This document shows positions 1 through 64,000 of a DNA stretch of 64,000 nt, piece after piece; positions within the stretch are counted from its first letter, which is position 1; every line of letters begins with the position of its first letter. Under the pieces are notes generated by a model, which worked only from the letters and a program-made list of their open reading frames with translations, did no database searches and was not told the DNA's origin. Origin of the DNA: Clostridia bacterium (GTDB lineage Bacteria > Bacillota > Clostridia > Christensenellales > Borkfalkiaceae); the NCBI GenBank assembly GCA_017624285.1, contig JAGANI010000009.1:1-64000 (forward strand), read 5' to 3'. The position numbers and the translations under genes were made by a program.

Positions 1-873
1 ATTAACATGACAGAGGACACCCCTGATGAAGTTTGCTTAGATATTTTATCAACGGCGTTTTACGGCGATACAGGTCTGGGTAGAACCATTTTAGGGCCTA
101 TCGAAAATATCAAAAAATTCACCCGTAACGACGTGTTATCTTATTTGGAACGCTTTTATACGCCAGATAACATTATTGTTTCTGTTGCAGGCGCTGTGGA
201 CGTAAAAAAGACGGTTGAACTTTGCGATAAATACTTTGGTAACTTTACTGGTTTTGGTAACAAAAACAAGGGTACGTATCAAGGTTTTAGTGGCACTTTT
301 AATAATTCTTTATGTAAAAAGAAGGATATCGAGCAGGCGCATATAGCGCTAAGCTTTCCAGCGTATAGGTATGGGGACTCTAGAGCAAACGCATTAAATA
401 TTGCAAGCTCCGTTTTAGGCGGCAGTATGTCGTCAAGGCTATTCCAAAAAGTGCGTGAGGAGTTGGGTCTTTGTTATACGGTATACTCTTACTTATCGCA
501 ATACCGTGATACAGGCAAGGTTGAAATTTACGCAGGCGTTAATCCCGAAAGCCGTGATAAAGCTTTAAACGCCATAATAGATACTATTAAAGATTTTGTT
601 AAAAACGGCATTACTGAAACCGAGTTCACCCGTGGTAAAGAGCAGTTAAAATCCGCATTTATTATGAGTCAGGAAAGCACTTCGGCGCAAATGCAAATTT
701 ACGGCAAACAATATCTTGTCCTTAACGAAGTTTTCGACTTTAAAAAGAAGATTGCAGATATCAACGCAATTACCCTTAAAGACGTAAACGACGCTATTAG
801 CGAAGTTTTTGATATAAATAAAGTAGCACTTGCAACGGTTGGTAAAAATGATACCCCGTTAAAAATTAATTAA
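1..873 (+). CDS. M16-family zinc peptidase, C-terminal part (5' end outside window)
   Basis: The frame is open from the first base, so the gene begins upstream and only about 290 C-terminal residues are seen. The sequence matches the M16 (insulinase/processing-peptidase-like) fold: a YTPDN-I-V-V-G block ends the first catalytic-type domain, and a second domain carries a GGSMSSRLFQKVREELGLCY segment, a hallmark of the substrate-binding R/Y region of M16 proteins. The HxxEH zinc motif would lie upstream and cannot be checked. The likely role is cytoplasmic peptide or protein processing, as for YmxG-like proteins of Bacillota. The gene is closed by a strong hairpin terminator. Family assignment is confident; the substrate is unknown. 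Confidence 0.85.
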   Translation: MNMTEDTPDEVCLDILSTAFYGDTGLGRTILGPIENIKKFTRNDVLSYLERFYTPDNIIVSVAGAVDVKKTVELCDKYFGNFTGFGNKNKGTYQGFSGTFNNSLCKKKDIEQAHIALSFPAYRYGDSRANALNIASSVLGGSMSSRLFQKVREELGLCYTVYSYLSQYRDTGKVEIYAGVNPESRDKALNAIIDTIKDFVKNGITETEFTRGKEQLKSAFIMSQESTSAQMQIYGKQYLVLNEVFDFKKKIADINAITLKDVNDAISEVFDINKVALATVGKNDTPLKIN

Positions 874-874
874 T

Positions 875-903
875 AAAAAGGCAGGGTATACCTGCCTTTT
901 TTT
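875..903. terminator. bidirectional intrinsic terminator
   Basis: A stem AGGCAGG/CCTGCCT with loop GTATA is flanked by A and T runs. It lies between the converging M16 peptidase and ArsR genes and can serve both. Confidence 0.9.
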
Positions 904-1237
904 AATAGCCTAAAAATTCAACGCCTTTAAGCAAAACGTCGTTTAACGCATCGTTGCGTAAAGAATAAAATATAATTTTACCTTGGCGTTTGGTCTTAAC
1001 AGCGTTAAGGTTTTTAAGTAGTCTTAACTGGTGCGAAACCGTCGTTTGGTTTAAGTTTAATATTTTTGATAGGTCCGTAACGCACATTTCTGATATTGCT
1101 AGGGCAGATATCATTTTTATCCTAGTGTAGTCTGAAAAAATCGAAAAAAAGCAAACTAATTCATCTAAAATTTCTCCATCGGGTACGTAATCTTTAATTA
1201 AATCCTGCGACCTTTTATTAAGTAGCATTTCTTCCAT
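902..1237 (-). CDS. ArsR/SmtB-family transcriptional regulator
   Basis: This 111-residue protein has the length and winged-helix layout of ArsR/SmtB repressors. The helices around DYTRIKMISAL are followed by MCVTDLSKILNLNQTTVSHQLRLLKNLNAV, the recognition-helix region, and then a basic wing (KTKRQGKIIFYSL). The position of the usual ELCVCDL metal box carries MCVTDL, so one of the two cysteines of classical arsenic or cadmium sensors is absent. The effector is therefore uncertain. No metal transporter adjoins it, so its target is probably its own promoter or a distant gene. A TGTTATAAT extended -10 lies upstream on the minus strand (TATAAT at 1272-1277). Confidence 0.85.
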   Translation of the reverse strand: MEEMLLNKRSQDLIKDYVPDGEILDELVCFFSIFSDYTRIKMISALAISEMCVTDLSKILNLNQTTVSHQLRLLKNLNAVKTKRQGKIIFYSLRNDALNDVLLKGVEFLGY

Positions 1238-1362
1238 AATAAGTCCCCCTTTTGATAAAATTTATATTTTAATTATAACATACTTTGACACTTGTGCATT
1301 TATTTTGAGAATTTCGCATATTGTATTATAAAGTCGTGTTTTATCGAAAAATGAGAGTTTTT

Positions 1363-1518
1363 ATGAATAACAACGTAGTTTTATTTGCTTTATTATTTTT
1401 ACTCCTTAATAAAAACGTAATTGATATCACCCAGCTACTAATATTTTTATCATTAATTTCTTACAGTTTAGGTTGGGGTAACGTTACGCCAAATAACAAT
1501 TTTTGCAACTGTAATTAA
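1363..1518 (+). CDS. small membrane protein, function unknown
   Basis: A 51-codon frame starts at an ATG preceded by GAGAG. It runs to a strong terminator and lies divergent from arsR. The product has one long hydrophobic stretch (about residues 4-45, one or two passes) and a short polar tail ending FCNCN with two cysteines. I recognise no family. A start at TTG 1321 would add 14 residues but lacks a good ribosome site. The isolated position with its own terminator supports a real gene, though no homology is claimed. Confidence 0.5.
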   Translation: MNNNVVLFALLFLLLNKNVIDITQLLIFLSLISYSLGWGNVTPNNNFCNCN

Positions 1519-1534
1519 GTACTTGTTTAGATAA

Positions 1535-1563
1535 AAAAGCCCCGTATGATACGGGGCTTTTAA
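1535..1563. terminator. bidirectional intrinsic terminator
   Basis: A stem AAAAGCCCCGT/ACGGGGCTTTT with a 5-nt loop sits between the small membrane protein gene and the converging pyrophosphatase gene. Confidence 0.9.
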
Positions 1564-1602
1564 TTATTTAAAATAAAAATCAAGGGTACGTATATTGCCG
1601 TT

Positions 1603-2148
1603 TTACTCTTTTTTGCCGTCAGCGCCAAAAGTTTTTTCAAAAAAATCGATATTTTCTTTAATGGTTTTTTTAGCGTCTTCAGCCGAGCCTACTTGTAAAA
1701 CCTTAACCACTTTATTTTCCAACTGCTTATATACGGTTAAAAAGTGTTTAAGTTCGTCAATTATATGGGATGGCAAAGTGTGTATATCCCTATAACCATT
1801 GTACTGCGGATCGCCAAAGGGTATTGCGATAATTTTTTCGTCAGTTTCATCACGGTCGGTCATATAAATTACGCCGATGGGGTAGCAACGCACTAAACTC
1901 ATTTTTTCAATAGGTTGGCTACATAAAACAAAAACGTCTAACGGGTCGTTATCGCCAGATAACGTGTGGGGGATAAAGCCGTAGTTCATCGGATAGTGGG
2001 TACTCGTATATAATACCCTATCTAAAATAATAAGCCCTGTTTCTTTATCAAGCTCGTACTTGTTTTTACTGCCTTGTTCAATTTCAATACAGCAAACAAA
2101 ATCTTCGGGTGTAATTCTATTTGGGTTTACGTCTTTCCAAATATTCAT
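1603..2148 (-). CDS. ppa: inorganic pyrophosphatase, family I
   Basis: Hydrolyses pyrophosphate released by biosynthetic reactions, in the cytoplasm, using magnesium. The family I signature DNDPLDV is at residues 66-72. It follows the conserved YELDKETG (about 31-38) and PMNYGFIPHT (53-62) segments that build the active site. The 181-residue length is normal. The gene lies 18 bp downstream of the phosphoglycerate mutase gene on the same strand, suggesting a shared transcript with ung and apgM. Its presence alongside a PPi-type phosphofructokinase at 57.4 kb means both hydrolysis and use of PPi are encoded. Confidence 0.93.
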   Translation of the reverse strand: MNIWKDVNPNRITPEDFVCCIEIEQGSKNKYELDKETGLIILDRVLYTSTHYPMNYGFIPHTLSGDNDPLDVFVLCSQPIEKMSLVRCYPIGVIYMTDRDETDEKIIAIPFGDPQYNGYRDIHTLPSHIIDELKHFLTVYKQLENKVVKVLQVGSAEDAKKTIKENIDFFEKTFGADGKKE

Positions 2149-2166
2149 AAAATCTCCTTAAAACTT

Positions 2167-3375
2167 TTAGTGCAAAAACTTTGCCATAAGTGTATATCCG
2201 TCTTCAATAAAGTTGCCTGTTTTAGATGCGGATTCTTCACTATAAGTAGTAACGGTTGACGGATAATTGTAGTTGCTTCTATATAAAAGGTAGGGAACGG
2301 GGTCTTTTACGTGCGTTTTTAATGCAATCGGTGTGGGGTGATCGGGCATTATAAGTAAGGCGTAATCTTCACCCAAAGCGTCAAGCCCGTTTATAAGTGT
2401 TTTAACTACTTTACTATCTATTTGTTCAATAGAATATATCTTTTTGTCTAAGTTGCCTTGATGGCCACATTCGTCAGGGGCTTCCATATGTATATACACA
2501 AAGTCCTTGCCGTTTTTAAGCGCGTCCAAGCAAGCGTTTGCTTTGCCTAAAAAGTTGGTATCCCAGTTGCCGGTAGCGCCTTCAACTTCAATATTGTCCA
2601 TACCAGCAAGTTTTGCAATACCTTTAAGTAGGTCAACTGCACTTATCATTGCGCCTTTAACGCCGTATTTATCAAAAAAACTGTCTAGGCGTGGTTTAGT
2701 GCCTTCACCCCAAAACCAAAGCGAATTCGCCGGACGTTTGCCAGATAAAATCCTTTGCTTATTTATAGGGTGGTCTTTTAAAAGTTCCACCGAACGCTTC
2801 ATTAATTCAAGATAAAAAGCGCTATTATCATTTTTGGGTAGATACGGGGCAATTTTTTTATCGGTAATATCGTGTGGTGGCGTTAAATCGTTAGTTACTA
2901 CGCCGTTATCGATAACAAGACAATGCCTATAACTTACGCCGGAATATAATTTTAAGCCATCAGTATCTAAATGCGTTTTTAAGTATGCAATAAGCTCACG
3001 CGATTCAGCCGTGCTAATTTCCCCAGCGCTATAATCAAGCATGGTTTTATCTTCAAAATTGTCCTCGTCAGATAAAGTTACTAGGTTTGCCCTTGCGGTA
3101 ACGTCGGTATCGGTTAAATCAATACCGATAGACGCTGCTTCTAAAGGGGAACGCCCCGTGTAATAAGCTTTAGGGTCGTAGCCAAGTACTGCGAGGTTGG
3201 CAACGTCGCTACCCGGTTTTAAAGCGTTGGGTACGGTTTTGCACAAACCCACTTCGCTTTTAACGGCTAACGCGTCGATATTCGGTTTATTTGCAACGGA
3301 TAACGGTGTTTTGCCGTTAAGTTTATCAAGCGGGTAATCAGCCCAGCCGTCGCCTAAAATTACAACGTATTTCAT
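2167..3375 (-). CDS. apgM: ApgM-type cofactor-independent phosphoglycerate mutase (or paralogue)
   Basis: Alkaline-phosphatase-superfamily protein of the archaeal-type phosphoglycerate mutase group. Visible landmarks are VVILGDGWAD (metal ligand D9), KPGSDVANLAVLGYDP with the presumed nucleophile S56, GRSPLEAAS and a C-terminal MPDHPTP metal segment. The start chosen, ATG 3375, overlaps the ung stop codon as ATGA, implying translational coupling; a TTG start at 3390 would lie inside ung. Close paralogues in clostridia have been proposed to be homoserine kinases, so the exact phosphate acceptor is not certain. Glycolytic 3-PG/2-PG interconversion is the default assignment. Confidence 0.85.
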   Translation of the reverse strand: MKYVVILGDGWADYPLDKLNGKTPLSVANKPNIDALAVKSEVGLCKTVPNALKPGSDVANLAVLGYDPKAYYTGRSPLEAASIGIDLTDTDVTARANLVTLSDEDNFEDKTMLDYSAGEISTAESRELIAYLKTHLDTDGLKLYSGVSYRHCLVIDNGVVTNDLTPPHDITDKKIAPYLPKNDNSAFYLELMKRSVELLKDHPINKQRILSGKRPANSLWFWGEGTKPRLDSFFDKYGVKGAMISAVDLLKGIAKLAGMDNIEVEGATGNWDTNFLGKANACLDALKNGKDFVYIHMEAPDECGHQGNLDKKIYSIEQIDSKVVKTLINGLDALGEDYALLIMPDHPTPIALKTHVKDPVPYLLYRSNYNYPSTVTTYSEESASKTGNFIEDGYTLMAKFLH

Positions 3376-4043
3376 AAATTCAAGTCCCAATTAATTTCGG
3401 TAATACCGTTTAAACGTAAGTAGTTATTTGTTTTTGAAAACGGCTTACTACCCCAAAAACCGTTGTATACGGATAGTGGGCTAGGGTGTGCGCTTTCTAT
3501 AACACAATGTTTAGATAAATCAATTAATTTCTTTTTTGAACGTGCGTTATTACCCCAAAGTATAAAAACGACATGTTCCCTTTCATCAGATAGGTGTTTA
3601 ATGATGCTATCGGTCAAAACCTCCCAACCCTTTTTTGCATGGGAGTTAGCCATACCAGACCTAACTGTTAAAACGGTGTTTAGTAATAGGACACCTTCTT
3701 TAGCCCATTTACTTAAGTCGCCTGAAGCGCTTGGGGTTATGCCCAAATCAGATTCAAGTTCTTTATAAATATTAATCAAAGATGGTGGAAGCTTCACCCC
3801 GTCTGGTACAGAAAACGATAATCCCATCGCTTGGCCTTCACCATGATATGGGTCTTGACCAAGTATAACGGCTTTAACAGCTTTAAACGGGGTAAATTTT
3901 AACGCGTTAAAGATGTCGTACATATTTGGGTAAATAGTGTGTTTAAAATACTCATCCTTCAAAAAAACGCGTAATTTAGCGTAATTATCAGATTTAAAAT
4001 CGCTATCTAAAACTTTATCCCAATCGTTGCCGATATTTACCAT
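3372..4043 (-). CDS. ung: uracil-DNA glycosylase
   Basis: Removes uracil from DNA, starting base-excision repair. The active-site motif GQDPYHG is at residues 62-68, with the catalytic Asp at 64. The leucine-loop motif HPSPLS is near residue 187. The start is ATG 4043 with GAAAGG upstream, giving 223 residues, the usual length; an upstream in-frame start would add 18 non-conserved residues. The stop codon overlaps the apgM start by four bases. It appears to be the first gene of an ung-apgM-ppa transcript reading leftward. Confidence 0.95.
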   Translation of the reverse strand: MVNIGNDWDKVLDSDFKSDNYAKLRVFLKDEYFKHTIYPNMYDIFNALKFTPFKAVKAVILGQDPYHGEGQAMGLSFSVPDGVKLPPSLINIYKELESDLGITPSASGDLSKWAKEGVLLLNTVLTVRSGMANSHAKKGWEVLTDSIIKHLSDEREHVVFILWGNNARSKKKLIDLSKHCVIESAHPSPLSVYNGFWGSKPFSKTNNYLRLNGITEINWDLNL

Positions 4044-4114
4044 AAAAATACCTTTCACTTTTTTTACTATAATAGCATATTTTTTATAGTAAAACAACTT
4101 AACAAAGGAGAAAT

Positions 4115-4660
4115 ATGAATTTTATTTTAATTTTAACGGTTTCCTTTGCGCTATCCGTCGATGCTTTTGCTATGATGACGGCAAATTTTAAAGCGTACGA
4201 TAGGGCGGGTGTAAAGATAAAAATTTTTGCTGTACTTTTATTTGCTTTTTTGCACGCGCTTTTTGTGTTTATCGGTAAAACGGTTGCCGAGCTTTTATTC
4301 GACGGCGTTTACGCTTTTGAGTACGTTATCTTTATAATATTTTTATTGCTATCAGTAAAATGTATATTTTCTAAAGAAGAACAGTCCTTAGATGGTAAGT
4401 TAAACGTAAAATTATGCACAGTGCAGGCAGTTGTAACTTCGTTAGACGCTTTTGTCGGTGGAATTACGCTTATAAATACGCCAGCGCCAATTTTTTACGT
4501 ATTAATGGGTGTGTTTACAATAACTGCCTTTATGACCGCGCTGGGGTTATTAGTCGGCAAAATACTTAAAAATAAGTTTATGGGCAAGGAAAAGTACGTT
4601 TCTGCGTTACTATTTTTAATTCTAGCGGTAATGAGCGTTAAAGATGCGATTTTGGGGTAG
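4115..4660 (+). CDS. MntP-family (putative manganese efflux) membrane protein
   Basis: A polytopic protein of 181 residues with about six membrane segments. It carries the internally repeated Asp motif of the MntP/DUF204 family: SVDAFAMM near residue 15 and SLDAFVGG near residue 113. Family members export Mn(II) or are uncharacterised relatives such as YtaF of Bacilli. The start has AAAGGAG 6 bp upstream. There is no room for a yybP-ykoY manganese riboswitch in the 71 bp between ung and this start. The transported ion is inferred from family only. Confidence 0.75.
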   Translation: MNFILILTVSFALSVDAFAMMTANFKAYDRAGVKIKIFAVLLFAFLHALFVFIGKTVAELLFDGVYAFEYVIFIIFLLLSVKCIFSKEEQSLDGKLNVKLCTVQAVVTSLDAFVGGITLINTPAPIFYVLMGVFTITAFMTALGLLVGKILKNKFMGKEKYVSALLFLILAVMSVKDAILG

Positions 4661-4684
4661 TTATAAATTTTTAACTTTTTAAAA

Positions 4685-4718
4685 GAGTAACTCCCCCGAT
4701 TTCTCGGGGGAGTTACTC
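4685..4718. terminator. 15-bp perfect hairpin without an adjacent T tract
   Basis: A perfect 15-bp stem (GAGTAACTCCCCCGA and its complement) with loop TTTC lies between the mntP-like gene and the converging gene at 4743. No T run follows directly on either side, so it is either a variant terminator or a repeat element. Confidence 0.6.
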
Positions 4719-4742
4719 AGGATGATTTTTATACAGTTTGGT

Positions 4743-5207
4743 TTATGAATGTGCAATTTTTCTGTACGGAAAGGTTAAAGCGCCAATAAAGTCAAAGGGT
4801 ATCATATCTTTAGTATATAAAACGACGCTTTCAATCGTTTGGTTATAAAAATCGACCACCGTACCGTCTTTTTTGGTACAAATATACTCTATGCCGAATA
4901 ATATAAGCCCTGTTACGTCCGCTATTTTTTTTGCAAACGAAAACATATTTTTATTTTTACGTTTTCCGGTAAATATGCAATAAAGCACTTTGCTTCCCTT
5001 AAAGGTAGTGTTGTATAGTTGCGTTAAAGCGTTTAAGTTAAAAATCTTATCGTAATTAATTACTAAAACGTAGGCTTTGCCAGAAAAAATCGGACTAAAA
5101 TCATTTCTTAAAACGCGTTCTTCTAAATATAAAACGTCGTCGTTTAACTCATTGGCAAGTCTAGTAGCAACGTCACAATTTTTTGTTAAATAGCAATTTA
5201 TTACCAT
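4743..5207 (-). CDS. conserved-looking hypothetical protein, possibly flavodoxin-like fold
   Basis: 154 residues starting at ATG 5207, which has an excellent AAAGGAGG ribosome site; a start 15 codons upstream is less likely. No signal peptide or membrane segment is seen. The alternation of hydrophobic strands and helices (MVINCYLTKNCDVATRLANEL, then AYVLVINYDK, then KVLYCIFTG) is reminiscent of a degenerate flavodoxin-like fold, but no phosphate-binding loop is visible. I do not recognise a named family. It is monocistronic and divergent from the two-component operon, with which it shares the upstream region. Confidence 0.6.
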   Translation of the reverse strand: MVINCYLTKNCDVATRLANELNDDVLYLEERVLRNDFSPIFSGKAYVLVINYDKIFNLNALTQLYNTTFKGSKVLYCIFTGKRKNKNMFSFAKKIADVTGLILFGIEYICTKKDGTVVDFYNQTIESVVLYTKDMIPFDFIGALTFPYRKIAHS

Positions 5208-5264
5208 TGTTCCTCCTTTACGCCCTAATAATATCATCTTAAAATAAACCAAAGTTAACGTAAA

Positions 5265-5331
5265 GGTAAACTTTAGGTAAACTTTTTAAATTTTAAAAAA
5301 TATTTTTTTTGTAAGTTTACTTTTCGTTTAC
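5265..5331. promoter_or_regulatory. array of four GTTTAC half-sites (putative response-regulator operator)
   Basis: Two tandem GGTAAAC units start at 5265 and 5276, 11 bp apart. Two tandem GTTTAC units in the opposite orientation start at 5315 and 5326, again 11 bp apart. An 11-bp direct repeat is the usual binding pattern of OmpR/PhoB-type dimers. The inner pair covers the -35 region, where no TTGACA is present, suggesting an activator-dependent, autoregulated promoter. Confidence 0.6.
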
Positions 5332-5338
5332 CAAGGTG

Positions 5339-5347
5339 TGATATAAT
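5339..5347 (+). promoter_or_regulatory. extended -10 promoter of the two-component operon
   Basis: TGATATAAT is a consensus extended -10. It lies exactly 10 bp after the last GTTTAC half-site and 26 bp before the response-regulator start. Confidence 0.7.
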
Positions 5348-5372
5348 AAATAAAAAAACTTAAAGGTGACTT

Positions 5373-6044
5373 ATGATAAACGTTCTTGTTGTAGAAGATA
5401 ATCAAGATATTAGAGAGATGTTTTGTCAAGCGTTATCGGATAACGGTTATAATACTTTTCCTGCAGAGGACGGTTTAAAAGCCTTCGACGTTTTGGAAAA
5501 ACAAATTATCGATATAGCGTTAGTAGATATAATGATGCCTAATATGGATGGTTACGAGTTTACTAAGCATTTACGTCGCGAGGGGGAAACTATCCCTGTG
5601 CTTATGATAACCGCTAAAGACGATTACGATTCTTTGCAAAAAGGTTTCTTAACAGGCGCGGACGATTATATGGTTAAACCCGTTAATATTAAAGAAATGT
5701 TAATCAGGGTTTCCGCATTACTTAGGCGTGCTAAAATTAATTCCGAAAAAAAGGTTACGATAGGCTCTACCGTGTTAGATTACGAGTCCATGACTGTAAG
5801 TTCAAACGGACAAGATATGGTTTTACCTTTAAAAGAGTTTAATTTGCTTTTTAAATTATTATCATATCCAAATAAAATATTTACCCGTCAACAAATTATG
5901 GATGGTATTTGGGGTATGGATTCTGATACTGATGACCGTACTATCAATACACATATCAATAGGCTAAGGGAAAAATTTGCTTCCAACCCTGATTTTGAAA
6001 TTATCACCATCCGAGGTTTGGGGTATAAGGCGGTAAAAAAATGA
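5373..6044 (+). CDS. OmpR/PhoB-family response regulator
   Basis: The receiver domain (about 1-115) has the acidic pair E8/D9, phospho-acceptor D52 in LVDIMMPN and the switch residues T/K (MITAKD, KPVN). A C-terminal winged-helix DNA-binding domain (about 130-223) carries the family pattern FNLLFKLLSYPNKIFTRQQI and RTINTHINRLREKF, ending GLGYK. The cognate kinase gene starts within its stop codon (ATGA), so the pair is co-translated. Four GTTTAC half-sites spaced at 11 bp precede the promoter, and a matching pair precedes degV at 21.7 kb, so degV is a candidate regulon member. The stimulus is unknown. Confidence 0.93.
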   Translation: MINVLVVEDNQDIREMFCQALSDNGYNTFPAEDGLKAFDVLEKQIIDIALVDIMMPNMDGYEFTKHLRREGETIPVLMITAKDDYDSLQKGFLTGADDYMVKPVNIKEMLIRVSALLRRAKINSEKKVTIGSTVLDYESMTVSSNGQDMVLPLKEFNLLFKLLSYPNKIFTRQQIMDGIWGMDSDTDDRTINTHINRLREKFASNPDFEIITIRGLGYKAVKK

Positions 6045-7105
6045 GCAAAAAACGTAAAGACGATAAAAAAGAAAATAAGGGTAGCTTTGACTCTGCCTTA
6101 TGGTTTAAGTTTGCATACACTACCGTTTTAGTTATGGCTATTACCACGTTTGTGGTAAGTTTCGTTGCGGTAATACTTTATAGATACGGCTTTTTACCAC
6201 ACCAAAGGGCTACGCCCATGCCAACCATTTTAATAGTGGTATCAGGCATGGTGGCAGGCTTAGTTTTAGCGCTCTATATCGGTAGCCATTTTTTGCGCCC
6301 TATGGACGAAATCAACAAAGCTATGCAAAAGGTGGCTTCGGGTGATTTTACCGTTAGGGTAAGCGAAGACCACAAAAACGATTCAATCTCGGAAATGAGT
6401 AAAAGTTTTAATACCATGGTTACAGAGTTGTCTGGGACAGAAACGTTGCGTTCGGATTTTATTGCAAACGTCTCGCATGAGTTTAAGACGCCACTTTCTG
6501 CGATAGAAGGGTATACTACGCTTTTGCAAAACCCTAATTTGACTGAGGAAAAACGTTTAGAGTATAGTGATAAAGTTTTAGCAAATACTAAAAGGCTTTC
6601 GGAACTTACCGGAAATATTTTAAAACTTAGTAAGCTTGAAAATCAGGACGTTATAACCGATAAAAAAACCTTTAATTTGGACGAGCAAATCCGTCAAGTT
6701 ATCGTTGATTTAGAAAGCCGTTGGGCTGAAAAAGAAATCGAGTTTGATATCGAATTAGAAGAAGTTTCGTATAATTCAAACGAGTCGCTTTTATATCAAG
6801 TTTGGTATAATTTAATTGTTAATGCTATAAAATATTCGCCTAAAAATAGTGTAATAAAAGTATCTTTAATTAAAACAGACGGCTATTTATTAGCAAGCGT
6901 AGCCGATAACGGTATTGGTATTAGTGAAGAAGATAAAGCCCACGTGTTTGAAAAGTTTTATCAAGCGGATAGGGCGCACTCTCTAGAGGGTAACGGCTTA
7001 GGTTTGGCACTTGTTAAAAAAATTGTAACGCTTCATAAAGGCGAAGTTTTACTTGAAAGCGAACTTAATATTGGTTCTACTTTTACTATAAAACTTCCGT
7101 TATAA
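6041..7105 (+). CDS. membrane sensor histidine kinase
   Basis: Partner kinase of the preceding regulator. Two membrane segments (about 24-48 and 61-84) enclose only a very short extracytoplasmic loop, so sensing is probably intramembrane or cytoplasmic. A HAMP domain (about 85-137) and a HisKA domain with FIANVSHEFKTPL (phospho-acceptor His near 146) follow. The HATPase domain has an N box (NLIVNAIKYSP), G1 (DNGIG) and G2 (GNGLGLALVKKIV). The 354-residue length is complete. A perfect palindromic terminator follows. Confidence 0.93.
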   Translation: MSKKRKDDKKENKGSFDSALWFKFAYTTVLVMAITTFVVSFVAVILYRYGFLPHQRATPMPTILIVVSGMVAGLVLALYIGSHFLRPMDEINKAMQKVASGDFTVRVSEDHKNDSISEMSKSFNTMVTELSGTETLRSDFIANVSHEFKTPLSAIEGYTTLLQNPNLTEEKRLEYSDKVLANTKRLSELTGNILKLSKLENQDVITDKKTFNLDEQIRQVIVDLESRWAEKEIEFDIELEEVSYNSNESLLYQVWYNLIVNAIKYSPKNSVIKVSLIKTDGYLLASVADNGIGISEEDKAHVFEKFYQADRAHSLEGNGLGLALVKKIVTLHKGEVLLESELNIGSTFTIKLPL

Positions 7106-7134
7106 AATTTAACTATATAACAACAAAAACAAAA

Positions 7135-7164
7135 AACAACGCATAACGTTATGCGTTGTTTTTA
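7135..7164. terminator. palindromic bidirectional terminator
   Basis: AACAACGCATAAC is followed immediately by its complement, then TTTTT. It separates the kinase gene from the converging radical SAM gene. Confidence 0.85.
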
Positions 7165-7193
7165 CTTTTAAAGTCGTATTATATTGTTTAATA

Positions 7194-8054
7194 CTAGTAA
7201 TCCCAGTTAGGTATGTATTTAGTATCGGCGCTTTCAAAATCTTGCACAAACATATCGGATAAACCGCTAGTAAGCGCATAGTCTAAAACCGTACGATACT
7301 CTCTTTTAGTAATTTTACGTTTTAGTTCAGGGTAGTTATCGATATCGCCAAAAGGTGTGTACTGGCTCATTAACGAAAAAGTCGCTTTATCTTTAAACGG
7401 GGTAAACCAGTCGATAATATGCTTACTATCGTCGGTGTTTAAGGGTAGTATTAAGTGTCTAACAATTACCCCTTGTTTAATTAAGCCGTCTTGGTAGATT
7501 TTAGGCTTGGATTCAATCATAAATTCAAGCGCTTCTTTAGCAACTTTAAAATAATCTTTTTTACCCGTGTATCTATCTGAAACCTTTTCGCTATAATACT
7601 TCATATCCGGTAGATAAACGTCTACGTAAGGGTTAAGTTTACAAAGTGTTTCAATCCTTTCGTAACCGTGTGTATTTACGACGATGGGTATATCTGGTTT
7701 ATAAATATTAAACGCTTCAATAATTTTATCGGTGTAATGCGTTGGGTTTACTAAGTTTATATTGTGTGCGCCTAAAGTCTCAAGTTCTTTAAATATATCA
7801 GCTAGCTCGATAACGGAAATTTCCTTACCACGGAGGTTTCTAGAAACTTCAAAATTTTGGCAAAATCTACACCTTAAACTGCACCCTGTAAAAAAAACCG
7901 TTCCAGATCCGTTTTTGCCTGAAACAGGTGGTTCTTCAAATGGATGAAGATAGTATTTTGCAATTTTTAGCGTTTCGTAAGATTTACAATATCCTACTAC
8001 TTCACGTCTATTAACGTTGCAATTATTTGGGCAAAGATTACAAAGGTTATTCAT
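7194..8054 (-). CDS. radical SAM protein, pyruvate formate-lyase activating enzyme-like
   Basis: The radical SAM cluster motif is at C58-x3-C62-x2-C65 (GCSLRCRFCQN), close to the N-terminus. An additional N-terminal four-cysteine set (C5, C8, C12, C23) could bind zinc or another Fe-S cluster. The overall pattern matches the COG1313 group often annotated as PflX/YgkA-like, whose members are not proven glycyl-radical activases. No glycyl radical enzyme gene lies in the window. It is monocistronic. Membership in the radical SAM superfamily is confident; the substrate is unknown. Confidence 0.85.
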   Translation of the reverse strand: MNNLCNLCPNNCNVNRREVVGYCKSYETLKIAKYYLHPFEEPPVSGKNGSGTVFFTGCSLRCRFCQNFEVSRNLRGKEISVIELADIFKELETLGAHNINLVNPTHYTDKIIEAFNIYKPDIPIVVNTHGYERIETLCKLNPYVDVYLPDMKYYSEKVSDRYTGKKDYFKVAKEALEFMIESKPKIYQDGLIKQGVIVRHLILPLNTDDSKHIIDWFTPFKDKATFSLMSQYTPFGDIDNYPELKRKITKREYRTVLDYALTSGLSDMFVQDFESADTKYIPNWDY

Positions 8055-8131
8055 AAGCGCTCCTTAAAGTAAAAATATTGTATCGTATTTGATTTTTTAA
8101 GTCAAATAATTATTTCTTTTTTAAGTTAATT

Positions 8132-8150
8132 TTGTAAATCCTATTTACAA
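8132..8150. promoter_or_regulatory. 19-bp palindrome, putative operator
   Basis: TTGTAAAT-CCT-ATTTACAA is a perfect 8-bp inverted repeat with a 3-bp spacer. It lies over the -35 region of the promoter for the gene at 8199. Confidence 0.5.
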
Positions 8151-8162
8151 CGCGTTATTTTT

Positions 8163-8171
8163 TGTTATAAT
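8163..8171 (+). promoter_or_regulatory. extended -10 promoter
   Basis: TGTTATAAT lies 27 bp before the start of the glycosidase-like gene; the ribosome site TTTGGAGG follows. Confidence 0.6.
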
Positions 8172-8198
8172 TAAATAAGATTTTTTTGGAGGTTTTTT

Positions 8199-9887
8199 AT
8201 GATAAACGCAGTTGGTGAAAAGTTTTTGCGCGCCGTTCACTTTGATTTTCATACTTCACCAGTAATAAAAAACATGTTAGATGGTTTTGATGCCGATGCT
8301 TTTGCGTTAAGGCTTAAGGACGCAAACGTTCAATACATAAACTTTCCTGCAAGGTGTAATATGGGGTATTCATACTATGATACTAAAGTAGGCGTAAAAT
8401 ATCCCACGCTTAAAAGCAATTTATTGCCAGATATCATTACTGCTTGTCATAAACAGGGTATCGGTGTAAGCGCTTATATCAACGTAAGCCTTAACCACGA
8501 GCTTTTTGCTGACCATGAAGATTTTTTAACGGTAAATAAAGACGGCAGTCGTATTGGACAAGACAAAAAAGATAATTTTTTCCGTGTAGCGTGTTATAAT
8601 GCTGATTATAAATATCACCTTTTTAAAGAAATAGACGAGATTTTGCAAATGGATATCGACGGCATCTTTTTAGATTGTCCCGTTTTTAGACCGTGTTATT
8701 GCGAGCGTTGTAAAGCCGATATGCTTAAAAAGGGTTATGATATCACTTCCGATAAAGATTTTTACGACTATCACGCTTTAACCCGCTTAAATTTTTTAAG
8801 TGAACTTCGTGATAAGATTAAAGATAAAAACATCAAGTATTATTTTAACGACGTAGGCTTACCCGTTGAGTTTAAAACCCATGCCGAGACCGAGTGTTTA
8901 ACCACAGATGCTTCTTTATGGGGGTATGGTTATTATGGGCCGCACTCCGCACTAGCAAGCACTATTTATAATCATAGGGTGTTTATGAGTGGAAGATTCC
9001 AAGGCTCTTGGGGGGATTTTGGCGGTATCAAAAATTTAGCGTCCTTAGAGTATGATTTATACGATGCTTTAATGAGTGGCGCTGCTCTATCTATAGGCGA
9101 TCATCTTCACCCTGTATACGGTTTAGAAAATGAAGTTTATAGGCGTGTTAAAACTGTGTTTGACGAGCATCTTTTATACGAGCCTTTTATTAAAAACTCC
9201 GACCCCGTTGCTGAGGTTGGCGTGCTTATGTCTGGTAATTCAGGCGCGGCAAAGCCATTTACTTATGGTGCTGATTTAATGTTTAAAGAGTTAAAAGTAC
9301 CTTATAAAATTTATCTTGCCGACGGCGATTTTTCCAACTTAAAGTTGCTTATAGTTTGTGAAGATATTTTTGATAACGACGTTTTAGATAAAAAGTTAAA
9401 AGATTTTGTTAAAAACGGCAATAAAATTATTTTTATAGGCAAGGGGATAGATTACGGCGCTCGCTTAAATCTAATAAACTACGTTAACGTAGTCGGTGAT
9501 GATTTATCAGATAACGCATATTTTACGCATAAAGGCGATATGCGTTGGGCTTCGTATCTTCAGTCTAAATTAATTAAAAACGTCAGCGGTGTTAGTATTG
9601 CTGATTACGTTAGCAATATTTGTAATTTTGATTACGACGGTAGGCAAAGTTATTTTTACCGCCCTCAGGGTGATATAACAGAATATTCCGCTTGCGTAAT
9701 TGGTAAAGATACTGCTTGCATTAGTTTTGATATTTTTACTGCTTATAAAGATATGGTTTTAAAAGCGCATAGAGATTTGTTTGAAGACGTCTTATCATAT
9801 CTGTATCAAGATAGGTTTGTTACCGTTAGCGGGTTGCCCGTTACTAGCGAACTTGCCGTTACAGCATCTGATAAACAAACGGTGTAG
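8199..9887 (+). pseudogene. GHL6-type putative glycoside hydrolase, interrupted by an in-frame TAG
   Basis: The N-terminal half (about 5-280) matches the hypothetical glycosyl hydrolase 6 TIM-barrel family: HFDFHTSP at the start, NMGYSYYDTKVG, DGIFLDCP and a C-x-C-x2-C segment near 166-171. The middle (about 325-470) resembles the glutamine-amidotransferase-like trimerisation domain of GH42-type beta-galactosidases. The frame stops at TAG 9885-9887, yet the same frame stays open for another 71 codons to a TAG at 10101-10103. The continuation begins H-I-K-A-T-Y-P and reads like the family's C-terminal beta domain. This fits a recent nonsense mutation, or readthrough. No signal peptide, so cytoplasmic action on an imported sugar is likely. 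Confidence 0.7.
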
Positions 9888-10103
9888 CATATTAAAGCAA
9901 CCTATCCTCAGATTAAATCGGGCAGGGGTAATATTGAAGAGCATAATTATATTAAGTCTAGTAAAGTTACGTTAAATGGTAAATTTAAGGTTTACGCTTT
10001 ACCAGAAAATAAACTTATTAAATCGGTTTACAAAAATGGTAAAACGGTATTTAATACGGGCGAAATTTTAGGTTATAAGGCATTTTTAATAGTAACTAAA
10101 TAG
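9888..10103 (+). pseudogene. severed C-terminal domain of the GHL6-type protein
   Basis: Seventy-one codons in the same frame as the upstream gene follow its amber codon without any start codon of their own near the front. The hydrophobic pattern (KVTLNGKFKVYALPENK, SVYKNGKTV, FLIVTK) suits the small C-terminal beta domain expected for this family. The terminator of the gene lies just after this second stop, supporting the view that the original gene extended to 10103. Confidence 0.6.
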
Positions 10104-10118
10104 CAAGTTTTGCATTAA

Positions 10119-10146
10119 AAAACGGGGTACGTACCCCGTTTTTTTT
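10119..10146. terminator. palindromic bidirectional terminator
   Basis: AAAACGGGGTAC directly followed by its complement GTACCCCGTTTT and more T. It serves the glycosidase-like gene and the converging ABC operon. Confidence 0.88.
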
Positions 10147-10155
10147 GTAAAAATA

Positions 10156-12057
10156 TTAATCAAGTTCAAAAGCACCGGTATAAAGTTGGTAATAACTACC
10201 TTTTTTATCAAGTAGTTCTTGATGTGTGCCACGTTCAATAATTTGACCATGGTCAAGCACGGTAATTACGTCGGCGTTTCTTACGGTAGAAAGCCTGTGC
10301 GCAATAATAAATACCGTTCTACCCTCCATAAGTCTGTCAGTACCTTTTTGTACTAAAAGTTCCGTTCTCGTATCGATTGAAGACGTCGCTTCATCCATAA
10401 TCATAACGGGGGCGTCTGCTACGGCAGCCCTTGCAATTGAAATCAACTGTCTTTGACCTTGCGATAGGTTCGCGCCATCACCTGTTAAAACGGTGTTATA
10501 GCCTTCAGGCAATCTTTCGATAAAGTCGTGTGCGTTGGCAAGTTTTGCGGCGTTAATACATTCTTCATCGGTAGCGTCCAATTTGCCGTATCGGATGTTG
10601 TCCATAACAGTACCTGTAAATAGGTTGGTATCTTGTAAAACTATCCCTAACGAACGTCTTAAATCTGACTTTTTAATTTTGTTTATGTTAATACCGTCGT
10701 ATCTGATTTTACCGTCGGCAATATCATAAAACCTATTAATTAAGTTGGTTATCGTCGTTTTGCCAGCACCCGTTGCGCCTACAAACGCTATTTTTTGACC
10801 TGGTAACGCATGTAAGGATACGTCTTTTAATACAAGTTTTTCCGGCACGTATGAAAAGTCTACTTCTTCCATAACGATATCGCCTTTAAGCGGTGTATAA
10901 GTAACCGTGCCATCTGCTTTATGGGGGTGTTTCCATGCCCAAAGACCAGTTCTAACGTCGGATTCGGTTAAGTTACCTTTCTCGTCGTATTTTGCGTGTA
11001 CTAAGGTAACGTAGCCGTTATCTGTTTCAGATTCTTCATCAATAAGGGTAAATACTCTATCAGCGCCTGCTAAACCCATATAGATGGCGTTTAATTGCTG
11101 CGCTATTTGGTTTATGCTTTGGGTAAATTGTTTACTCATCGGCAAAAAGGATATTATTACAGACAACCCTATTACAGAGCCACTTATAGATACGTTACGT
11201 ACGTTAAATACTACTAAAAGCGTACCACATATCGCAATAATAACGTATAAAAGGTGGCCTAAGTTATTCATAACAGGTCCCATAATATTAGCAAATATGT
11301 TTGCTTTAGTAGAGTTTTCGCAATACTCGTCGTTTAAAGCATCAAAATCTTTTTTACTTTCTTTTTCGTGGGTAAATACTTTAATAACTTTTTGTCCGTT
11401 AATAGATTCTTCAATAAAACCTTCAGTTTTACCTAAAGATTTTTGTTGTTTAATAAAGTATTTTGCTGAATTCCCACCTATCTTTTTGGTTACGAAAAAC
11501 ATAAGTATTACGCATACAAAAACTATTAGCGTCAACCAAATGCTGTAAAAAAGCATTATCGAAACTAAAAAAGTTAAGGTGAGTATGGTTGAAAATATTT
11601 GAGGTAAACTTTGTGATACAAGTTGTCTTAATGCGTCGGTGTCGTTTGTGTAAACACTCATAACGTCGCCGTGGGTATGTGTATCAAAGTATTTTATGGG
11701 TAAGGTTTGCATTTTATCAAAAAGTTTAACCCTTACGTCTTTAATAAACCCTTGCGTTATTGTAGCGCCAAGCCGTGTTTGGAAAAACCCAGCAAGTGTT
11801 GCGCTGGCGTAAATTATAATCATAAATGCGATTATTTTTAAAAATCCCGTCCAGTCGCCTGCTTGGATAACGTCAGCAACTTCCTTTAAAAATACTGACG
11901 AAGCCGATCCACCTATCGCCGCAACAAGTATGCAGATAACCATCAATAAAAGTTTAAATTTGTAATTTTTAAATAAAAGCTTTAATAGTCTAGTGAAAGT
12001 GCCTTTTTTAGCGGTGTTTTTACCGCCATATCTTTTGGGTCCCATCGGTCCTGCCAT
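10156..12057 (-). CDS. ABC exporter half-transporter, consensus-site subunit
   Basis: A fused membrane-ATPase protein of 633 residues. Six membrane helices (about 35-340) are followed by an inserted stretch of about 45 residues (near 345-390) typical of one partner of heterodimeric exporters, then the nucleotide-binding domain. Walker A is GATGAGKTT, Walker B VMIMDEATS with catalytic Glu, and the H-loop is IIAHRLSTV. The signature is LSQGQ rather than LSGGQ. It pairs with the upstream-encoded subunit, and the genes overlap as TAATG. Substrate unknown; the TetR gene in the operon suggests drug or toxic-compound efflux. Confidence 0.92.
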   Translation of the reverse strand: MAGPMGPKRYGGKNTAKKGTFTRLLKLLFKNYKFKLLLMVICILVAAIGGSASSVFLKEVADVIQAGDWTGFLKIIAFMIIIYASATLAGFFQTRLGATITQGFIKDVRVKLFDKMQTLPIKYFDTHTHGDVMSVYTNDTDALRQLVSQSLPQIFSTILTLTFLVSIMLFYSIWLTLIVFVCVILMFFVTKKIGGNSAKYFIKQQKSLGKTEGFIEESINGQKVIKVFTHEKESKKDFDALNDEYCENSTKANIFANIMGPVMNNLGHLLYVIIAICGTLLVVFNVRNVSISGSVIGLSVIISFLPMSKQFTQSINQIAQQLNAIYMGLAGADRVFTLIDEESETDNGYVTLVHAKYDEKGNLTESDVRTGLWAWKHPHKADGTVTYTPLKGDIVMEEVDFSYVPEKLVLKDVSLHALPGQKIAFVGATGAGKTTITNLINRFYDIADGKIRYDGININKIKKSDLRRSLGIVLQDTNLFTGTVMDNIRYGKLDATDEECINAAKLANAHDFIERLPEGYNTVLTGDGANLSQGQRQLISIARAAVADAPVMIMDEATSSIDTRTELLVQKGTDRLMEGRTVFIIAHRLSTVRNADVITVLDHGQIIERGTHQELLDKKGSYYQLYTGAFELD

Positions 12058-13838
12058 TAGCCGTTCACCTCCTTAGTAGCGTTATCAGTTTGCGTTTGCG
12101 AGTAGTAAACTTCTTGATAAATTGAATTGTTTTTAAGAAGTTCGTCGTGCGTACCAACAGCATTAATTTTACCGTTATCCATTATAATAATTTTATCGGC
12201 GTCCATAACCGAAGCAACCCTTTGCGCTATTATGATTTTAGTGGTATCGGGTATTTCGTTTTTAATAGAATTTCTAATAAAAGCGTCTGTTTTTGTATCT
12301 ACTGCAGAAGTTGAGTCGTCTAAAATTAAAATTTTAGGTTTTTTAAGTAACGCCCTTGCAATACAAAGCCTTTGCTTCTGCCCACCGGATACGTTTGCGC
12401 CACCTTGTTCTATTTTAGTGTCGTATCCATCTGGGAAAGAAGATATAAATTCATCAGCGCAAGCCATTTTACAAACGCGTTTAACTTCATCTAAACTAGC
12501 GTCTTTATCACCCCAGCGCACGTTTTCAGCAACCGTGCCGGAAAATAGTACGTTCTTTTGTAGCACCATCGCAACGGAATCTCTTAAAACCTTTAAATCG
12601 TAATCCTTTACGTTTTTACCACCTACTAAAACTTCACCCTCACTTGTATCGTATAAACGGGGGATAAGTTGCACTAACGTCGATTTACTTGAACCAGTAG
12701 AACCTAAAATACCAATTGTTTCACCAGAATTAATTTTAACGTTTACGTCGCTTAAAGCAAATTTTTCAGACGTATCAGAATATTTAAACGATACGTTTTT
12801 AAATTCAATTGAACCATCGTTTACGCTAGTTAATGGGTCAACGGGGTCAACAATCGTGCTTTCTTCATTTAGTACTTCGGTAATACGTTTACCAGACGCC
12901 ATCGCCATAGTAAGCATTACGAAGAACATCGAAAACATCATAAAGCTCATTAAAATTTGTACCGAGTAAGACATTAAAGCAGATAAATTTGCTACGTCAA
13001 ATTCAGCGCCAAGCGAAGCACATAAAAATAAAACTAGGGTAGTAGTCGTGTACATAGCAATGTTCATAATCGGGTTATTTAACGCTACTATTTTTTCCGC
13101 TTTGGTAAAACTGCGACGTACGTCCTCTGCCGATTTTTCAAATTTATCTCTTTCGTAATCTTCTCTAACGTACGCTTTTACAACGCGCATACCTTTGATA
13201 TTTTCTTGTACGGTGTTATTTAAGGCATCATACTTTTTAAATATCTTATTAAAGGTGCGCATAGCAAATATCATAACTAATGCAAGTCCGATAACTAAAA
13301 ACGGTACAGAAATTAGATATATTAAACCGACTTTAGGTAAAATATTTATTGCAAATACAACCGAAACTACCATCATAACAGGCGCGCGCACGGCAATACG
13401 TATTACCATTTGGTAAGCGTGTTGTACGTTTGATACGTCGGTGGTTAAACGTGTTACTAAACTACTGGTTGAAAAGTTATCAATATTTTTAAATGAAAAC
13501 CCTTGTAGTTTATAGTAAAGGTCTTTTCGCAAGTTTTTGCCGAACCCCGTTGATGCCTTTGCAGCAAAAATACCTGCTAAAGAGCCAAAGGTTAACGACA
13601 TAATCGCGCATAAAATTAGTATACCGCCCCAAATTAAAAGGTAGTTTACGTCGGGGGATACGCCAAGTTCGTGTGCTTGTTCTAAATGCCCTAAAAGGCG
13701 TGTAGACATTAAAAATGGTATAAAGCACTCAAATGCAACTTCGCCAATCATGCAAAGTGGGGTAAGGATAGAAGGTAATTTATACTCTCTAACCGACCCT
13801 AATAAGGTGCGTAACATAGATTTTTTCGCGCGTTTCAT
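12057..13838 (-). CDS. ABC exporter half-transporter, degenerate-site subunit
   Basis: 593 residues: six membrane helices, then an ATPase domain. Its own catalytic elements are altered: Walker A reads GSTGSSKST, the residue after Walker B is Asp instead of Glu (LILDDSTSAVD), and the H-loop His is Gln (IIIAQRVASV). Its signature VSGGQ is intact. Combined with the partner's altered LSQGQ, this gives one consensus and one degenerate ATP site, as in TM287/288-like heterodimers. It is middle gene of tetR-ABC-ABC, each junction being TAATG. Confidence 0.92.
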   Translation of the reverse strand: MKRAKKSMLRTLLGSVREYKLPSILTPLCMIGEVAFECFIPFLMSTRLLGHLEQAHELGVSPDVNYLLIWGGILILCAIMSLTFGSLAGIFAAKASTGFGKNLRKDLYYKLQGFSFKNIDNFSTSSLVTRLTTDVSNVQHAYQMVIRIAVRAPVMMVVSVVFAINILPKVGLIYLISVPFLVIGLALVMIFAMRTFNKIFKKYDALNNTVQENIKGMRVVKAYVREDYERDKFEKSAEDVRRSFTKAEKIVALNNPIMNIAMYTTTTLVLFLCASLGAEFDVANLSALMSYSVQILMSFMMFSMFFVMLTMAMASGKRITEVLNEESTIVDPVDPLTSVNDGSIEFKNVSFKYSDTSEKFALSDVNVKINSGETIGILGSTGSSKSTLVQLIPRLYDTSEGEVLVGGKNVKDYDLKVLRDSVAMVLQKNVLFSGTVAENVRWGDKDASLDEVKRVCKMACADEFISSFPDGYDTKIEQGGANVSGGQKQRLCIARALLKKPKILILDDSTSAVDTKTDAFIRNSIKNEIPDTTKIIIAQRVASVMDADKIIIMDNGKINAVGTHDELLKNNSIYQEVYYSQTQTDNATKEVNG

Positions 13839-14479
13839 TACATCCCCCTTACAAAGAAAGACATAACTAAGTCAACGTTAGGTAAAATAGTCTTATGACG
13901 CTCGTTTTTTGGGGTCAAAATATAACTCATAGCCGCACCGATAAGCATGTCGATTATAGCGTAAATATATTCTACTGAAGAATAATCCGTTTTAATCGTA
14001 CCGTCTTGTTTGCCCTGTTCAAAAATGTTATATATTGCAGGTCCTAATTCAAGTTCTCCGTTTTCAAAATCATCAGGCGTTTCTAAACAAGATTCTTGAT
14101 TAGAATCTTTCAATTCATTAATCTTAAAAGACGTCGTTATAAAAAAGTAAAATCGGTATGAAAACATCTCGTCTTCTTTAAGGTTAGCGTAAACGTACGT
14201 AATAAGTTCACGAAGTTTTTGCACAGGGGGTAGGTCAGTCTTAAATAAATCTGCAATATAATCCATATACCTAAAATCCCACTTGTTACGTAAATCGTCT
14301 AAAAGTTCGTCTTTGTTTTGGTAGTAGTGGTAAAATAAACCGTGGCTACAGCCGACTTTTTCGCAAATATCGTCTACGGTAGAACCATCTACGCCCTTTT
14401 CACAAAAAGCTTTTAACGCGCCGTCTAATATTTGCTGTCGTTTAAGTTCTTTTTTTGCGTTCTTTTTCTTTTGATCCAT
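13838..14479 (-). CDS. TetR/AcrR-family repressor
   Basis: The N-terminal helix-turn-helix (about 13-60) reads RQQILDGALKAFCEKGVDGSTVDDICEKVGCSHGLFYHYYQNKDELL, with the canonical GLFYHYY end. The variable C-terminal domain (61-213) would bind the inducer. It is the promoter-proximal gene of the operon encoding the heterodimeric exporter and so probably represses it. TTGACG-type palindromes flank its consensus promoter, one just after the expected transcription start and one over the -35, which fits autorepression. Confidence 0.92.
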   Translation of the reverse strand: MDQKKKNAKKELKRQQILDGALKAFCEKGVDGSTVDDICEKVGCSHGLFYHYYQNKDELLDDLRNKWDFRYMDYIADLFKTDLPPVQKLRELITYVYANLKEDEMFSYRFYFFITTSFKINELKDSNQESCLETPDDFENGELELGPAIYNIFEQGKQDGTIKTDYSSVEYIYAIIDMLIGAAMSYILTPKNERHKTILPNVDLVMSFFVRGM

Positions 14480-14492
14480 TTCTTCTCCTTTA

Positions 14493-14508
14493 TTGACGCA
14501 AACGTCAA
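14493..14508. promoter_or_regulatory. TTGACG-N4-CGTCAA palindrome, putative TetR operator
   Basis: A perfect 6-bp inverted repeat lies 13 bp before the tetR start and just downstream of the expected transcription start. Further TTGACG or CGTCAA half-sites occur at 14562, 14584 and 14714 in the same intergenic region. Confidence 0.55.
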
Positions 14509-14528
14509 TTTTTTATACTATTGAGTTT

Positions 14529-14557
14529 ATTATAATATTGCAAAATAATATTGTCAA
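14529..14557 (-). promoter_or_regulatory. consensus sigma-A promoter for tetR-ABC operon
   Basis: On the minus strand TTGACA (14557-14552) is followed after 17 bp by TATAAT (14534-14529). The -35 overlaps the inverted repeat GTCAA-TATT-TTGAC. Confidence 0.8.
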
Positions 14558-14780
14558 TATTTTGACGAAATTTTTTTTAATTTTTGACGATAAATTTTTG
14601 TTTTATTTATAAAATAAATAATTTTTTTTATTGACAAAATTTTTATTATTTTTCGACTTTTTTGCTTAATTATTAATCGTACGTGGTAATGACTATAAAA
14701 AAGCGATAGTTTTCGTCAAAAATAGACGTTTTTTTAACGTAAAATTAAAAAGTGGCAATTTTTTGGATTTGTTTAATCCG

Positions 14781-14809
14781 TTGACAATTAAACTTAAAAG
14801 TATTATAAT
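14781..14809 (+). promoter_or_regulatory. consensus sigma-A promoter for metK
   Basis: TTGACA at 14781, a 17-bp spacer and TATAAT at 14804. Transcription from about 14816 gives a leader of some 115 nt. Confidence 0.85.
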
Positions 14810-14815
14810 AACAAA

Positions 14816-14931
14816 GTTAATATATTTTTTATACTCGCATACGCGGGTGTAAGATATATGTTACTATTTTACGATAAAAAAATAAACGTACGGTAAACAA
14901 CCGTTTCTAAAATAAAAAAGGATACATAAAG
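14816..14931 (+). promoter_or_regulatory. structured 5' leader of metK, class unknown
   Basis: Two hairpins are visible: a 10-bp stem (14829-14838 with 14843-14852, two G-U pairs) and ACGGT/ACCGT (14890-14904). There is no terminator-like T tract. It does not show the conserved sequences of SAM-I, SAM-II or the SMK box that I know. The rest of the tetR-metK gap (14640-14780) holds only AT-rich sequence and TTGACG half-sites. Confidence 0.4.
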
Positions 14932-16098
14932 ATGAAAAAATTATTTACTAGCGAAAGTGTTTGTTCAGGTCATCCCGATAAGGTGTGCGACCAAATTTCG
15001 GATGCAGTATTAGACGCGATTTTGGCGCAAGACCCTATAGCAAGGGTTGCTTGCGAGGTTTGTGCTAATACCGACTTTATTTTAATTATGGGGGAAGTTA
15101 CAACTTCTTCAGATATTGATGTTGAAAAGATTGCAAGGGATAAAGTTAAGGAGATCGGCTACACCGATAAAAGTACGGGGTTTTCGTTTGATACGGCAAC
15201 CGTATTAGTGCGTTTAGGTAAACAATCTGCTGATATCGCTATGGGTGTAGACGCTTCTATGGAAAGTAAAGCAGGTGGCGACGTCGCTGACGAAATCGGT
15301 GCGGGCGACCAAGGTATTATGTTTGGTTACGCCTGTCGTGAAACTGACGAGCTTATGCCTTTACCGATAATGCTTTCACATAAAATGTGCGCTAAGTTAG
15401 AGGAAGTTCGTAAACAAGGCGTTTTAAAGTATCTTCGCCCCGATGGTAAAGGACAAGTTACCGTTGAGTACGACGGCAAAAAACCGATCAGGATCGAAAC
15501 CGTAGTTTTATCCACCCAACACGACGCTACTGTTACGACAGAACAGTTAAGGGAAGATATTAAAAAATACGTTATCGATCCCATTATGCCAACGGAGCTT
15601 ATCGATAACGACACAAAATATTTTATTAATCCGACTGGTCGGTTTGAAATCGGTGGCCCTGCAGGCGACTCCGGTTTAACAGGCAGGAAGATCGTAGTTG
15701 ATACTTACGGTGGTAGATGTCCACACGGTGGTGGTGCGTTCTCGGGTAAAGATCCTACTAAGGTAGACCGTTCGGCAACCTATATGGCAAGATATATTTG
15801 CAAAAATTTAGTTGCCAGCGGGCTTTGTGATGAAGTCCAAGTTCAACTCGCATACGCTATCGGCGTAGCAAAACCCGTTTCGGTTATGGTAGATAGTTAT
15901 GGCACAAGTAAGCTTTCTAACGAGCAACTTGCGGATATCGTAGTTAAAGAGTTTGATTTAAGACCCTACGCTATTATCGAAAAGTTAAGTTTACGTAAAC
16001 CTATATACGCAAAAACGGCATCCTACGGTCATTTTGGCAATCCCGATTTTAGTTGGGAAAAAACCGATATGGTAAACGACTTAAAAAAATACCTTTAA
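14932..16098 (+). CDS. metK: S-adenosylmethionine synthetase
   Basis: Makes SAM from methionine and ATP. Landmarks are [17 protein letters not shown] near the N-terminus (H14 and D16 of the ATP and magnesium site), [12 protein letters not shown] (about 122-133) and [16 protein letters not shown] (about 264). The 388-residue length is normal. It is the first gene of a co-directional run; comF starts one base after its stop. The radical SAM protein at 7.2 kb and the RlmB methyltransferase at 63 kb are consumers of its product. Confidence 0.97.
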
Positions 16099-16099
16099 G

Positions 16100-16888
16100 A
16101 TGAAGGGTAATAAACAAAAAAATACCGACGGCGAAGTTAAGGTTAAAAGTTCACCCATGCTAGCGTTGTTTGGCAAAATAAAAGATTTTTATCGCAATAA
16201 CGTATGCAATCATAAATGGCGTTGCGCGGTATGTGGTAAAGACGTTTTTGGTAACGACTACGTTTGCGACGATTGCGATAATGCTTTGCCCTATTTAAGT
16301 AAAGGTGATTTTTGCGAGCATTGTGGTCGTAAAACTAAAACGGCGCAAAAGTATTGTTTAACTTGTAAAGGGGTTTTGACCGAAGTCGATAAAATGCGCA
16401 GCGTATTTAATTACGAAGGCGTTATCGTTAAATTAATAACCGATTTTAAGTTTAAACGTGCCGAGTATTTATCAGACTTTTTTAGTGATGCGCTGTATAA
16501 ACTTTATCAAAAGGAAAATTTCAACCCAGACATTATAACATACGTTCCGATGCTAAAAAAGGCAATTAAAAAGCGTGGTTATAATCAGACGGAACTTTTA
16601 GCAAACGCACTTTCGTCAAAAACTGGGGTTGATTGCGCTTTGCTTACCGAAAAGGTCAAAGATACTTCGCATCAAGTAGGGCTTAAAAGAAAGGAGCGGT
16701 TTGAAAACTTGCAAGGTTCAATCCGCGTTATAAATAGAGATTTACTAAAAGGCAAAACAGTGCTTATAGTAGACGACGTAACCACTACTGGCGCTACGGC
16801 TGAAGTGATTGCTAAAAAATTAAAATCGGGTGGTTCAAAGAGGGTTTACCTCTTAACGGTGGCATCCGTTGCATTAATAAAAGAATAA
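16100..16888 (+). CDS. comF: ComF-family double zinc ribbon phosphoribosyltransferase-like protein
   Basis: Eight cysteines in four CxxC pairs (CAVC, CDDC, CEHC, CLTC; about residues 42-95) precede a phosphoribosyltransferase fold with the PRPP loop VLIVDDVTTTGAT near 218. This is the architecture of ComFC, an accessory factor for natural DNA uptake and recombination in competent bacteria; many carriers are not known to be competent. It sits between metK and secA with 1 and 13 bp gaps, so it is probably co-transcribed. No other competence genes are in the window. Confidence 0.9.
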   Translation: MKGNKQKNTDGEVKVKSSPMLALFGKIKDFYRNNVCNHKWRCAVCGKDVFGNDYVCDDCDNALPYLSKGDFCEHCGRKTKTAQKYCLTCKGVLTEVDKMRSVFNYEGVIVKLITDFKFKRAEYLSDFFSDALYKLYQKENFNPDIITYVPMLKKAIKKRGYNQTELLANALSSKTGVDCALLTEKVKDTSHQVGLKRKERFENLQGSIRVINRDLLKGKTVLIVDDVTTTGATAEVIAKKLKSGGSKRVYLLTVASVALIKE

Positions 16889-16901
16889 GGAGACTTAAAA
16901 A

Positions 16902-19577
16902 ATGGGGCTTATTAGTTACATTTTAGGAAGTGAAAACAGAAGAAATTTAAGAAGATTAGACGCTATGGCTGACAAAGTTTTAGCGCTTCAACCCAAATAC
17001 GAAAGTTTATCTGATGAAGAACTTTCACATAAAACCGTAGAGTTTAAAGAAATGCTCAAAAACGGTTCTACGCTTGACGATATTTTATACGACGCTTTCG
17101 CCGTATGTCGTGAGGCCGCTTATCGTGTGCTTAAAATGCGCCACTATAAAGTGCAAATTATGGGTGGTATCTGTTTACACCAAGGTCGTGTTGCAGAAAT
17201 GAAAACTGGTGAAGGCAAAACCTTAGTATCTACCCTCCCAGCATACTTAAACGCTTTATCTGGTGAAGGCGTTCATATCGTAACGGTAAACGATTACCTT
17301 GCTAGCCGTGATGCTGAGTGGATGGGTAAAGTTCATAAATTTTTAGGGCTTACCGTAGGCGTAGCGATATCTGGTATGACCGACGACGACAAGCGTAAAG
17401 CATACGCTTGTGATATCACTTACGGTACTAATAACGAAATGGGTTTCGATTATCTTCGTGATAACCTTAAAACGGAATTAGGTAGGATGGTTCAAAGGGA
17501 ACTTAATTTTGCCATCGTCGACGAAGTAGACTCTATCTTAATCGATGAAGCGAGAACCCCTCTTATTATTTCGGGTAGAGGTCAACAATCTTCCGAAATG
17601 TATATTTCTGCAAATAAGTTCGTTAAAACGTTGGTTAAGGACGACGATTTTACCTTAGATATTAAAGAAAAAACCGTTCAAATAACCGAAAGTGGTGCAA
17701 GTAAAGCGGAAAGATTTTTTGGTCTTGCTAACTTTGCCGATATCGAAAACGCAACTCTTTCACACCACATACAACAGGCGTTAAAAGCGCATTATATCTT
17801 CAAAAAAGATAACGACTATATCGTTAACGACGGCGAAATTATTATCGTTGACGAGTTCACTGGTCGTCTTATGATTGGTCGTAGGTATTCTGACGGGCTT
17901 CACCAAGCAATCGAAGCTAAGGAAAACGTTAAAGTCAGAAACGAAAATAAAACCTACGCTACCATTACCTTCCAAAACTATTTTAGGATTTACAAAAAAC
18001 TTTCCGGTATGACTGGTACTGCTAAAACGGAAGAAGAAGAATTTAGGGCAATTTACGGTCTTGACGTACTTGAAATCCCAACAAATAAACCCGTAGCACG
18101 TATCGATGCATCCGACGTTATCTTTAAGACGGAAGCAGGTAAGTTAAAGGCGATAGTTAAAGAAATTGTAGAACGCCACGCTACTGGTCAACCAGTACTC
18201 GTTGGTACTGTTACCGTTGAAAAATCTGAAGAAATTTCAAAATTATTATTCCGTCAAAAGGTAAAGCACAACGTATTAAACGCTAAAAACCACGCGCGTG
18301 AAGCAGATATCGTAGCGCAGGCAGGTAGAAAGGGCGCAGTAACTATTGCAACCAACATGGCAGGTCGTGGTACGGATATTTTACTCGGTGGTAACCCAGA
18401 GTTTTTGGCAAAACGTAAACTCCGTGAAGAAGGCATTGATGAAGAAAAAATCGAACTTGCAACTTCTTATATATCCGAAGTTTCAGATGAAATCCGTGAA
18501 ATTCGCGAGCATTATCATCAAGTATACGATAACTTTAAGTTAGCAACCGATGCTGAAAAGGAAGAAGTTATCAAAGCAGGTGGTTTACACATTTTAGGTA
18601 CGGAGCGTCACGAATCTCGTCGTATCGATAACCAGTTACGTGGTCGTAGTGGTCGTCAAGGCGACGTGGGTTCTTCAGTATTTTATATCTCTTGTGAGGA
18701 TGATTTAGCTAAACGTTTCGGCGGGGATAGGATGCTTCGCATTTTAGATACGTTTAATATAGCTGAAGACGAACCTATTCAATCAAAAATGATTTCTAAT
18801 AGTATCGAAAACGCTCAAAAGACAATTGAAGGTAAGAACTTCGGCATAAGAAAGCACGTTTTAGAATACGACGACGTTATGAACAAACAGCGTGAAGTTA
18901 TGTACGCTGAAAGGATGAAGGTTATTAAGAAGGAAAACGTTCATCAAGAAGTATTAGACATTGTGCCTGAATTTGTTGAAGAAACCATCAAAATGAGCGC
19001 CGATAACGCCAACAAACCCGAAACTTGGGATATGGACGTATTAAATAAAAATATCGAACAACGTCTTTTACCTATTGGTTCTAACTGGATCACGCGTGAA
19101 AAGCTTGATAACTGGGATTATGAGTTTATTTTAGAAAAACTTACCGAAGCAACTATCAACGCTTACGAAGAAAAAATCGATCATTATAAGGAAGAAGGCT
19201 TTAACTATCACGAACTTGAAAAATACGTATTTTTACGTAACGTAGATACTAAGTGGATTGATCATATCGACTCTATGGATCAACTCCGTAAGGGTATTTC
19301 TTTACGTGCGTACGGTCACGTTGACCCCGTAGTAGAGTACAAAAACGAAAGTTTAGATATGTTTGAAGATTTAACGTATTCTATCCGTAACGATACAGTT
19401 AAGATTTTATTAAAGGCTGAACTTAAAAAAGTACCTACCAAGCAGGAAGAGAAAAAAGATTTAGTTACCAACCAAACGGGCCCCGCACGCCCTGTAACCG
19501 TAAAGGGTAAAATTGGTAGAAACGAACCTTGTCCTTGCGGTAGCGGTAAAAAATATAAAGATTGTTGCGGTAAATAA
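16902..19577 (+). CDS. secA: preprotein translocase ATPase SecA
   Basis: Drives Sec-dependent secretion at the membrane. It has Walker [12 protein letters not shown] (about 97-107), the DEAD-like box [16 protein letters not shown] (about 205-220), [10 protein letters not shown] and [11 protein letters not shown] helicase motifs, and the preprotein cross-linking region between them. The C-terminus ends in the zinc-binding SEC-C motif [13 protein letters not shown], which contacts SecB-like partners and ribosomes. Complete at 891 residues; AAGGAG precedes the start. Confidence 0.98.
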
Positions 19578-19581
19578 TTTT

Positions 19582-20682
19582 ATGATTAAAACCGACGATT
19601 ATAAGTTAAAAATCAAGGGGTTAAAGACGGTTTTAACCGAAACCGCCGACGCCATTGATTTATCAGGGTTAAAAAAGGAACTTTCTTTAATAAAAACGGA
19701 GCTTGAAAACCCCGAAGTCTGGGGTGATTTGCAAAAATCCCAAGCGCTTTCTAAAAAAGCATCCGCGATAGAAGGCAAAGTTACTACCTACGACTTAGCC
19801 GAAAAATCCTTATCAGATGCTTTGGATATTTTAGAGTTTTTAGAGATTGAAGAAGACGAAAGTTTGCTTTTAGAACTTGATTCGCTTTTATTAAAAACTG
19901 AAACCGAGATAGAAAACATGCGTCTATCCGCACTACTTAAAGGCAAATACGATTCTTTAAACGCGCTTATGACGCTACACTCTGGCGCAGGTGGTACAGA
20001 AGCTTGCGACTGGACCGAAATGCTATATCGTATGTATATTATGTACGCCGAAAAAAACGGTTACCGTCTTATAGAACTCGATAGATTAGAGGGGGACGAG
20101 GCTGGTATAAAAAGCGTTTCTTTTAAGATAGAAGGCTTAAATGCTTACGGATACTTAAAGGCAGAAAAAGGCGTGCATAGGCTAGTACGTATATCGCCGT
20201 TTGACGCTAATAAGCGTCGACACACGTCTTTTGCTTCGGTAGAAGTCATGCCTGAAATCGAGGACGACGGCGAGATAGAAATTCGTCCAGAGGAACTCCG
20301 TATAGATACCTTCCGTGCAGGTGGCGCGGGCGGTCAACATATTAACAAAACAGATTCTGCCGTAAGGATAACGCACCTTCCTACGGGGATAGTTGTTTCC
20401 TGCCAAAACGAGCGTAGTCAAACGCAAAATAAAGAGATGGCTATGCGCATGCTTATGAGTAAACTTATCGAAAAGCGTGAAAGCGAAAGGTTGGAAAAAG
20501 AACAAGACATCAAGGGCGAAATTAAAAAAATAGAGTGGGGCAGTCAGATAAGAAGTTACGTATTTTGCCCGTATACTTTGGTAAAAGATCACCGAACGGG
20601 GTTTGAAAACAGCAACGTTTCGGCGGTAATGGACGGCAATATACACGATTTTATTTGCGACTACCTTAAAAAATCACAATAA
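19582..20682 (+). CDS. prfB: peptide chain release factor 2, without programmed frameshift
   Basis: Reads UGA and UAA stop codons. The SPF codon-recognition tripeptide is near residue 205 and the GGQ peptidyl-hydrolysis motif near 250, in AGGAGGQHINKTDSAVR. The start is ATG 19582, five bases after the secA stop; earlier starts would overlap secA and add unconserved residues. In many bacteria an in-frame UGA near codon 25 forces a +1 frameshift that autoregulates RF2. Here the frame is continuous through that region, so that control is absent. 366 residues. Confidence 0.96.
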   Translation: MIKTDDYKLKIKGLKTVLTETADAIDLSGLKKELSLIKTELENPEVWGDLQKSQALSKKASAIEGKVTTYDLAEKSLSDALDILEFLEIEEDESLLLELDSLLLKTETEIENMRLSALLKGKYDSLNALMTLHSGAGGTEACDWTEMLYRMYIMYAEKNGYRLIELDRLEGDEAGIKSVSFKIEGLNAYGYLKAEKGVHRLVRISPFDANKRRHTSFASVEVMPEIEDDGEIEIRPEELRIDTFRAGGAGGQHINKTDSAVRITHLPTGIVVSCQNERSQTQNKEMAMRMLMSKLIEKRESERLEKEQDIKGEIKKIEWGSQIRSYVFCPYTLVKDHRTGFENSNVSAVMDGNIHDFICDYLKKSQ

Positions 20683-20684
20683 CT

Positions 20685-21728
20685 ATGTATCAAGAAAGTA
20701 TCAAAAACTTTACCATCAAAGACGACGCGCTTATCATGGGGATAGAAACCTCTTGTGATGAAACCGCTGTTTCAATTGTTAAAGGTGGTAGGGAAGTTTT
20801 ATCCGACGTAATAATTTCATCTGCGACGGAGCACGCTAAGTTTGGTGGCGTCGTGCCGGAAATCGCTTCAAGGGCGCATACTACGGCTATCTATCAAGCA
20901 ACGGAAAGGGCGCTTAAAGAGGCAGGCAAAACACTAGAGGACATCGATGGCTTTGCCGTTACTTACGGGGCAGGGCTTTTGGGTGCGTTACTGGTGGGTG
21001 TTTCTTATGCTAAGACGTTGGCGTACTCGCTCAATAAACCGTTAATACCCGTTTCGCATATACGTGGGCATATGGCGGCTTCTTATATTGCGGACAAATC
21101 TTTACAACCGCCGTTTATCGCATTACTTACAAGTGGTGGTCATACTGCGATTATCGCCGTTAAATCTTATTACGAGCTAGAAGTTTTAGGTTCTACCTTA
21201 GACGACGCCGTTGGTGAAGCTTTCGATAAGGTTGCAAGGGTGTTGGGGCTTTCATATCCCGGTGGCCCTAGTGTAGAGCGCCTTGCTAAAGAAGGTAAAA
21301 ACACCGTTAAACTCCCTAAAATGTTTAAGGGGCAGGGTGGTTATAACTTTTCGTATAGTGGGTTAAAAACCGCAGTTATAAACGCTGTGCATAATGCAGA
21401 GCAAAAAGATGAACCTTTACTTAAAGCAGACGTGGCAAAATCATTTCAGTCGGCTGCGTTAGATATTTTAGCCGATAAAGCGATAGAAGCGTGCTTACAG
21501 TTTAATTTTAATACCGTTGCGCTATGTGGTGGCGTTGCTGCAAACGGTTATTTAAGGGAACGTGTAAATAATTTAGCAAGTCAAAAAGGTATCAAAACCG
21601 TTATACCAGAAAAACGTTATTGTACAGATAACGGTTGCATGATTGCTGCCGAAGGTTACCTTCAATATAAAGCGGGCAACTTTGCAGACTTATCTTTAAA
21701 TGCAAGCGCAAACGTACCGTTAAAGTAG
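20685..21728 (+). CDS. tsaD: tRNA threonylcarbamoyladenosine transferase TsaD
   Basis: Transfers the threonylcarbamoyl group to A37 of ANN-decoding tRNAs, with TsaB and TsaE (not in the window). Key features are GIETSCDETAVSIV at the start of the ASKHA fold, the metal-binding HIRGHMAA (about 124-131), SGGHTAI, and DDAVGEAFDKVARVLGL. The start two bases after prfB gives about 17 residues before the usual N-terminus; a start at ATG 20736 would match the family more tightly but has no clear ribosome site. Last gene of the metK-to-tsaD run. Confidence 0.96.
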   Translation: MYQESIKNFTIKDDALIMGIETSCDETAVSIVKGGREVLSDVIISSATEHAKFGGVVPEIASRAHTTAIYQATERALKEAGKTLEDIDGFAVTYGAGLLGALLVGVSYAKTLAYSLNKPLIPVSHIRGHMAASYIADKSLQPPFIALLTSGGHTAIIAVKSYYELEVLGSTLDDAVGEAFDKVARVLGLSYPGGPSVERLAKEGKNTVKLPKMFKGQGGYNFSYSGLKTAVINAVHNAEQKDEPLLKADVAKSFQSAALDILADKAIEACLQFNFNTVALCGGVAANGYLRERVNNLASQKGIKTVIPEKRYCTDNGCMIAAEGYLQYKAGNFADLSLNASANVPLK

Positions 21729-21760
21729 TTTACTTTAAGTTTACTTTAAAGTGTTATTAT
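21728..21760 (+). promoter_or_regulatory. GTTTAC direct-repeat box and extended -10 of degV
   Basis: GTTTAC at 21728-21733 and again at 21739-21744 (11 bp apart), then 10 bp, then TATTAT at 21755-21760 with TG upstream (TGTTATTAT). No TTGACA is present. Sequence and spacing match the promoter of the two-component operon at 5.3 kb. Confidence 0.6.
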
Positions 21761-21780
21761 TATAAAAAAGGAGTATTTGT

Positions 21781-22638
21781 ATGAAAATTGCAATCACAGC
21801 GGAATCAACCATAGATTTAACGCAGGAACTTTTACAACAATATGATATTAAAACTATACCGTTTACGGTAATTTTAGGCGATAAAGATTATATCGATGGC
21901 GATATTAAGCCAGACGATATTTTTAAATTTGTATCGGAAACCGGCGTTCTTCCTAAAACTACCGCTCTTAACGAGTACGAGTATGAAGAATTTTTCAAAT
22001 CAATATTAACTGATTACGACGCGGTTATACACTTTGCGTTATCTTCGGGTATATCTTCATCACACTCTCACGCGGTAGCAGCTGCAAACAACTTAAAAAA
22101 CGTTTACGTTATCGATAGTAAGTCGTTATCAACAGGTATTGCTTTACAAGCAATCTACGCACGTAAACTTGCTGAAAGTGGTTTAAAAGTAGAAGATATC
22201 GTTTCTAAAGTAGAAGATAGAAAATCTAAAGTACAAGCAAGCTTTGTTATCGAAAGGTTGGATTATTTACATAAAGGTGGCAGATGCTCAGGCTTTAAGA
22301 TGCTTGCTGCAAACGTGTTAAAAATCCGTCCGTGTATCGTGCTTAAAGATGGTAAAATGATCAACGACGGTAGCAAAAACGGCAAAGGTTCTATGCCGTT
22401 TGCAGTTAAAAAATATTGTGAAGCAGTTTTAAACGAATTCCATGATATCGATAAAACTATCGCATTTATAACTTATTCATCTGCTACGCCTGAAATGGTA
22501 GCAGCCGCAAGGACGGCTTTAGAGGGCGCAGGTGTTAAAACCATTTACGAGACCAACGCAGGTTGCACAATTACCAGCCATTGTGGTGAACATACTTTAG
22601 GTATTTTATACTTTAACGACGGTGGTACAACTTTATAA
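21781..22638 (+). CDS. DegV-family fatty-acid-binding protein
   Basis: 285 residues with the DegV fold: AITAESTIDLTQELL at the start, the lipid-contacting TTALNEYEYEEFF and SSGISSSHSHA segments, and VIDSKSLSTG. DegV/FakB proteins bind fatty acids; FakB paralogues present them to FakA kinase for phospholipid synthesis, but no fakA is in this window, so the function here is inferred from the fold. It is monocistronic with its own promoter and terminator. The promoter carries a GTTTAC pair like that of the two-component operon at 5.3 kb, suggesting co-regulation. Confidence 0.88.
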   Translation: MKIAITAESTIDLTQELLQQYDIKTIPFTVILGDKDYIDGDIKPDDIFKFVSETGVLPKTTALNEYEYEEFFKSILTDYDAVIHFALSSGISSSHSHAVAAANNLKNVYVIDSKSLSTGIALQAIYARKLAESGLKVEDIVSKVEDRKSKVQASFVIERLDYLHKGGRCSGFKMLAANVLKIRPCIVLKDGKMINDGSKNGKGSMPFAVKKYCEAVLNEFHDIDKTIAFITYSSATPEMVAAARTALEGAGVKTIYETNAGCTITSHCGEHTLGILYFNDGGTTL

Positions 22639-22644
22639 TAAAAC

Positions 22645-22672
22645 AAAAAAAGGACGGGGTACGTCCTTTTTT
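22645..22672 (+). terminator. intrinsic terminator of degV
   Basis: Stem AGGACG/CGTCCT, loop GGGTA, preceded by A6 and followed by T5. Confidence 0.88.
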
Positions 22673-22710
22673 GTTTTTAAAAAATATGCTTATTGTTAAA
22701 TTGTTACGCC

Positions 22711-23088
22711 TTACAAAATATTATCGGGGCGTATTAAAAAAGTCTTTGGTATTTCTTTAGATAAGTCTTTTAGCACTTTTAGTTTATCGGTAAGTTCTTC
22801 GTAATTTTCATACTCGGCAAAGCTAATAGCTTCAGATATCCAAAGTTCAACTTCTTTTATCTCGTTATGGGGTATAAATATATGCAAAAATCTTTTTTTA
22901 TCACGCCAGTCTTTTTGCATATTTTTAACTTCTTCAACGGTAATGTTTTCCTCTTCAGATTTTTTTATCAAATCGGTAACGGTGGCCTCAAACTCGTTAA
23001 ATTGTTTTAGTACGACGGTCTGCTCATATAAAGCGCCTGCTACTAATATCAAAACGGAAATTATTATACTAATTATTGATTTTACCAC
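22711..23088 (-). CDS. DUF4363-family protein
   Basis: 125 residues: one N-terminal membrane helix (about 5-25) and a charged helical domain with the W-x-D-K and WISEAISFAEYENYEEL pattern of DUF4363. It starts at GTG 23088 with GGAGGT upstream, and overlaps the end of the DUF421 gene by 7 bp. DUF421 and DUF4363 genes are commonly adjacent in clostridia, but the biochemical role is not established. Likely an accessory subunit of the membrane protein encoded upstream. Confidence 0.8.
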   Translation of the reverse strand: MVKSIISIIISVLILVAGALYEQTVVLKQFNEFEATVTDLIKKSEEENITVEEVKNMQKDWRDKKRFLHIFIPHNEIKEVELWISEAISFAEYENYEELTDKLKVLKDLSKEIPKTFLIRPDNIL

Positions 23089-23762
23089 GTTACCTCCGAT
23101 AGGGAAACTTTAAATTTTTCATATGGGGCGTTTTTACGTTGCATATAAATTATACCATCGCTATTTATAGTAAGCACACCCACGTCTTTTAAGTTAACGT
23201 TTCGCGTAGATAAAATATTTTTTAGCCACTCGCTATTTTTATTAAGCGTGTCAAGGTTGTTTTTAATTATCTTGCCGTCGGATATCAACACTATCGGCAG
23301 TAGCTTAGTCAAATGGCACTCTTCCTTTTTTAGTACGGAAAGTTTACCATTGCTTTCAAATACAGCGTATTTTACGTCGTCAAGCGCAAAACAACCAGCC
23401 CCACGCATAGCTTCAATTAGGTCGGATATGTCAAGGTTATTCTTTTTTAATTCCTTAAAATCCACGCCATACGGTGTTATCACTATGCTAGGTTTACCGT
23501 TTATTATTTTTTTAACTTTTCCACCGCATTTTTCCAGCAAAAATAGCGCTTGGTGTAGTATAAAAAGCGCCAAAATAGCAACTATGCCGTAAATAAGCGG
23601 TATAGATACGTCCGCCATGGGTATAACGGCAAGGTCGGCAATAATTAAGGTTATAATAAGTTCAAAAGATTGCATTTCGCCAATTTGACGCTTGCCCATT
23701 ATGCGCATAATTATTAAAAGTGAGATAAAAATTATGACCGTTCTGATAAAAATAATAATCAT
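23082..23762 (-). CDS. DUF421 (YetF-like) membrane protein
   Basis: 226 residues: three N-terminal membrane helices (about 1-75) with the family motif RIMGKRQIGEMQSFELIITL, followed by a cytoplasmic domain with G-K-P-x-x-I-x-x-G and RGAGCFALDDVKYAVFESNG. YetF-like proteins of Bacillus are spore-associated or membrane proteins of unclear function. First gene of a two-gene operon with the DUF4363 gene, reading leftward from the folT riboswitch region. Confidence 0.88.
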   Translation of the reverse strand: MIIIFIRTVIIFISLLIIMRIMGKRQIGEMQSFELIITLIIADLAVIPMADVSIPLIYGIVAILALFILHQALFLLEKCGGKVKKIINGKPSIVITPYGVDFKELKKNNLDISDLIEAMRGAGCFALDDVKYAVFESNGKLSVLKKEECHLTKLLPIVLISDGKIIKNNLDTLNKNSEWLKNILSTRNVNLKDVGVLTINSDGIIYMQRKNAPYEKFKVSLSEVTW

Positions 23763-23798
23763 ATATCAATAATGTGTGTAAAAAAATCGTTATTATGC

Positions 23799-23827
23799 TT
23801 GAAATTTATCTTTAATTGGTGTATAAT
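23799..23827 (+). promoter_or_regulatory. sigma-A promoter of the THF riboswitch/folT unit
   Basis: TTGAAA at 23799, 17-bp spacer, TATAAT at 23822. Transcription would start about 23834, at the edge of the riboswitch. Confidence 0.8.
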
Positions 23828-23833
23828 ACCACT

Positions 23834-23970
23834 ATAAGAGTAGGAAACACGCGTTAAGTGTTGCAAAACGGGACGTTGTTTGCAAACGAAAGGGTATCCT
23901 GCGGTGTGTTTTCGCGTCCGCTATTAAAGCAGTTTGGCTTTTTTACGGACCACTAAAAATTGAGGTGGTT
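23834..23970 (+). promoter_or_regulatory. tetrahydrofolate (THF) riboswitch with translational expression platform
   Basis: The conserved THF-aptamer words appear in order: GAGTAG, GCGTTAAGTG, a GGGACGT / AACGAA pair region, GCGGTG and CGTCCGCT (to about 23922). The 3' aptamer strand GTCCG (23916-23920) can instead pair with CGGAC (23946-23950). ACCACT (23949-23954) can pair with the ribosome site AGGTGGT (23963-23969). These pairings overlap at 23949-23950, giving a simple ligand-off switch in which bound THF leaves the ribosome site sequestered. The aptamer call is by motif memory; the platform is inferred. Confidence 0.85.
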
Positions 23971-23972
23971 GT

Positions 23973-24767
23973 ATGGGTAATTTATTAGCAGAGAATTTTT
24001 CAAAAGCATTTAATTTTAATTATATTTTTAGCAACTTTAAAGAGTTTTGGTATGTTTATACTGCAATTTTGGTTGCAGTAGTTGGTTTGGTTTGCTTATT
24101 TATTTTTAAAAAGCAACCTAAACACAACGGTTTTTCAACTGCGCAAAAGGTTACTTATATTGCAATCTTAACGGCGTTATGTGCTTTTGCTAATATTTTT
24201 GATTTTAGTATTTCACAAAGTTTTCAAGTTTCGTTAGTTGCTACCGTAGGTTTTATTGCGGGTTACGTGTTTGGCGCTAACAGGGCTTTTGCCGCTTGCT
24301 TTATTGGGGATTTAATCGGTGCACTTATCAATCCTCACGGTCCTTATAGTCCTATTATTAACTTTGCTACTGCGCTTTGGGGCTTAATACCTGGTATAAT
24401 CTTCCATAACTTTAAGTGGAATAAGGTAGTTAAATTAGTAGTTTCTTACGCTATCGGTTTAGTAGTTGCAAGTTGCTTAGTAAATACTTTTGGTATTTGG
24501 TTTATGTACGGTAATTTAAGTGAAACTTATACCTTCTGGGCATACCTTGTAGCGCACTTACCGTCAAGTGTTGTAAACGTAAGTATCAACTTAGTAGTAT
24601 CCTTCTTACTTATGACTGTTGCCACGGCAATACGTAATTACGTTTACGGCAGGCGTGGGCAAAAGATTGAAGCTAGTACCGAAAGGTCTTCAGAATATTA
24701 CTCTAAATTAGCTGAGGAAGAGCGCGAAAGTAAAGTTGCCACCACCAAGGCTGACGACGAGGATTAA
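23973..24767 (+). CDS. folT: ECF transporter S component, folate type
   Basis: A 264-residue polytopic protein (about six helices) of the ECF substrate-binding family. It has the alanine-rich helix LTALCAFANIF and the GYVFGANRAFAACFIGDLIGALINPHGPY loop seen in folate S components. It would bind folates and dock to a shared EcfAA'T module encoded elsewhere. The THF riboswitch in its leader fixes the substrate class. An unusually long N-terminal membrane extension (about 1-60) and an acidic C-terminal tail are present. The folA-thyA operon at 35-36 kb uses the same cofactor pool. Confidence 0.88.
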   Translation: MGNLLAENFSKAFNFNYIFSNFKEFWYVYTAILVAVVGLVCLFIFKKQPKHNGFSTAQKVTYIAILTALCAFANIFDFSISQSFQVSLVATVGFIAGYVFGANRAFAACFIGDLIGALINPHGPYSPIINFATALWGLIPGIIFHNFKWNKVVKLVVSYAIGLVVASCLVNTFGIWFMYGNLSETYTFWAYLVAHLPSSVVNVSINLVVSFLLMTVATAIRNYVYGRRGQKIEASTERSSEYYSKLAEEERESKVATTKADDED

Positions 24768-24788
24768 TTTAATAAATTTATAAAGTTA

Positions 24789-24814
24789 AAGGCTACCATT
24801 TGGTAGCCTTTTTT
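24789..24814. terminator. bidirectional intrinsic terminator
   Basis: AAGGCTACCA/TGGTAGCCTT stem with TT loop and a T tract, between converging folT and the flippase gene. Confidence 0.88.
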
Positions 24815-24815
24815 G

Positions 24816-26354
24816 TTATACGTTATTAAGTTTTTTTGCATTTAACGTTCCTTTTTTCTTTTTTAAAGGCAGTCTATTAATTAAATCTTTATAATCTATA
24901 AGGTTAAATACGGCGTAAAACAAACCGTTAAAAATCAGTATTATAATGCAAACCAAAATAGATGTTATAAGCGAGCCTAAATGGTTAATAAGCAACTTTT
25001 TCAGTAAAACCCCAAGTAGGGCAGATGGTAACATAAATAATATAGAGTAAAAGGCAAACCCACCAGTTTTTAATCTCACGCCGGTTTTTTTACGTATTAA
25101 TGCAAGGTTTATTACCGTATTAACGCCGTAAAGCAGGGTATAGCCTACAAGTAAAGAGTAAATTCCGATAAATTTAGGTAGTATCAAAATTGACGCAACT
25201 AGTAGTGTTGCGCTAACTAAAAAAGATAGCAAAGTTTCGGTTTCTTTACCGATAGAGTTAAGTATGCTAGTTGTTAACGACGATAGACTTAAAAGTATAG
25301 TTAAATAGCTTGAACGCGACGTATAAACGCCACCTTCGTAACTAGAAAAAAGCAAAATGCCAAAGTCTTCGCCAAAACAAAAAAACACGGGTACGGTTAA
25401 CGCAGTTAAAAATATCGTTAAGTTAAGCGCCTTTTCTATATCGGACGAAAGCGCGTTTTTATCGTTTTTGTAAAAGTTTTCGGCAATTTGTGGTATCAGT
25501 ACAACGGTAAACGGCCCTATTAACGACATTGGCGACGTAATTAAAGGCATAGCCATACCAAAAAAAGCGCCAAATTCCGACGTTGCTTTACTGGCGCTTA
25601 AACCAGATTTTATAAGCATAGCAGGTAGTATAACCGAAATTATCGACCCCGCTACCGAACTAGCCGTTCGCATAGCCGTTATAGGCAAGCTTGATAGCAT
25701 TAGCGGTTTAAGTTCGCTTTTCGGTGGGCTAACCTTTCCACCACGATAGGCAAAAAGTAAAACGCCAAGCGTAAAAGATACCACGTACGATACAAGCACG
25801 GCAATAATTGCACGGTTTGCGCCACTTACTACGTTTTTTGCGCCTAAAACCAGTATTATGCCCACTACTATCATAACGGCTTCTTCGATAAGTTCTATTA
25901 CGCTATAAGGTAAAAAGTCTTTATTTCCCCAAAAAATACCCCTTAAAACGGAATAAACCGAGTTTAGCGTCAAAGCAGGTAAAATTACCAAAAACAAACT
26001 TAAACATCTTTCGTCTGCAAACAAAAATGCAAACGTTTTAGGAAAAATAAAAATTATTAAGGTAACTGGTAGCGCTACTGAAATTGTAATTAAAAACCCA
26101 GCCGTTGCCACCTTATTTACCCGGCTAAAATCTTTGGTTGCACGGTATTTAGTAATCAGCCTAGAAACCGTTGCTGGTATCCCTGACGAGCATAGTGTAA
26201 GTAAAAGCGCAAAGACGGATAGCGTTATTTGGTAAAGCCCCACGCCTTCAGAGCCTATCGCGCGCGATAAATATATCCTATAAATAAAGCCCAAAAATTT
26301 TTCCATTAAGGAAAAAACCGTAACGGTAACAGCCGTTTTATAAACTGTATTCAT
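24816..26354 (-). CDS. SpoVB/MurJ-type lipid-linked oligosaccharide flippase family protein
   Basis: 512 residues with about 14 membrane helices in the MOP/MATE-like fold. The N-terminal FLGFIYRIYLSRAIGSEGVGLYQ and CSSGIPATVSRLI motifs are characteristic of the SpoVB/YtgP branch in Bacillota. Members export lipid-linked cell-wall or polysaccharide precursors, and SpoVB itself acts in spore cortex formation. It stands alone, so spore cortex versus vegetative wall function cannot be decided from context. Confidence 0.85.
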   Translation of the reverse strand: MNTVYKTAVTVTVFSLMEKFLGFIYRIYLSRAIGSEGVGLYQITLSVFALLLTLCSSGIPATVSRLITKYRATKDFSRVNKVATAGFLITISVALPVTLIIFIFPKTFAFLFADERCLSLFLVILPALTLNSVYSVLRGIFWGNKDFLPYSVIELIEEAVMIVVGIILVLGAKNVVSGANRAIIAVLVSYVVSFTLGVLLFAYRGGKVSPPKSELKPLMLSSLPITAMRTASSVAGSIISVILPAMLIKSGLSASKATSEFGAFFGMAMPLITSPMSLIGPFTVVLIPQIAENFYKNDKNALSSDIEKALNLTIFLTALTVPVFFCFGEDFGILLFSSYEGGVYTSRSSYLTILLSLSSLTTSILNSIGKETETLLSFLVSATLLVASILILPKFIGIYSLLVGYTLLYGVNTVINLALIRKKTGVRLKTGGFAFYSILFMLPSALLGVLLKKLLINHLGSLITSILVCIIILIFNGLFYAVFNLIDYKDLINRLPLKKKKGTLNAKKLNNV

Positions 26355-26536
26355 AGTATAATTTTATTGCGATAATCGGTTAATTATGATATTAAACTTT
26401 ACTTAATAAAAATTACTAGTTTGTTTCGTTAGTTTTATCGCTTATTAAGCGTGGTGGGGTAGTGGTAAAGTCAAGTATTAATATAGTAAAAAAAATTTAT
26501 TTTAAATACAATATATAGTAAACATCATTGTTAACA

Positions 26537-26567
26537 TTGTGCAAATTGCACAAAATAAATTGTGCAA
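26537..26567. repeat. three alternating TTGTGCAA half-sites in the purine permease leader
   Basis: TTGTGCAA at 26537, its complement TTGCACAA at 26546 and TTGTGCAA again at 26560. The middle copy can pair with either neighbour (spacers 1 and 6 bp), so it can be a two-site operator or mutually exclusive RNA hairpins. Confidence 0.5.
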
Positions 26568-26599
26568 TACGCTTAAATAATTTAAAAAAAATAATTTTG

Positions 26600-26670
26600 T
26601 CAAAAAAGGTGTGGAAAATGTCAAAAAAAGGTGGTAAAATAAGTATATCAAAAAAGGGCGTATTATGCCC
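26600..26670 (+). repeat. imperfect direct repeats and hairpin before the purine permease
   Basis: A TGTCAAAAAAGGTG-like unit occurs twice, about 21-22 bp apart, with a weaker third copy (ATCAAAAAAGGGCG). The third runs into a GGGC/GCCC hairpin (26656-26670) just upstream of the ribosome site GGAGG at 26679. The function is unknown. Confidence 0.4.
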
Positions 26671-26692
26671 AAAAATATGGAGGAATTTTTGT

Positions 26693-28291
26693 ATGTCTAA
26701 GTTTGGCAAGTTGTTGGGTTACGACCCAATCGAAAAGCAAACTAACGTTAAGACTGAAATCATTGCTGGTTTAGTTACCTTCTTAACAATGTGTTACATC
26801 TTAACTGTTAATCCTGACCAGATTACAAGCTTTGCGCCCAGAGGTGCTATGTGGTCAAGTATATTTATTGCGACGGCTTTAGGCGCAGTAATTGGTACTT
26901 TATTAATGGCTTTCTTAGCAAAGATGCCTTTAGCACAAGCTTCAGGTATGGGTCTTAACTCAATGGCGGGTACTATTATTGGTGGCGTATATGGTTTTGC
27001 ATTCTCTATGGGTCAAACCTTCGCTATGGTACTTATTTCTGGTATTATTTTCTTACTTTTATCTTTAATTTCTGTTAAGGGTAAGACATTCCGTGAAAAG
27101 ATCTTTGATGGTATGCCTGTTGCAGTACGTGGCGCTATCTCGGTAGGTATCGGTTTATTTATCGCTTATATCGGTATGCAAAATGCTGGTATTATCGTTG
27201 CTAACCAATACACCCAAGTAGGTCTTGTTGATTTTACTAACTGGGGTAACCAAGTTGTTCAATGGAATGGTGTTGCTTGGAATCCTGAACTTGTTCCGTT
27301 CTTTACGTTCGTTGCTACTGGTAGTTTAACTTACTATGCAGCTGCTAAATCTGCAATCGTAGCTATTATCGGTCTTCTTTTAATTGCTTTACTTGATAAA
27401 TTCAAAGTAAAAGGTGCAGTTATTATCGGTATCGTAGGCGCTACTATTATTGGTATTCCTTTTGGCGTTACCAATCTTGATACTTTAGCTGGCAACGTTT
27501 CTGGTATTTCTTGGAAGTTCTGGGAAAACTTTGCTAACTTCTTCACCGTTGGTGAAACTTCTGCTTTTGGTTCTTTCGTAACAGTGTTCTCTGAAGGTTT
27601 CCCTGCAGGTTCACTCTTTACCGTAATCATGCTTATCATCACCATGTGTATGATCGATATGTTCGATACCATGGGTACTATCGTAGGTTGCTGTGGTGGT
27701 AACAGAATTTTATCTGACGAAAACAACAAACCTTATAACTACGATAAGATTATGATTTCCGACGCTGTTGCTACCTGTACTGGTGCTATGCTCGGTACTT
27801 CTACCGTTACTACTTTCGTAGAATCTGGTTCTGGTGTTGCTGCTGGTGGTAGAACTGGTTTAACCGCTTTAACGACTGCTATTTTATTCTTCGTTGCTAT
27901 TTTTGCAATGCCTGTGTTCGCTACTATTCCTTCAGCTGCTACTGCATCTGCTCTTATCTACGTAGGCGTTCTTATGATGAAGAACAACGTTAAGGCTATC
28001 GACTTTAGCAATCCTATTAATGCTGTATCAGCATTCTTAACTATCGTTATTATGCCTCTTGCATACTCTATTACTAAGGGTATCGGTATTGGTATGATTA
28101 CGTTTACAATTCTTTCTATTCTTTCTTACGTAATTGAAATTATCATTTACGCTTGCAAGAAGGATAAGACCACCGTTAACGAAGCTGGTGAAACCGTTGC
28201 TATCGAAAAACCCAAATTCCCGGTTTCTATCGTTGCTATCATCGTTACCGTATTATTCTTAGTTTACTTCTTCGTTCCGACCGTTTTATAA
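26693..28291 (+). CDS. NCS2-family purine permease (AzgA/PbuG type)
   Basis: Imports hypoxanthine, guanine or adenine, probably with protons. 532 residues and 12-14 membrane helices. It starts at ATG 26693, preceded by GGAGG; this matches the family start (KTEIIAGLVTFLTMCYILTVNPDQI), while an in-frame upstream extension does not. The signature MGLNSMAGTIIGG and the DMFDTMGTIVG and GTSTVTTFVESGSGVAAGGRTG blocks place it in the AzgA branch rather than the uracil/xanthine branch. The C-rich codon choice (ATC, TAC, AAC) suggests strong expression. The leader of up to 290 nt holds the repeats listed separately; I see no purine riboswitch. Confidence 0.92.
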   Translation: MSKFGKLLGYDPIEKQTNVKTEIIAGLVTFLTMCYILTVNPDQITSFAPRGAMWSSIFIATALGAVIGTLLMAFLAKMPLAQASGMGLNSMAGTIIGGVYGFAFSMGQTFAMVLISGIIFLLLSLISVKGKTFREKIFDGMPVAVRGAISVGIGLFIAYIGMQNAGIIVANQYTQVGLVDFTNWGNQVVQWNGVAWNPELVPFFTFVATGSLTYYAAAKSAIVAIIGLLLIALLDKFKVKGAVIIGIVGATIIGIPFGVTNLDTLAGNVSGISWKFWENFANFFTVGETSAFGSFVTVFSEGFPAGSLFTVIMLIITMCMIDMFDTMGTIVGCCGGNRILSDENNKPYNYDKIMISDAVATCTGAMLGTSTVTTFVESGSGVAAGGRTGLTALTTAILFFVAIFAMPVFATIPSAATASALIYVGVLMMKNNVKAIDFSNPINAVSAFLTIVIMPLAYSITKGIGIGMITFTILSILSYVIEIIIYACKKDKTTVNEAGETVAIEKPKFPVSIVAIIVTVLFLVYFFVPTVL

Positions 28292-28320
28292 TAGTTAGGA
28301 AGGTTTAAATAAACAACTAA

Positions 28321-28348
28321 AGGCTTTGCAATTGCAAAGCCTTTTTTA
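28321..28348. terminator. palindromic bidirectional terminator
   Basis: AGGCTTTGCAA joined to its complement, followed by T6; shared by the permease and the converging AraC gene. Confidence 0.88.
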
Positions 28349-28355
28349 ATTGTCT

Positions 28356-29165
28356 TTATATTTTATTTAAATATTGTTTAGGGGATAAGCCGTACTTTTT
28401 CTTAAACACCTTAGAAAAATACAACTGGTCGTGAAACCCACACATAAATGCAATATCTTTTATCGACGTAAAGCCTTGTTCAATTAGCGTTACTGCGTAA
28501 GATAGCCTAACTTTTGTTAAATACTCCACAACGCCTATGCCAAATACTTGCTTAAACGTAGTTGATAGATACTTTACGTTATACAAAAAAGTCTTGCTTA
28601 AATAGTCAACGGTCAAGTCGGTATTAGCAAAATTGTTATCGATAAAGTTTTTTACGTTTTCGCAAAGTTCTGTTTTTTTAGACGTGGTTTTTAGTGGACT
28701 AATCGTGCGTTTTTCGATACTCGCTAGCGTGTATAAAAGTACGCTTTCGCTAATTATATCGGTATTTGTATTTGTTGCAGATAAAAAGCAAAGTTTCCAA
28801 AATTCATCAATCTCGGTAACCTTTTTAAATATAAAGTTATTACGGTTTATCTTAAAACGCTCTAACAGTTTTTGCGCGCGATTTCCTAAAAAAGATACGT
28901 ATGCAAAGTTAAAGTTAAGGCTGTCGGCAAAGCAATAACTCATACCAGGTATTACAAAAAATACGTCGCCCTTTTCAATAAAATAAGTCGTTTGGTTTAC
29001 GGTAATTTTAGCAAAGCCAGACGTAACGTAATTTACGCTATAAGTAGAGGCAAGTTTACGTTTTTTATACTGCTCGGGCATTGTTTCTAAAACAAGATTT
29101 ATTATACTTAAGTTCGAAGTCTTGTCTACGCTTTCAACAATGTTACAAATGTTTTTCTTTTTCAT
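28356..29165 (-). CDS. AraC-family transcriptional regulator
   Basis: 269 residues: an N-terminal cupin-like sensing domain (about 30-150, with IEKGDVFFVIPGMSY) and a C-terminal pair of helix-turn-helices (about 170-269) with the AraC signature GFHDQLYFSKVFKKKYGLSPKQYLNK. It is divergent from the acyltransferase gene across a 132-bp region containing a perfect inverted repeat (29212-29229). It probably controls the acyltransferase and Gfo/Idh/MocA genes in response to a small molecule, perhaps a sugar. Confidence 0.9.
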   Translation of the reverse strand: MKKKNICNIVESVDKTSNLSIINLVLETMPEQYKKRKLASTYSVNYVTSGFAKITVNQTTYFIEKGDVFFVIPGMSYCFADSLNFNFAYVSFLGNRAQKLLERFKINRNNFIFKKVTEIDEFWKLCFLSATNTNTDIISESVLLYTLASIEKRTISPLKTTSKKTELCENVKNFIDNNFANTDLTVDYLSKTFLYNVKYLSTTFKQVFGIGVVEYLTKVRLSYAVTLIEQGFTSIKDIAFMCGFHDQLYFSKVFKKKYGLSPKQYLNKI

Positions 29166-29211
29166 ATAGTCACCTAGTTTTATTTTATATTATTTTTTAA
29201 TATTGTCAATA

Positions 29212-29229
29212 GTAAAATAACTATTTTAC
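29212..29229. promoter_or_regulatory. inverted repeat in AraC/acyltransferase divergent region
   Basis: GTAAAATA-AC-TATTTTAC, a perfect 8-bp inverted repeat about 45 bp upstream of a TATAAT (29273-29278) for the acyltransferase gene. Confidence 0.45.
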
Positions 29230-29297
29230 ATAAAACAAGGTAAAAATTCCATTTATTTATAACGGTAATGGTGTATAATATATTTAGGAGGATTGGT

Positions 29298-29981
29298 ATG
29301 GATAATTTTTTTAGTAACGCTTTTAAAAGTTTAACAATCGACCAAAACGAAAGTTTTTGCCGTACGGTAATTATGGCTGACCCGTCGGATTACGCTATGG
29401 CTTTAAGGTTAGAGTATTATAAAACAAAATTTAAGTCTATGGGCAAAAACGTAAAAATCGGCGCAAACGTAAAAATTGTCAACCCACAGTTTATTACTGT
29501 AGGTGATAACGTAAATATATCCGACTTCGTTACGCTAATTGCTCGTGGCGAGGGTGGTATCGTTATCGGTAACGACGTAAATTTAAACGATAGGGTTTAT
29601 ATCGATACAGAGTCTAGTGATACCGGCTACGTTACCATTGGCGACTCTGCTTATATTGGCACAGGCACAACGCTTTTTGGCCACGTCGGGCTAGAAATCG
29701 GCGACCACGTATTAATGGCGCAAAATATAACTATAACACCGTATTCACACATTTTTGACGACCCAACTAGGGATATCATTACACAAGGTGGGCATACAAA
29801 AAAGGTTGTTATCGGTAGGGACGCTTATCTTGGTATGGGCGTGTGCGTTATGTATTCAGGCTCGGTTGGTGACGGCTCTGTCGTGGGTGCGCACTCCACC
29901 GTGGTTAAGCCTATACCTGCGTATTCGGTAGCAGTTGGCACACCTGCAAAAGTTATCAAAAAAAGAGGAAGTAATTTATAG
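29298..29981 (+). CDS. left-handed beta-helix (hexapeptide repeat) O-acyltransferase
   Basis: Start ATG 29298 follows AGGAGG closely, giving 227 residues. From about residue 45 the sequence is a run of hexapeptide repeats (VKIGANVKI, ITVGDNVNI, IVIGNDVNL, VTIGDSAYI, LEIGDHVLM, VVIGRDAYL). The maltose-acetyltransferase type end is SVVGAHSTVV..PAYSVAVGTPAKVIKK. Such enzymes transfer acetyl from acetyl-CoA to sugars or related hydroxyl compounds. The next gene, a sugar-type dehydrogenase, starts 13 bp after its stop, so a shared sugar-derivative pathway is likely. Confidence 0.88.
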   Translation: MDNFFSNAFKSLTIDQNESFCRTVIMADPSDYAMALRLEYYKTKFKSMGKNVKIGANVKIVNPQFITVGDNVNISDFVTLIARGEGGIVIGNDVNLNDRVYIDTESSDTGYVTIGDSAYIGTGTTLFGHVGLEIGDHVLMAQNITITPYSHIFDDPTRDIITQGGHTKKVVIGRDAYLGMGVCVMYSGSVGDGSVVGAHSTVVKPIPAYSVAVGTPAKVIKKRGSNL

Positions 29982-29994
29982 GGGGCAAAACGAT

Positions 29995-31254
29995 ATGGCT
30001 AAAATTAAAATAGGTGTTTTTGGTGGTGGTAGAGGCTCGTCAATGATTAAGTTTTGCAAACTTTATCAAGATGCCGAACTCGTTGCAATTTGCGACAAAT
30101 ATCAAGAAGTATTAGATAAACAAAAAGAACAAGATGGTGTCGAAAACGTTACTTTTTATACAAATTTCGAAGATTTTATCAAGCACGATATGGATGCTGT
30201 TGTTCTTGCAAACTATGCAACGGAACACGCGCCTTACGCAATAAGATGTTTAAATGCAGGTAAGCACGTTTTTAGCGAAGTTTTACCTTGCCAAACCTTA
30301 AAAGAGGCAGTAGAACTTATCGAAACGGTCGAAAAAACAGGCAAAGTCTACGCCTATGGCGAAAACTATTGTTATATGGCAGGACCTAGAGAAATCCGTA
30401 AACTTTACAAAGAGGGTAAATTAGGTGAGTTTGAGTATGGCGAAGGCGAGTATATCCATAATTGCGAACCTATTTGGCCAGACATCACTTATGGTGAAGA
30501 ATCTCATTGGCGCAATAATAAATATTCAACGTTTTATTGTACACACTCAATCGGTCCTATTATACATATAACTGGTTTAAGACCTGTTTCGGTTGTTGGG
30601 TTCGAGGGGAGTTTAACCGAGCGTAACTTACGTTCAGGCGCAAAGGGTGCTCAATTTGGTATCGAAATGATTACGTTAGAAAATGGTGGTATCGTAAAAA
30701 GCGTTCACGGTAATTTATACAAAAACTCTATTTGGTATAGCGTTTACGGGTCTAAAGGCCGTGCCGAAACAGCGCGTGAAGATGCCGATTTAGACAACGT
30801 AAGTATGCTTTACGTAAATGCTGACGAGTATTCGGGTGAATACCCAAAAAACAAAAAGCCTATTGCTTACAAGCCTTTTATAGACGAAAAAGCAAATGAT
30901 TTTGGGCATAGTGGGTCGGACTATTATACAATGCTCAACTTTGTCAAAAAAATCAATGGTGACGAGGACGCCGACGTTATCGACGTATACGAGGCTTTAG
31001 ATATGTTTTTACCAGGGCTTATGGCGTACCGTTCTATTTTAGACGGTAGTTCGCCGGTAAAAATACCAAACCTACGTGATAAGGCCGAAAGAGATTTGTA
31101 TCGTAACGACGTTGCTTGTACAGATAAAAATATTGCAGGTGATAGTTTGTTGCCAACGCAAAAAGGTGGCACGCCTACAATCGATAAAGAGGTATATCAA
31201 AACGTTTATAAGATTTGGCGCAGTCACGTCGAAGATGAAAAAAATAAAAATTAA
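29995..31254 (+). CDS. Gfo/Idh/MocA-family oxidoreductase
   Basis: 419 residues from ATG 29995 (GGGGG ribosome site); the earlier in-frame start would overlap the acyltransferase. The N-terminal NAD-binding fold has a GVFGGGRGSSM loop. It is followed by the conserved SEVLPCQTLKEAVEL variant of the family's EKP segment and then a C-terminal sugar-binding beta-sheet domain. The GGGR version of the usual GxGxxG loop is a variation seen in this superfamily. Members oxidise or epimerise sugars, inositols or glycosides; the substrate here is unknown. Confidence 0.88.
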   Translation: MAKIKIGVFGGGRGSSMIKFCKLYQDAELVAICDKYQEVLDKQKEQDGVENVTFYTNFEDFIKHDMDAVVLANYATEHAPYAIRCLNAGKHVFSEVLPCQTLKEAVELIETVEKTGKVYAYGENYCYMAGPREIRKLYKEGKLGEFEYGEGEYIHNCEPIWPDITYGEESHWRNNKYSTFYCTHSIGPIIHITGLRPVSVVGFEGSLTERNLRSGAKGAQFGIEMITLENGGIVKSVHGNLYKNSIWYSVYGSKGRAETAREDADLDNVSMLYVNADEYSGEYPKNKKPIAYKPFIDEKANDFGHSGSDYYTMLNFVKKINGDEDADVIDVYEALDMFLPGLMAYRSILDGSSPVKIPNLRDKAERDLYRNDVACTDKNIAGDSLLPTQKGGTPTIDKEVYQNVYKIWRSHVEDEKNKN

Positions 31255-31261
31255 GCAAAAC

Positions 31262-31294
31262 AAAAACCCCCGTTATCGGGGGTTTTATAATTTT
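31262..31294 (+). terminator. intrinsic terminator, copy 1 of an identical 33-bp pair
   Basis: AAAACCCCCG-TTAT-CGGGGGTTTT stem followed by ATAATTTT. The full 33 bp recur unchanged at 34893-34925. Confidence 0.88.
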
Positions 31295-31323
31295 GTACGT
31301 TTTTTAAATTAAAAAATATTTAA

Positions 31324-32226
31324 TTATACTTGCGTTTTTATAACTAGTTTTTTGTATTCGGTAGGTGAAGTATTAGTGATGCTTTTAAAAACTCGTATAA
31401 AAGTCGACAAAGAGTTATATCCCACCGTATAACACACTTCGGTAACAGATTTATTTTGCTTAAATAGTTCTTGGCTTTTTATAATTCTTTTTTTATTTAC
31501 GTAATCAGCTATCGTAATATTAAAATACTTCTTAAACGAGCGTGATAGATACTCTCTACTATAAAAAAACTTGTTGGCAACGTCGGTTACCGTGTTTATA
31601 TATACGTAGTTATTGTCTATATAATCTTTAACTTTAAGCAACTTTTCGGGCAAATAGTTTTTATCGCTTTTTATAACGCTTGCTTTTTTGTCAAAAAGGC
31701 ATAAAAGTTCAATTAAATAAGCAAAAATCAACGTCTTATCTTTTACTGTTACTTCGCTATCAACAAGTTTTGATATTTTATTTAGTATCGATAGGCAATC
31801 TTCTTTGTCTACTATGGTAGAAAGTGTCAAAATATAGTTTTTGCTTGTTTTTTCAAAAAAATCTTGCATTACGTTTCTATCAAAAACGTTTAAAACTTGT
31901 GGGTAAAAATAAAAAACGTGTCGGGAGTATCTTGTCGATTTTGCATTGATTTTAGACATATGCAAAACACCTGGTGGCACGATAACAACGTCGCTTTTGC
32001 TAGGTTTAAAAACCAAACTATCGCATACGTAATTTATATAGCCGTTTTCAATAAAAACAACTTCGTAATAATCGTGATAATGCAAATTAGATGGATAGGT
32101 TTTTTCAGTATAAAAAGTATCTCTAAAAGAGTACGTTAAATTTTCGCTAATATTAACGTCTTGCCAGTTTATAACTTCTAAACCGTTTTTGTCGTTTGGG
32201 GTAAGATAGTGGGATAGTAAATTCAT
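31324..32226 (-). CDS. AraC-family transcriptional regulator
   Basis: 300 residues. The cupin-like N-terminal domain (about 35-125) includes HYHDYYEVVFIENG and VVIVPPGVLHMSK, with His residues typical of sugar-responsive AraC proteins. The C-terminal double HTH (about 195-295) ends with the signature VGYNSLSTFIRVFKSITNTSPTEYKK. It is divergent from the GDPD/FAD-oxidoreductase genes. Two TCACAAAATA repeats exactly 21 bp apart lie just upstream of its start, the half-site spacing seen at araI. Confidence 0.9.
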   Translation of the reverse strand: MNLLSHYLTPNDKNGLEVINWQDVNISENLTYSFRDTFYTEKTYPSNLHYHDYYEVVFIENGYINYVCDSLVFKPSKSDVVIVPPGVLHMSKINAKSTRYSRHVFYFYPQVLNVFDRNVMQDFFEKTSKNYILTLSTIVDKEDCLSILNKISKLVDSEVTVKDKTLIFAYLIELLCLFDKKASVIKSDKNYLPEKLLKVKDYIDNNYVYINTVTDVANKFFYSREYLSRSFKKYFNITIADYVNKKRIIKSQELFKQNKSVTEVCYTVGYNSLSTFIRVFKSITNTSPTEYKKLVIKTQV

Positions 32227-32233
32227 AACATAG

Positions 32234-32264
32234 TCACAAAATAAAAAACTTTAATCACAAAATA
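32234..32264. promoter_or_regulatory. TCACAAAATA direct repeat with 21-bp period (putative AraC operator)
   Basis: Copies at 32234-32243 and 32255-32264, in the 104-bp divergent region between the AraC gene and the GDPD gene. Two helical turns separate them. Confidence 0.5.
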
Positions 32265-32330
32265 GGTATATTTATCAAATTGTGTTATGATATAGTATAA
32301 CATATAATAAAAAAATGTCAAGAGGGATAT

Positions 32331-33056
32331 ATGGATTTTTTTAAAACAAACAAAACTCGTTTTATAAGTCATAGGGGGTTTACTCCTTTAGCGCCAGAAA
32401 ACTCTTTACCGTCGTTTAGTTATGCAGGCAAATTTTCACAATGGGCAATAGAAACCGACTTACATTTAACAAAGGATGGGCATATAGTTTGTTGCCACAA
32501 TGATTCACTAGACGCTTATTGCGACTATGGTGGCAAAATAATCGATATGTCGCTTATGGATATCAAAAAACGTAAAATTGTAAAAGGCAATAGGGTGGGG
32601 TGTTTTAGTGACGACGAACTAAGGATACCAACTTTTTTCGAATATCTAAACGTTTGCAAAAAATACGGTAGTATCCCTTTTATAGAGTTAAAAACAAACG
32701 ACGTTGATAGGATTTTGTTTTATCTAAAACAGCAAGGTTTCTCGCACAAAAACACAATTATTAGTTCAATTTCACTCGATTATCTTAAACAAGTTAGGGA
32801 TATCGATAAAAATATGTTTATACATTGGATTTTTGCTGATGAAAACCAACTTGAGGCTTTTAGCAATCTAAAAAATGCAGGAGTTTCGCTAAATTACGTG
32901 GACGCTAAATCGTGCCCGACTAAAAATATTATAAAGGCAAAAGATTTAGGACTAAAAATTTGTTTACGTGCTTGCGATAACGTCGAAAACTTAAACTATA
33001 TGCAAAAAATAAATTTAGATTATTTGCCAACAAATTGTTTGCACGATAAATTATAA
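32331..33056 (+). CDS. glycerophosphodiester phosphodiesterase-family protein
   Basis: 241 residues in the GDPD TIM-barrel family. It has the catalytic SHRGFTPLAPENS (HR...PEN) near the N-terminus, IETDLHLTKDGHIVCCHN (E-x-D and HD-like metal ligands; the usual HD is HN here) and FIELK. No signal peptide, so it is cytoplasmic. It could release glycerol-3-phosphate or act on another phosphodiester of the locus. It is probably co-transcribed with the FAD oxidoreductase gene 13 bp downstream. Confidence 0.87.
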   Translation: MDFFKTNKTRFISHRGFTPLAPENSLPSFSYAGKFSQWAIETDLHLTKDGHIVCCHNDSLDAYCDYGGKIIDMSLMDIKKRKIVKGNRVGCFSDDELRIPTFFEYLNVCKKYGSIPFIELKTNDVDRILFYLKQQGFSHKNTIISSISLDYLKQVRDIDKNMFIHWIFADENQLEAFSNLKNAGVSLNYVDAKSCPTKNIIKAKDLGLKICLRACDNVENLNYMQKINLDYLPTNCLHDKL

Positions 33057-33069
33057 AAAAGGTGATTAT

Positions 33070-34887
33070 ATGAATACAAACTTAAAAAACATAGTACATA
33101 ACGTAGACGTGTGCGTTATAGGTGGTGGCATAGGTGGTATGTTTACTGCTATATCATCGGCAAGGCAGGGCGCAAAGGTATTGCTTATGCACGATAGACC
33201 TGTTTTAGGTGGTAACGCCAGTAGCGAAATCCGTATGTGGATTTCAGGTGCAGGGACAAGGGTAAGGGATTTGCAAGAAACCGGCATTATGGAAGAATTG
33301 CAGTTAGAAAATATGTACCGTAACCCTAAAAGAAATTACAGTACTTGGGATGCACTTTTGTACGAAATGGTGCGTTTTGAACCTAATATAGAGTTGTTAT
33401 TAAATTGCACGTGTAACGACGCTGTTGTCGAAAACAACGTTATAAAAAGCGTGACGGGTTTTCAATTAACGACGTATATAAACCATACCGTCAATGCAAA
33501 AATTTTTGTAGATAGTTCTGGCGATAGCATATTAGCCCCGCTTACGGGTGCTATGTTTGCCGTTGGGCGTGAGGCAAAAACTACTTATAATGAAGAATTT
33601 GGTTTAGAAACAGCCGACAAGCATACTATGGGTATGAGTATACTTTTACAATGTCGTGAAACGGATAATAAAGTATCTTATAAACCACCTAAGTGGGCGT
33701 ATAACTTTCCTGATGACGAAAGTATGAAAAACAAGCCACACAACATTTACGCTATCAACACAAACTTTTATTGGATAGAACTTGGTGGACTTCAAAATAG
33801 TATTGATGATACCGAAGAAATCCGTGACGAATTATTAAAAATAGCGTTTGGTGTTTGGGACCATATTAAAAATCACGGTGACCACGGCGCAGATAATTGG
33901 GAGTTAGAGTGGGTAGGTTTTTTACCAGGTAAAAGAGAAAGCCGTCGTTATATAGGCGATTACGTTCTTACTCAAAACGACGTCGAAAATTGTACCAACT
34001 TTAAAGACGTTGTTGCCTACGGTGGCTGGCAAATAGACAACCATCTACCAGGTGGTTTTTATATGGACGCAAAGGGTGGTAAGCACTTGCAAAAACGCAG
34101 ATTAAGCGAGCCTTACGGCATACCTTTAAGGTGTTTATATTCAAAAAATATAGATAACCTTATGTTTGCAGGCAGAAATATTAGCGCATCACACGTTGCG
34201 TTTAGTTCTACAAGGGTTATGGGTACTATAGGCGTAATCGGTCAAGCAGTAGGCGTTGCATCAGCCGTTGCTGTTAAGTATAATTTAACCCCAAGAGAAG
34301 TTTGTTCTAGTTGTATTAAAGAAATTCAAAACTTATTATTACAAGACGATTGCTTTATACCAGGGTTAAAAAGAGAACCGTCTGCGTTAACAAAAAAAGC
34401 AACGCTAAAAGCAGATTACGGCGACCCGTCTGCCCTTATAAATGGCTTAGATAGGCGCATTTGGGGTAACGACAACGGTTATTTTGGCAAAACTAATAAG
34501 GCGATAACTTACACTTTCGATAGTCCAACGTACGTAAACGGTATAAGGCTTGTCTTTGATAGCGATTTGGATAGAGAATACACTTTCGGAAATCCAGACG
34601 GTTTACATACTTCATCAGTTTTATTCTTTCCAAAATCGTATAATAACACGACTTTTGGTTTCCCTAAATGTTTAATAAAAAAATACGTGATAGAAGTTTC
34701 TTACGACGGTACGACTTTTGAAAAATTTATAGAAGTAACCGATAACCACCAAAGGTTTATAAAGCATAATTTATCTAAAACCGTTATGGCTGTAAGACTT
34801 ATACCACTTTCAACCTATCATAGCGAAGACAAAACAGAAGACTACGGCTCGTCAACGGCACATATCTTTAATTTTGAGTTATTTTAA
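33070..34887 (+). CDS. FAD-dependent oxidoreductase with C-terminal sugar-binding-like domain
   Basis: 605 residues. The N-terminal FAD fold starts DVCVIGGGIGGMFTAISSARQGAKVLL, followed by DRPVLGGNASSEIRMW, typical of the FAD_oxidored family found in carbohydrate loci. The FAD domain runs to about 440. The remainder (about 470-605) looks like a discoidin-type beta sandwich (ITYTFDSPTYVNGIRLVFDSD). The protein lacks a signal peptide. Its function is unknown; the context with AraC, GDPD, acyltransferase and Gfo/Idh/MocA genes points to processing of a carbohydrate derivative. Confidence 0.85.
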   Translation: MNTNLKNIVHNVDVCVIGGGIGGMFTAISSARQGAKVLLMHDRPVLGGNASSEIRMWISGAGTRVRDLQETGIMEELQLENMYRNPKRNYSTWDALLYEMVRFEPNIELLLNCTCNDAVVENNVIKSVTGFQLTTYINHTVNAKIFVDSSGDSILAPLTGAMFAVGREAKTTYNEEFGLETADKHTMGMSILLQCRETDNKVSYKPPKWAYNFPDDESMKNKPHNIYAINTNFYWIELGGLQNSIDDTEEIRDELLKIAFGVWDHIKNHGDHGADNWELEWVGFLPGKRESRRYIGDYVLTQNDVENCTNFKDVVAYGGWQIDNHLPGGFYMDAKGGKHLQKRRLSEPYGIPLRCLYSKNIDNLMFAGRNISASHVAFSSTRVMGTIGVIGQAVGVASAVAVKYNLTPREVCSSCIKEIQNLLLQDDCFIPGLKREPSALTKKATLKADYGDPSALINGLDRRIWGNDNGYFGKTNKAITYTFDSPTYVNGIRLVFDSDLDREYTFGNPDGLHTSSVLFFPKSYNNTTFGFPKCLIKKYVIEVSYDGTTFEKFIEVTDNHQRFIKHNLSKTVMAVRLIPLSTYHSEDKTEDYGSSTAHIFNFELF

Positions 34888-34892
34888 AAATT

Positions 34893-34925
34893 AAAAACCC
34901 CCGTTATCGGGGGTTTTATAATTTT
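34893..34925 (+). terminator. intrinsic terminator, copy 2 of an identical 33-bp pair
   Basis: Identical over 33 bp, including 3' flank, to the terminator at 31262-31294. It ends the GDPD/FAD-oxidoreductase unit. Confidence 0.88.
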
Positions 34926-34995
34926 AAATGCAATTTATAGTTTAATAATAAGTGTTTTTAATTATAAACGTCGCTATTTTTTTGGTAGGTTATAA

Positions 34996-35496
34996 TTAAA
35001 AATCTAAAACGTCGCTATTTTTATAGGTGGTAAAGCGTATAGTCAAACCGTTTGTTTCAACGGGGTCGCTAACGTATACGCAAGACCAGTTATCAAGGTT
35101 ATCTAAGTTTTCATAAAAAACTTCAGCCCCGCCGTCAGCGTCTACTTTTGTAACTAAAACTTCATCACAATAGGGGAGCATTGTCTTATAAAACATAGCG
35201 CCACCTATAACGAAGATTTCATCCTTATTATACTTATTAAGTTCTTTAGAAAGTTCTTCTAAAGTGTGTACTATAATGCAGTCGTCCCTTTCAACACCGT
35301 CAGGCGCTAACACGATAGAAGTCCTGTTTTTTAACGGTTTTGACCCAGGGAAGGATAAAAGCGTATTGTAACCCATACAGCACACTTTATTTAAAGTGGT
35401 TTTTCTAAAAAACGCCATGTCTTCAGGTAAACTAAACAAAAGGTCGTTCTTTTTGCCAATGCCCCATTTCTTATCTACTGCTACTATTGATTTCAT
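34996..35496 (-). CDS. folA: dihydrofolate reductase
   Basis: Reduces dihydrofolate to THF with NADPH. Features are IVAVDKKWGIGKKNDLLFSLPEDMAFF with the catalytic acid in LPED (about residue 27), MGYNTLLSFPGSKPLKNR, and the NADPH-binding FVIGGAMFYKTMLPYCDEVLVTKV. 166 residues. Its start overlaps the thyA stop as TAATG, so it is translationally coupled to the enzyme that makes its substrate. The usual MGRxTW is MGYNTL, a noticeable change in the trimethoprim/NADPH region. Confidence 0.93.
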   Translation of the reverse strand: MKSIVAVDKKWGIGKKNDLLFSLPEDMAFFRKTTLNKVCCMGYNTLLSFPGSKPLKNRTSIVLAPDGVERDDCIIVHTLEELSKELNKYNKDEIFVIGGAMFYKTMLPYCDEVLVTKVDADGGAEVFYENLDNLDNWSCVYVSDPVETNGLTIRFTTYKNSDVLDF

Positions 35497-36326
35497 TATA
35501 TAGCCACCTCAATTTTATCTTCAAGTTTAGTGTATTCGTAGCCTTCTAATTTAAAGTCGTCTACGGTAAAGTCGTAAAAGTTTTTAACTTCCGGGTTAAT
35601 CCAAAGTTTTGGTGCGGGATAGCAAGGATTTTTAAGGATTTTTTCCACGATAGGCACGTGTCTATCGTAGATGTGCGCGTCTGCTATAACGTGTACTAGT
35701 TCACCAACTTCTAACCCAGATACTTGCGCAAACATATGTAATAATATCGCGTATTGAACAACGTTCCAGTTGTTTGCAGTTAAAACGTCGTTACTCCTTT
35801 GGTTTAATATACCGTTAAGTTTATTACCAGTTACGTTAAACGTCATAGAATACGCGCAAGGGTATAAGTGCATTTCACTTAAATCTTGATGGACGTAAAT
35901 ATTAGTCATAATACGTCTTGACGACAGATTATGTTTTAAATCGTATAAAACCCTGTCAACTTGATCCATTTCGCCTTCTTTATATTTATGTTTAACGCCA
36001 AGTTGATAGCCGTAAGCCTTGCCGATAGAACCAGTTTCATCCGCCCAAGAATCCCAAATATGGCTATTTAAATCGTTAACGTTGTTAGATTTTTTTTGCC
36101 AAATCCATAAAATTTCGTCTATGGCAGATTTAAACGCCGTACGACGTAAAGAAATTATAGGAAATTCTTCTTGCAAATTGTATCTATTAACAATACAAAA
36201 CTTTTTAACGGTATGGGCTTTCGTACCGTCTTCCCAATGTGGGCGTACGGGCAAATCAGTATCCCAAAAACCGTTATCAATAATATCACGGCAGGTATTA
36301 ATAAAAATTAAATCGGCTTTACTCAT
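35496..36326 (-). CDS. thyA: thymidylate synthase
   Basis: Methylates dUMP with methylene-THF, producing dihydrofolate for FolA. The catalytic cysteine lies in LYPCAYSMTFNV (about residue 160). The substrate-binding RSNDVLTANNWNVVQYA and HIYDRH blocks follow. 276 residues, complete. Part of a leftward operon TM1266-like / SDR / thyA / folA, with gaps of 0 to 15 bp. Confidence 0.95.
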   Translation of the reverse strand: MSKADLIFINTCRDIIDNGFWDTDLPVRPHWEDGTKAHTVKKFCIVNRYNLQEEFPIISLRRTAFKSAIDEILWIWQKKSNNVNDLNSHIWDSWADETGSIGKAYGYQLGVKHKYKEGEMDQVDRVLYDLKHNLSSRRIMTNIYVHQDLSEMHLYPCAYSMTFNVTGNKLNGILNQRSNDVLTANNWNVVQYAILLHMFAQVSGLEVGELVHVIADAHIYDRHVPIVEKILKNPCYPAPKLWINPEVKNFYDFTVDDFKLEGYEYTKLEDKIEVAI

Positions 36327-36341
36327 ATTGCATCCTTTCCG

Positions 36342-37133
36342 TTAAAAGGCGTCTTTTTCTTGTTTCTTCCAACGGTTTTTTATAAAATTCAACTTTATAC
36401 ACTCGGGTGTTATTTTTAAGATGAAGTATAAAAACTTATTCCAAAACCCCGGTATTAAAATTTTTTTGTTTCTCTTTACCGCTTTAAGCGATTTTTTTGC
36501 AACAAACTCCGGCGTTTTTGCCGAAAGTTTACCCCAAAGCCCTTGACCTTTAATATCTTTTAAAATATCAGGTCTTGTATAAACGCCACCAGGGAGTACG
36601 GTAGTTATTTTTGCTTTACCTTTTAGTTCCACCCTAAGTGCTTTAAAAAAGTTTATTAAACAGGCTTTTGTTGCAGAGTATATCGCAAAGTATGGCATAG
36701 GTGTAGCGCCAGACATACTGCTTATCGTTATAATTTCCGGCAAAATGCCGTTATCAATACGTCTTAAAAAACCAAGCGTAACCGAAAAAACGCTTTCAGT
36801 ATTGACACGGGTTTGAAAAACCAACTTTTCATCTGTATATGCTAAAAAACCTTTTTGTATATCCACGCCCGCAACGTTTATTAAACGTTTAAATTTTATA
36901 TTCAGACTATCTATATATAAAAACGTATCGCGTCTATTAAGTTCGTCAGTTAAGTCGCATGGGTAGGTTATTATGTCAATTTTATCGTTTACGGCTAATA
37001 AATCTTTTTTTAAAGCGTCTAGTTTATCCTTGCTTCTACCAGTTAAAAACAAATCCTCGTTACTGTTAGCAAGTAAAAAGCAAAACGCCTTGCCGATGCC
37101 ACCCGTCGCGCCGGTAATAAAAGTGTACGCCAT
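36342..37133 (-). CDS. short-chain dehydrogenase/reductase
   Basis: 263 residues: the nucleotide-binding TGATGGIGKAF near residue 8 and catalytic Ser and YSATK (S-x12-YxxxK, about 142-159) of classical SDRs. A hydrophobic helix near the C-terminus (about 232-250) followed by basic residues suggests membrane association, as in 3-ketosphinganine or acylglycerone reductase-like SDRs. The substrate is unknown. It overlaps the TM1266-like gene stop and precedes thyA by 15 bp. Confidence 0.88.
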   Translation of the reverse strand: MAYTFITGATGGIGKAFCFLLANSNEDLFLTGRSKDKLDALKKDLLAVNDKIDIITYPCDLTDELNRRDTFLYIDSLNIKFKRLINVAGVDIQKGFLAYTDEKLVFQTRVNTESVFSVTLGFLRRIDNGILPEIITISSMSGATPMPYFAIYSATKACLINFFKALRVELKGKAKITTVLPGGVYTRPDILKDIKGQGLWGKLSAKTPEFVAKKSLKAVKRNKKILIPGFWNKFLYFILKITPECIKLNFIKNRWKKQEKDAF

Positions 37134-37375
37134 TATTTAGTAATTAAAACTTTGCTAGTAACGTCATCAAGCATACCTAACTTGCCCGAAAGCGAGTTTA
37201 TAACTTCCTGCGGGGCGTCAAGCACTACCGTAATAACGTTTACGCCACGTTCTTTATAAGGCAACCCCATCCTACCAACGACGTAATTACCTGCGTTATG
37301 TAAAAGGGCGTTGACCTTTTCGGCAGAATTTATATTTTTTACTACGATTGCCACGACGGCTAAAACGTTATTCAT
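37133..37375 (-). CDS. TM1266-type putative iron-only hydrogenase system regulator
   Basis: An 80-residue ferredoxin-fold (ACT/NikR-C-like) protein: AVVAIVVKNINSAEKVNALLHNAGNYVVGRMGLPYKERGVNVI matches the small TM1266 family. These are usually found with FeFe-hydrogenase maturation genes. No hydrogenase gene lies in this window, so only the family name is transferred. First gene of the operon ending in thyA-folA. Confidence 0.85.
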   Translation of the reverse strand: MNNVLAVVAIVVKNINSAEKVNALLHNAGNYVVGRMGLPYKERGVNVITVVLDAPQEVINSLSGKLGMLDDVTSKVLITK

Positions 37376-37468
37376 AACTACTCCGTAAAATTTCTAATTT
37401 TATTGTATCACAAATAAGCACTGATTTCAAGTGTATACTTGTTTTAAATTATTAAAACAAAATACTTT

Positions 37469-38167
37469 TTAAGTTAAAAAATCTTTCGGGTCAATAACTG
37501 TGCGTAATTTTTCTAACGCCTTTTTTTCTATGCGAGATATATACGAGCGCGATATTTTTAAAAATGAAGCAACTTCTCTTTGTGCGTAACACTCGCCAGT
37601 GCCTATACCGTAACGCATTACTATAACTATAAACTCTCTTTTTGTTAATACTTCTTGCATTTTTTTAATTAACGTATCGCGAAGTATCTTATCGTTGGCG
37701 TTTTTAAATACGACGTCTTCATCCTCGGTTAAAGTATCAACTATTTTTAAAGTGTTTCCGTCCTTATCCGTACCTACGTCGTCGTAGAGCGAAACCACAA
37801 CTTTATGCTTTTTGTTTGCCCTAAGTAGCATTAAAATTTCATTTTCTATACAGCGTGAAGCAAACGTGGCAAGCCTTGCTCCTTTTTCGTAATCAAAGGT
37901 GTTTATCGCCTTTGCTAAACCCATGCTTCCAACCGAAATTAAATCGTCTGTTTCAGCACTACCTTTATATTTTTTTACTATGTGCGCAACTAGACGCATA
38001 TTGTGTTCAACAAGTGTGGTTTTGGCTGATACGTCACCCCGACGCGCTTTTATTAAAAGCAGTTTTTCCTCTTCCTCGGATAACGGTTTTTTAAATGAAT
38101 TACCCGATAAAACCGAGCCTGTAAAAAATAAAATTTTGCCTAGTATTAATGAAATAAACTCTATCAT
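37469..38167 (-). CDS. sigK: RNA polymerase sporulation sigma factor SigK
   Basis: 232 residues. It begins with a short hydrophobic pro-like segment (about 1-20) followed by region 2, with NMRLVAHIVKKY..TDDLISVGSMGLAKAINTFDYEKGARLATFASRCIENEILMLLR, and the region 4 HTH (QREVASFLKISRSYISRIEKKALEKLR). The pattern, with SLYDDVGTDKDGNTLKIVDTL, is that of SigK, the late mother-cell sigma factor. The gene is continuous, with no skin-type element. This is strong evidence for a sporulating lineage. Confidence 0.92.
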   Translation of the reverse strand: MIEFISLILGKILFFTGSVLSGNSFKKPLSEEEEKLLLIKARRGDVSAKTTLVEHNMRLVAHIVKKYKGSAETDDLISVGSMGLAKAINTFDYEKGARLATFASRCIENEILMLLRANKKHKVVVSLYDDVGTDKDGNTLKIVDTLTEDEDVVFKNANDKILRDTLIKKMQEVLTKREFIVIVMRYGIGTGECYAQREVASFLKISRSYISRIEKKALEKLRTVIDPKDFLT

Positions 38168-38330
38168 ACAACCCTCCGTCTTAATAGGTATATGTGTGAT
38201 AGGTTTTTAAAATAATATATTATCGCAAAATAATAGTGATATTTATTATTAAAATAATAAAAAATCGTTAAACACTTTACAAAACAAAATTTATATACTA
38301 AACTTATAAAAAAGCAAACGGAAGGATTGT

Positions 38331-39146
38331 ATGAAGATAGAGTACGCATTACGCGCAAATAATTATTGTAAAGAGATTGTTAACTATCTTAAAAAAATGC
38401 ATAGGCACGCGTATTTTGAAATTTGCACGGTTGTATCGGGTAAAGCAAAACACGTCGTTGGGGAAGAAGAGTTTATATTGTCGACAGGCGATATTTTATT
38501 TATGCCGTCTGAAACCTTCCACAATATTTTACCTGAAACTGATGATTATTATCATCTAGATATTTATATGAATAACTCTTTTGCTGAAGAAGTTTGCGGT
38601 TTTTATTCAAAAGAGATGTATTCTTACTACGTAAAAACAAAAGCCCCAGTAGTAATTAAAGTGCCTGATGGCGTTAGGGATTATATACTAGAACGCGCCC
38701 GTTATATGATATCACTTTTTGATACTAGGCAAAATAGCCGTGCGGAAAGCATTTATCGTATGCTTTGTTCTTTTATAACTGGTATGGTTTATGATAAATC
38801 CGTACGCGAAAAAGACGACGTTCCTTTTTGGTATACAAAAATTATCAAAAACATCTATAAACCAGATATAATTTCAAGCAACGTTACCGTTTTGGCTGAA
38901 ACTACAGGGTTTAGTTATTCACACCTTTCAAAATTATTTAAAAAATATACTGGGGAGACGTTGGCAAATTTTTTCTTAAAGGCAAAAGTAAATTACGGTA
39001 CGCGCCTTTTAACTGATACAAATTTATCAATTAGTAAAATAGCAAAAATGGCGGGGTATGATAGTCTTAGCCACTTTACAAAAATATTTAAAAAGTACAA
39101 CGGTATTACACCTGCTAAATATCGTGGTGAATTTAAAAATAGGTGA
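38331..39146 (+). CDS. AraC-family transcriptional regulator
   Basis: 271 residues: N-terminal cupin (about 20-90; HRHAYFEICTVVSG, GDILFMPSETFHNILPE) and C-terminal double HTH with LLTDTNLSISKIAKMAGYDSLSHFTKIFKKYNGITPAKYR. It is divergent from sigK across 163 AT-rich bp. It is followed after 3 bp by a HAD phosphatase gene, which may be its target or partner. The inducer is unknown. Confidence 0.9.
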   Translation: MKIEYALRANNYCKEIVNYLKKMHRHAYFEICTVVSGKAKHVVGEEEFILSTGDILFMPSETFHNILPETDDYYHLDIYMNNSFAEEVCGFYSKEMYSYYVKTKAPVVIKVPDGVRDYILERARYMISLFDTRQNSRAESIYRMLCSFITGMVYDKSVREKDDVPFWYTKIIKNIYKPDIISSNVTVLAETTGFSYSHLSKLFKKYTGETLANFFLKAKVNYGTRLLTDTNLSISKIAKMAGYDSLSHFTKIFKKYNGITPAKYRGEFKNR

Positions 39147-39149
39147 GGT

Positions 39150-39788
39150 ATGTATAAGTATAAAGCAGTATTATTTGATTTAGACGGCACTTTGCTTAAC
39201 ACTTCTTTCGATTTGGCTGAAGCGTTAAACTACGCGTTAAATAAAAACGGTTATCCAACCTATTCTACAGAAAGGGTAGTGCAAATGGTGGGGCACGGTA
39301 TCCCCAATTTAATAAAAACGGCAACTAACGCACCTGAAGACGTCTTGCTAAAAATCAGGGGCGATTTTAGAGAGTTTTATAGAGAGCATCTTACCGATAA
39401 AACCCTTCCTTACGACGGTATCGTTGACCTTTTAACTGATTTAAACAAAAACGGTGTTAAGACGGCAGTGGTTTCTAATAAGTATGATTTAGCATCTAAA
39501 ATATTAATCGAAACGTTTTTTGGTGGCTTAATCGATTACGTCGTTGGTGAACACGGTTGCCCAGTTAAGCCTGACCCTTATATGTGTGATTTAGCCATTA
39601 AAACTTTGGGTGTGGATAAAAGCGCTTGCGTCTTTGTAGGCGACGCCGATACCGATATCAATACGGCGCTAAATGCTAAAATAGATTGTATATCTGTTAC
39701 TTGGGGCTTTAGGTCTAGGGAGTTTTTAATTTCTAACGGTGCAAAAAATCTAGTTGATAGCGTGTTAGAACTTCAATTTAAATTATAA
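39150..39788 (+). CDS. HAD-superfamily phosphatase, phosphoglycolate phosphatase-like
   Basis: 212 residues: motif I DLDGTLL (nucleophile D10, D12), a cap of the Gph/beta-PGM type, motif II VVSNK and motif III with the KPDPYM...VFVGDADTDINTA region. The likely activity is removal of phosphate from a small metabolite, such as phosphoglycolate or a sugar phosphate. It is tightly linked to the AraC gene (3-bp gap), which hints at an inducible sugar-phosphate role. Confidence 0.87.
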   Translation: MYKYKAVLFDLDGTLLNTSFDLAEALNYALNKNGYPTYSTERVVQMVGHGIPNLIKTATNAPEDVLLKIRGDFREFYREHLTDKTLPYDGIVDLLTDLNKNGVKTAVVSNKYDLASKILIETFFGGLIDYVVGEHGCPVKPDPYMCDLAIKTLGVDKSACVFVGDADTDINTALNAKIDCISVTWGFRSREFLISNGAKNLVDSVLELQFKL

Positions 39789-39804
39789 AATATAAAATAA
39801 AATA

Positions 39805-39832
39805 CCCCGTTACGGCAGTAACGGGGTTTTTT
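39805..39832. terminator. bidirectional intrinsic terminator
   Basis: CCCCGTTAC/GTAACGGGG stem, loop GGCA, T6. Lies between the HAD gene and the converging PRTase gene. Confidence 0.88.
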
Positions 39833-39843
39833 GATGCAATTTT

Positions 39844-40386
39844 TTATAAAATCGGGATAGTTGCTAAAAAGATAACGTCTTTACGGTACTGTGCGTCGCC
39901 TTCTGCCAAAACAAAGGCTTTCTTGTGTACGTGCCCGCCTGCTTTTTGCACTAAATCCTCTAAACCGGATAATGATGCGCCTGTTGAAACAACGTCGTCA
40001 ACAATACCTACTTTTTTGCCTTTAATTAAATCAACGTCGTGTTTAGATAAGTATAATTTTTGTATCGCGCCGGTTGTGATAGATTCTTTAATAGTAATTT
40101 CTATACCGTCTTGCATATAAAGTTTTTTACTTTTTCTTGCAACGGCGTAGTAGGGCATACCAAGTTCCCTAGCGGTAACGTGGCAAAGTTGTAAACCTTT
40201 AGATTCCGCCGTAATTAAAACTTCACAATCTGATAAAAGCGGGGCTAGGCTTTTACCACAATGCTCGGTAAGTTTTTGGTCGCCGTGTAAGTTAAAAAAC
40301 GCAATATTGATACCACTTGGCAACGGTAAGATGGGCAACTTAGCGTTATAACCGCAAATATCTACTTCGTATACTTTATTACTCAT
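39844..40386 (-). CDS. phosphoribosyltransferase, adenine PRTase-like
   Basis: 180 residues from ATG 40386 (AAGGAG upstream). The PRPP-binding loop GIVDDVVSTGASL near residue 130 and the ITAESKG and YYAVARKSKKLYM segments match type I purine PRTases close to Apt. The substrate base could be adenine or xanthine. The AzgA-type purine permease at 26.7 kb would supply such bases. The gene is monocistronic. Confidence 0.8.
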   Translation of the reverse strand: MSNKVYEVDICGYNAKLPILPLPSGINIAFFNLHGDQKLTEHCGKSLAPLLSDCEVLITAESKGLQLCHVTARELGMPYYAVARKSKKLYMQDGIEITIKESITTGAIQKLYLSKHDVDLIKGKKVGIVDDVVSTGASLSGLEDLVQKAGGHVHKKAFVLAEGDAQYRKDVIFLATIPIL

Positions 40387-40506
40387 AATTATACTCCTTA
40401 ATAGAAAAACTTTTTCTAAATATATTTTAACATATTCGCTTTTTAAAATCAATACATAATCTAAAATCTTACGGCATATTTTTTATTGTAACTACAGGAG
40501 GGTTTT

Positions 40507-43152
40507 ATGCACGGATACGATCAACCATACATAGAAGTCGTAAGTAAATTGTCTACATCTAACGGTTTAAGCGATGCACTTATTAATAAAAATGCGTCTT
40601 TATATGGTAAAAATATAATTTCACGCCCTAAGGATAAGCCCTTTTTTAAAAGGTTAATTTCCGCATTAAGTGAGCCTATGGTGCTAATTTTAGTATTATC
40701 GGCGCTAGTTACTTTAGGGGTAAATTTAGGTCGTTTTTTCAAGACTGGCGAAGGGGATTTTTTTGAATTTGTTGGGATAGTTATGGCAATATCGCTATCG
40801 GTAATCATAACGCTTTTTATGGAAGGCAGTTCAAAAAAAGCATTTAACGCCCTTTGTAAACTCAATAAATCTGTACTAGTAAAAACGTTACGTAATGGTG
40901 AAATAAAAATTATTAATCAAGAAGACGTTTTAGTTGGCGACATCATTTTTTTATTCTCCGGCGATAAAATTATTGCCGACGGTAGGCTTATAGAAAGTTC
41001 TTCTTTATCCGTTGACGAATCCGCTTTAACGGGTGAAAGCGTCCCTGCTAAAAAGAACGCAGACGTTATTTTAGATAAAGATACCCATTTGGCAGATAGG
41101 GTAAATATGGTTTATTCAGGCACGTTTGTAACTGCAGGGTCTGGTAAATACGTGGTAACGGGGGTCGGTGTTTTAACTGAAATCGGCAAAGTCGCTAAAG
41201 AATTAGGCGATAAAAAAGACGTTCCATCACCACTAGAGCAAAAGTTAAATAAATTAAGTAAAACCGTTTCCGTTACGGGCGTAGTTGTTTCTTGTATTAT
41301 TTTTATATTTAACGTAATAAGGTTAGCAGTTTCTGGCAGTTTTACCTTTTATAACTTACAAAATGCATTTATTTCGGCAATAGTTTTAATAGTTGCCGCC
41401 GTACCAGAAGGTTTACCGTCTATAGTAGCCGTATCTTTGGCGCTAAATATGATTAAACTTGCTAAAGAAAACGCCTTAATAAAAAAACTTATCGCTACCG
41501 AAACTATGGGCGCTGTAAGCGTAATTTGTTCAGATAAAACAGGTACGCTTACTGAAAACAAAATGAAGGTTATCAAAATTTGTTTATCAAACTATTGCGA
41601 CGTGCCTGAAAAAATCAAAAAACAAGTATTGTACGATAACTTTTGTATAAATTCAACCGCGGTGGTTACCGATATGTTTAAGCCTAAAGAAAAATTTATC
41701 GGCAGTCAAAGCGAAGTAGCTTTACTTAAAGCTTACAATAAAGCCACGGGCAACGATTATCAAAAGGCAAGGGATAATGCAAAAATAGTTAAAACCGTAC
41801 CGTTTAATTCAACTGAAAAAAAGATGGAAACTTTCGTTAAATACGGCGACGGGGTGCGTAAATTTATAAAAGGCGCTCCAGAAGTAGTGCTAAATATGTG
41901 TGATTTAACTCCGTTAGAAGTTAAGCGCTTGCTATCGGGGCTTGATGAGTATCAAAAAGACGCCAAACGAGTATTATGTTTTGCCCACGTTGATTTGCTT
42001 ACTGAATCTGACGACGCTTTAGCTGTGTTTGACGGTTTTGCCATAATTGCAGATTCTATCCGTAAAGATGCGCTTATTGCCGTAAAACAAGCAAAAAAGG
42101 CGGGTATAGACGTAATAATGCTTACGGGTGATAATATTTTAACTGCAACCGCTGTCGCTAAGGAACTTAATATTATAGATACTGACGACGGGGCTTTGCT
42201 TTCTAGCGATATAGAGCGTCTATCTGAAGCAGATTTAATTAAAACGCTAAAAAAGGTAAAAGTAATCGCAAGAAGCACCCCGTCCACCAAGCTAAAGGTG
42301 GTTAAGGCGTTAAAAAATAGTGGCGAAGTCGTTGCCGTAACAGGTGATGGCATTAACGACGCGCCTGCAATAAAACATGCGGATATCGGTATCGCCATGG
42401 GTATTGCCGGTGCGGAACTTAGCAAAGAAACCGCCGATACAATTTTATTAGACGATAGTTTTTCTACGATAATAACTGCAATTAAATTTGGTAGAAACGT
42501 CTATTTAAATTTACAAAGGTTTATTTTATTTCAATTATCGGTAAACTTTTCGGCGTTATTATTTATCGTTTCGTCAATGTTGTTTGGGCTGGATGCGCCA
42601 TTTAATACCTTGCAATTGCTTTGGATTAACGTAATTATGGACGGACCTCCTGCGCTAACTTTGGGTTTAGAACCCCCTGTTTTAAGCGTTATGGATAGTA
42701 AACCTGTCAAAAGAAGTGAAAGCATCGTCAAAAAAGCCACTTTTTTACGCATAGCTTTTAGTGGCTTATTTATATCGGCAGTAACTTTACTAGAGTACCA
42801 TTTTAACTTTTTAATGGTGGAACGGGGTGAGGTTTTATCTGCGACGTTTACGCTTTTTATACTTTTTCAAATGTTTAACGCGTTTAATGCGCGTAAGCTT
42901 AACGCCGAAAGTATTTTTAAAGACTTTACAAAAAACAAAGTTATGCTTATAACTTTTGCGCTTACGTTTTTATTGCATTTTTTAATCGTAACGTTTTTCC
43001 ACACTTTATTCGGCATAAGTCCCTTATCTGTAAAAAGTTGGTTTAAGGTAGTGCTGACGGCTCTTTCAATAGTGCTGGTGTCAGAAGTAGCTAAATGGAT
43101 ATATCGCAAAACAAAAAAACGTAAACTTATCATAAATAAAAAAGGAGTTTAA
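40507..43152 (+). CDS. P-type cation ATPase, calcium (type II) family
   Basis: 881 residues. The phosphorylation motif CSDKTGTLTENKMKV is near residue 340, the TGES actuator motif near 177, and TGDGINDAPAIKHADIGIAMG near 618. Ten membrane helices fit the PMCA/SERCA-like plan, with PEGLP in M4 and an N-W-I-N-V-I-M-D stretch in M6 (LLWINVIMDGPPALTLG). This indicates export of Ca(II) or a related cation. The ytxC-like gene follows after 16 bp. Confidence 0.92.
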   Translation: MHGYDQPYIEVVSKLSTSNGLSDALINKNASLYGKNIISRPKDKPFFKRLISALSEPMVLILVLSALVTLGVNLGRFFKTGEGDFFEFVGIVMAISLSVIITLFMEGSSKKAFNALCKLNKSVLVKTLRNGEIKIINQEDVLVGDIIFLFSGDKIIADGRLIESSSLSVDESALTGESVPAKKNADVILDKDTHLADRVNMVYSGTFVTAGSGKYVVTGVGVLTEIGKVAKELGDKKDVPSPLEQKLNKLSKTVSVTGVVVSCIIFIFNVIRLAVSGSFTFYNLQNAFISAIVLIVAAVPEGLPSIVAVSLALNMIKLAKENALIKKLIATETMGAVSVICSDKTGTLTENKMKVIKICLSNYCDVPEKIKKQVLYDNFCINSTAVVTDMFKPKEKFIGSQSEVALLKAYNKATGNDYQKARDNAKIVKTVPFNSTEKKMETFVKYGDGVRKFIKGAPEVVLNMCDLTPLEVKRLLSGLDEYQKDAKRVLCFAHVDLLTESDDALAVFDGFAIIADSIRKDALIAVKQAKKAGIDVIMLTGDNILTATAVAKELNIIDTDDGALLSSDIERLSEADLIKTLKKVKVIARSTPSTKLKVVKALKNSGEVVAVTGDGINDAPAIKHADIGIAMGIAGAELSKETADTILLDDSFSTIITAIKFGRNVYLNLQRFILFQLSVNFSALLFIVSSMLFGLDAPFNTLQLLWINVIMDGPPALTLGLEPPVLSVMDSKPVKRSESIVKKATFLRIAFSGLFISAVTLLEYHFNFLMVERGEVLSATFTLFILFQMFNAFNARKLNAESIFKDFTKNKVMLITFALTFLLHFLIVTFFHTLFGISPLSVKSWFKVVLTALSIVLVSEVAKWIYRKTKKRKLIINKKGV

Positions 43153-43168
43153 GCGCACAATATACAAT

Positions 43169-43876
43169 ATGGTTAGGATTGAAGTTTCTGACAGAGAACA
43201 TTTATCAAAATATCTTTTATATATACAAAACACTTTAAGCGAAGTATTCCGTCAAACGGATACTAAAGTTGGTTTTGTTGCAGACGGCGTTAGGGCAAAT
43301 TTAAATATTGATTGCGAAGATTTTTATTATCCGCTTATTTTAAGTGAAGTCCACGATAAGATTGCCGATATAATTTCTATCGGTTACAAGTATGCGTTTA
43401 TTTCTCCATTGCTTACCCCAAAAGGGTTAAAAAAGGAAGAGGTTAACTTTTTACTAACGGCAATAATCGGGGCGGATTACGTCGACGATAAGCGCTACGT
43501 TTTAAGTAAACTTAAAGGCATTGATAGCCCTGCGATAGACGGTGTGTTTAATTTTAAACTTAAACTACTTAAAAACAAGTGGGAGGAAGTCGCTTCGTTT
43601 ATGCCAAGTAATTTTGATTATCTAAAACTACGGGATTTTATAAATTATTTGATTTTAGATAAAAGCGATAAAATTTATATCGAAAACGGCAAAGTTTACG
43701 ATGCGCATTACCGTCAAAGGCTACGTTCTAAACTTTTATTTGGCGATAAGGATTACGATTTAATTAGCGAAATTATCCTTTCAATGCCCGGTGAAATCGA
43801 ACTTAGGTCATCTATTAACGGTAAAGAGGAAAAAATCATTAAAGAATTATTTGGTTCAAAAATAATTTTTAAATAG
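43169..43876 (+). CDS. ytxC: YtxC-like sporulation-associated protein
   Basis: 235 residues, no signal peptide or membrane helix, rich in charged helices. I assign YtxC from overall resemblance (SEVHDKIADIISIGYKYAFI) and from position: in Bacillus subtilis ytxC lies immediately upstream of thrS, as here. YtxC has no defined biochemical function. The start follows the P-type ATPase gene closely, and a terminator separates it from thrS. Confidence 0.6.
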   Translation: MVRIEVSDREHLSKYLLYIQNTLSEVFRQTDTKVGFVADGVRANLNIDCEDFYYPLILSEVHDKIADIISIGYKYAFISPLLTPKGLKKEEVNFLLTAIIGADYVDDKRYVLSKLKGIDSPAIDGVFNFKLKLLKNKWEEVASFMPSNFDYLKLRDFINYLILDKSDKIYIENGKVYDAHYRQRLRSKLLFGDKDYDLISEIILSMPGEIELRSSINGKEEKIIKELFGSKIIFK

Positions 43877-43880
43877 TAAT

Positions 43881-43928
43881 AACGCTTGGCGCTTGCTTAT
43901 GTTTTTAACTGTTGCAAGCGTTTTTTGC
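43881..43928 (+). terminator. intrinsic terminator of ytxC
   Basis: AACGCTTG pairs with CAAGCGTT (43915-43922) across a long loop, followed by T4; an internal GCTTGC/GCAAGC alternative exists. Confidence 0.75.
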
Positions 43929-43961
43929 CGTTTTTTAGGTAAAATTAAAATTGCTTTTTGC

Positions 43962-43993
43962 TTGACAAAACCCATTTATAGTTGTACTATAAT
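43962..43993 (+). promoter_or_regulatory. thrS promoter
   Basis: TTGACA at 43962 with TACTAT at 43985 (17-bp spacer) or TATAAT at 43988 (20-bp spacer). Confidence 0.6.
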
Positions 43994-44014
43994 TATGCGT
44001 TTTTAAATAAATTG

Positions 44015-44065
44015 TTAAGGATAAATTCGTCCTTAAATTCTTTCCTGAATTTAAGGGCTTTTTTT
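44015..44065 (+). promoter_or_regulatory. attenuator-like leader of thrS (antiterminator/terminator pair)
   Basis: TTAAGGA (44015-44021) can pair with TCCTTAA (44030-44036). Alternatively CCTTAAATTC (44031-44040) pairs with GAATTTAAGG (44047-44056), followed by GCTTTTTTT, an intrinsic terminator. The two pairings exclude each other. The leader is far too short for a T-box and shows none of its conserved boxes. Confidence 0.6.
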
Positions 44066-44095
44066 ACCCCTAATTGTTATACTAAGGAGTAAGTT

Positions 44096-46039
44096 ATGTT
44101 CGCTATTACACTTAAAGACGGTTCTAAGGTGGAGTACGATAGCCCAATTAAAGCGTCTGAGATTATTAAAAATATTTCAGAAGGTCTTTTAAGGGCAGCG
44201 GTAGCAGTTTCTGTTAATGGGGAACTTGTCGATACCTCAACCGTTATTGATAAGGATTGTGATTTTACAGTTATCACTTTAAAAGATGCCGAGGGGTTAA
44301 ACGTTTATCGTCATACCGTTTCACACGTGCTTGCGCAAGCAATTAAAGCCGTTTATCCAACCAGCAAGCTTGCAATCGGCCCGACTATCGAAAACGGTTT
44401 TTATTACGACGTGGAGTTTACTACCCCCATCGTTTTAGAAGACCTTAAAAAGATTGAAAAGGAAATGCAAGATATCATCAAAGCAGATTTTCCTATAGAA
44501 AGGTTTACTTTAACAAAAAAAGAAGCCGTTAAACTTATGAAGAACTTTTCCGAGCCGTATAAAGTTCAACTTATTGAAGAAATCCCTGATGGGGAAGAAA
44601 TTTCTTTCTATAAGCAAGGCAACTTTATCGATCTTTGCAGAGGGCCTCATCTTCCATCAACCGGCAAGATAAAGGCGTTTAAGCTCACCGCAATCACGGG
44701 CGCTTACTGGAAAGGCAAATCCGAAAACAAGATGCTTACCCGTATTTACGGTACGGCTTTCGAAAATAAAACGGCGTTAGAAGATTATCTTAAACGTTTA
44801 GAAGAAGCTAAGCAACGCGACCACAATAAGTTAGGTAGGGATTTAGAGTATTTTACTACCGTTGATGAAATCGGTCAAGGTTTACCTTGTATGTTGCCTA
44901 AAGGCGCAAAGGTTATACAAATCTTGCAACGTTTCGTTGAAGACGAGGAAGAAAAACGTGGTTATCAATTGACAATGACGCCACTTATGGCTAAGAGCGA
45001 TTTTTATAAAATTTCAGGCCATTGGGATCATTATAAAGAAGGTATGTTCGTCTTGGGCGACGAGAAGAAGGATAAAGAGGTTTTTGCACTTCGTCCGATG
45101 ACTTGTCCTTTCCAATTTCAATCATACTTAAATAGACCTAAAAGTTATAAAGATTTACCTGTTAGATTAAACGAAACTTCAACCCTATTTAGAAACGAAG
45201 ATAGTGGCGAAATGCACGGTTTAATCAGGGTAAGGCAGTTTACTATTTCGGAAGGGCATTTAGCTTGCCGTCCCGACCAGTTGGAAGAGGAATTTAAAGG
45301 TTGTTTAGATTTAGCAATCTTTATGTTAAAAGCAGTTGGTCTTGATGAGGACGTAACTTACAGATTTAGCAAGTGGGATAAAAACAACAAGAAAAAGTAC
45401 ATAGGTACTGTTAAAGAGTGGGAAGCCGTTCAATCCACTATGCGTACCATTTTAGACGATTTAGGTGTTAAGTATACTGAGTCTGATGGCGAAGCTGCTT
45501 TCTATGGACCTAAACTTGATATTCAAGTTAAAAACGTGCATGGCAAAGAAGATACTTTAATTACAATACAAATCGACTTCCAGTTGGCAAAAAGGTTCAA
45601 TATGGTTTATACCGATGCCGATGGCGAAAAGAAGTACCCCTACGTTATCCATAGGACTAGTATTGGTTGCTATCAAAGGACGCTCGCGCTTTTAATTGAA
45701 AAGTACGCTGGCGCGCTTCCGTTATGGCTTGCGCCAACGCAGGTTAAACTTTTAAGCGTTACCGATAGAACTGCCGATTACGCTAAATCCTTAGCAAAAG
45801 AACTTTCTGATTTAGGCATCAGGGCTGAAGTCGACGTTAGAAACGAAAAAATCGGCTACAAAATTAGAGAAGCGCAACTTTCAAAAGTTCCGTATATGTT
45901 TATTTTAGGCGATAAGGAGTTGGAAAACAACACTATCTCCGTAAGAAGCCGTTTCCAAGGTGATTTAGGCGTGTTATCTAAAGACGATATCTTTGCTAAA
46001 TTAGTTATGGAAGATAAAACTAAAAAGATATATAAATAG
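44096..46039 (+). CDS. thrS: threonyl-tRNA synthetase
   Basis: Charges tRNA-Thr. All domains are present: TGS (about 1-62), the second additional (editing) domain with HTVSHVLAQAIKAVYP (about 68-83), class II core with RPMTCPFQFQSY and the RNEDSGEMHGLIRVRQFT motif 2, and the anticodon-binding domain (about 545-647). Length 647. AAGGAG precedes the ATG by 6 bp. Transcription appears to pass through an attenuator-like hairpin in the leader. Confidence 0.97.
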   Translation: MFAITLKDGSKVEYDSPIKASEIIKNISEGLLRAAVAVSVNGELVDTSTVIDKDCDFTVITLKDAEGLNVYRHTVSHVLAQAIKAVYPTSKLAIGPTIENGFYYDVEFTTPIVLEDLKKIEKEMQDIIKADFPIERFTLTKKEAVKLMKNFSEPYKVQLIEEIPDGEEISFYKQGNFIDLCRGPHLPSTGKIKAFKLTAITGAYWKGKSENKMLTRIYGTAFENKTALEDYLKRLEEAKQRDHNKLGRDLEYFTTVDEIGQGLPCMLPKGAKVIQILQRFVEDEEEKRGYQLTMTPLMAKSDFYKISGHWDHYKEGMFVLGDEKKDKEVFALRPMTCPFQFQSYLNRPKSYKDLPVRLNETSTLFRNEDSGEMHGLIRVRQFTISEGHLACRPDQLEEEFKGCLDLAIFMLKAVGLDEDVTYRFSKWDKNNKKKYIGTVKEWEAVQSTMRTILDDLGVKYTESDGEAAFYGPKLDIQVKNVHGKEDTLITIQIDFQLAKRFNMVYTDADGEKKYPYVIHRTSIGCYQRTLALLIEKYAGALPLWLAPTQVKLLSVTDRTADYAKSLAKELSDLGIRAEVDVRNEKIGYKIREAQLSKVPYMFILGDKELENNTISVRSRFQGDLGVLSKDDIFAKLVMEDKTKKIYK

Positions 46040-46063
46040 TAATTAGTCCCCTAACGGGGTAAA

Positions 46064-46090
46064 AACACCGCTTTTTGCGGTGTTTTTTTA
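46064..46090 (+). terminator. intrinsic terminator of thrS
   Basis: AACACCGC/GCGGTGTT stem, loop T5, then T5. Confidence 0.9.
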
Positions 46091-46133
46091 TTACAAAAAA
46101 ACTAAAACTATCTTAAAAGTTAGTTTAGTTGAA

Positions 46134-46139
46134 TATAAT
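46134..46139 (+). promoter_or_regulatory. -10 box directly before the gene at 46148
   Basis: TATAAT ends 8 bases before the ATG. If used, the mRNA would start at or next to the start codon (leaderless). Confidence 0.4.
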
Positions 46140-46147
46140 ATAGGGAT

Positions 46148-47158
46148 ATGAAGTTTTTAAGGTTAATTTTTACGGCAATATTTATAAGCGTTTCGGTATT
46201 TGGAGTAATAATTTCTAGTAAAAAGCTGCAAAGCGACTTAGTTTTAATAGAGCGTAAAAGTGAAGTAAAAATACTTAATCTTTATCACGTAGATACCTTT
46301 CCAGGAGGTACGGGGTCACGGCAACAGTTTTTACTTAAAGTTGCTTACGGGTTCGAAAAAATTAATAGTGGTATTTTGGTTAACGTAGTAAATTTAACCG
46401 TTGATGGATATAAAGATAGGATAGATAAAGGAAAAGTCCCCGATATGGTATCTTTTGGGGTTGGCGTAAAGGTAGAAAATCAAGTTTGCTTTGATGCAAA
46501 TTTAACCTTTCCATCAGGCAATATAAATGGTAAAACTTTTTCTATTCCTTGGGCAAGGGGCGGGTACTTTATTTTTGATAAAAATATAAAATCAGAGGGT
46601 ACGTTACCCACTGTTTATGATAATTTAATAATATCTTTAAGCAACTATACGTCTCCGTTTACCCCTTTGGTATTATCGGATATTAAAGCAAATACTTTCT
46701 CTTTACTAGAAGATAAGCTTGCTTACGTAGAATTTCTACAAAAAGACAATGCAGTTTTAGTAGGCACGCAAAGGGATTTATTTAGGCTTTATAAAAGTGG
46801 TGTAGAGTTTGGTATTATTCCATTAAAATTGTATTCTGATTTATACCAGTATATTTGTATTACGTCAACTGATAAAGCTAACGTCGAGCTTTCCGTCGCT
46901 TTTATAAATTATTTGGTTAGTGAAGATGTCCAAAAAAAATTAACAAGTATTGCGATGTTCTCTCCTTATTTTGATAACGTTTATCTTGAAGATTATTATC
47001 ATTTAGCAGAAACCGCCTTTCCAGATACCACTTTATATGTAAATATTGGTGATGATTACGCTATTTTTAAAGATTTATCACAAAAAGCGTTTATTATGGG
47101 CGGTCAAGATAAATTTAAAATTAAAAACTCGTTGATTAGTCTTGAAAAATTTCATTAA
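46148..47158 (+). CDS. orphan solute-binding-protein-like secreted or anchored protein
   Basis: 336 residues. Residues 1-22 form a signal peptide or anchor (KFLRLIFTAIFISVSVFGVIIS), without a lipobox cysteine. The rest resembles periplasmic-binding-protein folds used by ABC importers: LYHVDTFPGGTGSRQQFLLKVAYGFEK, PDMVSFG and a C-terminal INYLVSEDVQKKLTSIAMFSP typical of group 1 binding proteins. No permease or ATPase gene is nearby, so it may be a sensor, or part of a transporter encoded elsewhere. No ribosome site is evident. Confidence 0.6.
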   Translation: MKFLRLIFTAIFISVSVFGVIISSKKLQSDLVLIERKSEVKILNLYHVDTFPGGTGSRQQFLLKVAYGFEKINSGILVNVVNLTVDGYKDRIDKGKVPDMVSFGVGVKVENQVCFDANLTFPSGNINGKTFSIPWARGGYFIFDKNIKSEGTLPTVYDNLIISLSNYTSPFTPLVLSDIKANTFSLLEDKLAYVEFLQKDNAVLVGTQRDLFRLYKSGVEFGIIPLKLYSDLYQYICITSTDKANVELSVAFINYLVSEDVQKKLTSIAMFSPYFDNVYLEDYYHLAETAFPDTTLYVNIGDDYAIFKDLSQKAFIMGGQDKFKIKNSLISLEKFH

Positions 47159-47187
47159 TTATAGTAAAATATATAGGAGTATTAATA

Positions 47188-48099
47188 GTGAGTGATTTTT
47201 CCCGCTTTGCATCGGTTTTATTAAACGTACCCGCTAGGGATTTTACAACCTATCGCGTTGGTGGTCAGGCAGATTGTATCGTTTCCCCGTATTCGGAAGA
47301 AGATTTTTTATCAGTACTTAAAATTTTTTATTATAATAATACCCCTTATCGCACTATTGGTAAAGGCAGTAAATTATTAGTTTCCGATAAAGGCGTTCGC
47401 GGTGTGTTACTTTCAACAAAAAATTTATCAAGCGTGGTAGTCGATGGTAATACTTTATATGCCTTAGCAGGTGCTTCCGTTGGTAAAATTTTATCAGCAT
47501 CAGTACAAAACGGATTATCTGGGTTAGAGTTTTTAGCAGGCATACCTGCATCACTTGGTGGACTTATATGCCTTAACGGGGGCGCGTTTTCACATACGAT
47601 TTCGGATAACTTAGCGTCTTTATCTGTTTTTAGCAACGGTCAACTTCGTCAGTTTGTGCCTAATAAAAATAGTTTTGGTTATCGTACGTCCCCTATAAAA
47701 AATACCGATACTGTAATTTCGGCTAGTTTTAAACTTACTAAAACCAGTCCAAAAATCGTTTCAGATAATATCAAAAATTATTTAATTAAACGCTTATCGC
47801 AACCAAAAGGCAATTCTTGCGGTAGCGTTTTTAAAAACCCAGACGGTTGTTTTGCTGGGGAGATTATCGATAGGTGCAACTTAAAAGGCAAGTGTATCGG
47901 CGGGGCAAGGGTTTCAGATAAACACGCCAACTTTATTATTGCTGACGCAAGCGCTACGGCAACGTCGGTATACGAGCTTATTCGCTTTATTAAAACTACC
48001 GTTAAAGATAAGTTTAATATTTCTTTAGAAGAAGAAGTTATTTTTTTAGGAGATTTTGATGATTCTTACAGCAGATTATCACACCCATACGATTTATAG
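47188..48099 (+). CDS. murB: UDP-N-acetylenolpyruvoylglucosamine reductase MurB
   Basis: Second committed step of peptidoglycan precursor synthesis, FAD and NADPH dependent. GTG start with AGGAG upstream. The FAD domain has YRTIGKGSKLLVSD and GLSGLEFLAGIPASLGGLICLNGGAF. The type II active site is present as YRTSP and NSCGSVFKNP, with Ser as general acid. The 303-residue frame runs 41 bp into the following PHP gene; the last 13 residues are beyond the usual family end (EEEVIFLG). Heads the murB-PHP-whiA-dnaE run. Confidence 0.95.
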   Translation: MSDFSRFASVLLNVPARDFTTYRVGGQADCIVSPYSEEDFLSVLKIFYYNNTPYRTIGKGSKLLVSDKGVRGVLLSTKNLSSVVVDGNTLYALAGASVGKILSASVQNGLSGLEFLAGIPASLGGLICLNGGAFSHTISDNLASLSVFSNGQLRQFVPNKNSFGYRTSPIKNTDTVISASFKLTKTSPKIVSDNIKNYLIKRLSQPKGNSCGSVFKNPDGCFAGEIIDRCNLKGKCIGGARVSDKHANFIIADASATATSVYELIRFIKTTVKDKFNISLEEEVIFLGDFDDSYSRLSHPYDL

Positions 48100-48841
48100 C
48101 CACGGCAAAGGTACGGTTAGCGATAACGCTAAACAGGCAAAAAACGTTGGGTTAACTGAATTAGGTATAACCGACCACGGGTTTTCACACCCGGCGTTTG
48201 GGCTAAAAAAACGTAACGTTGATAAGCTTTCTAACGATTGTTTCCTTGCTAGTAAAGAATACGGCGTTAAAGTTTTAAGGGGCATAGAGTCAAATATAAT
48301 TTCCGATAAAGGCTTATGCGATTTACCCACTAAACTTTATGACGATTTTGATATTTTTTTAGCAGGTATACACAAGTTTGTTGTATATAGGGGTGGTAAT
48401 TTTTTCAACCTGTTTTTACCTAATTTTACAACCGATTTATTTAATGTTAAACCTGTAAAATGGGTGGTTAAAGAAACCACTAAGGCATATATAAACACAA
48501 TTAAAAATAGCCCGATAGACGTGTTAACACACTTAAACTTTTGCTGTTTTTCCGACGCTAAGGAAGTTGCAAAAGCTTGCGCGGATTACGGCGTTTATTT
48601 AGAGTTAAATGCTAAAAAGACCCATTTATCCGATAAAGATATCGACGACGTTTTAAGTACGGACGTTAAATTTATTATTAGTTCAGATGCGCACACTCCG
48701 TCAAGGGTTGGGGAAGTATCTTTAGTACAAAAATTAATTTTAGATAAATCTTTTCCGCTTGATAGGATTCAAAATATCGACGGCAAAACACCTTCTTTTA
48801 GGTTCAAAGCTTTTAAGGAAGGCGTTACTTCAAACTATTAA
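48059..48841 (+). CDS. PHP-domain phosphoesterase, YcdX-like
   Basis: 260 residues with the four PHP motifs: DYHTHTIYS near the N-terminus, ITDHGFSHP, a central G-x-E (RGIESNI) and SSDAHTPSRVG near the C-terminus, together binding a trinuclear metal site. Likely a phosphoesterase acting on a small phosphate ester or sugar. The ATG at 48059 lies within the murB coding frame with GGAG 6 bp upstream. In clostridial genomes such a gene often sits between murB and rapZ. Confidence 0.85.
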   Translation: MILTADYHTHTIYSHGKGTVSDNAKQAKNVGLTELGITDHGFSHPAFGLKKRNVDKLSNDCFLASKEYGVKVLRGIESNIISDKGLCDLPTKLYDDFDIFLAGIHKFVVYRGGNFFNLFLPNFTTDLFNVKPVKWVVKETTKAYINTIKNSPIDVLTHLNFCCFSDAKEVAKACADYGVYLELNAKKTHLSDKDIDDVLSTDVKFIISSDAHTPSRVGEVSLVQKLILDKSFPLDRIQNIDGKTPSFRFKAFKEGVTSNY

Positions 48842-48865
48842 CGTAAAAAATTTTTAGGTACGTAT

Positions 48866-49810
48866 ATGAATTTTTCTGCAAAAATTAAAAAAGAAATCAT
48901 AGATAAAGGCGTAAACCACCCTTGCTGTAAAAAGGCTTTTTTAGCAGGGTTTATTCGTTCGACGGGTAGCATTATTAAGGTTGGCAATAGTTATGGGTTT
49001 GAGTGTTCTACCGATATCGAGCCTGCTTTGGGTTATGCGGTTAGGCTTTTTAAGGAGCAATACTCCTACGTATCGGGTGAAACTTACGTCTACCCCGATA
49101 GGTTAAACAAAAAAGATAGATTTTCTTTAGAGTGCGTGGGGGAAGACGCCGTTTCAATATTATTCGATCTAGGTATTTTGGCTTACGACGATACTGGTGA
49201 TTTTGAGCTAAGACTTAAAAGTAATAAAGAACTTTTAGATAAAGAGTGCTGTATTAAGGCGTTTATTAAAGGTATGTTTATAGGGTCTGGGCATTGTACG
49301 TTGCCCGATCCTGATACTTCAACGGGGTATCATTTAGAAGTAGTCTTTACGCATAAAGTACCCGCATCAGATTTTGCAGGGTATTTGGCAAGGTTTGGCA
49401 TTTTTGCAAAAACCATAACGCGTCGTAAAAGTACTGTTGTTTATATAAAAAGTGCGGAAGAAATTTCAGACTTTTTAGCGTTAGTAAACGCGCCTAAAGC
49501 GGTTTTAAAAATAACCGATACCGTTGTCGAAAAGCAACTTAAAAACAACATCAATCGCCAAAAAAATTGCGATATTGCCAACGTAACTAAGCAAGTTTTG
49601 GCGTACGAAAAGCATCTGGATGCAATACGCCTAATAGAACAAACTATCGGCTTAAACGAACTCCCTGAAGAGGTTTATAAAACGGCAATCGCCCGTAAGG
49701 AAAACCCCGATGACACTTTAAGCGAACTTGCTGAAAAACTTCAGGTTACAAAAAGCTGTTTAAACCACAGGCTTCGTAAAATATTAGCTATTGCAGAAGA
49801 ATTAAAGTAA
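48866..49810 (+). CDS. whiA: WhiA, DNA-binding regulator of sporulation/cell division
   Basis: 314 residues: N-terminal degenerate LAGLIDADG homing-endonuclease-like domain (CCKKAFLAGFIRSTGSI, CIKAFIKGMFIGSGHC) and a C-terminal HTH with ADNPDDTLSELAEKLQV-like sequence (KENPDDTLSELAEKLQVTKSCLNHRLRK). WhiA is widespread in Gram-positive bacteria and affects division and chromosome organisation. The rapZ and yvcK genes that normally precede it in Bacillota are absent here. Confidence 0.95.
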   Translation: MNFSAKIKKEIIDKGVNHPCCKKAFLAGFIRSTGSIIKVGNSYGFECSTDIEPALGYAVRLFKEQYSYVSGETYVYPDRLNKKDRFSLECVGEDAVSILFDLGILAYDDTGDFELRLKSNKELLDKECCIKAFIKGMFIGSGHCTLPDPDTSTGYHLEVVFTHKVPASDFAGYLARFGIFAKTITRRKSTVVYIKSAEEISDFLALVNAPKAVLKITDTVVEKQLKNNINRQKNCDIANVTKQVLAYEKHLDAIRLIEQTIGLNELPEEVYKTAIARKENPDDTLSELAEKLQVTKSCLNHRLRKILAIAEELK

Positions 49811-49862
49811 TTTAAACACGTACCCCGTTTGTGGGTATATAAGGATATTCAAAGGAAAAACT

Positions 49863-52800
49863 ATGTCGGATTTTGTACACTTACATCTTCATACCGAATA
49901 CAGTTTATTAGACGGTGCAACCCGTATAGACAAGTTATTTAAAGCTTGTAAGGATAAGGGTATGGACACCGTTGCCATTACCGACCACGGAAATATGTTC
50001 GGTACGCTTTACTTTGCTGAAGAAGCCAAAAAAGCAGGTATTAAATACATTATCGGGTGCGAAATGTATCTTTGCGACGATTACACCGTAAAGCAAGGTA
50101 AACCAAACTACGACCACTTAATTTTACTTTGTAAAAATAAGGAAGGTTATAAAAATTTAATCAAGTTAGATTCAATCGCTTACGTAGATGGTTTTCACTA
50201 TAAACCTAGGGTAGATTATAAAACCCTTGCTAAGCATAGCGAGGGCTTAATATGTTTATCCGCTTGTTTAGCAGGTAGGGTTGCAAAAAGACTTTTGCAA
50301 AACGATTACGAGGGCGCTAAAGAAACTGCTTTGATGCTACAAGGTATTTTTAAAGACGATTTTTATCTTGAAATCCAAGACCAAGATATCATCGACCAAA
50401 AGCGTATCAATCCCGAACTTATTCGTTTAAGTAAGGAAACAGGCATACCTTTAGTTGCCACTAACGACGTTCACTATTTAGAGCGCGATGATGCCGAAAT
50501 GCAAGACGTCGTTATGTGCATCAGTATGAAAACCACTATAGACGACCCTAATAGGCTTCGTATGGAAACTAGCGAAAACTACCTTAAATCTCCAGAGGAA
50601 ATGAAGGAGGTTTTTTCCTACTTGCCTGAAGCGATTGAAAACACTGTGAAAATTGCAGATAAGGTAACGGAAGAGGTTTTTGCATTGACCAAAAAGGGTG
50701 ATCCTATCAGGGATAACTCTTTAATACCAAAATACGTACCCGACGATGGTTCAACCCCGTACGACTATTTAAAACGTTTGGGTGAAGAAGGCTTAAAGCG
50801 TAGATACAAAGTAATTACCCAAGAAATACGTGATAGATTTGATTACGAGTTCGACGTAATTAGCTCGATGGGCTTTTGCGACTATTATCTTATCGTGTGG
50901 GATTTTATCAACTATGCGCGTAGTGTAGATATCCCCGTAGGCGCAGGGCGTGGTTCGGGCGTAGGTAGTATAGTTGCTTACGCTATCGGTATTACCGACG
51001 TAGAGCCTTTGCAGTATAACTTAATTTTTGAAAGATTTTTAAATCGTGAGCGTGTCAGTATGCCCGACTTCGACGTAGATATTTCCGATGCAAGACGTGG
51101 TGAAGTTGTTGAATACGTTCGTAATAAATACGGTTCGGAAAGGGTAGCGCAAATCGTAACCTTTGGTACGCTTGCATCCAAAGCGGCTATTAAGGACGTT
51201 GCAAGGGTGTATAAGATACCTTACGCCGATTCCGATAAAATGACTAAGCTTATGGACGGTAAGTCTACAATTAGGCAATCTTTGGGGTTGGATTTAGCCA
51301 AAGACGGCGTTAACGTAGGTGTGCCAGAACTTATCGAGCTTTATAATTCCGATCCCACCTTAAAAAAGATTATGGATATGGCAATCAAGGTGGAAGGTTT
51401 GCCACGTAACACCTCTATGCATGCTGCGGGCGTTGTTATTTGTGAAAAACCTATTATGGAAAACGTTCCCCTGCAGCGTAACGGTGATGATATAACCACG
51501 CAATTTGATATGATAGAAGTCGAAGCGTTAGGTATGCTTAAGATGGACTTTTTGGGTTTACGTACCTTAACCGACGTGCAGATGGCGTGTAAATACGTAA
51601 AGGAAGATTTTGGTATAGATTTAGACTTCCACGAAATCGGTTATGAAGACGCCGGTGCTTACGACTTAATCGGTTCGGGTGAAACCGACGCTGTGTTCCA
51701 ACTTGAAAGTCCCGGTATGAAAAAGTTTATGAGGGAACTTAAACCGACCACGTTTGAAGATATCATCGCAGGTATATCGTTGTATCGTCCGGGGCCGATG
51801 GATTCTATCCCACAATATATTAAAAACAAACATAATCCCGAATCCGTTACGTACGAACACGCTTTAATGGAGCCTATACTTAAAAACAGTTACGGCGTAC
51901 TTGTTTATCAAGAACAAGTTATGCAAATTTGTCAAAGTTTAGGTGGGTTCTCGCTCGGCCACGCCGACGTCGTTAGAAAAGCGATGGGTAAAAAGAAGGT
52001 CGAGATTATGGAGCAACAAAAGGAAATTTTCGTTTACGGTGGTATTAACGATGCAACTGGTTTACCAGTAGACGGCGCTATCAAAAGGGGTGTGCCTGAA
52101 AATATTGCCATCAAAATTTACGACGATATGAAACCATTTGCAAGATATGCTTTTAACAAGTCGCACGCTGCCGCATATGCGGTATTAGCGTACCAAACGG
52201 CATATTTAAAAAAGTATTATCCCAACCAATTTTTAACTTCAATCTTAAACAACCGCATTGATAAGAGTGAAGAAATTCGTAAATACTTAACCTATCTTAA
52301 ATCAATCGGCACGCCCGTGCTTCAACCTGATATTAATTTATCGGACGAGTTTTATAAAACCGAGGGGGACGGTATCCGTATCGGTTTAGTGTCGCTTAAA
52401 AACATAGGTTATAACGTTATCGAGCTTATCGTTAAAGAGCGTAGGGAAAACGGCAAGTATGCTTCGTTTGAAGATTTTATTTCACGCTGCGCGGATTTTG
52501 GCATGAATAAGCGCATGATTGAAAATTTAATCTACGCAGGCGCTTTTGATTGCTTTAACAGACCCCGTTCCCAGCTTATTGCGGTTTACGCAGGCTTTTT
52601 AGATAAGGTAATTGAGGCAAATAAACGTAAAAACAGCGCGCAACTTTCGCTTTTTGGCACAGTTATTAAAGAAGATAATTTCTTAAAAATCGATTATCCA
52701 GATATAGTGGAGTACGACTCTAAATTTAAACTTCAAAAGGAAAAGGAAGTCGTAGGCGTATATATTACGGGACATCCGTTATCAGATTTTAAAAAGCAAT

Positions 52801-53390
52801 TTGAAGGCTACACTTTTACCACAAGGCTTTTAGACTATTACGACGAGGATGAGGACGGCAACAAAACTTTTACCGAACTTAAAGAGGGCGACAGGGTTAA
52901 GTTTGGTGGTATTATTACCGCAAAAGATAAAATCGTTACACGTAGCAATACAACTATGGGCTTTATCACGGTTGAAGATCTTTACGGCCCTATAGAGTGT
53001 ACGTTATTTCCAAGAGTGTATGAAGAAGTTAAGTCTTTCGCTATAGAAGATACTATTGTGGAAATTTCAGGTCGTATACACATAAAGGATAATTCTGTAA
53101 CTATAAATGCCGATAAGGTTTCTGAAATGGAAGCTAACGTGACGGAAGTTCAAACTTCTAACGAGCAGGAGATTTTAGGTATTATTATCGATAAGGCTGT
53201 TAAAAATCAAGACGAGATTATTGATATTTTAGAAAGTTACCCTGGCGATATCCCCGTTATTATAAGCAAAAACGGTCAAAAGTTTAACTTAAAGGGTGTT
53301 AAAGTTCGCCATTGTGAGGGGCTTATAACCGAACTGCTTGGCTATCTACCCGAAAAAGACATTATCTTTTTTTTAAGAAAGTCTCACTAG
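49863..53390 (+). CDS. dnaE: DNA polymerase III alpha subunit, DnaE type
   Basis: 1175 residues. N-terminal PHP domain (HLHTEYSLLDGATRI), polymerase catalytic Asp residues in MPDFDVDISD near 402, GAGRGSGVGSIVAYA, the fingers and tau/beta-binding regions, and a C-terminal OB fold (about 985-1060; VKFGGIITAKDKI..). This is the DnaE1-like arrangement used by lineages that may also carry PolC. It is probably co-expressed with whiA, 52 bp upstream, and ends in a terminator. Confidence 0.97.
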   Translation: MSDFVHLHLHTEYSLLDGATRIDKLFKACKDKGMDTVAITDHGNMFGTLYFAEEAKKAGIKYIIGCEMYLCDDYTVKQGKPNYDHLILLCKNKEGYKNLIKLDSIAYVDGFHYKPRVDYKTLAKHSEGLICLSACLAGRVAKRLLQNDYEGAKETALMLQGIFKDDFYLEIQDQDIIDQKRINPELIRLSKETGIPLVATNDVHYLERDDAEMQDVVMCISMKTTIDDPNRLRMETSENYLKSPEEMKEVFSYLPEAIENTVKIADKVTEEVFALTKKGDPIRDNSLIPKYVPDDGSTPYDYLKRLGEEGLKRRYKVITQEIRDRFDYEFDVISSMGFCDYYLIVWDFINYARSVDIPVGAGRGSGVGSIVAYAIGITDVEPLQYNLIFERFLNRERVSMPDFDVDISDARRGEVVEYVRNKYGSERVAQIVTFGTLASKAAIKDVARVYKIPYADSDKMTKLMDGKSTIRQSLGLDLAKDGVNVGVPELIELYNSDPTLKKIMDMAIKVEGLPRNTSMHAAGVVICEKPIMENVPLQRNGDDITTQFDMIEVEALGMLKMDFLGLRTLTDVQMACKYVKEDFGIDLDFHEIGYEDAGAYDLIGSGETDAVFQLESPGMKKFMRELKPTTFEDIIAGISLYRPGPMDSIPQYIKNKHNPESVTYEHALMEPILKNSYGVLVYQEQVMQICQSLGGFSLGHADVVRKAMGKKKVEIMEQQKEIFVYGGINDATGLPVDGAIKRGVPENIAIKIYDDMKPFARYAFNKSHAAAYAVLAYQTAYLKKYYPNQFLTSILNNRIDKSEEIRKYLTYLKSIGTPVLQPDINLSDEFYKTEGDGIRIGLVSLKNIGYNVIELIVKERRENGKYASFEDFISRCADFGMNKRMIENLIYAGAFDCFNRPRSQLIAVYAGFLDKVIEANKRKNSAQLSLFGTVIKEDNFLKIDYPDIVEYDSKFKLQKEKEVVGVYITGHPLSDFKKQFEGYTFTTRLLDYYDEDEDGNKTFTELKEGDRVKFGGIITAKDKIVTRSNTTMGFITVEDLYGPIECTLFPRVYEEVKSFAIEDTIVEISGRIHIKDNSVTINADKVSEMEANVTEVQTSNEQEILGIIIDKAVKNQDEIIDILESYPGDIPVIISKNGQKFNLKGVKVRHCEGLITELLGYLPEKDIIFFLRKSH

Positions 53391-53405
53391 TAAAATAAAT
53401 TTAAA

Positions 53406-53432
53406 AGGCTGGCAAAATACCAGCCTTTTTTG
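53406..53432 (+). terminator. intrinsic terminator of dnaE
   Basis: AGGCTGG/CCAGCCT stem, loop CAAAATA, then T tract. Confidence 0.9.
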
Positions 53433-53528
53433 TATAACAAAAGATTTTTATATAAATAAAACAATCGTTTGCAAAATGGGTTATTTGGTGCTATAATTTT
53501 ACCCAGAGTGTTTTTTTAGGAGAATACA

Positions 53529-54104
53529 ATGTTATATATTTTAGCGCTAATAACAAGTTTTATTGCTATGGTCTGCGCTTGTAGTTCCTATTTTGTCAAA
53601 AAGAAGGAATTATATTTATTTTTACAATTTATCTGTATAATATTTTTAATATCATCGCAGTTTTTATCGCTACAGTATTTTTCGGCAGTAGGTTTAGTTA
53701 TAGCGCTTGCGCGTACGGTTACTTTTTATGCGTACGAAAAAAAGGGGGTCGTAGCCCCAATTTTTTGGTCATTTGTTTTTGCAGGGTTATCAATAGCAAG
53801 TTATTTTATTATAGATTTATGGATACTAAAAGATGCAAGACTTGTTGATGTTTTATGTTTAGTTGGGTTTATATGCTATGCGTTTGTGTTTAGGATTAGG
53901 GACTTAAAGTCTGTAAGGTTTGGTATGATTTTGCCCACTTTCTTATCAGTTACTTACTTTATTATTACAAAAGCGCCGATATTTACCATTTTATCGTATT
54001 CGTTTGAATTTTGCGCTAATATAACCTCAATCTTTAAATATCACGTTTTTAAGCATAAGCAAATAGAAAGCGATATAAGTAATATAAAAATCAAAGAGAA
54101 TTAA
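53529..54104 (+). CDS. YgjV-like inner membrane protein
   Basis: 191 residues and about six membrane helices with small loops, resembling the Imp-YgjV family (ACSSYFVKKKELYLFLQF and FLSLQYFSAVGLVIALARTVTFYAYEKK). The function of the family is unknown. It has its own likely promoter (TTTGCA, 18 bp, TATAAT at 53492) and a bidirectional terminator downstream. Confidence 0.65.
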   Translation: MLYILALITSFIAMVCACSSYFVKKKELYLFLQFICIIFLISSQFLSLQYFSAVGLVIALARTVTFYAYEKKGVVAPIFWSFVFAGLSIASYFIIDLWILKDARLVDVLCLVGFICYAFVFRIRDLKSVRFGMILPTFLSVTYFIITKAPIFTILSYSFEFCANITSIFKYHVFKHKQIESDISNIKIKEN

Positions 54105-54117
54105 TTTTAAGCAAATT

Positions 54118-54152
54118 AAAAGCGTGCCTAGTTATTAGGCACGCTTTTTTAT
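54118..54152. terminator. bidirectional intrinsic terminator
   Basis: AAAGCGTGCCTA/TAGGCACGCTTT stem with GTTAT loop and T runs, between converging genes. Confidence 0.9.
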
Positions 54153-54160
54153 TTTTTTGG

Positions 54161-54997
54161 TTATTTAATATCAAGTAATTGCATTAAGTAGGGTAGGGCA
54201 GTTTCAAACTTAGCACCGTACCAATGGGTGCTATCATCTATCGTATTAATCATACAACGTACGGTGTAATCTGCTGCAATTTTAGCAGAGTCAAATACGG
54301 TTTTACCGTTAAGTAACGCGCCCGTAAAGGCTGATGCATATATATCGCCAGTACCGTGGCAGCTTTTTTCTAACTTATTATGCTCGTAATAACTAACGGT
54401 ATCGTTTTGATAAACGGCAACACCCGTATACCCTTGTTTATATCCTACACCTGTCATAACTATTGTTTTTGCGCCTAAAGATTTTAATGCTTTAAATAGG
54501 GATAAAATGTAATCTTCATCATAAATCTCTTTATATTCTAACCCAGTTAAAAACGAAGCCTCACTAACGTTAGGTAGCAAGATATCAGCGTTAGGTATAA
54601 GCGTCTTTAAGGTGTTTACGTAGTCTAAATTAAATATAGAGTAAAGCTTACCGTGGTCGGCAAAAGCAGGGTCAACTATTTTTACGCTATCTTGTTTACC
54701 CATATCGCTTAAGATATTTTTAACAATACCAACTTGCTCAATACTGCCTAAATAGCCGGTGTAAATGGCGTCAAACTTGATATTTTCACTCTTCCAATGG
54801 TTGATTATTGCAGGCATATCTTGAGTTAAATCTCTAAAAGTAAAACCTTTAAAACCACCTGTGTGTGTAGATAGTACTGCCGAGGGTAATATGCATGTTT
54901 CCACCCCACAGGCAGAAATTATCGGCAACGCTACCGTTAAAGAACATTGTCCGTAGCAAGAAATATCTTGCACAGTTAATACTTTTTTATTAGTCAT
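54161..54997 (-). CDS. pyridoxal/pyridoxamine kinase
   Basis: 278 residues of the ribokinase-like PdxY/PdxK family: VQDISCYGQCSLTVALPIISACG at the N-terminus (vitamer binding), a central PNVSEASFLTG and the catalytic SCHGTGDIYASAFTGALLNG with the GTGD anion hole (about residue 228). It phosphorylates B6 vitamers to give PLP. Divergent from a MocR-type regulator, a familiar pairing for vitamin B6 salvage control. Confidence 0.9.
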   Translation of the reverse strand: MTNKKVLTVQDISCYGQCSLTVALPIISACGVETCILPSAVLSTHTGGFKGFTFRDLTQDMPAIINHWKSENIKFDAIYTGYLGSIEQVGIVKNILSDMGKQDSVKIVDPAFADHGKLYSIFNLDYVNTLKTLIPNADILLPNVSEASFLTGLEYKEIYDEDYILSLFKALKSLGAKTIVMTGVGYKQGYTGVAVYQNDTVSYYEHNKLEKSCHGTGDIYASAFTGALLNGKTVFDSAKIAADYTVRCMINTIDDSTHWYGAKFETALPYLMQLLDIK

Positions 54998-55018
54998 AAA
55001 AACTCCTTAAAAAAACGA

Positions 55019-55047
55019 TTGATTTTTATTTGAGTATAGTATATAAT
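55019..55047 (+). promoter_or_regulatory. promoter of the MocR-like gene in a 100-bp divergent region
   Basis: TTGATT at 55019, 17-bp spacer, TATAAT at 55042. The minus-strand promoter for the kinase must overlap it (a reverse-strand TTGATT occurs at about 55067-55072), so the two are likely controlled together. Confidence 0.55.
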
Positions 55048-55097
55048 ATTTTTGACTATATTAAAATAATCAAAAGGAAACAATTTTATATAACCAG

Positions 55098-56177
55098 ATG
55101 ACGAGTAAAAACCAAAATTTTAAACCAAAATATTTAGATATTTATTATAATTTGCGTTCTCAAATAATTAAAGGTGAATATAAAACAGGCAGTAAATTAC
55201 CATCAAAGCGTGTTTTGTCGGAAGATTTATCCGTCAGCACTATTACGGTAGAGCATGCTTATGGATTATTAGAAGAGGAAGGCTATATCGAAAGTAGAGA
55301 GCGTAGTGGTTACTTTGTCGTATTTAAAAAAGAAGATGGTTTTATGGCACAACAAAACCCTGTGTTTGATCTTGATATAGAAGCAGTTTCGCATAGTACG
55401 GAGGAGTTCCCCTTATCGGTTATGTCAAAAACCATGCGTAAGGTTATTACTGATTATGGTGAAGCCATGATGGCAAAATCCCCCAACACGGGGTGCGCAG
55501 TTTTAAAAGATGCTATTAAAAATTACTTAGCAAGAAGCCGTAATATACATACTAATTCAGATAGAATCATCATAGGTTCTGGAGCAGAGTATTTATATGG
55601 TTTAATAGTAAAACTACTCGGTAAAAACGCTTTATATGGTGTAGAATACCCTTCTTACGAGAAGATAGTTAAGGTTTATCAAACGGCGGGTGCTAGGACG
55701 GAGTTTTTGCCGTTGCTTTTAGATGGTATTTCGTCTGAATCACTTAAAACTACTAAAGCAAGCGTGCTTCACATCACACCTTACAGAAGTTTTCCAACGG
55801 GTATTACGGCGTCGGCTTCTAAACGGCATGAGTATATACGCTGGGCAAATTTAGATAACCGTTATATTGTTGAAGATGATTTTGAGTCGGAGTTTTCGCT
55901 TTCATCTATTAAAGAAAGTACTTTATTTTCGCTTGCTGATCACGATAATATAATCTACGTTAACTCTTTTAGTAAAACTATTTCGCCATCGCTGCGTATT
56001 GCATATATGGTATTGCCGGAAAAACTCATGTCAAAGTTTTACAATACGTTAGGTTTTTATTCATGCACAGTTCCAACGTTTTTTCAACTAGTGGTTGCCG
56101 AACTTCTATCTAGTGGGGATTTTGAGCGCCACGTTAATAGGGTGCGCCGTAATAAGCGTAAAGCACTTTTAAAATAG
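55098..56177 (+). CDS. MocR/PdxR-type regulator, C-terminally truncated
   Basis: GntR-type winged helix (about 1-75; SKRVLSEDLSVSTITVEHAYGLLEEEGYIESRERSGYFV) fused to a fold-type I aminotransferase-like domain (about 95-359). The PLP lysine is in NSFSKTISPSLRIAYM near residue 293. The frame ends RRVRRNKRKALLK at the point where family members continue for roughly 100 residues forming the C-terminal small domain with the carboxylate-binding Arg. No continuation is found in the other forward frames downstream. The ribosome site AAAGGA is 19 bp from the ATG, so the start is uncertain. It may be a decayed or minimal PLP sensor for the adjacent kinase gene. Confidence 0.75.
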   Translation: MTSKNQNFKPKYLDIYYNLRSQIIKGEYKTGSKLPSKRVLSEDLSVSTITVEHAYGLLEEEGYIESRERSGYFVVFKKEDGFMAQQNPVFDLDIEAVSHSTEEFPLSVMSKTMRKVITDYGEAMMAKSPNTGCAVLKDAIKNYLARSRNIHTNSDRIIIGSGAEYLYGLIVKLLGKNALYGVEYPSYEKIVKVYQTAGARTEFLPLLLDGISSESLKTTKASVLHITPYRSFPTGITASASKRHEYIRWANLDNRYIVEDDFESEFSLSSIKESTLFSLADHDNIIYVNSFSKTISPSLRIAYMVLPEKLMSKFYNTLGFYSCTVPTFFQLVVAELLSSGDFERHVNRVRRNKRKALLK

Positions 56178-56236
56178 CGTATTGTTGGTTAAATATTAAG
56201 GTTTTATTTATTTAAATAAAAATGTATTTAAAAACC

Positions 56237-56265
56237 TTGAAATTTTCCTTATAATTTGATAAAAT
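56237..56265 (+). promoter_or_regulatory. pfkA promoter
   Basis: TTGAAA at 56237, 17-bp spacer, TAAAAT at 56260. In the leader TTTGCTT (56286) can pair with AAGCAAA (56313), which overlaps the ribosome site AAAGGGG. Confidence 0.6.
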
Positions 56266-56329
56266 ATATAATGTTAAATTTGTGGTTTGCTTTAAGATAA
56301 GTTTCTTTTAGTAAGCAAAGGGGTTTAAT

Positions 56330-57295
56330 ATGAAGAAAATCGGTATATTAACAAGTGGTGGCGATGCGCCTGGTATGAACGCTGCTGTTCGTGCCGTTGT
56401 TAGGACAGCACTTTACTATGGCTTACAAGTCTATGGTATAGAGCGTGGTTGGGACGGTCTTATTAAAGGGCAGATTCAAGAACTTAAAACACGTTCTGTA
56501 TCAGACCTTATTCAAAGAGGCGGTACGTTTTTAAAAACTGCAAGATGTCCGGAGTTTGTTACTATCGAGGGGCAGGCAAAAGCAGCCGATACTTTAGAGG
56601 CGTACGGTATTGACGGCGTTATCGTCGTTGGTGGCGACGGTTCTTTTAGGGGCGCAAAAGATTTATCCGATAACTTTGGTATTAAATGTATGGGTATCCC
56701 CGGTACTATCGATAACGACCTTGCTTATACGGATTATACTTTAGGTTTTGATACTGCCGTAAACACCGTTTTAGGTTCTATAAACAACTTAAGGGATACA
56801 ATGCAGTCGCACGACCGTGTTTCTTTGGTAGAAGTTATGGGTCGCCATTGTGGTGATATCGCTTTATACGCAGGTATTGCAGGTGGTGCGGAATATATAC
56901 TTATTCCAGAAAAACCTTTTGATCTCAATCAAATTGCAAGGCAGTTGGTAAAAAGTAAACTTCGCGGTAAAACGTCTAATATGATTGTTTTAGCGGAAGG
57001 TGCGGGTAGTCGCGACGAGATTGTTAAATTTTTAAATGAACACGCCCAGGTTAATATTAAAATAACTCACTTAGGTCACGTACAACGTGGTGGTTCACCC
57101 ACGATGGCTGATAGAATTTTAGCAACGCGTTTTGGTGTTAAAGCCGTTGAAGAAATTATTAAAGAAGACAGCGTTTCTTCAGCAATCGGCATTAGGGGCA
57201 ATAAGGTGATTGCCGTTCCGTTTGATGAAGCGTTCAAAGCTAAAAAAGAGTTTAATGAAGAACTTTACGCAGCATCTCAAATCTTAAGCAAGTAA
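56330..57295 (+). CDS. pfkA: ATP-dependent 6-phosphofructokinase
   Basis: 321 residues, normal for bacterial PfkA. ILTSGGDAPGMNAAVRAVV at the N-terminus, VVGGDGSFRGA with Gly at the position that selects ATP (about 103), GIPGTIDNDL with the catalytic Asp, and EVMGRHCGDIAL. Phosphorylates fructose 6-phosphate. A PPi-type paralogue lies 130 bp downstream on the same strand. Confidence 0.96.
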   Translation: MKKIGILTSGGDAPGMNAAVRAVVRTALYYGLQVYGIERGWDGLIKGQIQELKTRSVSDLIQRGGTFLKTARCPEFVTIEGQAKAADTLEAYGIDGVIVVGGDGSFRGAKDLSDNFGIKCMGIPGTIDNDLAYTDYTLGFDTAVNTVLGSINNLRDTMQSHDRVSLVEVMGRHCGDIALYAGIAGGAEYILIPEKPFDLNQIARQLVKSKLRGKTSNMIVLAEGAGSRDEIVKFLNEHAQVNIKITHLGHVQRGGSPTMADRILATRFGVKAVEEIIKEDSVSSAIGIRGNKVIAVPFDEAFKAKKEFNEELYAASQILSK

Positions 57296-57425
57296 TTATT
57301 TTTTAACAACGTATATAAAAAATCGTTACAAAATAAACCTAAAAATTAAAACAAGCGAAGCCAAATGGTAACGCAAAAAATAAAAAATAAAAAATTTTTA
57401 CATATTTATTTAAGGAGAAACTATT

Positions 57426-58673
57426 ATGAAAAACTTAAAAGGTGCATTGATGTTCGCACAATCCGGTGGTCCTACTTCCGTTATCAACGCAAGTGCTGCT
57501 GGTGTATTCTTAGAAGCGCTTGATACCGACGCTATCACCGCTGTTTACGGCGCTGCACACGGTATTCGTGGCGTATTAAATGAAGAATTTTACGACATCG
57601 GCAAAGAAGACAGAAAGGAACTTGAACTTTTAAAATACACTCCGTCATCTGCTTTAGGTTCAGTTAGATATAAACTTAAAGACGCTTCAGTTGACGATAC
57701 CGATTATAAGAGGATTTTAGAAGTATTTAAAAAGTATAACGTACGTTACTTCTTCTATAACGGTGGTAACGACTCTATGGATACCTGTAACAAAATCTCT
57801 AAGTTCTTAGCAACTTCTGGTTACGATTGTAACGTTATCGGCGTTCCTAAAACTATCGATAACGACCTTTTCGGTACAGACCACTGTCCTGGTTACGCTT
57901 CTGCTGCTAGATATATCGCTACCACTATTATGGAAATCAACCTTGATGCTAAAGTATACGATACTCCTATGGTATGTATTATCGAAGCAATGGGTCGTAA
58001 CGCTGGTTGGTTAACCGCTGCTGCTAAACTTGCTAACCACAAAGGTTTAGGCGCTGACCTTATCTATTTACCTGAAGTAGATTTCGATTTAGATAAGTTC
58101 GTAAGCGACGTTAAAAACGTTTGCGCTAAAAACAACGGCAAGTGTATCGCTGTAGTATCTGAAGGTATCCACGATAAAGACGGCAAGCTTATTTGTGAAT
58201 ACGGCGCATCCGTTGGTAGGGATAGCTTTGGTCACGCACAACTTGGTGGCGTAGGTGCAACCTTAGCAAACATCATTAAGGAAAAGACTGGTTACAAGAC
58301 CCGTGGTGTAGAACTTTCTTTAATGCAAAGATGTGGCGCTCACTTAGCATCTAAGACCGACGTTGAAGAAACTTTTGAAGCAGGTAAGCAAGCAGTTCGT
58401 GCTGCAGTTGCTGGCGAAACCGATAAGATGGTTTGCTACGTAAGAAAGGATACCGAAAACTACGAAATCGAATATAAACTTTTACCATTAGAACTCGCTG
58501 CAAATACCGAAAAGACCGTTCCGTTAGAATGGATCATCAACGATGGTACTGATATTTCTGACGACTTCGTTAAGTATGCTTTACCGCTTATCCAAGGCGA
58601 AGCAAAAGCACCGCTTGAAGACAGCTTACCCAGATTTGCTAAGTTAAAGAAAGTCTTTGTTGAAAAGAAATAA
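57426..58673 (+). CDS. pfp: pyrophosphate-dependent phosphofructokinase
   Basis: 415 residues. The phosphoryl-donor loop reads GGNDSMDT and the catalytic block GVPKTIDNDL: Asp/Ser in place of the ATP-type GDGS, and Lys in place of Gly before TIDND, both indicators of PPi use. IIEAMGRNAGWL follows. The enzyme is reversible and links glycolysis to the PPi pool, competing with the pyrophosphatase at 1.6 kb. Codon choice is C-ending and regular, as for highly expressed genes. Confidence 0.93.
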   Translation: MKNLKGALMFAQSGGPTSVINASAAGVFLEALDTDAITAVYGAAHGIRGVLNEEFYDIGKEDRKELELLKYTPSSALGSVRYKLKDASVDDTDYKRILEVFKKYNVRYFFYNGGNDSMDTCNKISKFLATSGYDCNVIGVPKTIDNDLFGTDHCPGYASAARYIATTIMEINLDAKVYDTPMVCIIEAMGRNAGWLTAAAKLANHKGLGADLIYLPEVDFDLDKFVSDVKNVCAKNNGKCIAVVSEGIHDKDGKLICEYGASVGRDSFGHAQLGGVGATLANIIKEKTGYKTRGVELSLMQRCGAHLASKTDVEETFEAGKQAVRAAVAGETDKMVCYVRKDTENYEIEYKLLPLELAANTEKTVPLEWIINDGTDISDDFVKYALPLIQGEAKAPLEDSLPRFAKLKKVFVEKK

Positions 58674-58733
58674 TTTAAAATAGCAGGGTACGTATAGCGT
58701 GGTTTTACACGCAAATACAAATTAACCAAAAAA

Positions 58734-58757
58734 GGCTATCAATTGATAGCCTTTTTA
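58734..58757 (+). terminator. intrinsic terminator of pfp
   Basis: GGCTATC/GATAGCC stem, loop AATT, T5. The T run is also the first part of a 65-bp direct repeat. Confidence 0.85.
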
Positions 58758-58816
58758 TATTGTCTTTTTCTTAAACTCTAATTGATTTTTGACGGCAAAA
58801 TACTGCAAATTACCGT
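58752..58816. repeat. 65-bp direct repeat, copy A
   Basis: Starts TTTTTATATTGTC, ends ATTACCGT. A second copy lies 183 bp downstream (58935-58999), with differences at only about six positions. The 349-bp gap between pfp and phoA also holds an AGGG/CCCT hairpin (about 58840-58853) between the copies; I see no gene in it. Confidence 0.75.
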
Positions 58817-58934
58817 GCGTTTTATTCGGTTACAGACCTTAGGGTATGCGCCCTCATAACAACGCTTGTCCTTTTTGTATTTTACTTGTCAAAACGCAAG
58901 GGTGCTAATCAATTATACTTTTGCGACAAAGACT

Positions 58935-58999
58935 TTTTTATATTGTCTTTTTCTTAAATCCTAATTGATTTTTGACGGCAAAATATTATAAATTACCGT
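58935..58999. repeat. 65-bp direct repeat, copy B
   Basis: Near-identical to copy A at 58752-58816. Ends 23 bp before the phoA stop codon, so it lies in the phoA 3' untranslated region. Confidence 0.75.
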
Positions 59000-59021
59000 T
59001 GGTTTATTTTGTTATAAATTA

Positions 59022-60182
59022 TTACTCTGCATAGAGTTTGTTTTCTACGTATTTTTTAGACAAGGTAAATACGTCTACGTTTTTAATGCAATCTTCTAAA
59101 TCGTTATAGGTGGGTAAGGTAGTTAAATCTTCTAAAATAGGACTATAACAGAAAAGTTTAACAAAGCTTGCCGTATGGTTGGTAGAAGTCCAAGCATATG
59201 AAAATTTTGTATTAGAAGTAGAAGTGTATTGGTTTTGGTACAAATCTTCGTTAGCGTCAATATAAAGCCCACCGGTTTCGTGGTCGGCAGTTATTAAAAC
59301 TAAAGTGTCTTTTCTATCGCCTATCCAAGATAAAACTGTTTCAACCGTGTCGTTTAAGCTGTTTACCATATTAACAGCGCCTTCAAAATCATTACTGTGT
59401 GAAAATTTATCCACGTGCGCTTGTTCAATCATAAGGGTAAAGCCGTTATCGTTGTCAAGATAGTTTAACGCAAAATCAGTTGCTTCTTTTAATTTTACGT
59501 TACCGCCGTTGCCTTCCAAATTGATTAAGCCGTAAAGTTTGTTAGCGTTTTTGTTAGAAGCAAATTGACTAAAATCATCTAAAACGGTATAGCCGTTGTC
59601 AGCAATTAAACCGTAGTAGGGTATATAATCTTCACGATAATGGCCAACTAATAGGTCTATGTTAGATTGCATTTGGCTAAGCGTTATAGTAGCCCCGTCT
59701 GTGCGTGAAACTGCATGACCAGAAAACCCGCCCGGTGTTGCGCCGTCAAGATAATCCGTAGTAACTATGCCAGTCTTTTTGCCTTTTTGCTTTGCTATAT
59801 CTAAAATTGTGGTCAAATCTTCCTGATCAGGGTTTTTACCAACGTAACCGTTTATAGTAAGCGTACCCGTAGCAAGTGCCGTAGCGCTTGCGGCAGAGTC
59901 GGTTGTAACGGTAGGTTCACCCAACGCCGTAACGGAATTGGTATTTACGTCGATTGTTTCCCACTCTCTAAAACAAAAGGTCTTGTTAAAAGCGTATTCA
60001 CCAGCGGTGATATGGTTTGCACCCATGCCGTCGCCGATAATTATAATAACGTTTTTAATTTCAGTTGGGGTAGGTGGTGGGGTGTCCCCATCGTTATCTT
60101 TACAAGATATTAACCCAAAACAAGACGTCAAAAGTAAAACTAGTGTAAGTGCTAAAAGTGATAATTTTTTTAAAAATCTCAT
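59022..60182 (-). CDS. phoA: alkaline phosphatase, probable lipoprotein
   Basis: 386 residues. Residues 1-21 are a lipoprotein signal (LLLTSC, acylated Cys 21 likely; a second SC is at 26-27), followed by a Pro/Thr linker. The PhoA-type catalytic core has IIGDGMG (metal ligand D51), TTDSAASATALATG with nucleophile S96, and ITADHETGG and TNHTA zinc ligands. It releases phosphate from esters outside the cell. Reads leftward behind a long leader with its own terminator. The immediate ribosome site is weak (CGGGA), and no promoter is visible between the leader terminator and the start. Confidence 0.93.
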   Translation of the reverse strand: MRFLKKLSLLALTLVLLLTSCFGLISCKDNDGDTPPPTPTEIKNVIIIIGDGMGANHITAGEYAFNKTFCFREWETIDVNTNSVTALGEPTVTTDSAASATALATGTLTINGYVGKNPDQEDLTTILDIAKQKGKKTGIVTTDYLDGATPGGFSGHAVSRTDGATITLSQMQSNIDLLVGHYREDYIPYYGLIADNGYTVLDDFSQFASNKNANKLYGLINLEGNGGNVKLKEATDFALNYLDNDNGFTLMIEQAHVDKFSHSNDFEGAVNMVNSLNDTVETVLSWIGDRKDTLVLITADHETGGLYIDANEDLYQNQYTSTSNTKFSYAWTSTNHTASFVKLFCYSPILEDLTTLPTYNDLEDCIKNVDVFTLSKKYVENKLYAE

Positions 60183-60204
60183 AAAAAATCCCGATAAAAA
60201 TTTT

Positions 60205-60231
60205 AAAACAAAAATGCCGGTTATCCCGGCG
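60205..60231 (-). terminator. minus-strand terminator in the phoA leader
   Basis: GCCGG-GATAA-CCGGC followed by ATTTTTGTTTT on the minus strand. It lies 23 bp before the phoA start, so phoA expression requires readthrough. Confidence 0.8.
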
Positions 60232-60386
60232 TAAAAAAATCTATTTATTCAGTTGTAGCCTGCTTGCGTTCAACCCTTTGCGTTATTGTGTTTTGGCTAA
60301 AACTGATTTCCATCCTAAAAATCTAAATTTTTACGCGTTAGGCTTTTTTGAGCAGGCGGTAAAACTTTTAATCGGTCTGTACCTCC

Positions 60387-60419
60387 TTATTTTCCGATAA
60401 AATTAATTACGTTGTTCAT
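60387..60419 (-). CDS. ten-codon ORF in the phoA leader (possible leader peptide)
   Basis: Encodes MNNVINFIGK. The ribosome site AAGGGGG lies 8 bp before the ATG, stronger than that of phoA itself. The predicted pseudoknot partner ACTCC lies between the two, and the stop codon falls in the loop of stem 3. This arrangement would let ribosome occupancy influence folding. Confidence 0.4.
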   Translation of the reverse strand: MNNVINFIGK

Positions 60420-60542
60420 TGGAGTGTCCCCCTTAAGGTTATTTAATGGATAAACTATCGGACTCCATCCCGATTTTGTTTAGTTTATCTTAGATTAACG
60501 TAGTGCGTAATTTTTATTTGCGTTAACCTTATCTTCAATTAC

Positions 60543-60571
60543 ATTGTACAATACAAAAAAGCGTTTGTCAA
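60543..60571 (-). promoter_or_regulatory. consensus promoter of the phoA leader
   Basis: On the minus strand TTGACA (60571-60566), 17-bp spacer, TACAAT (60548-60543). Confidence 0.85.
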
Positions 60572-60615
60572 TAGGGTAAGTGAAAATTTAAAAAAGTTTA
60601 TTTTTTGTTTTCCTA

Positions 60616-60676
60616 TTGACATCGGGTTGTATTTATATTATAATAAAAAGGTAAGGGTCAAAAAACCCCTTTTTTT
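60616..60676 (+). ncRNA. promoter with immediate terminator, cassette 1 (predicted ~25-30 nt RNA)
   Basis: TTGACA at 60616, exactly 17 bp, TATAAT at 60639: a perfect consensus promoter. The predicted RNA starts near 60651 and enters AAGGG/CCCTT plus T7 (60653-60676) at once. Confidence 0.6.
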
Positions 60677-60784
60677 ACGTGTTTTTTGGGCAAAATAGCC
60701 ATTTATTAATATGCAAAACAACTAGTAAAATACTAATGAATTTCAACAAAATTATTAAAAATAGTAAAATTTTAAAAAACCATA

Positions 60785-60847
60785 TTGACAACCGTTATAA
60801 TAATATTATATAATAAAAAGGTAGGGGCAAAATAGCCCCTTTTTTTT
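60785..60847 (+). ncRNA. promoter with immediate terminator, cassette 2 (predicted ~25-30 nt RNA)
   Basis: TTGACA at 60785, 18 bp, TATAAT at 60809, then GGGGC-AAAATA-GCCCC (60824-60839) and T8. It shares TATAATAAAAAGGTA with cassette 1. Confidence 0.6.
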
Positions 60848-60857
60848 ATAAAAAAAG

Positions 60858-60886
60858 TTGACGGAGTATTTAAAAAAGAGTATAAT
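60858..60886 (+). promoter_or_regulatory. promoter of the PHP gene at 60914
   Basis: TTGACG at 60858, 17-bp spacer, TATAAT at 60881. It is the third promoter in the same direction within 270 bp. Confidence 0.8.
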
Positions 60887-60913
60887 AAAAACATCAATTT
60901 TTTATGGTGGTTT

Positions 60914-61624
60914 ATGCTTTTAGAGTTACACGCGCATTCTAGTGGGATAAGTTTTTGTGCAAATCACACCCCGATAGAACTAGTTAATAAAATTAAACAA
61001 GAAGGTTTAGATGGTGTAGTGTTAGTAAACCATTACGTCCATTGGTATGAAAAAAGCCATAATTGCGCAACTTATGCTGATTTTGCCCGTAAATACGTTG
61101 ACGAGTTTTTATCTGCTAAAGCAGAGGGCGATAGGCTTGGTGTAAAGGTGTTTTTTGGAGTAGAAGTTTCACCTAGCTATAACGAAAACGCCCATCTACT
61201 AATTTATGGTATAGAGCCTGAAGATTTTTTATCGATGGAGGCATTTTATAATTATAGTTTACAAGAACTTTTTTCTTTATGTACAGCCAATGGTTGGGCG
61301 ATGGTGCAGGCGCATCCATTTAGATATGGGCAGGACTTGCAAGACTTAAATTATTTACACGGGTTAGAAATTAATTGTAACCAAAGCTATAATACCGATT
61401 CCGATAAGGTTATCCCAATCGCATTAAGTGGACACGTGGCTTTAACTAGTGGTGGGGATTTTCATCGTGGTGTTCGTCCTAATTGCGGGACTTTTGTGCC
61501 TGACGACGTTTCTTGTAATAAAGATTTAGCAAATTATTTACGTACCACAAAAACTATAACTTTGCGCGTGCAGGAAGTTGGCGTAACTGATTTTTATGAT
61601 AAAACATTTAAATTAAATAGATAA
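60914..61624 (+). CDS. PHP-domain metal-dependent phosphoesterase
   Basis: 236 residues, no signal peptide. PHP motifs: ELHAHSSGIS at the N-terminus, VVLVNHYVHW, GVEVSPS, AHPFR (about 135) and GGDFHRG near 195. The usual DxH of the first motif is E-L-H-A-H and the final DAH is G-D-F-H, acceptable variants. Likely acts on a small phosphate ester. It lies divergent from phoA and downstream of three tandem promoters, the first two of which terminate at once, so its transcription may be tuned by that arrangement. Confidence 0.85.
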   Translation: MLLELHAHSSGISFCANHTPIELVNKIKQEGLDGVVLVNHYVHWYEKSHNCATYADFARKYVDEFLSAKAEGDRLGVKVFFGVEVSPSYNENAHLLIYGIEPEDFLSMEAFYNYSLQELFSLCTANGWAMVQAHPFRYGQDLQDLNYLHGLEINCNQSYNTDSDKVIPIALSGHVALTSGGDFHRGVRPNCGTFVPDDVSCNKDLANYLRTTKTITLRVQEVGVTDFYDKTFKLNR

Positions 61625-61630
61625 TTATAT

Positions 61631-61655
61631 GGGCGTTTTTAACGCCCTTTTTTAT
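61631..61655 (+). terminator. intrinsic terminator
   Basis: GGGCGTT/AACGCCC stem, TTT loop, T6, after the PHP gene. Confidence 0.9.
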
Positions 61656-61748
61656 TTTATAAAATGCTTTTTTGTGGCAAAAAGTTAGGTTTTTACGCTA
61701 AAATAGTTACCTTAATTTATGATTAAATATTTTTGATAAAATTAACCG

Positions 61749-61948
61749 TTATTAACAAGTTATCAACAATTACGAACGTTCGTTTTTAGGCTTAAAAAAA
61801 GTAAGTTTTTGTTTTCTTGGTAAAAAGTGATAATAAAGGTTATAAAACTAATAGTTTTTAATACAATATAGTAAGTTATCAACAGTTATCAACAAAAAAA
61901 CGGAGGTTTTTTGTGGATAACTAGCCTTTTAGGGGGAAGTTATTCACA
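61749..61948. other. cluster of six DnaA-box-like 9-mers
   Basis: TTATTAACA at 61749; TTATCAACA at 61760, 61876 and 61886; the perfect box TTATCCACA on the minus strand at 61912-61920; TTATTCACA at 61940. Two pairs are spaced 11 and 10 bp. AT-rich tracts lie between (61780-61875) and before (61690-61745). It occupies most of the 338-bp gap before the amidase gene. Candidate replication origin element or DnaA-controlled promoter. Confidence 0.65.
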
Positions 61949-61962
61949 AAATCGTTAGAAAA

Positions 61963-62664
61963 ATGCTTGTAATAAAAAGGCGTTCTTTAGTTATTTTGGC
62001 GGGTTTTTTGGCTTGTTTTATCTCTTTAGTAACATTACTTGGCGCATATCAAAATTTATCACAAAAAGCAGATATCGACACTACTTTTAAAGTTGTTATA
62101 GATGCTGGGCATGGTGGTATAGACGGTGGCGTTACAGGGGTAAAATCGGGCGTGTTTGAATCCGACCTAAATTTAACCGTTGCAAAAAAACTTGCTACTA
62201 AAATAGAAGACGCTGGTATGCGCGCTGTTTTAACGCGTTCATCAAGTGCGGGGCTTTATGGTACGGCAACTTCTTCTAGAAAGAAAAAAGATTTATTAAA
62301 ACGTAAAGAAATTATCACGTCGGAAAGTCCAAACTTAGTAATTTCAATCCATATGAACTCCTTTCCTTCGTCAACTAGACGGGGTGCGCAGGTGTTTTTT
62401 AATAAAGATAGCACCATTTCTAAAAAGTTGGCGATATCTATACAAAATAATTTAAACGACCTTTACGGTATTAGAGATTATTCTGCTTTAAGTGGGGATT
62501 ATTATCTTCTTAAATGTAGTAATTACCCCACCGTTATAGTGGAGTGTGGTTTTTTAACTTCACCTATTGACGACGAACTTTTAAATACTGAAAGTTTTCA
62601 AGATGAACTTTGTTTTAATATTCTTTGCGGGATAGTGGAATACGCCTGCAACGATTACAAATAA
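61963..62664 (+). CDS. cwlD: N-acetylmuramoyl-L-alanine amidase, CwlD-like
   Basis: 233 residues. N-terminal signal anchor (about 8-30), then an Amidase_3 domain with zinc ligands H50 (VIDAGHGG), E66 (ESDLN) and H in ISIHMNSFPS (about 127), and catalytic Glu in VIVECGFL (about 198). Size and the YLLKCSNYPTVIVECGFLTSPIDDELL block match CwlD, which helps make muramic-delta-lactam in spore cortex. The start codon lies only 14 bp after the last DnaA-type box, so its expression may depend on DnaA occupancy. Confidence 0.82.
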   Translation: MLVIKRRSLVILAGFLACFISLVTLLGAYQNLSQKADIDTTFKVVIDAGHGGIDGGVTGVKSGVFESDLNLTVAKKLATKIEDAGMRAVLTRSSSAGLYGTATSSRKKKDLLKRKEIITSESPNLVISIHMNSFPSSTRRGAQVFFNKDSTISKKLAISIQNNLNDLYGIRDYSALSGDYYLLKCSNYPTVIVECGFLTSPIDDELLNTESFQDELCFNILCGIVEYACNDYK

Positions 62665-62668
62665 ATTA

Positions 62669-62689
62669 ACCGCCGTTTGGCGGTTTTTT
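62669..62689 (+). terminator. intrinsic terminator of cwlD
   Basis: ACCGCC-GTTT-GGCGGT followed by T5. Confidence 0.88.
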
Positions 62690-62763
62690 ATATTAACCTA
62701 AAAATTGCTTTTTATTTATTAGTATATTAATTTATAATAATATATAATAATTTAAATAAATTC

Positions 62764-62792
62764 TTGAAAAAAGTCCTAAAATATGCTATTAT
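62764..62792 (+). promoter_or_regulatory. promoter of the mrnC-rlmB-sigH unit
   Basis: TTGAAA at 62764, 17-bp spacer, TATTAT at 62787. Confidence 0.7.
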
Positions 62793-62823
62793 ATTATAAT
62801 AAAAGTATAAGTGGGAGTGCGGT

Positions 62824-63228
62824 TTGTTTAATATCGACCAAAAAATTACAAAAGATAAAGCAAATATTTTTAATCCTATTGATTTGGCGTTTTTAGGCGA
62901 TGCCGTGTATTCACTTTACGTTAGGGAAGATTTGGTTTTTAATCATACTTATAAAACGGGTGAGATGAATCGCCTATCTGTTGCAAAAGTTCGTGCTTCT
63001 GCACAGGCTGATAGGATAAACGTTATCATGCCCATCCTTACTGAGGAAGAACTTTCCATTTATAAACGCGCTAGAAACGCTAAAAAAACAACTAGGGCAA
63101 AAAGTGCTTCCGTGCATGAGTATAATATGAGTACGGGGTTTGAAGCAGTTGTTGGTTACTTATACGTTACCGACCAGATTGATCGTCTTAATTACATTTT
63201 AAACTATGGGGTAACTGATGAAGGTTGA
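62824..63228 (+). CDS. mrnC: mini-ribonuclease III
   Basis: 134 residues, a stand-alone RNase III catalytic domain without the dsRNA-binding domain: PIDLAFLGDAVYSLYVREDLV with the conserved acidic residues, AKVRASAQAD, and STGFEAVVGYLYV. It matures 23S rRNA ends. TTG start with GGGAG upstream. The gene overlaps rlmB by 11 bp, an order (mrnC-rlmB) conserved in Bacillota. Confidence 0.93.
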   Translation: MFNIDQKITKDKANIFNPIDLAFLGDAVYSLYVREDLVFNHTYKTGEMNRLSVAKVRASAQADRINVIMPILTEEELSIYKRARNAKKTTRAKSASVHEYNMSTGFEAVVGYLYVTDQIDRLNYILNYGVTDEG

Positions 63229-63943
63229 AGGTAAAAATTCTGTAAGAGAGTTATTAAAAACCGATGCTGATATCGATAAAATTCTCGTACAAAACGGCTT
63301 AAAGGATGCCGAAAGTAAAAAAATAATAGCATTAATGCGTGATAGACGCGTTAAAATACAGTTTGCTGACAGTTTTGTTTTAGATAAGGAAAGCGAAAAA
63401 CGCATGCATCAAGGTTTTATTGCGTTTGTTTCCGATTATAAATATTCTTCGATAGAAAGTATTATAAAATTAGCATCAAGTAAAGATGATTCTATCGTAA
63501 TCGTCTTAGATGAAATTTCCGACCCACACAATTTAGGTTCTATCATTAGGGTTGCGGAGTGTGGTGGTGTAGACGGTATTATTATACCCGAACGCCGTAG
63601 CGCGCAAGTTAATGATACCGTTATGCGTATTTCGGAAGGTGGCGCAAACCACGTAAAAATTGCTAGAGTGGTAAACTTAAACACCGCTATCGAAAAGTTA
63701 AAAGATAACGGTTTTTGGGTTACTGGGGCTGAACTCGGTGGGGAAGATTTATATAAAGCAGACCTAACCGGTAAATTATGTTTAGTTATCGGTAGCGAGG
63801 GTTTTGGTATACGTAAACTTGTTAAAGAAAACTGTGATAGAATTGTTACTATACCTATGCGTGGTAAGGTTAACTCGCTTAACGCTTCGGTTGCTTGTGG
63901 TATAGTGTTGTTTGAAGCATTACGTCAAAGAAATGGTAAATAA
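63218..63943 (+). CDS. rlmB: 23S rRNA 2'-O-methyltransferase, RlmB/TrmH (SpoU) family
   Basis: 241 residues. Substrate-binding N-terminal domain (about 1-75) and a SPOUT methyltransferase domain with LDEISDPHNLGSIIRVAECGGVDGIIIPERRS (motif 1), LVIGSEGFGIRKLV (motif 2) and IPMRGKVNSLNASVACGIVLFE (motif 3, knot). It modifies a guanosine in 23S rRNA or a related site, using SAM. It overlaps both neighbours, in mrnC-rlmB-sigH order. Confidence 0.93.
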   Translation: MKVEGKNSVRELLKTDADIDKILVQNGLKDAESKKIIALMRDRRVKIQFADSFVLDKESEKRMHQGFIAFVSDYKYSSIESIIKLASSKDDSIVIVLDEISDPHNLGSIIRVAECGGVDGIIIPERRSAQVNDTVMRISEGGANHVKIARVVNLNTAIEKLKDNGFWVTGAELGGEDLYKADLTGKLCLVIGSEGFGIRKLVKENCDRIVTIPMRGKVNSLNASVACGIVLFEALRQRNGK

Positions 63944-64000
63944 ATTTGTTGATTTAACGGATGAGGAACTCGTTTCGCTATCGGTTGGTGGCGACGTTCT
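63933..64000 (+). CDS. sigH: probable RNA polymerase sigma-H factor, N-terminal fragment (3' end outside window)
   Basis: Only 22 codons are visible: ATG at 63933, overlapping the rlmB end by 11 bp, reading MVNKFVDLTDEELVSLSVGGDV. The D-E-E-L-V-x-L-x-x-x-G-D pattern begins sigma region 1.2/2.1 of SigH-type factors. In Bacillus subtilis sigH lies just downstream of mrnC-rlmB (after yacP, absent here). Family assignment rests on this short stretch plus position. Confidence 0.6.
   Translation, partial: MVNKFVDLTDEELVSLSVGGDV

Follow-up and report, generated by a model that had tools for sequence, protein, structure and literature searches.

A candidate structured RNA family carrying Shine-Dalgarno/mini-ORF modules, found upstream of a phoA-like gene in a Clostridia bacterium

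The locus studied here lies on the minus strand of the window, the whole 64-kb stretch of DNA that was analysed. A sigma-70-like promoter, TTGACA-17-TACAAT, is found at 60571-60543 (-), matching the consensus at 11 of 12 bases, and places the expected transcription start near 60536 (-). From this point a free-standing structured RNA of ~330 nt, delineated by its fold, its homologues and a covariance-model match, extends from ~60536 to ~60206 (-). Its folding energy is -71 kcal/mol compared with -57.7 kcal/mol in dinucleotide shuffles (z -2.97), with 1 of 100 shuffles folding equally well. The RNA ends in an intrinsic terminator (60230-60206, -), GCCGG-GATAA-CCGGC followed by a T-run, where the stem-loop itself (60230-60216) is modest, with 5 G-C pairs. 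A phoA-like alkaline phosphatase gene (59022-60182, -; PF00245, E=4e-39), a neighbour outside the conserved unit, starts 23 nt past the RNA end with its ATG at 60182, and no other sigma-70-like promoter reaching 9/12 is present on the same strand between the RNA promoter and phoA. The promoter, the structured transcript, the terminator shortly before phoA and the lack of another visible phoA promoter all agree with the original prediction made from this DNA.

Several further elements surround the locus. Between the structured RNA and a PHP gene sit two similar units (60616-60679 and 60785-60848, both +). Each has a TTGACA-17/18-TATAAT promoter without mismatch, then immediately AAAAAGGTA, and ends in an intrinsic terminator. 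Their 43-nt common part is 84% identical, and the predicted RNAs are only ~35 nt long. The 60785-60848 unit is separated from the PHP gene by a further promoter-like site, and the loci compared showed no evident similar copies. On the other side, between phoA and a phosphofructokinase-like gene, a 71-nt direct repeat (58752-58822 and 58935-59005) is 90% identical.

The 5′ part of the RNA is composed of modules, each with a Shine-Dalgarno (SD) sequence. Module 1 (60472-60455, -), CGGGATGGAGTCCGATAG, is degenerate and was aligned by eye with module 1 of the homologues; its AUG (60468-60466) is the start of a frame of 9 codons, MESDSLSIK, that is poorly spaced from the Shine-Dalgarno. Module 2 (60434-60387, -), recognized in the sequence and by a module scan of 26 homologues, consists of the SD AAGGGGG, a hairpin, CCAAUG and the mini-ORF MNNVINFIGK (60419-60387, -), whose UAA abuts the next SD. 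Module 3 (60388-60371, -), AAGGAGGUACAGACCGAU, follows the family-wide pattern with a perfect 8-nt Shine-Dalgarno and lacks an AUG. The 5′ strand of helix P1, GCCUGCU (60357-60351, -), begins 31 nt past the start of module 3 and pairs with AGCAGGC (60264-60258, -), positioned immediately 5′ of the tail. Enclosed by P1, over 60342-60274 (-), and delineated by class A comparison (see below) are the inner helices P2 (60342-60340 with 60276-60274; weak in the window copy, pairing in the other class A members) and P3 (60336-60333 with 60283-60280), together with hairpin P4 (60332-60327 with 60322-60317). The conserved tail, ACAACUGAAUAAAUAGAU (60256-60239, -), has counterparts with 0-3 mismatches to ACAACUGAAUA in 26/26 members, in a search that tolerated up to 4. 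Two further pairings had been drawn, a 9-bp stem GATAAACTA/TAGTTTATC and a GGAGT/ACTCC loop pairing; both can be written in the window sequence and neither is seen in homologues, the GGAGT/ACTCC similarity arising because the module GGnGG...CCAAUG is repeated.

Homologues were sought among genomes of the same bacterial family. BLAST returned a single distant match outside the window's genus, in G266, with 72% identity across 117 nt (E=4e-9). The core pattern AAGGAGGTAYAGACCNAT, with one mismatch allowed, gave 35 matches in 398 genomes versus 4 for the reversed control; on inspection, many of the 35 also have a promoter upstream and, further down, ACAACUGAAUA(AAUAGAU) and a terminator. Three members (alignments A1, A2) did not suffice for a model, and A3 took their place; its ten members were used to build the sequence-only model R1, which added further homologues. 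Members were recognized by an SD module and a tail at fitting distance, using promoter and terminator as a check; weak R1 matches (E ~1e-4 to 1), for the most part background, had to show both an SD module and a tail to be retained, and g5 SD-like matches in prophage or tRNA contexts (L124-L129, L132-L135) were left out. The accepted members come from at least 26 genomes in 5 of the 18 genera of the bacterial family: the window's genus (G000, the window, and its sister species G001), three further genera (G265, G266; G284, G285, G287; G205, G216) and a large genus with 17 genomes (G342, G343, G344, G346, G347, G348, G349, G351, G352, G353, G354, G357, G360, G361, G362, G364, G371). The RNA is single-copy in the window's genome. 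The best promoter-like sites in the homologues match 10-12 of 12 consensus bases in 23/26 and 8/12 in three g13 members, a terminator follows the tail in 24/26, and predicted RNA lengths across the 26 members are mostly 250-380 nt, reaching ~480.

A covariance model, R2, was then built on P1, P2 and P3 from five members in two other genera (G265, G266, G353, G357, G360), with the window excluded. Its sole significant match in the window is 60388-60241 (-) at E=1.8e-10, the next being at E=1.5, and it also finds the sister-species copy (E=3e-8). Among 71 genomes of the order outside the bacterial family, the sequence-only model gave nothing better than E=0.0036, and the RNA family looks lineage-restricted, at a model sensitivity too low to prove absence elsewhere. 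Two SD-module RNAs in genus g4, L122 (G130) and L120 (G091), both at ~1501, are possibly distant members and were not counted; one has two modules (MFFKATKGNRR, MYNSN), and the other lies just downstream of an Hsp20 gene.

Class A comprises seven members (the window, G001, G265, G266, G353, G357 and G360). In 7/7 the last SD module starts 31 nt before P1, which ends 0-3 nt 5′ of the tail. P1 variants keep their pairing (GCCUGCU/AGCAGGC, GCUUGCU/AGCAAGC, GCUUGUU/AACAAGC, GCUUAUC/GAUAAGC), and the same is true of P3 and P4, where the sequence differs and pairing is kept in 7/7. In class A alignment A5, 97% of cells are paired and 7 pairs show double changes, a level reached by 0/500 shuffles, and sliding the partners by 1-3 columns lowers pairing to 22-47%. 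Alignment A4, which includes the window and covers P1 and P2, gives a result of the same kind (90% paired, 5 pairs). P1 positions were first picked by eye, and duplexes chosen by RNAduplex offer a less biased test: across the 26 members the mean energy is -18.7 kcal/mol with a member's own 3′ strand versus -11.6 kcal/mol with the strands of other members, the own strand being best in 13/26 and among the top five in 23/26. Class B, formed by 14 genomes of the large genus, has an extra hairpin with the loop (G)UAAAGAA in 12/14, whose stem varies in sequence and keeps its pairing (97% own versus 45% cross, a contrast inflated for eye-picked helices, for which the RNAduplex and the A5 shuffle and slide tests are fairer). 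A pairing of the tail (AACUG) with CAGUU past the module was seen in several members, proved inconsistent and was dropped. Judged from these alignments, the helix P1 covaries strongly. The long-range GCCUGCU/AGCAGGC helix described in the original prediction is real, and the covariation across homologues suggested there as a check is present in class A, in P1 and in the inner helices.

Known RNA classes do not account for the locus. At gathering score, the 4227 Rfam models returned one hit in the window, a THF riboswitch (RF01831, 23834-23925, +, E=4e-14), and none at the RNA locus. The riboswitch lies upstream of a gene for a 264-aa membrane protein (23973-24767), plausibly a folate transporter component, in an ordinary arrangement. 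Relaxed Rfam scans of the window region and 11 homologous loci gave sub-threshold matches only, at chance level, in keeping with the earlier view that the RNA belongs to no known class. Specific candidates were also considered. For tmRNA, there is no RF00023 match at the locus, ARAGORN finds no tmRNA over the window, and a separate tmRNA scores above cut-off in 9/10 RNA-carrying genomes; the window's own assembly, which is incomplete, has no tmRNA above cut-off. RF00013, the 6S RNA model, has matches in 2/10 genomes; one of the two exceeds the cut-off, and both lie elsewhere than at the RNA locus. The repetition of AAGGAGG in small hairpins recalls a protein sponge of the CsrB/RsmZ type, in which repeated AAGGA motifs bind CsrA, but a CsrA homologue (PF02599) is absent from 8/8 RNA-carrying genomes in searches that included positive controls, making this reading very improbable. 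A phage or plasmid origin was rejected, as pattern scans of viral contigs and BLAST against phages and plasmids found no homologue; the inspected matches were chance, and the 32 matches of one viral scan, tested solely for a downstream tail, had one in 0/32. Literature searches of partial coverage yielded no description of the RNA, and a prior listing in the human-microbiome candidate set of PMC8040213 is possible. We regard it as highly probable that the locus belongs to a family of free-standing, structured RNAs that Rfam lacks.

The original prediction had assigned the RNA to phoA, as a cis-regulatory element sensing phosphate or another metabolite. Such a cis-acting leader (a riboswitch, attenuator or leader-peptide attenuator) would bypass its terminator conditionally and express phoA by read-through, a possibility to which the 23-nt distance, the terminator stem of only 5 bp and the lack of another visible promoter lend some weight. 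However, the RNA was found in none of 23 phoA-homologue loci of relatives, the sister species included, and R2 had no match at the phoA loci searched. Among the 17 other RNA copies for which flanking ORFs were listed, 0/17 are beside phoA; the neighbours are varied, the next gene is mostly convergent, and no common function of downstream genes, as expected of a cis-leader, emerges across genomes. In addition, the terminator stems of most homologues are longer than that of the window copy. A cis-acting phoA leader is accordingly quite unlikely. Given its absence from all 23 loci with phoA homologues, phoA is best called a neighbour, of which the RNA is probably independent as far as sequence comparison goes. 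With a modest terminator and no other promoter in sight for phoA, read-through from the RNA promoter into this gene is possible in the window's genome. The earlier proposal is therefore partly supported: the structured RNA is confirmed and its reading as a phoA riboswitch or attenuator is not upheld. The outcome that had been named as refuting it, a separate stable RNA, fits the comparative data. As a lesson for annotation, a structured RNA upstream of a gene need not regulate that gene.

The genes that do adjoin the RNA differ among lineages; where no Pfam search supports a name, it comes from reading the sequence. The G266 copy has a lipoprotein gene on one side and, on the other, a convergent gene for an FAD-dependent oxidoreductase, and the g11 copies lie beside lipoprotein and FAD-oxidoreductase genes. 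Copies in G284 and G287 are downstream of mreB-like genes, the copy in G205 adjoins a PEP carboxykinase gene, and those in G357 and G360 are near amino-acid-kinase and mnmG-like genes. Class B copies are divergent from a RimK-like ATP-grasp gene (L207 3866-4795, L145 444-1340, with equivalents in other class B loci) and in several species have Hsp20 and HtpG genes nearby. Ribosomal protein S6 is the substrate of RimK proper, and a link between RNA and ribosome through this neighbour is conceivable, as a weak hint only.

Modules occur throughout the family, and each RNA carries 1-4 of them. A module starts with a strong SD, frequently the AAGGAGG that is complementary to the 3′ end of 16S rRNA, and continues with a hairpin of 3 bp, CCAAU(G) and a short frame. 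In the module scan, nearly all members have SD and AUG at good spacing with an open frame; mini-ORF lengths are 2-23 codons, MY and MW being the shortest, and stops often fall at the next SD. ORFs of 2-3 codons stand behind a strong SD in G001, G353 and G360, with longer ones elsewhere. These frames would suit a small mRNA in which the mini-ORFs encode functional micropeptides and the remainder is untranslated region, and some residues do recur across members (MNS, MY, ..LHNK/LHTK). Against this, no conserved mini-ORF peptide was found among close relatives: synonymous/nonsynonymous differences in close pairs are 0/3, 1/9, 0/14 and 0/8, and frameshifts separate G205/G216, G265/G266 and G347/G371, though the RNA stays alike. 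ORFs as short as MY and MW, the last module, which in 7/7 class A members (the window included) has lost its AUG and retained its SD, and the strong structure outside the ORFs also count against a small mRNA, which we consider unlikely. On the evidence of these sequences, the RNA appears to be made for ribosome occupancy and not for protein production. Conserved translation starts with unconserved products are unusual for free-standing structured RNAs.

How a ribosome might act on the RNA is suggested by the position of P1. The last mini-ORF contains the 5′ strand of P1 in 19/19 members of classes B and C, and P1 would therefore have to open for a ribosome to translate this frame. In class A the distance from the AUN position to P1 is ~15 nt, which puts the helix at the edge of a ribosome that is initiating. 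We tentatively propose, as the likeliest of the readings but at somewhat less than even confidence, that a ribosome on the last module competes with P1. Here, a 30S or 70S on this module would cover or translate the P1 5′ strand, and on this geometry occupancy and P1 folding would be mutually exclusive, because P1 lies in the last mini-ORF or at the initiating-ribosome edge. The tail and the folded domain would then have a trans-acting role, with an RNA or protein as their target, and the RNA would be a sensor or sink of translation capacity, not a peptide source. More speculatively, and on balance doubtfully, ribosome occupancy may be the conserved function of the RNA class, the arrays of near-perfect SD starts with throw-away mini-ORFs forming a ribosome counter or parking place that sets the fold of a trans-acting domain; if so, the RNA would be a free-standing sensor of free 30S subunits or initiation status that needs no downstream gene. 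Counted against a ribosome mechanism is that the downstream gene in the window's genome is co-directional, without another visible promoter, and the strong SDs could be a by-product of purine-rich structure. The RNA might also be a trans-acting base-pairing sRNA, with the single-stranded tail ACAACUGAAUAAAUAGAU or the purine-rich modules as its seed and ribosome binding incidental. Its own promoter and terminator, a tail kept in 26/26 members and modules kept even without AUG are consistent with this reading, but the SD modules suit ribosome function better than a generic seed, and we hold it to be credible and rather improbable. Taken jointly, a new free-standing family and a ribosome-binding mechanism stand at about an even chance. 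Should the fold depend on ribosome occupancy, bacteria would have here an RNA device reading translation capacity directly; at minimum, it is an additional RNA family that is supported by covariation and can go to R-scape and Rfam.

Comparison with known systems places the RNA near several of them. Like translation-controlled leaders (attenuators and leader peptides), it ends in an intrinsic terminator, and formation of a downstream helix would depend on a ribosome at a short ORF; unlike them, it has no conserved downstream gene to control. It shares with raiA, ROOL and OLE, free-standing structured bacterial RNAs whose function is at best partly known (cf. PMC12286853), its own transcription unit, a conserved structure, a patchy distribution and no obvious target gene. 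The window RNA differs in having no Rfam match to any of the three and in its tandem Shine-Dalgarno/mini-ORF modules. We know of no such modules in raiA, ROOL or OLE. With dual-function and peptide-coding sRNAs (surveyed in PMC5521070) it has in common a short RNA with an SD and a short ORF. In contrast to these, the peptides here are unconserved, there are several frames per RNA, and the last-module start is absent in seven members. In lambda bar-type minigenes, very short ORFs behind a strong SD occupy ribosomes without useful product, and members with a strong SD ahead of such ORFs, as G001 with MY and MW, resemble minigene RNAs in this respect. A regulatory minigene is also found in axe-txe (PMC8708949). 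The present RNA departs from minigene RNAs in that it is free-standing, many of its ORFs have 8-23 codons, and its modules are followed by a large domain that covaries and by a conserved tail.
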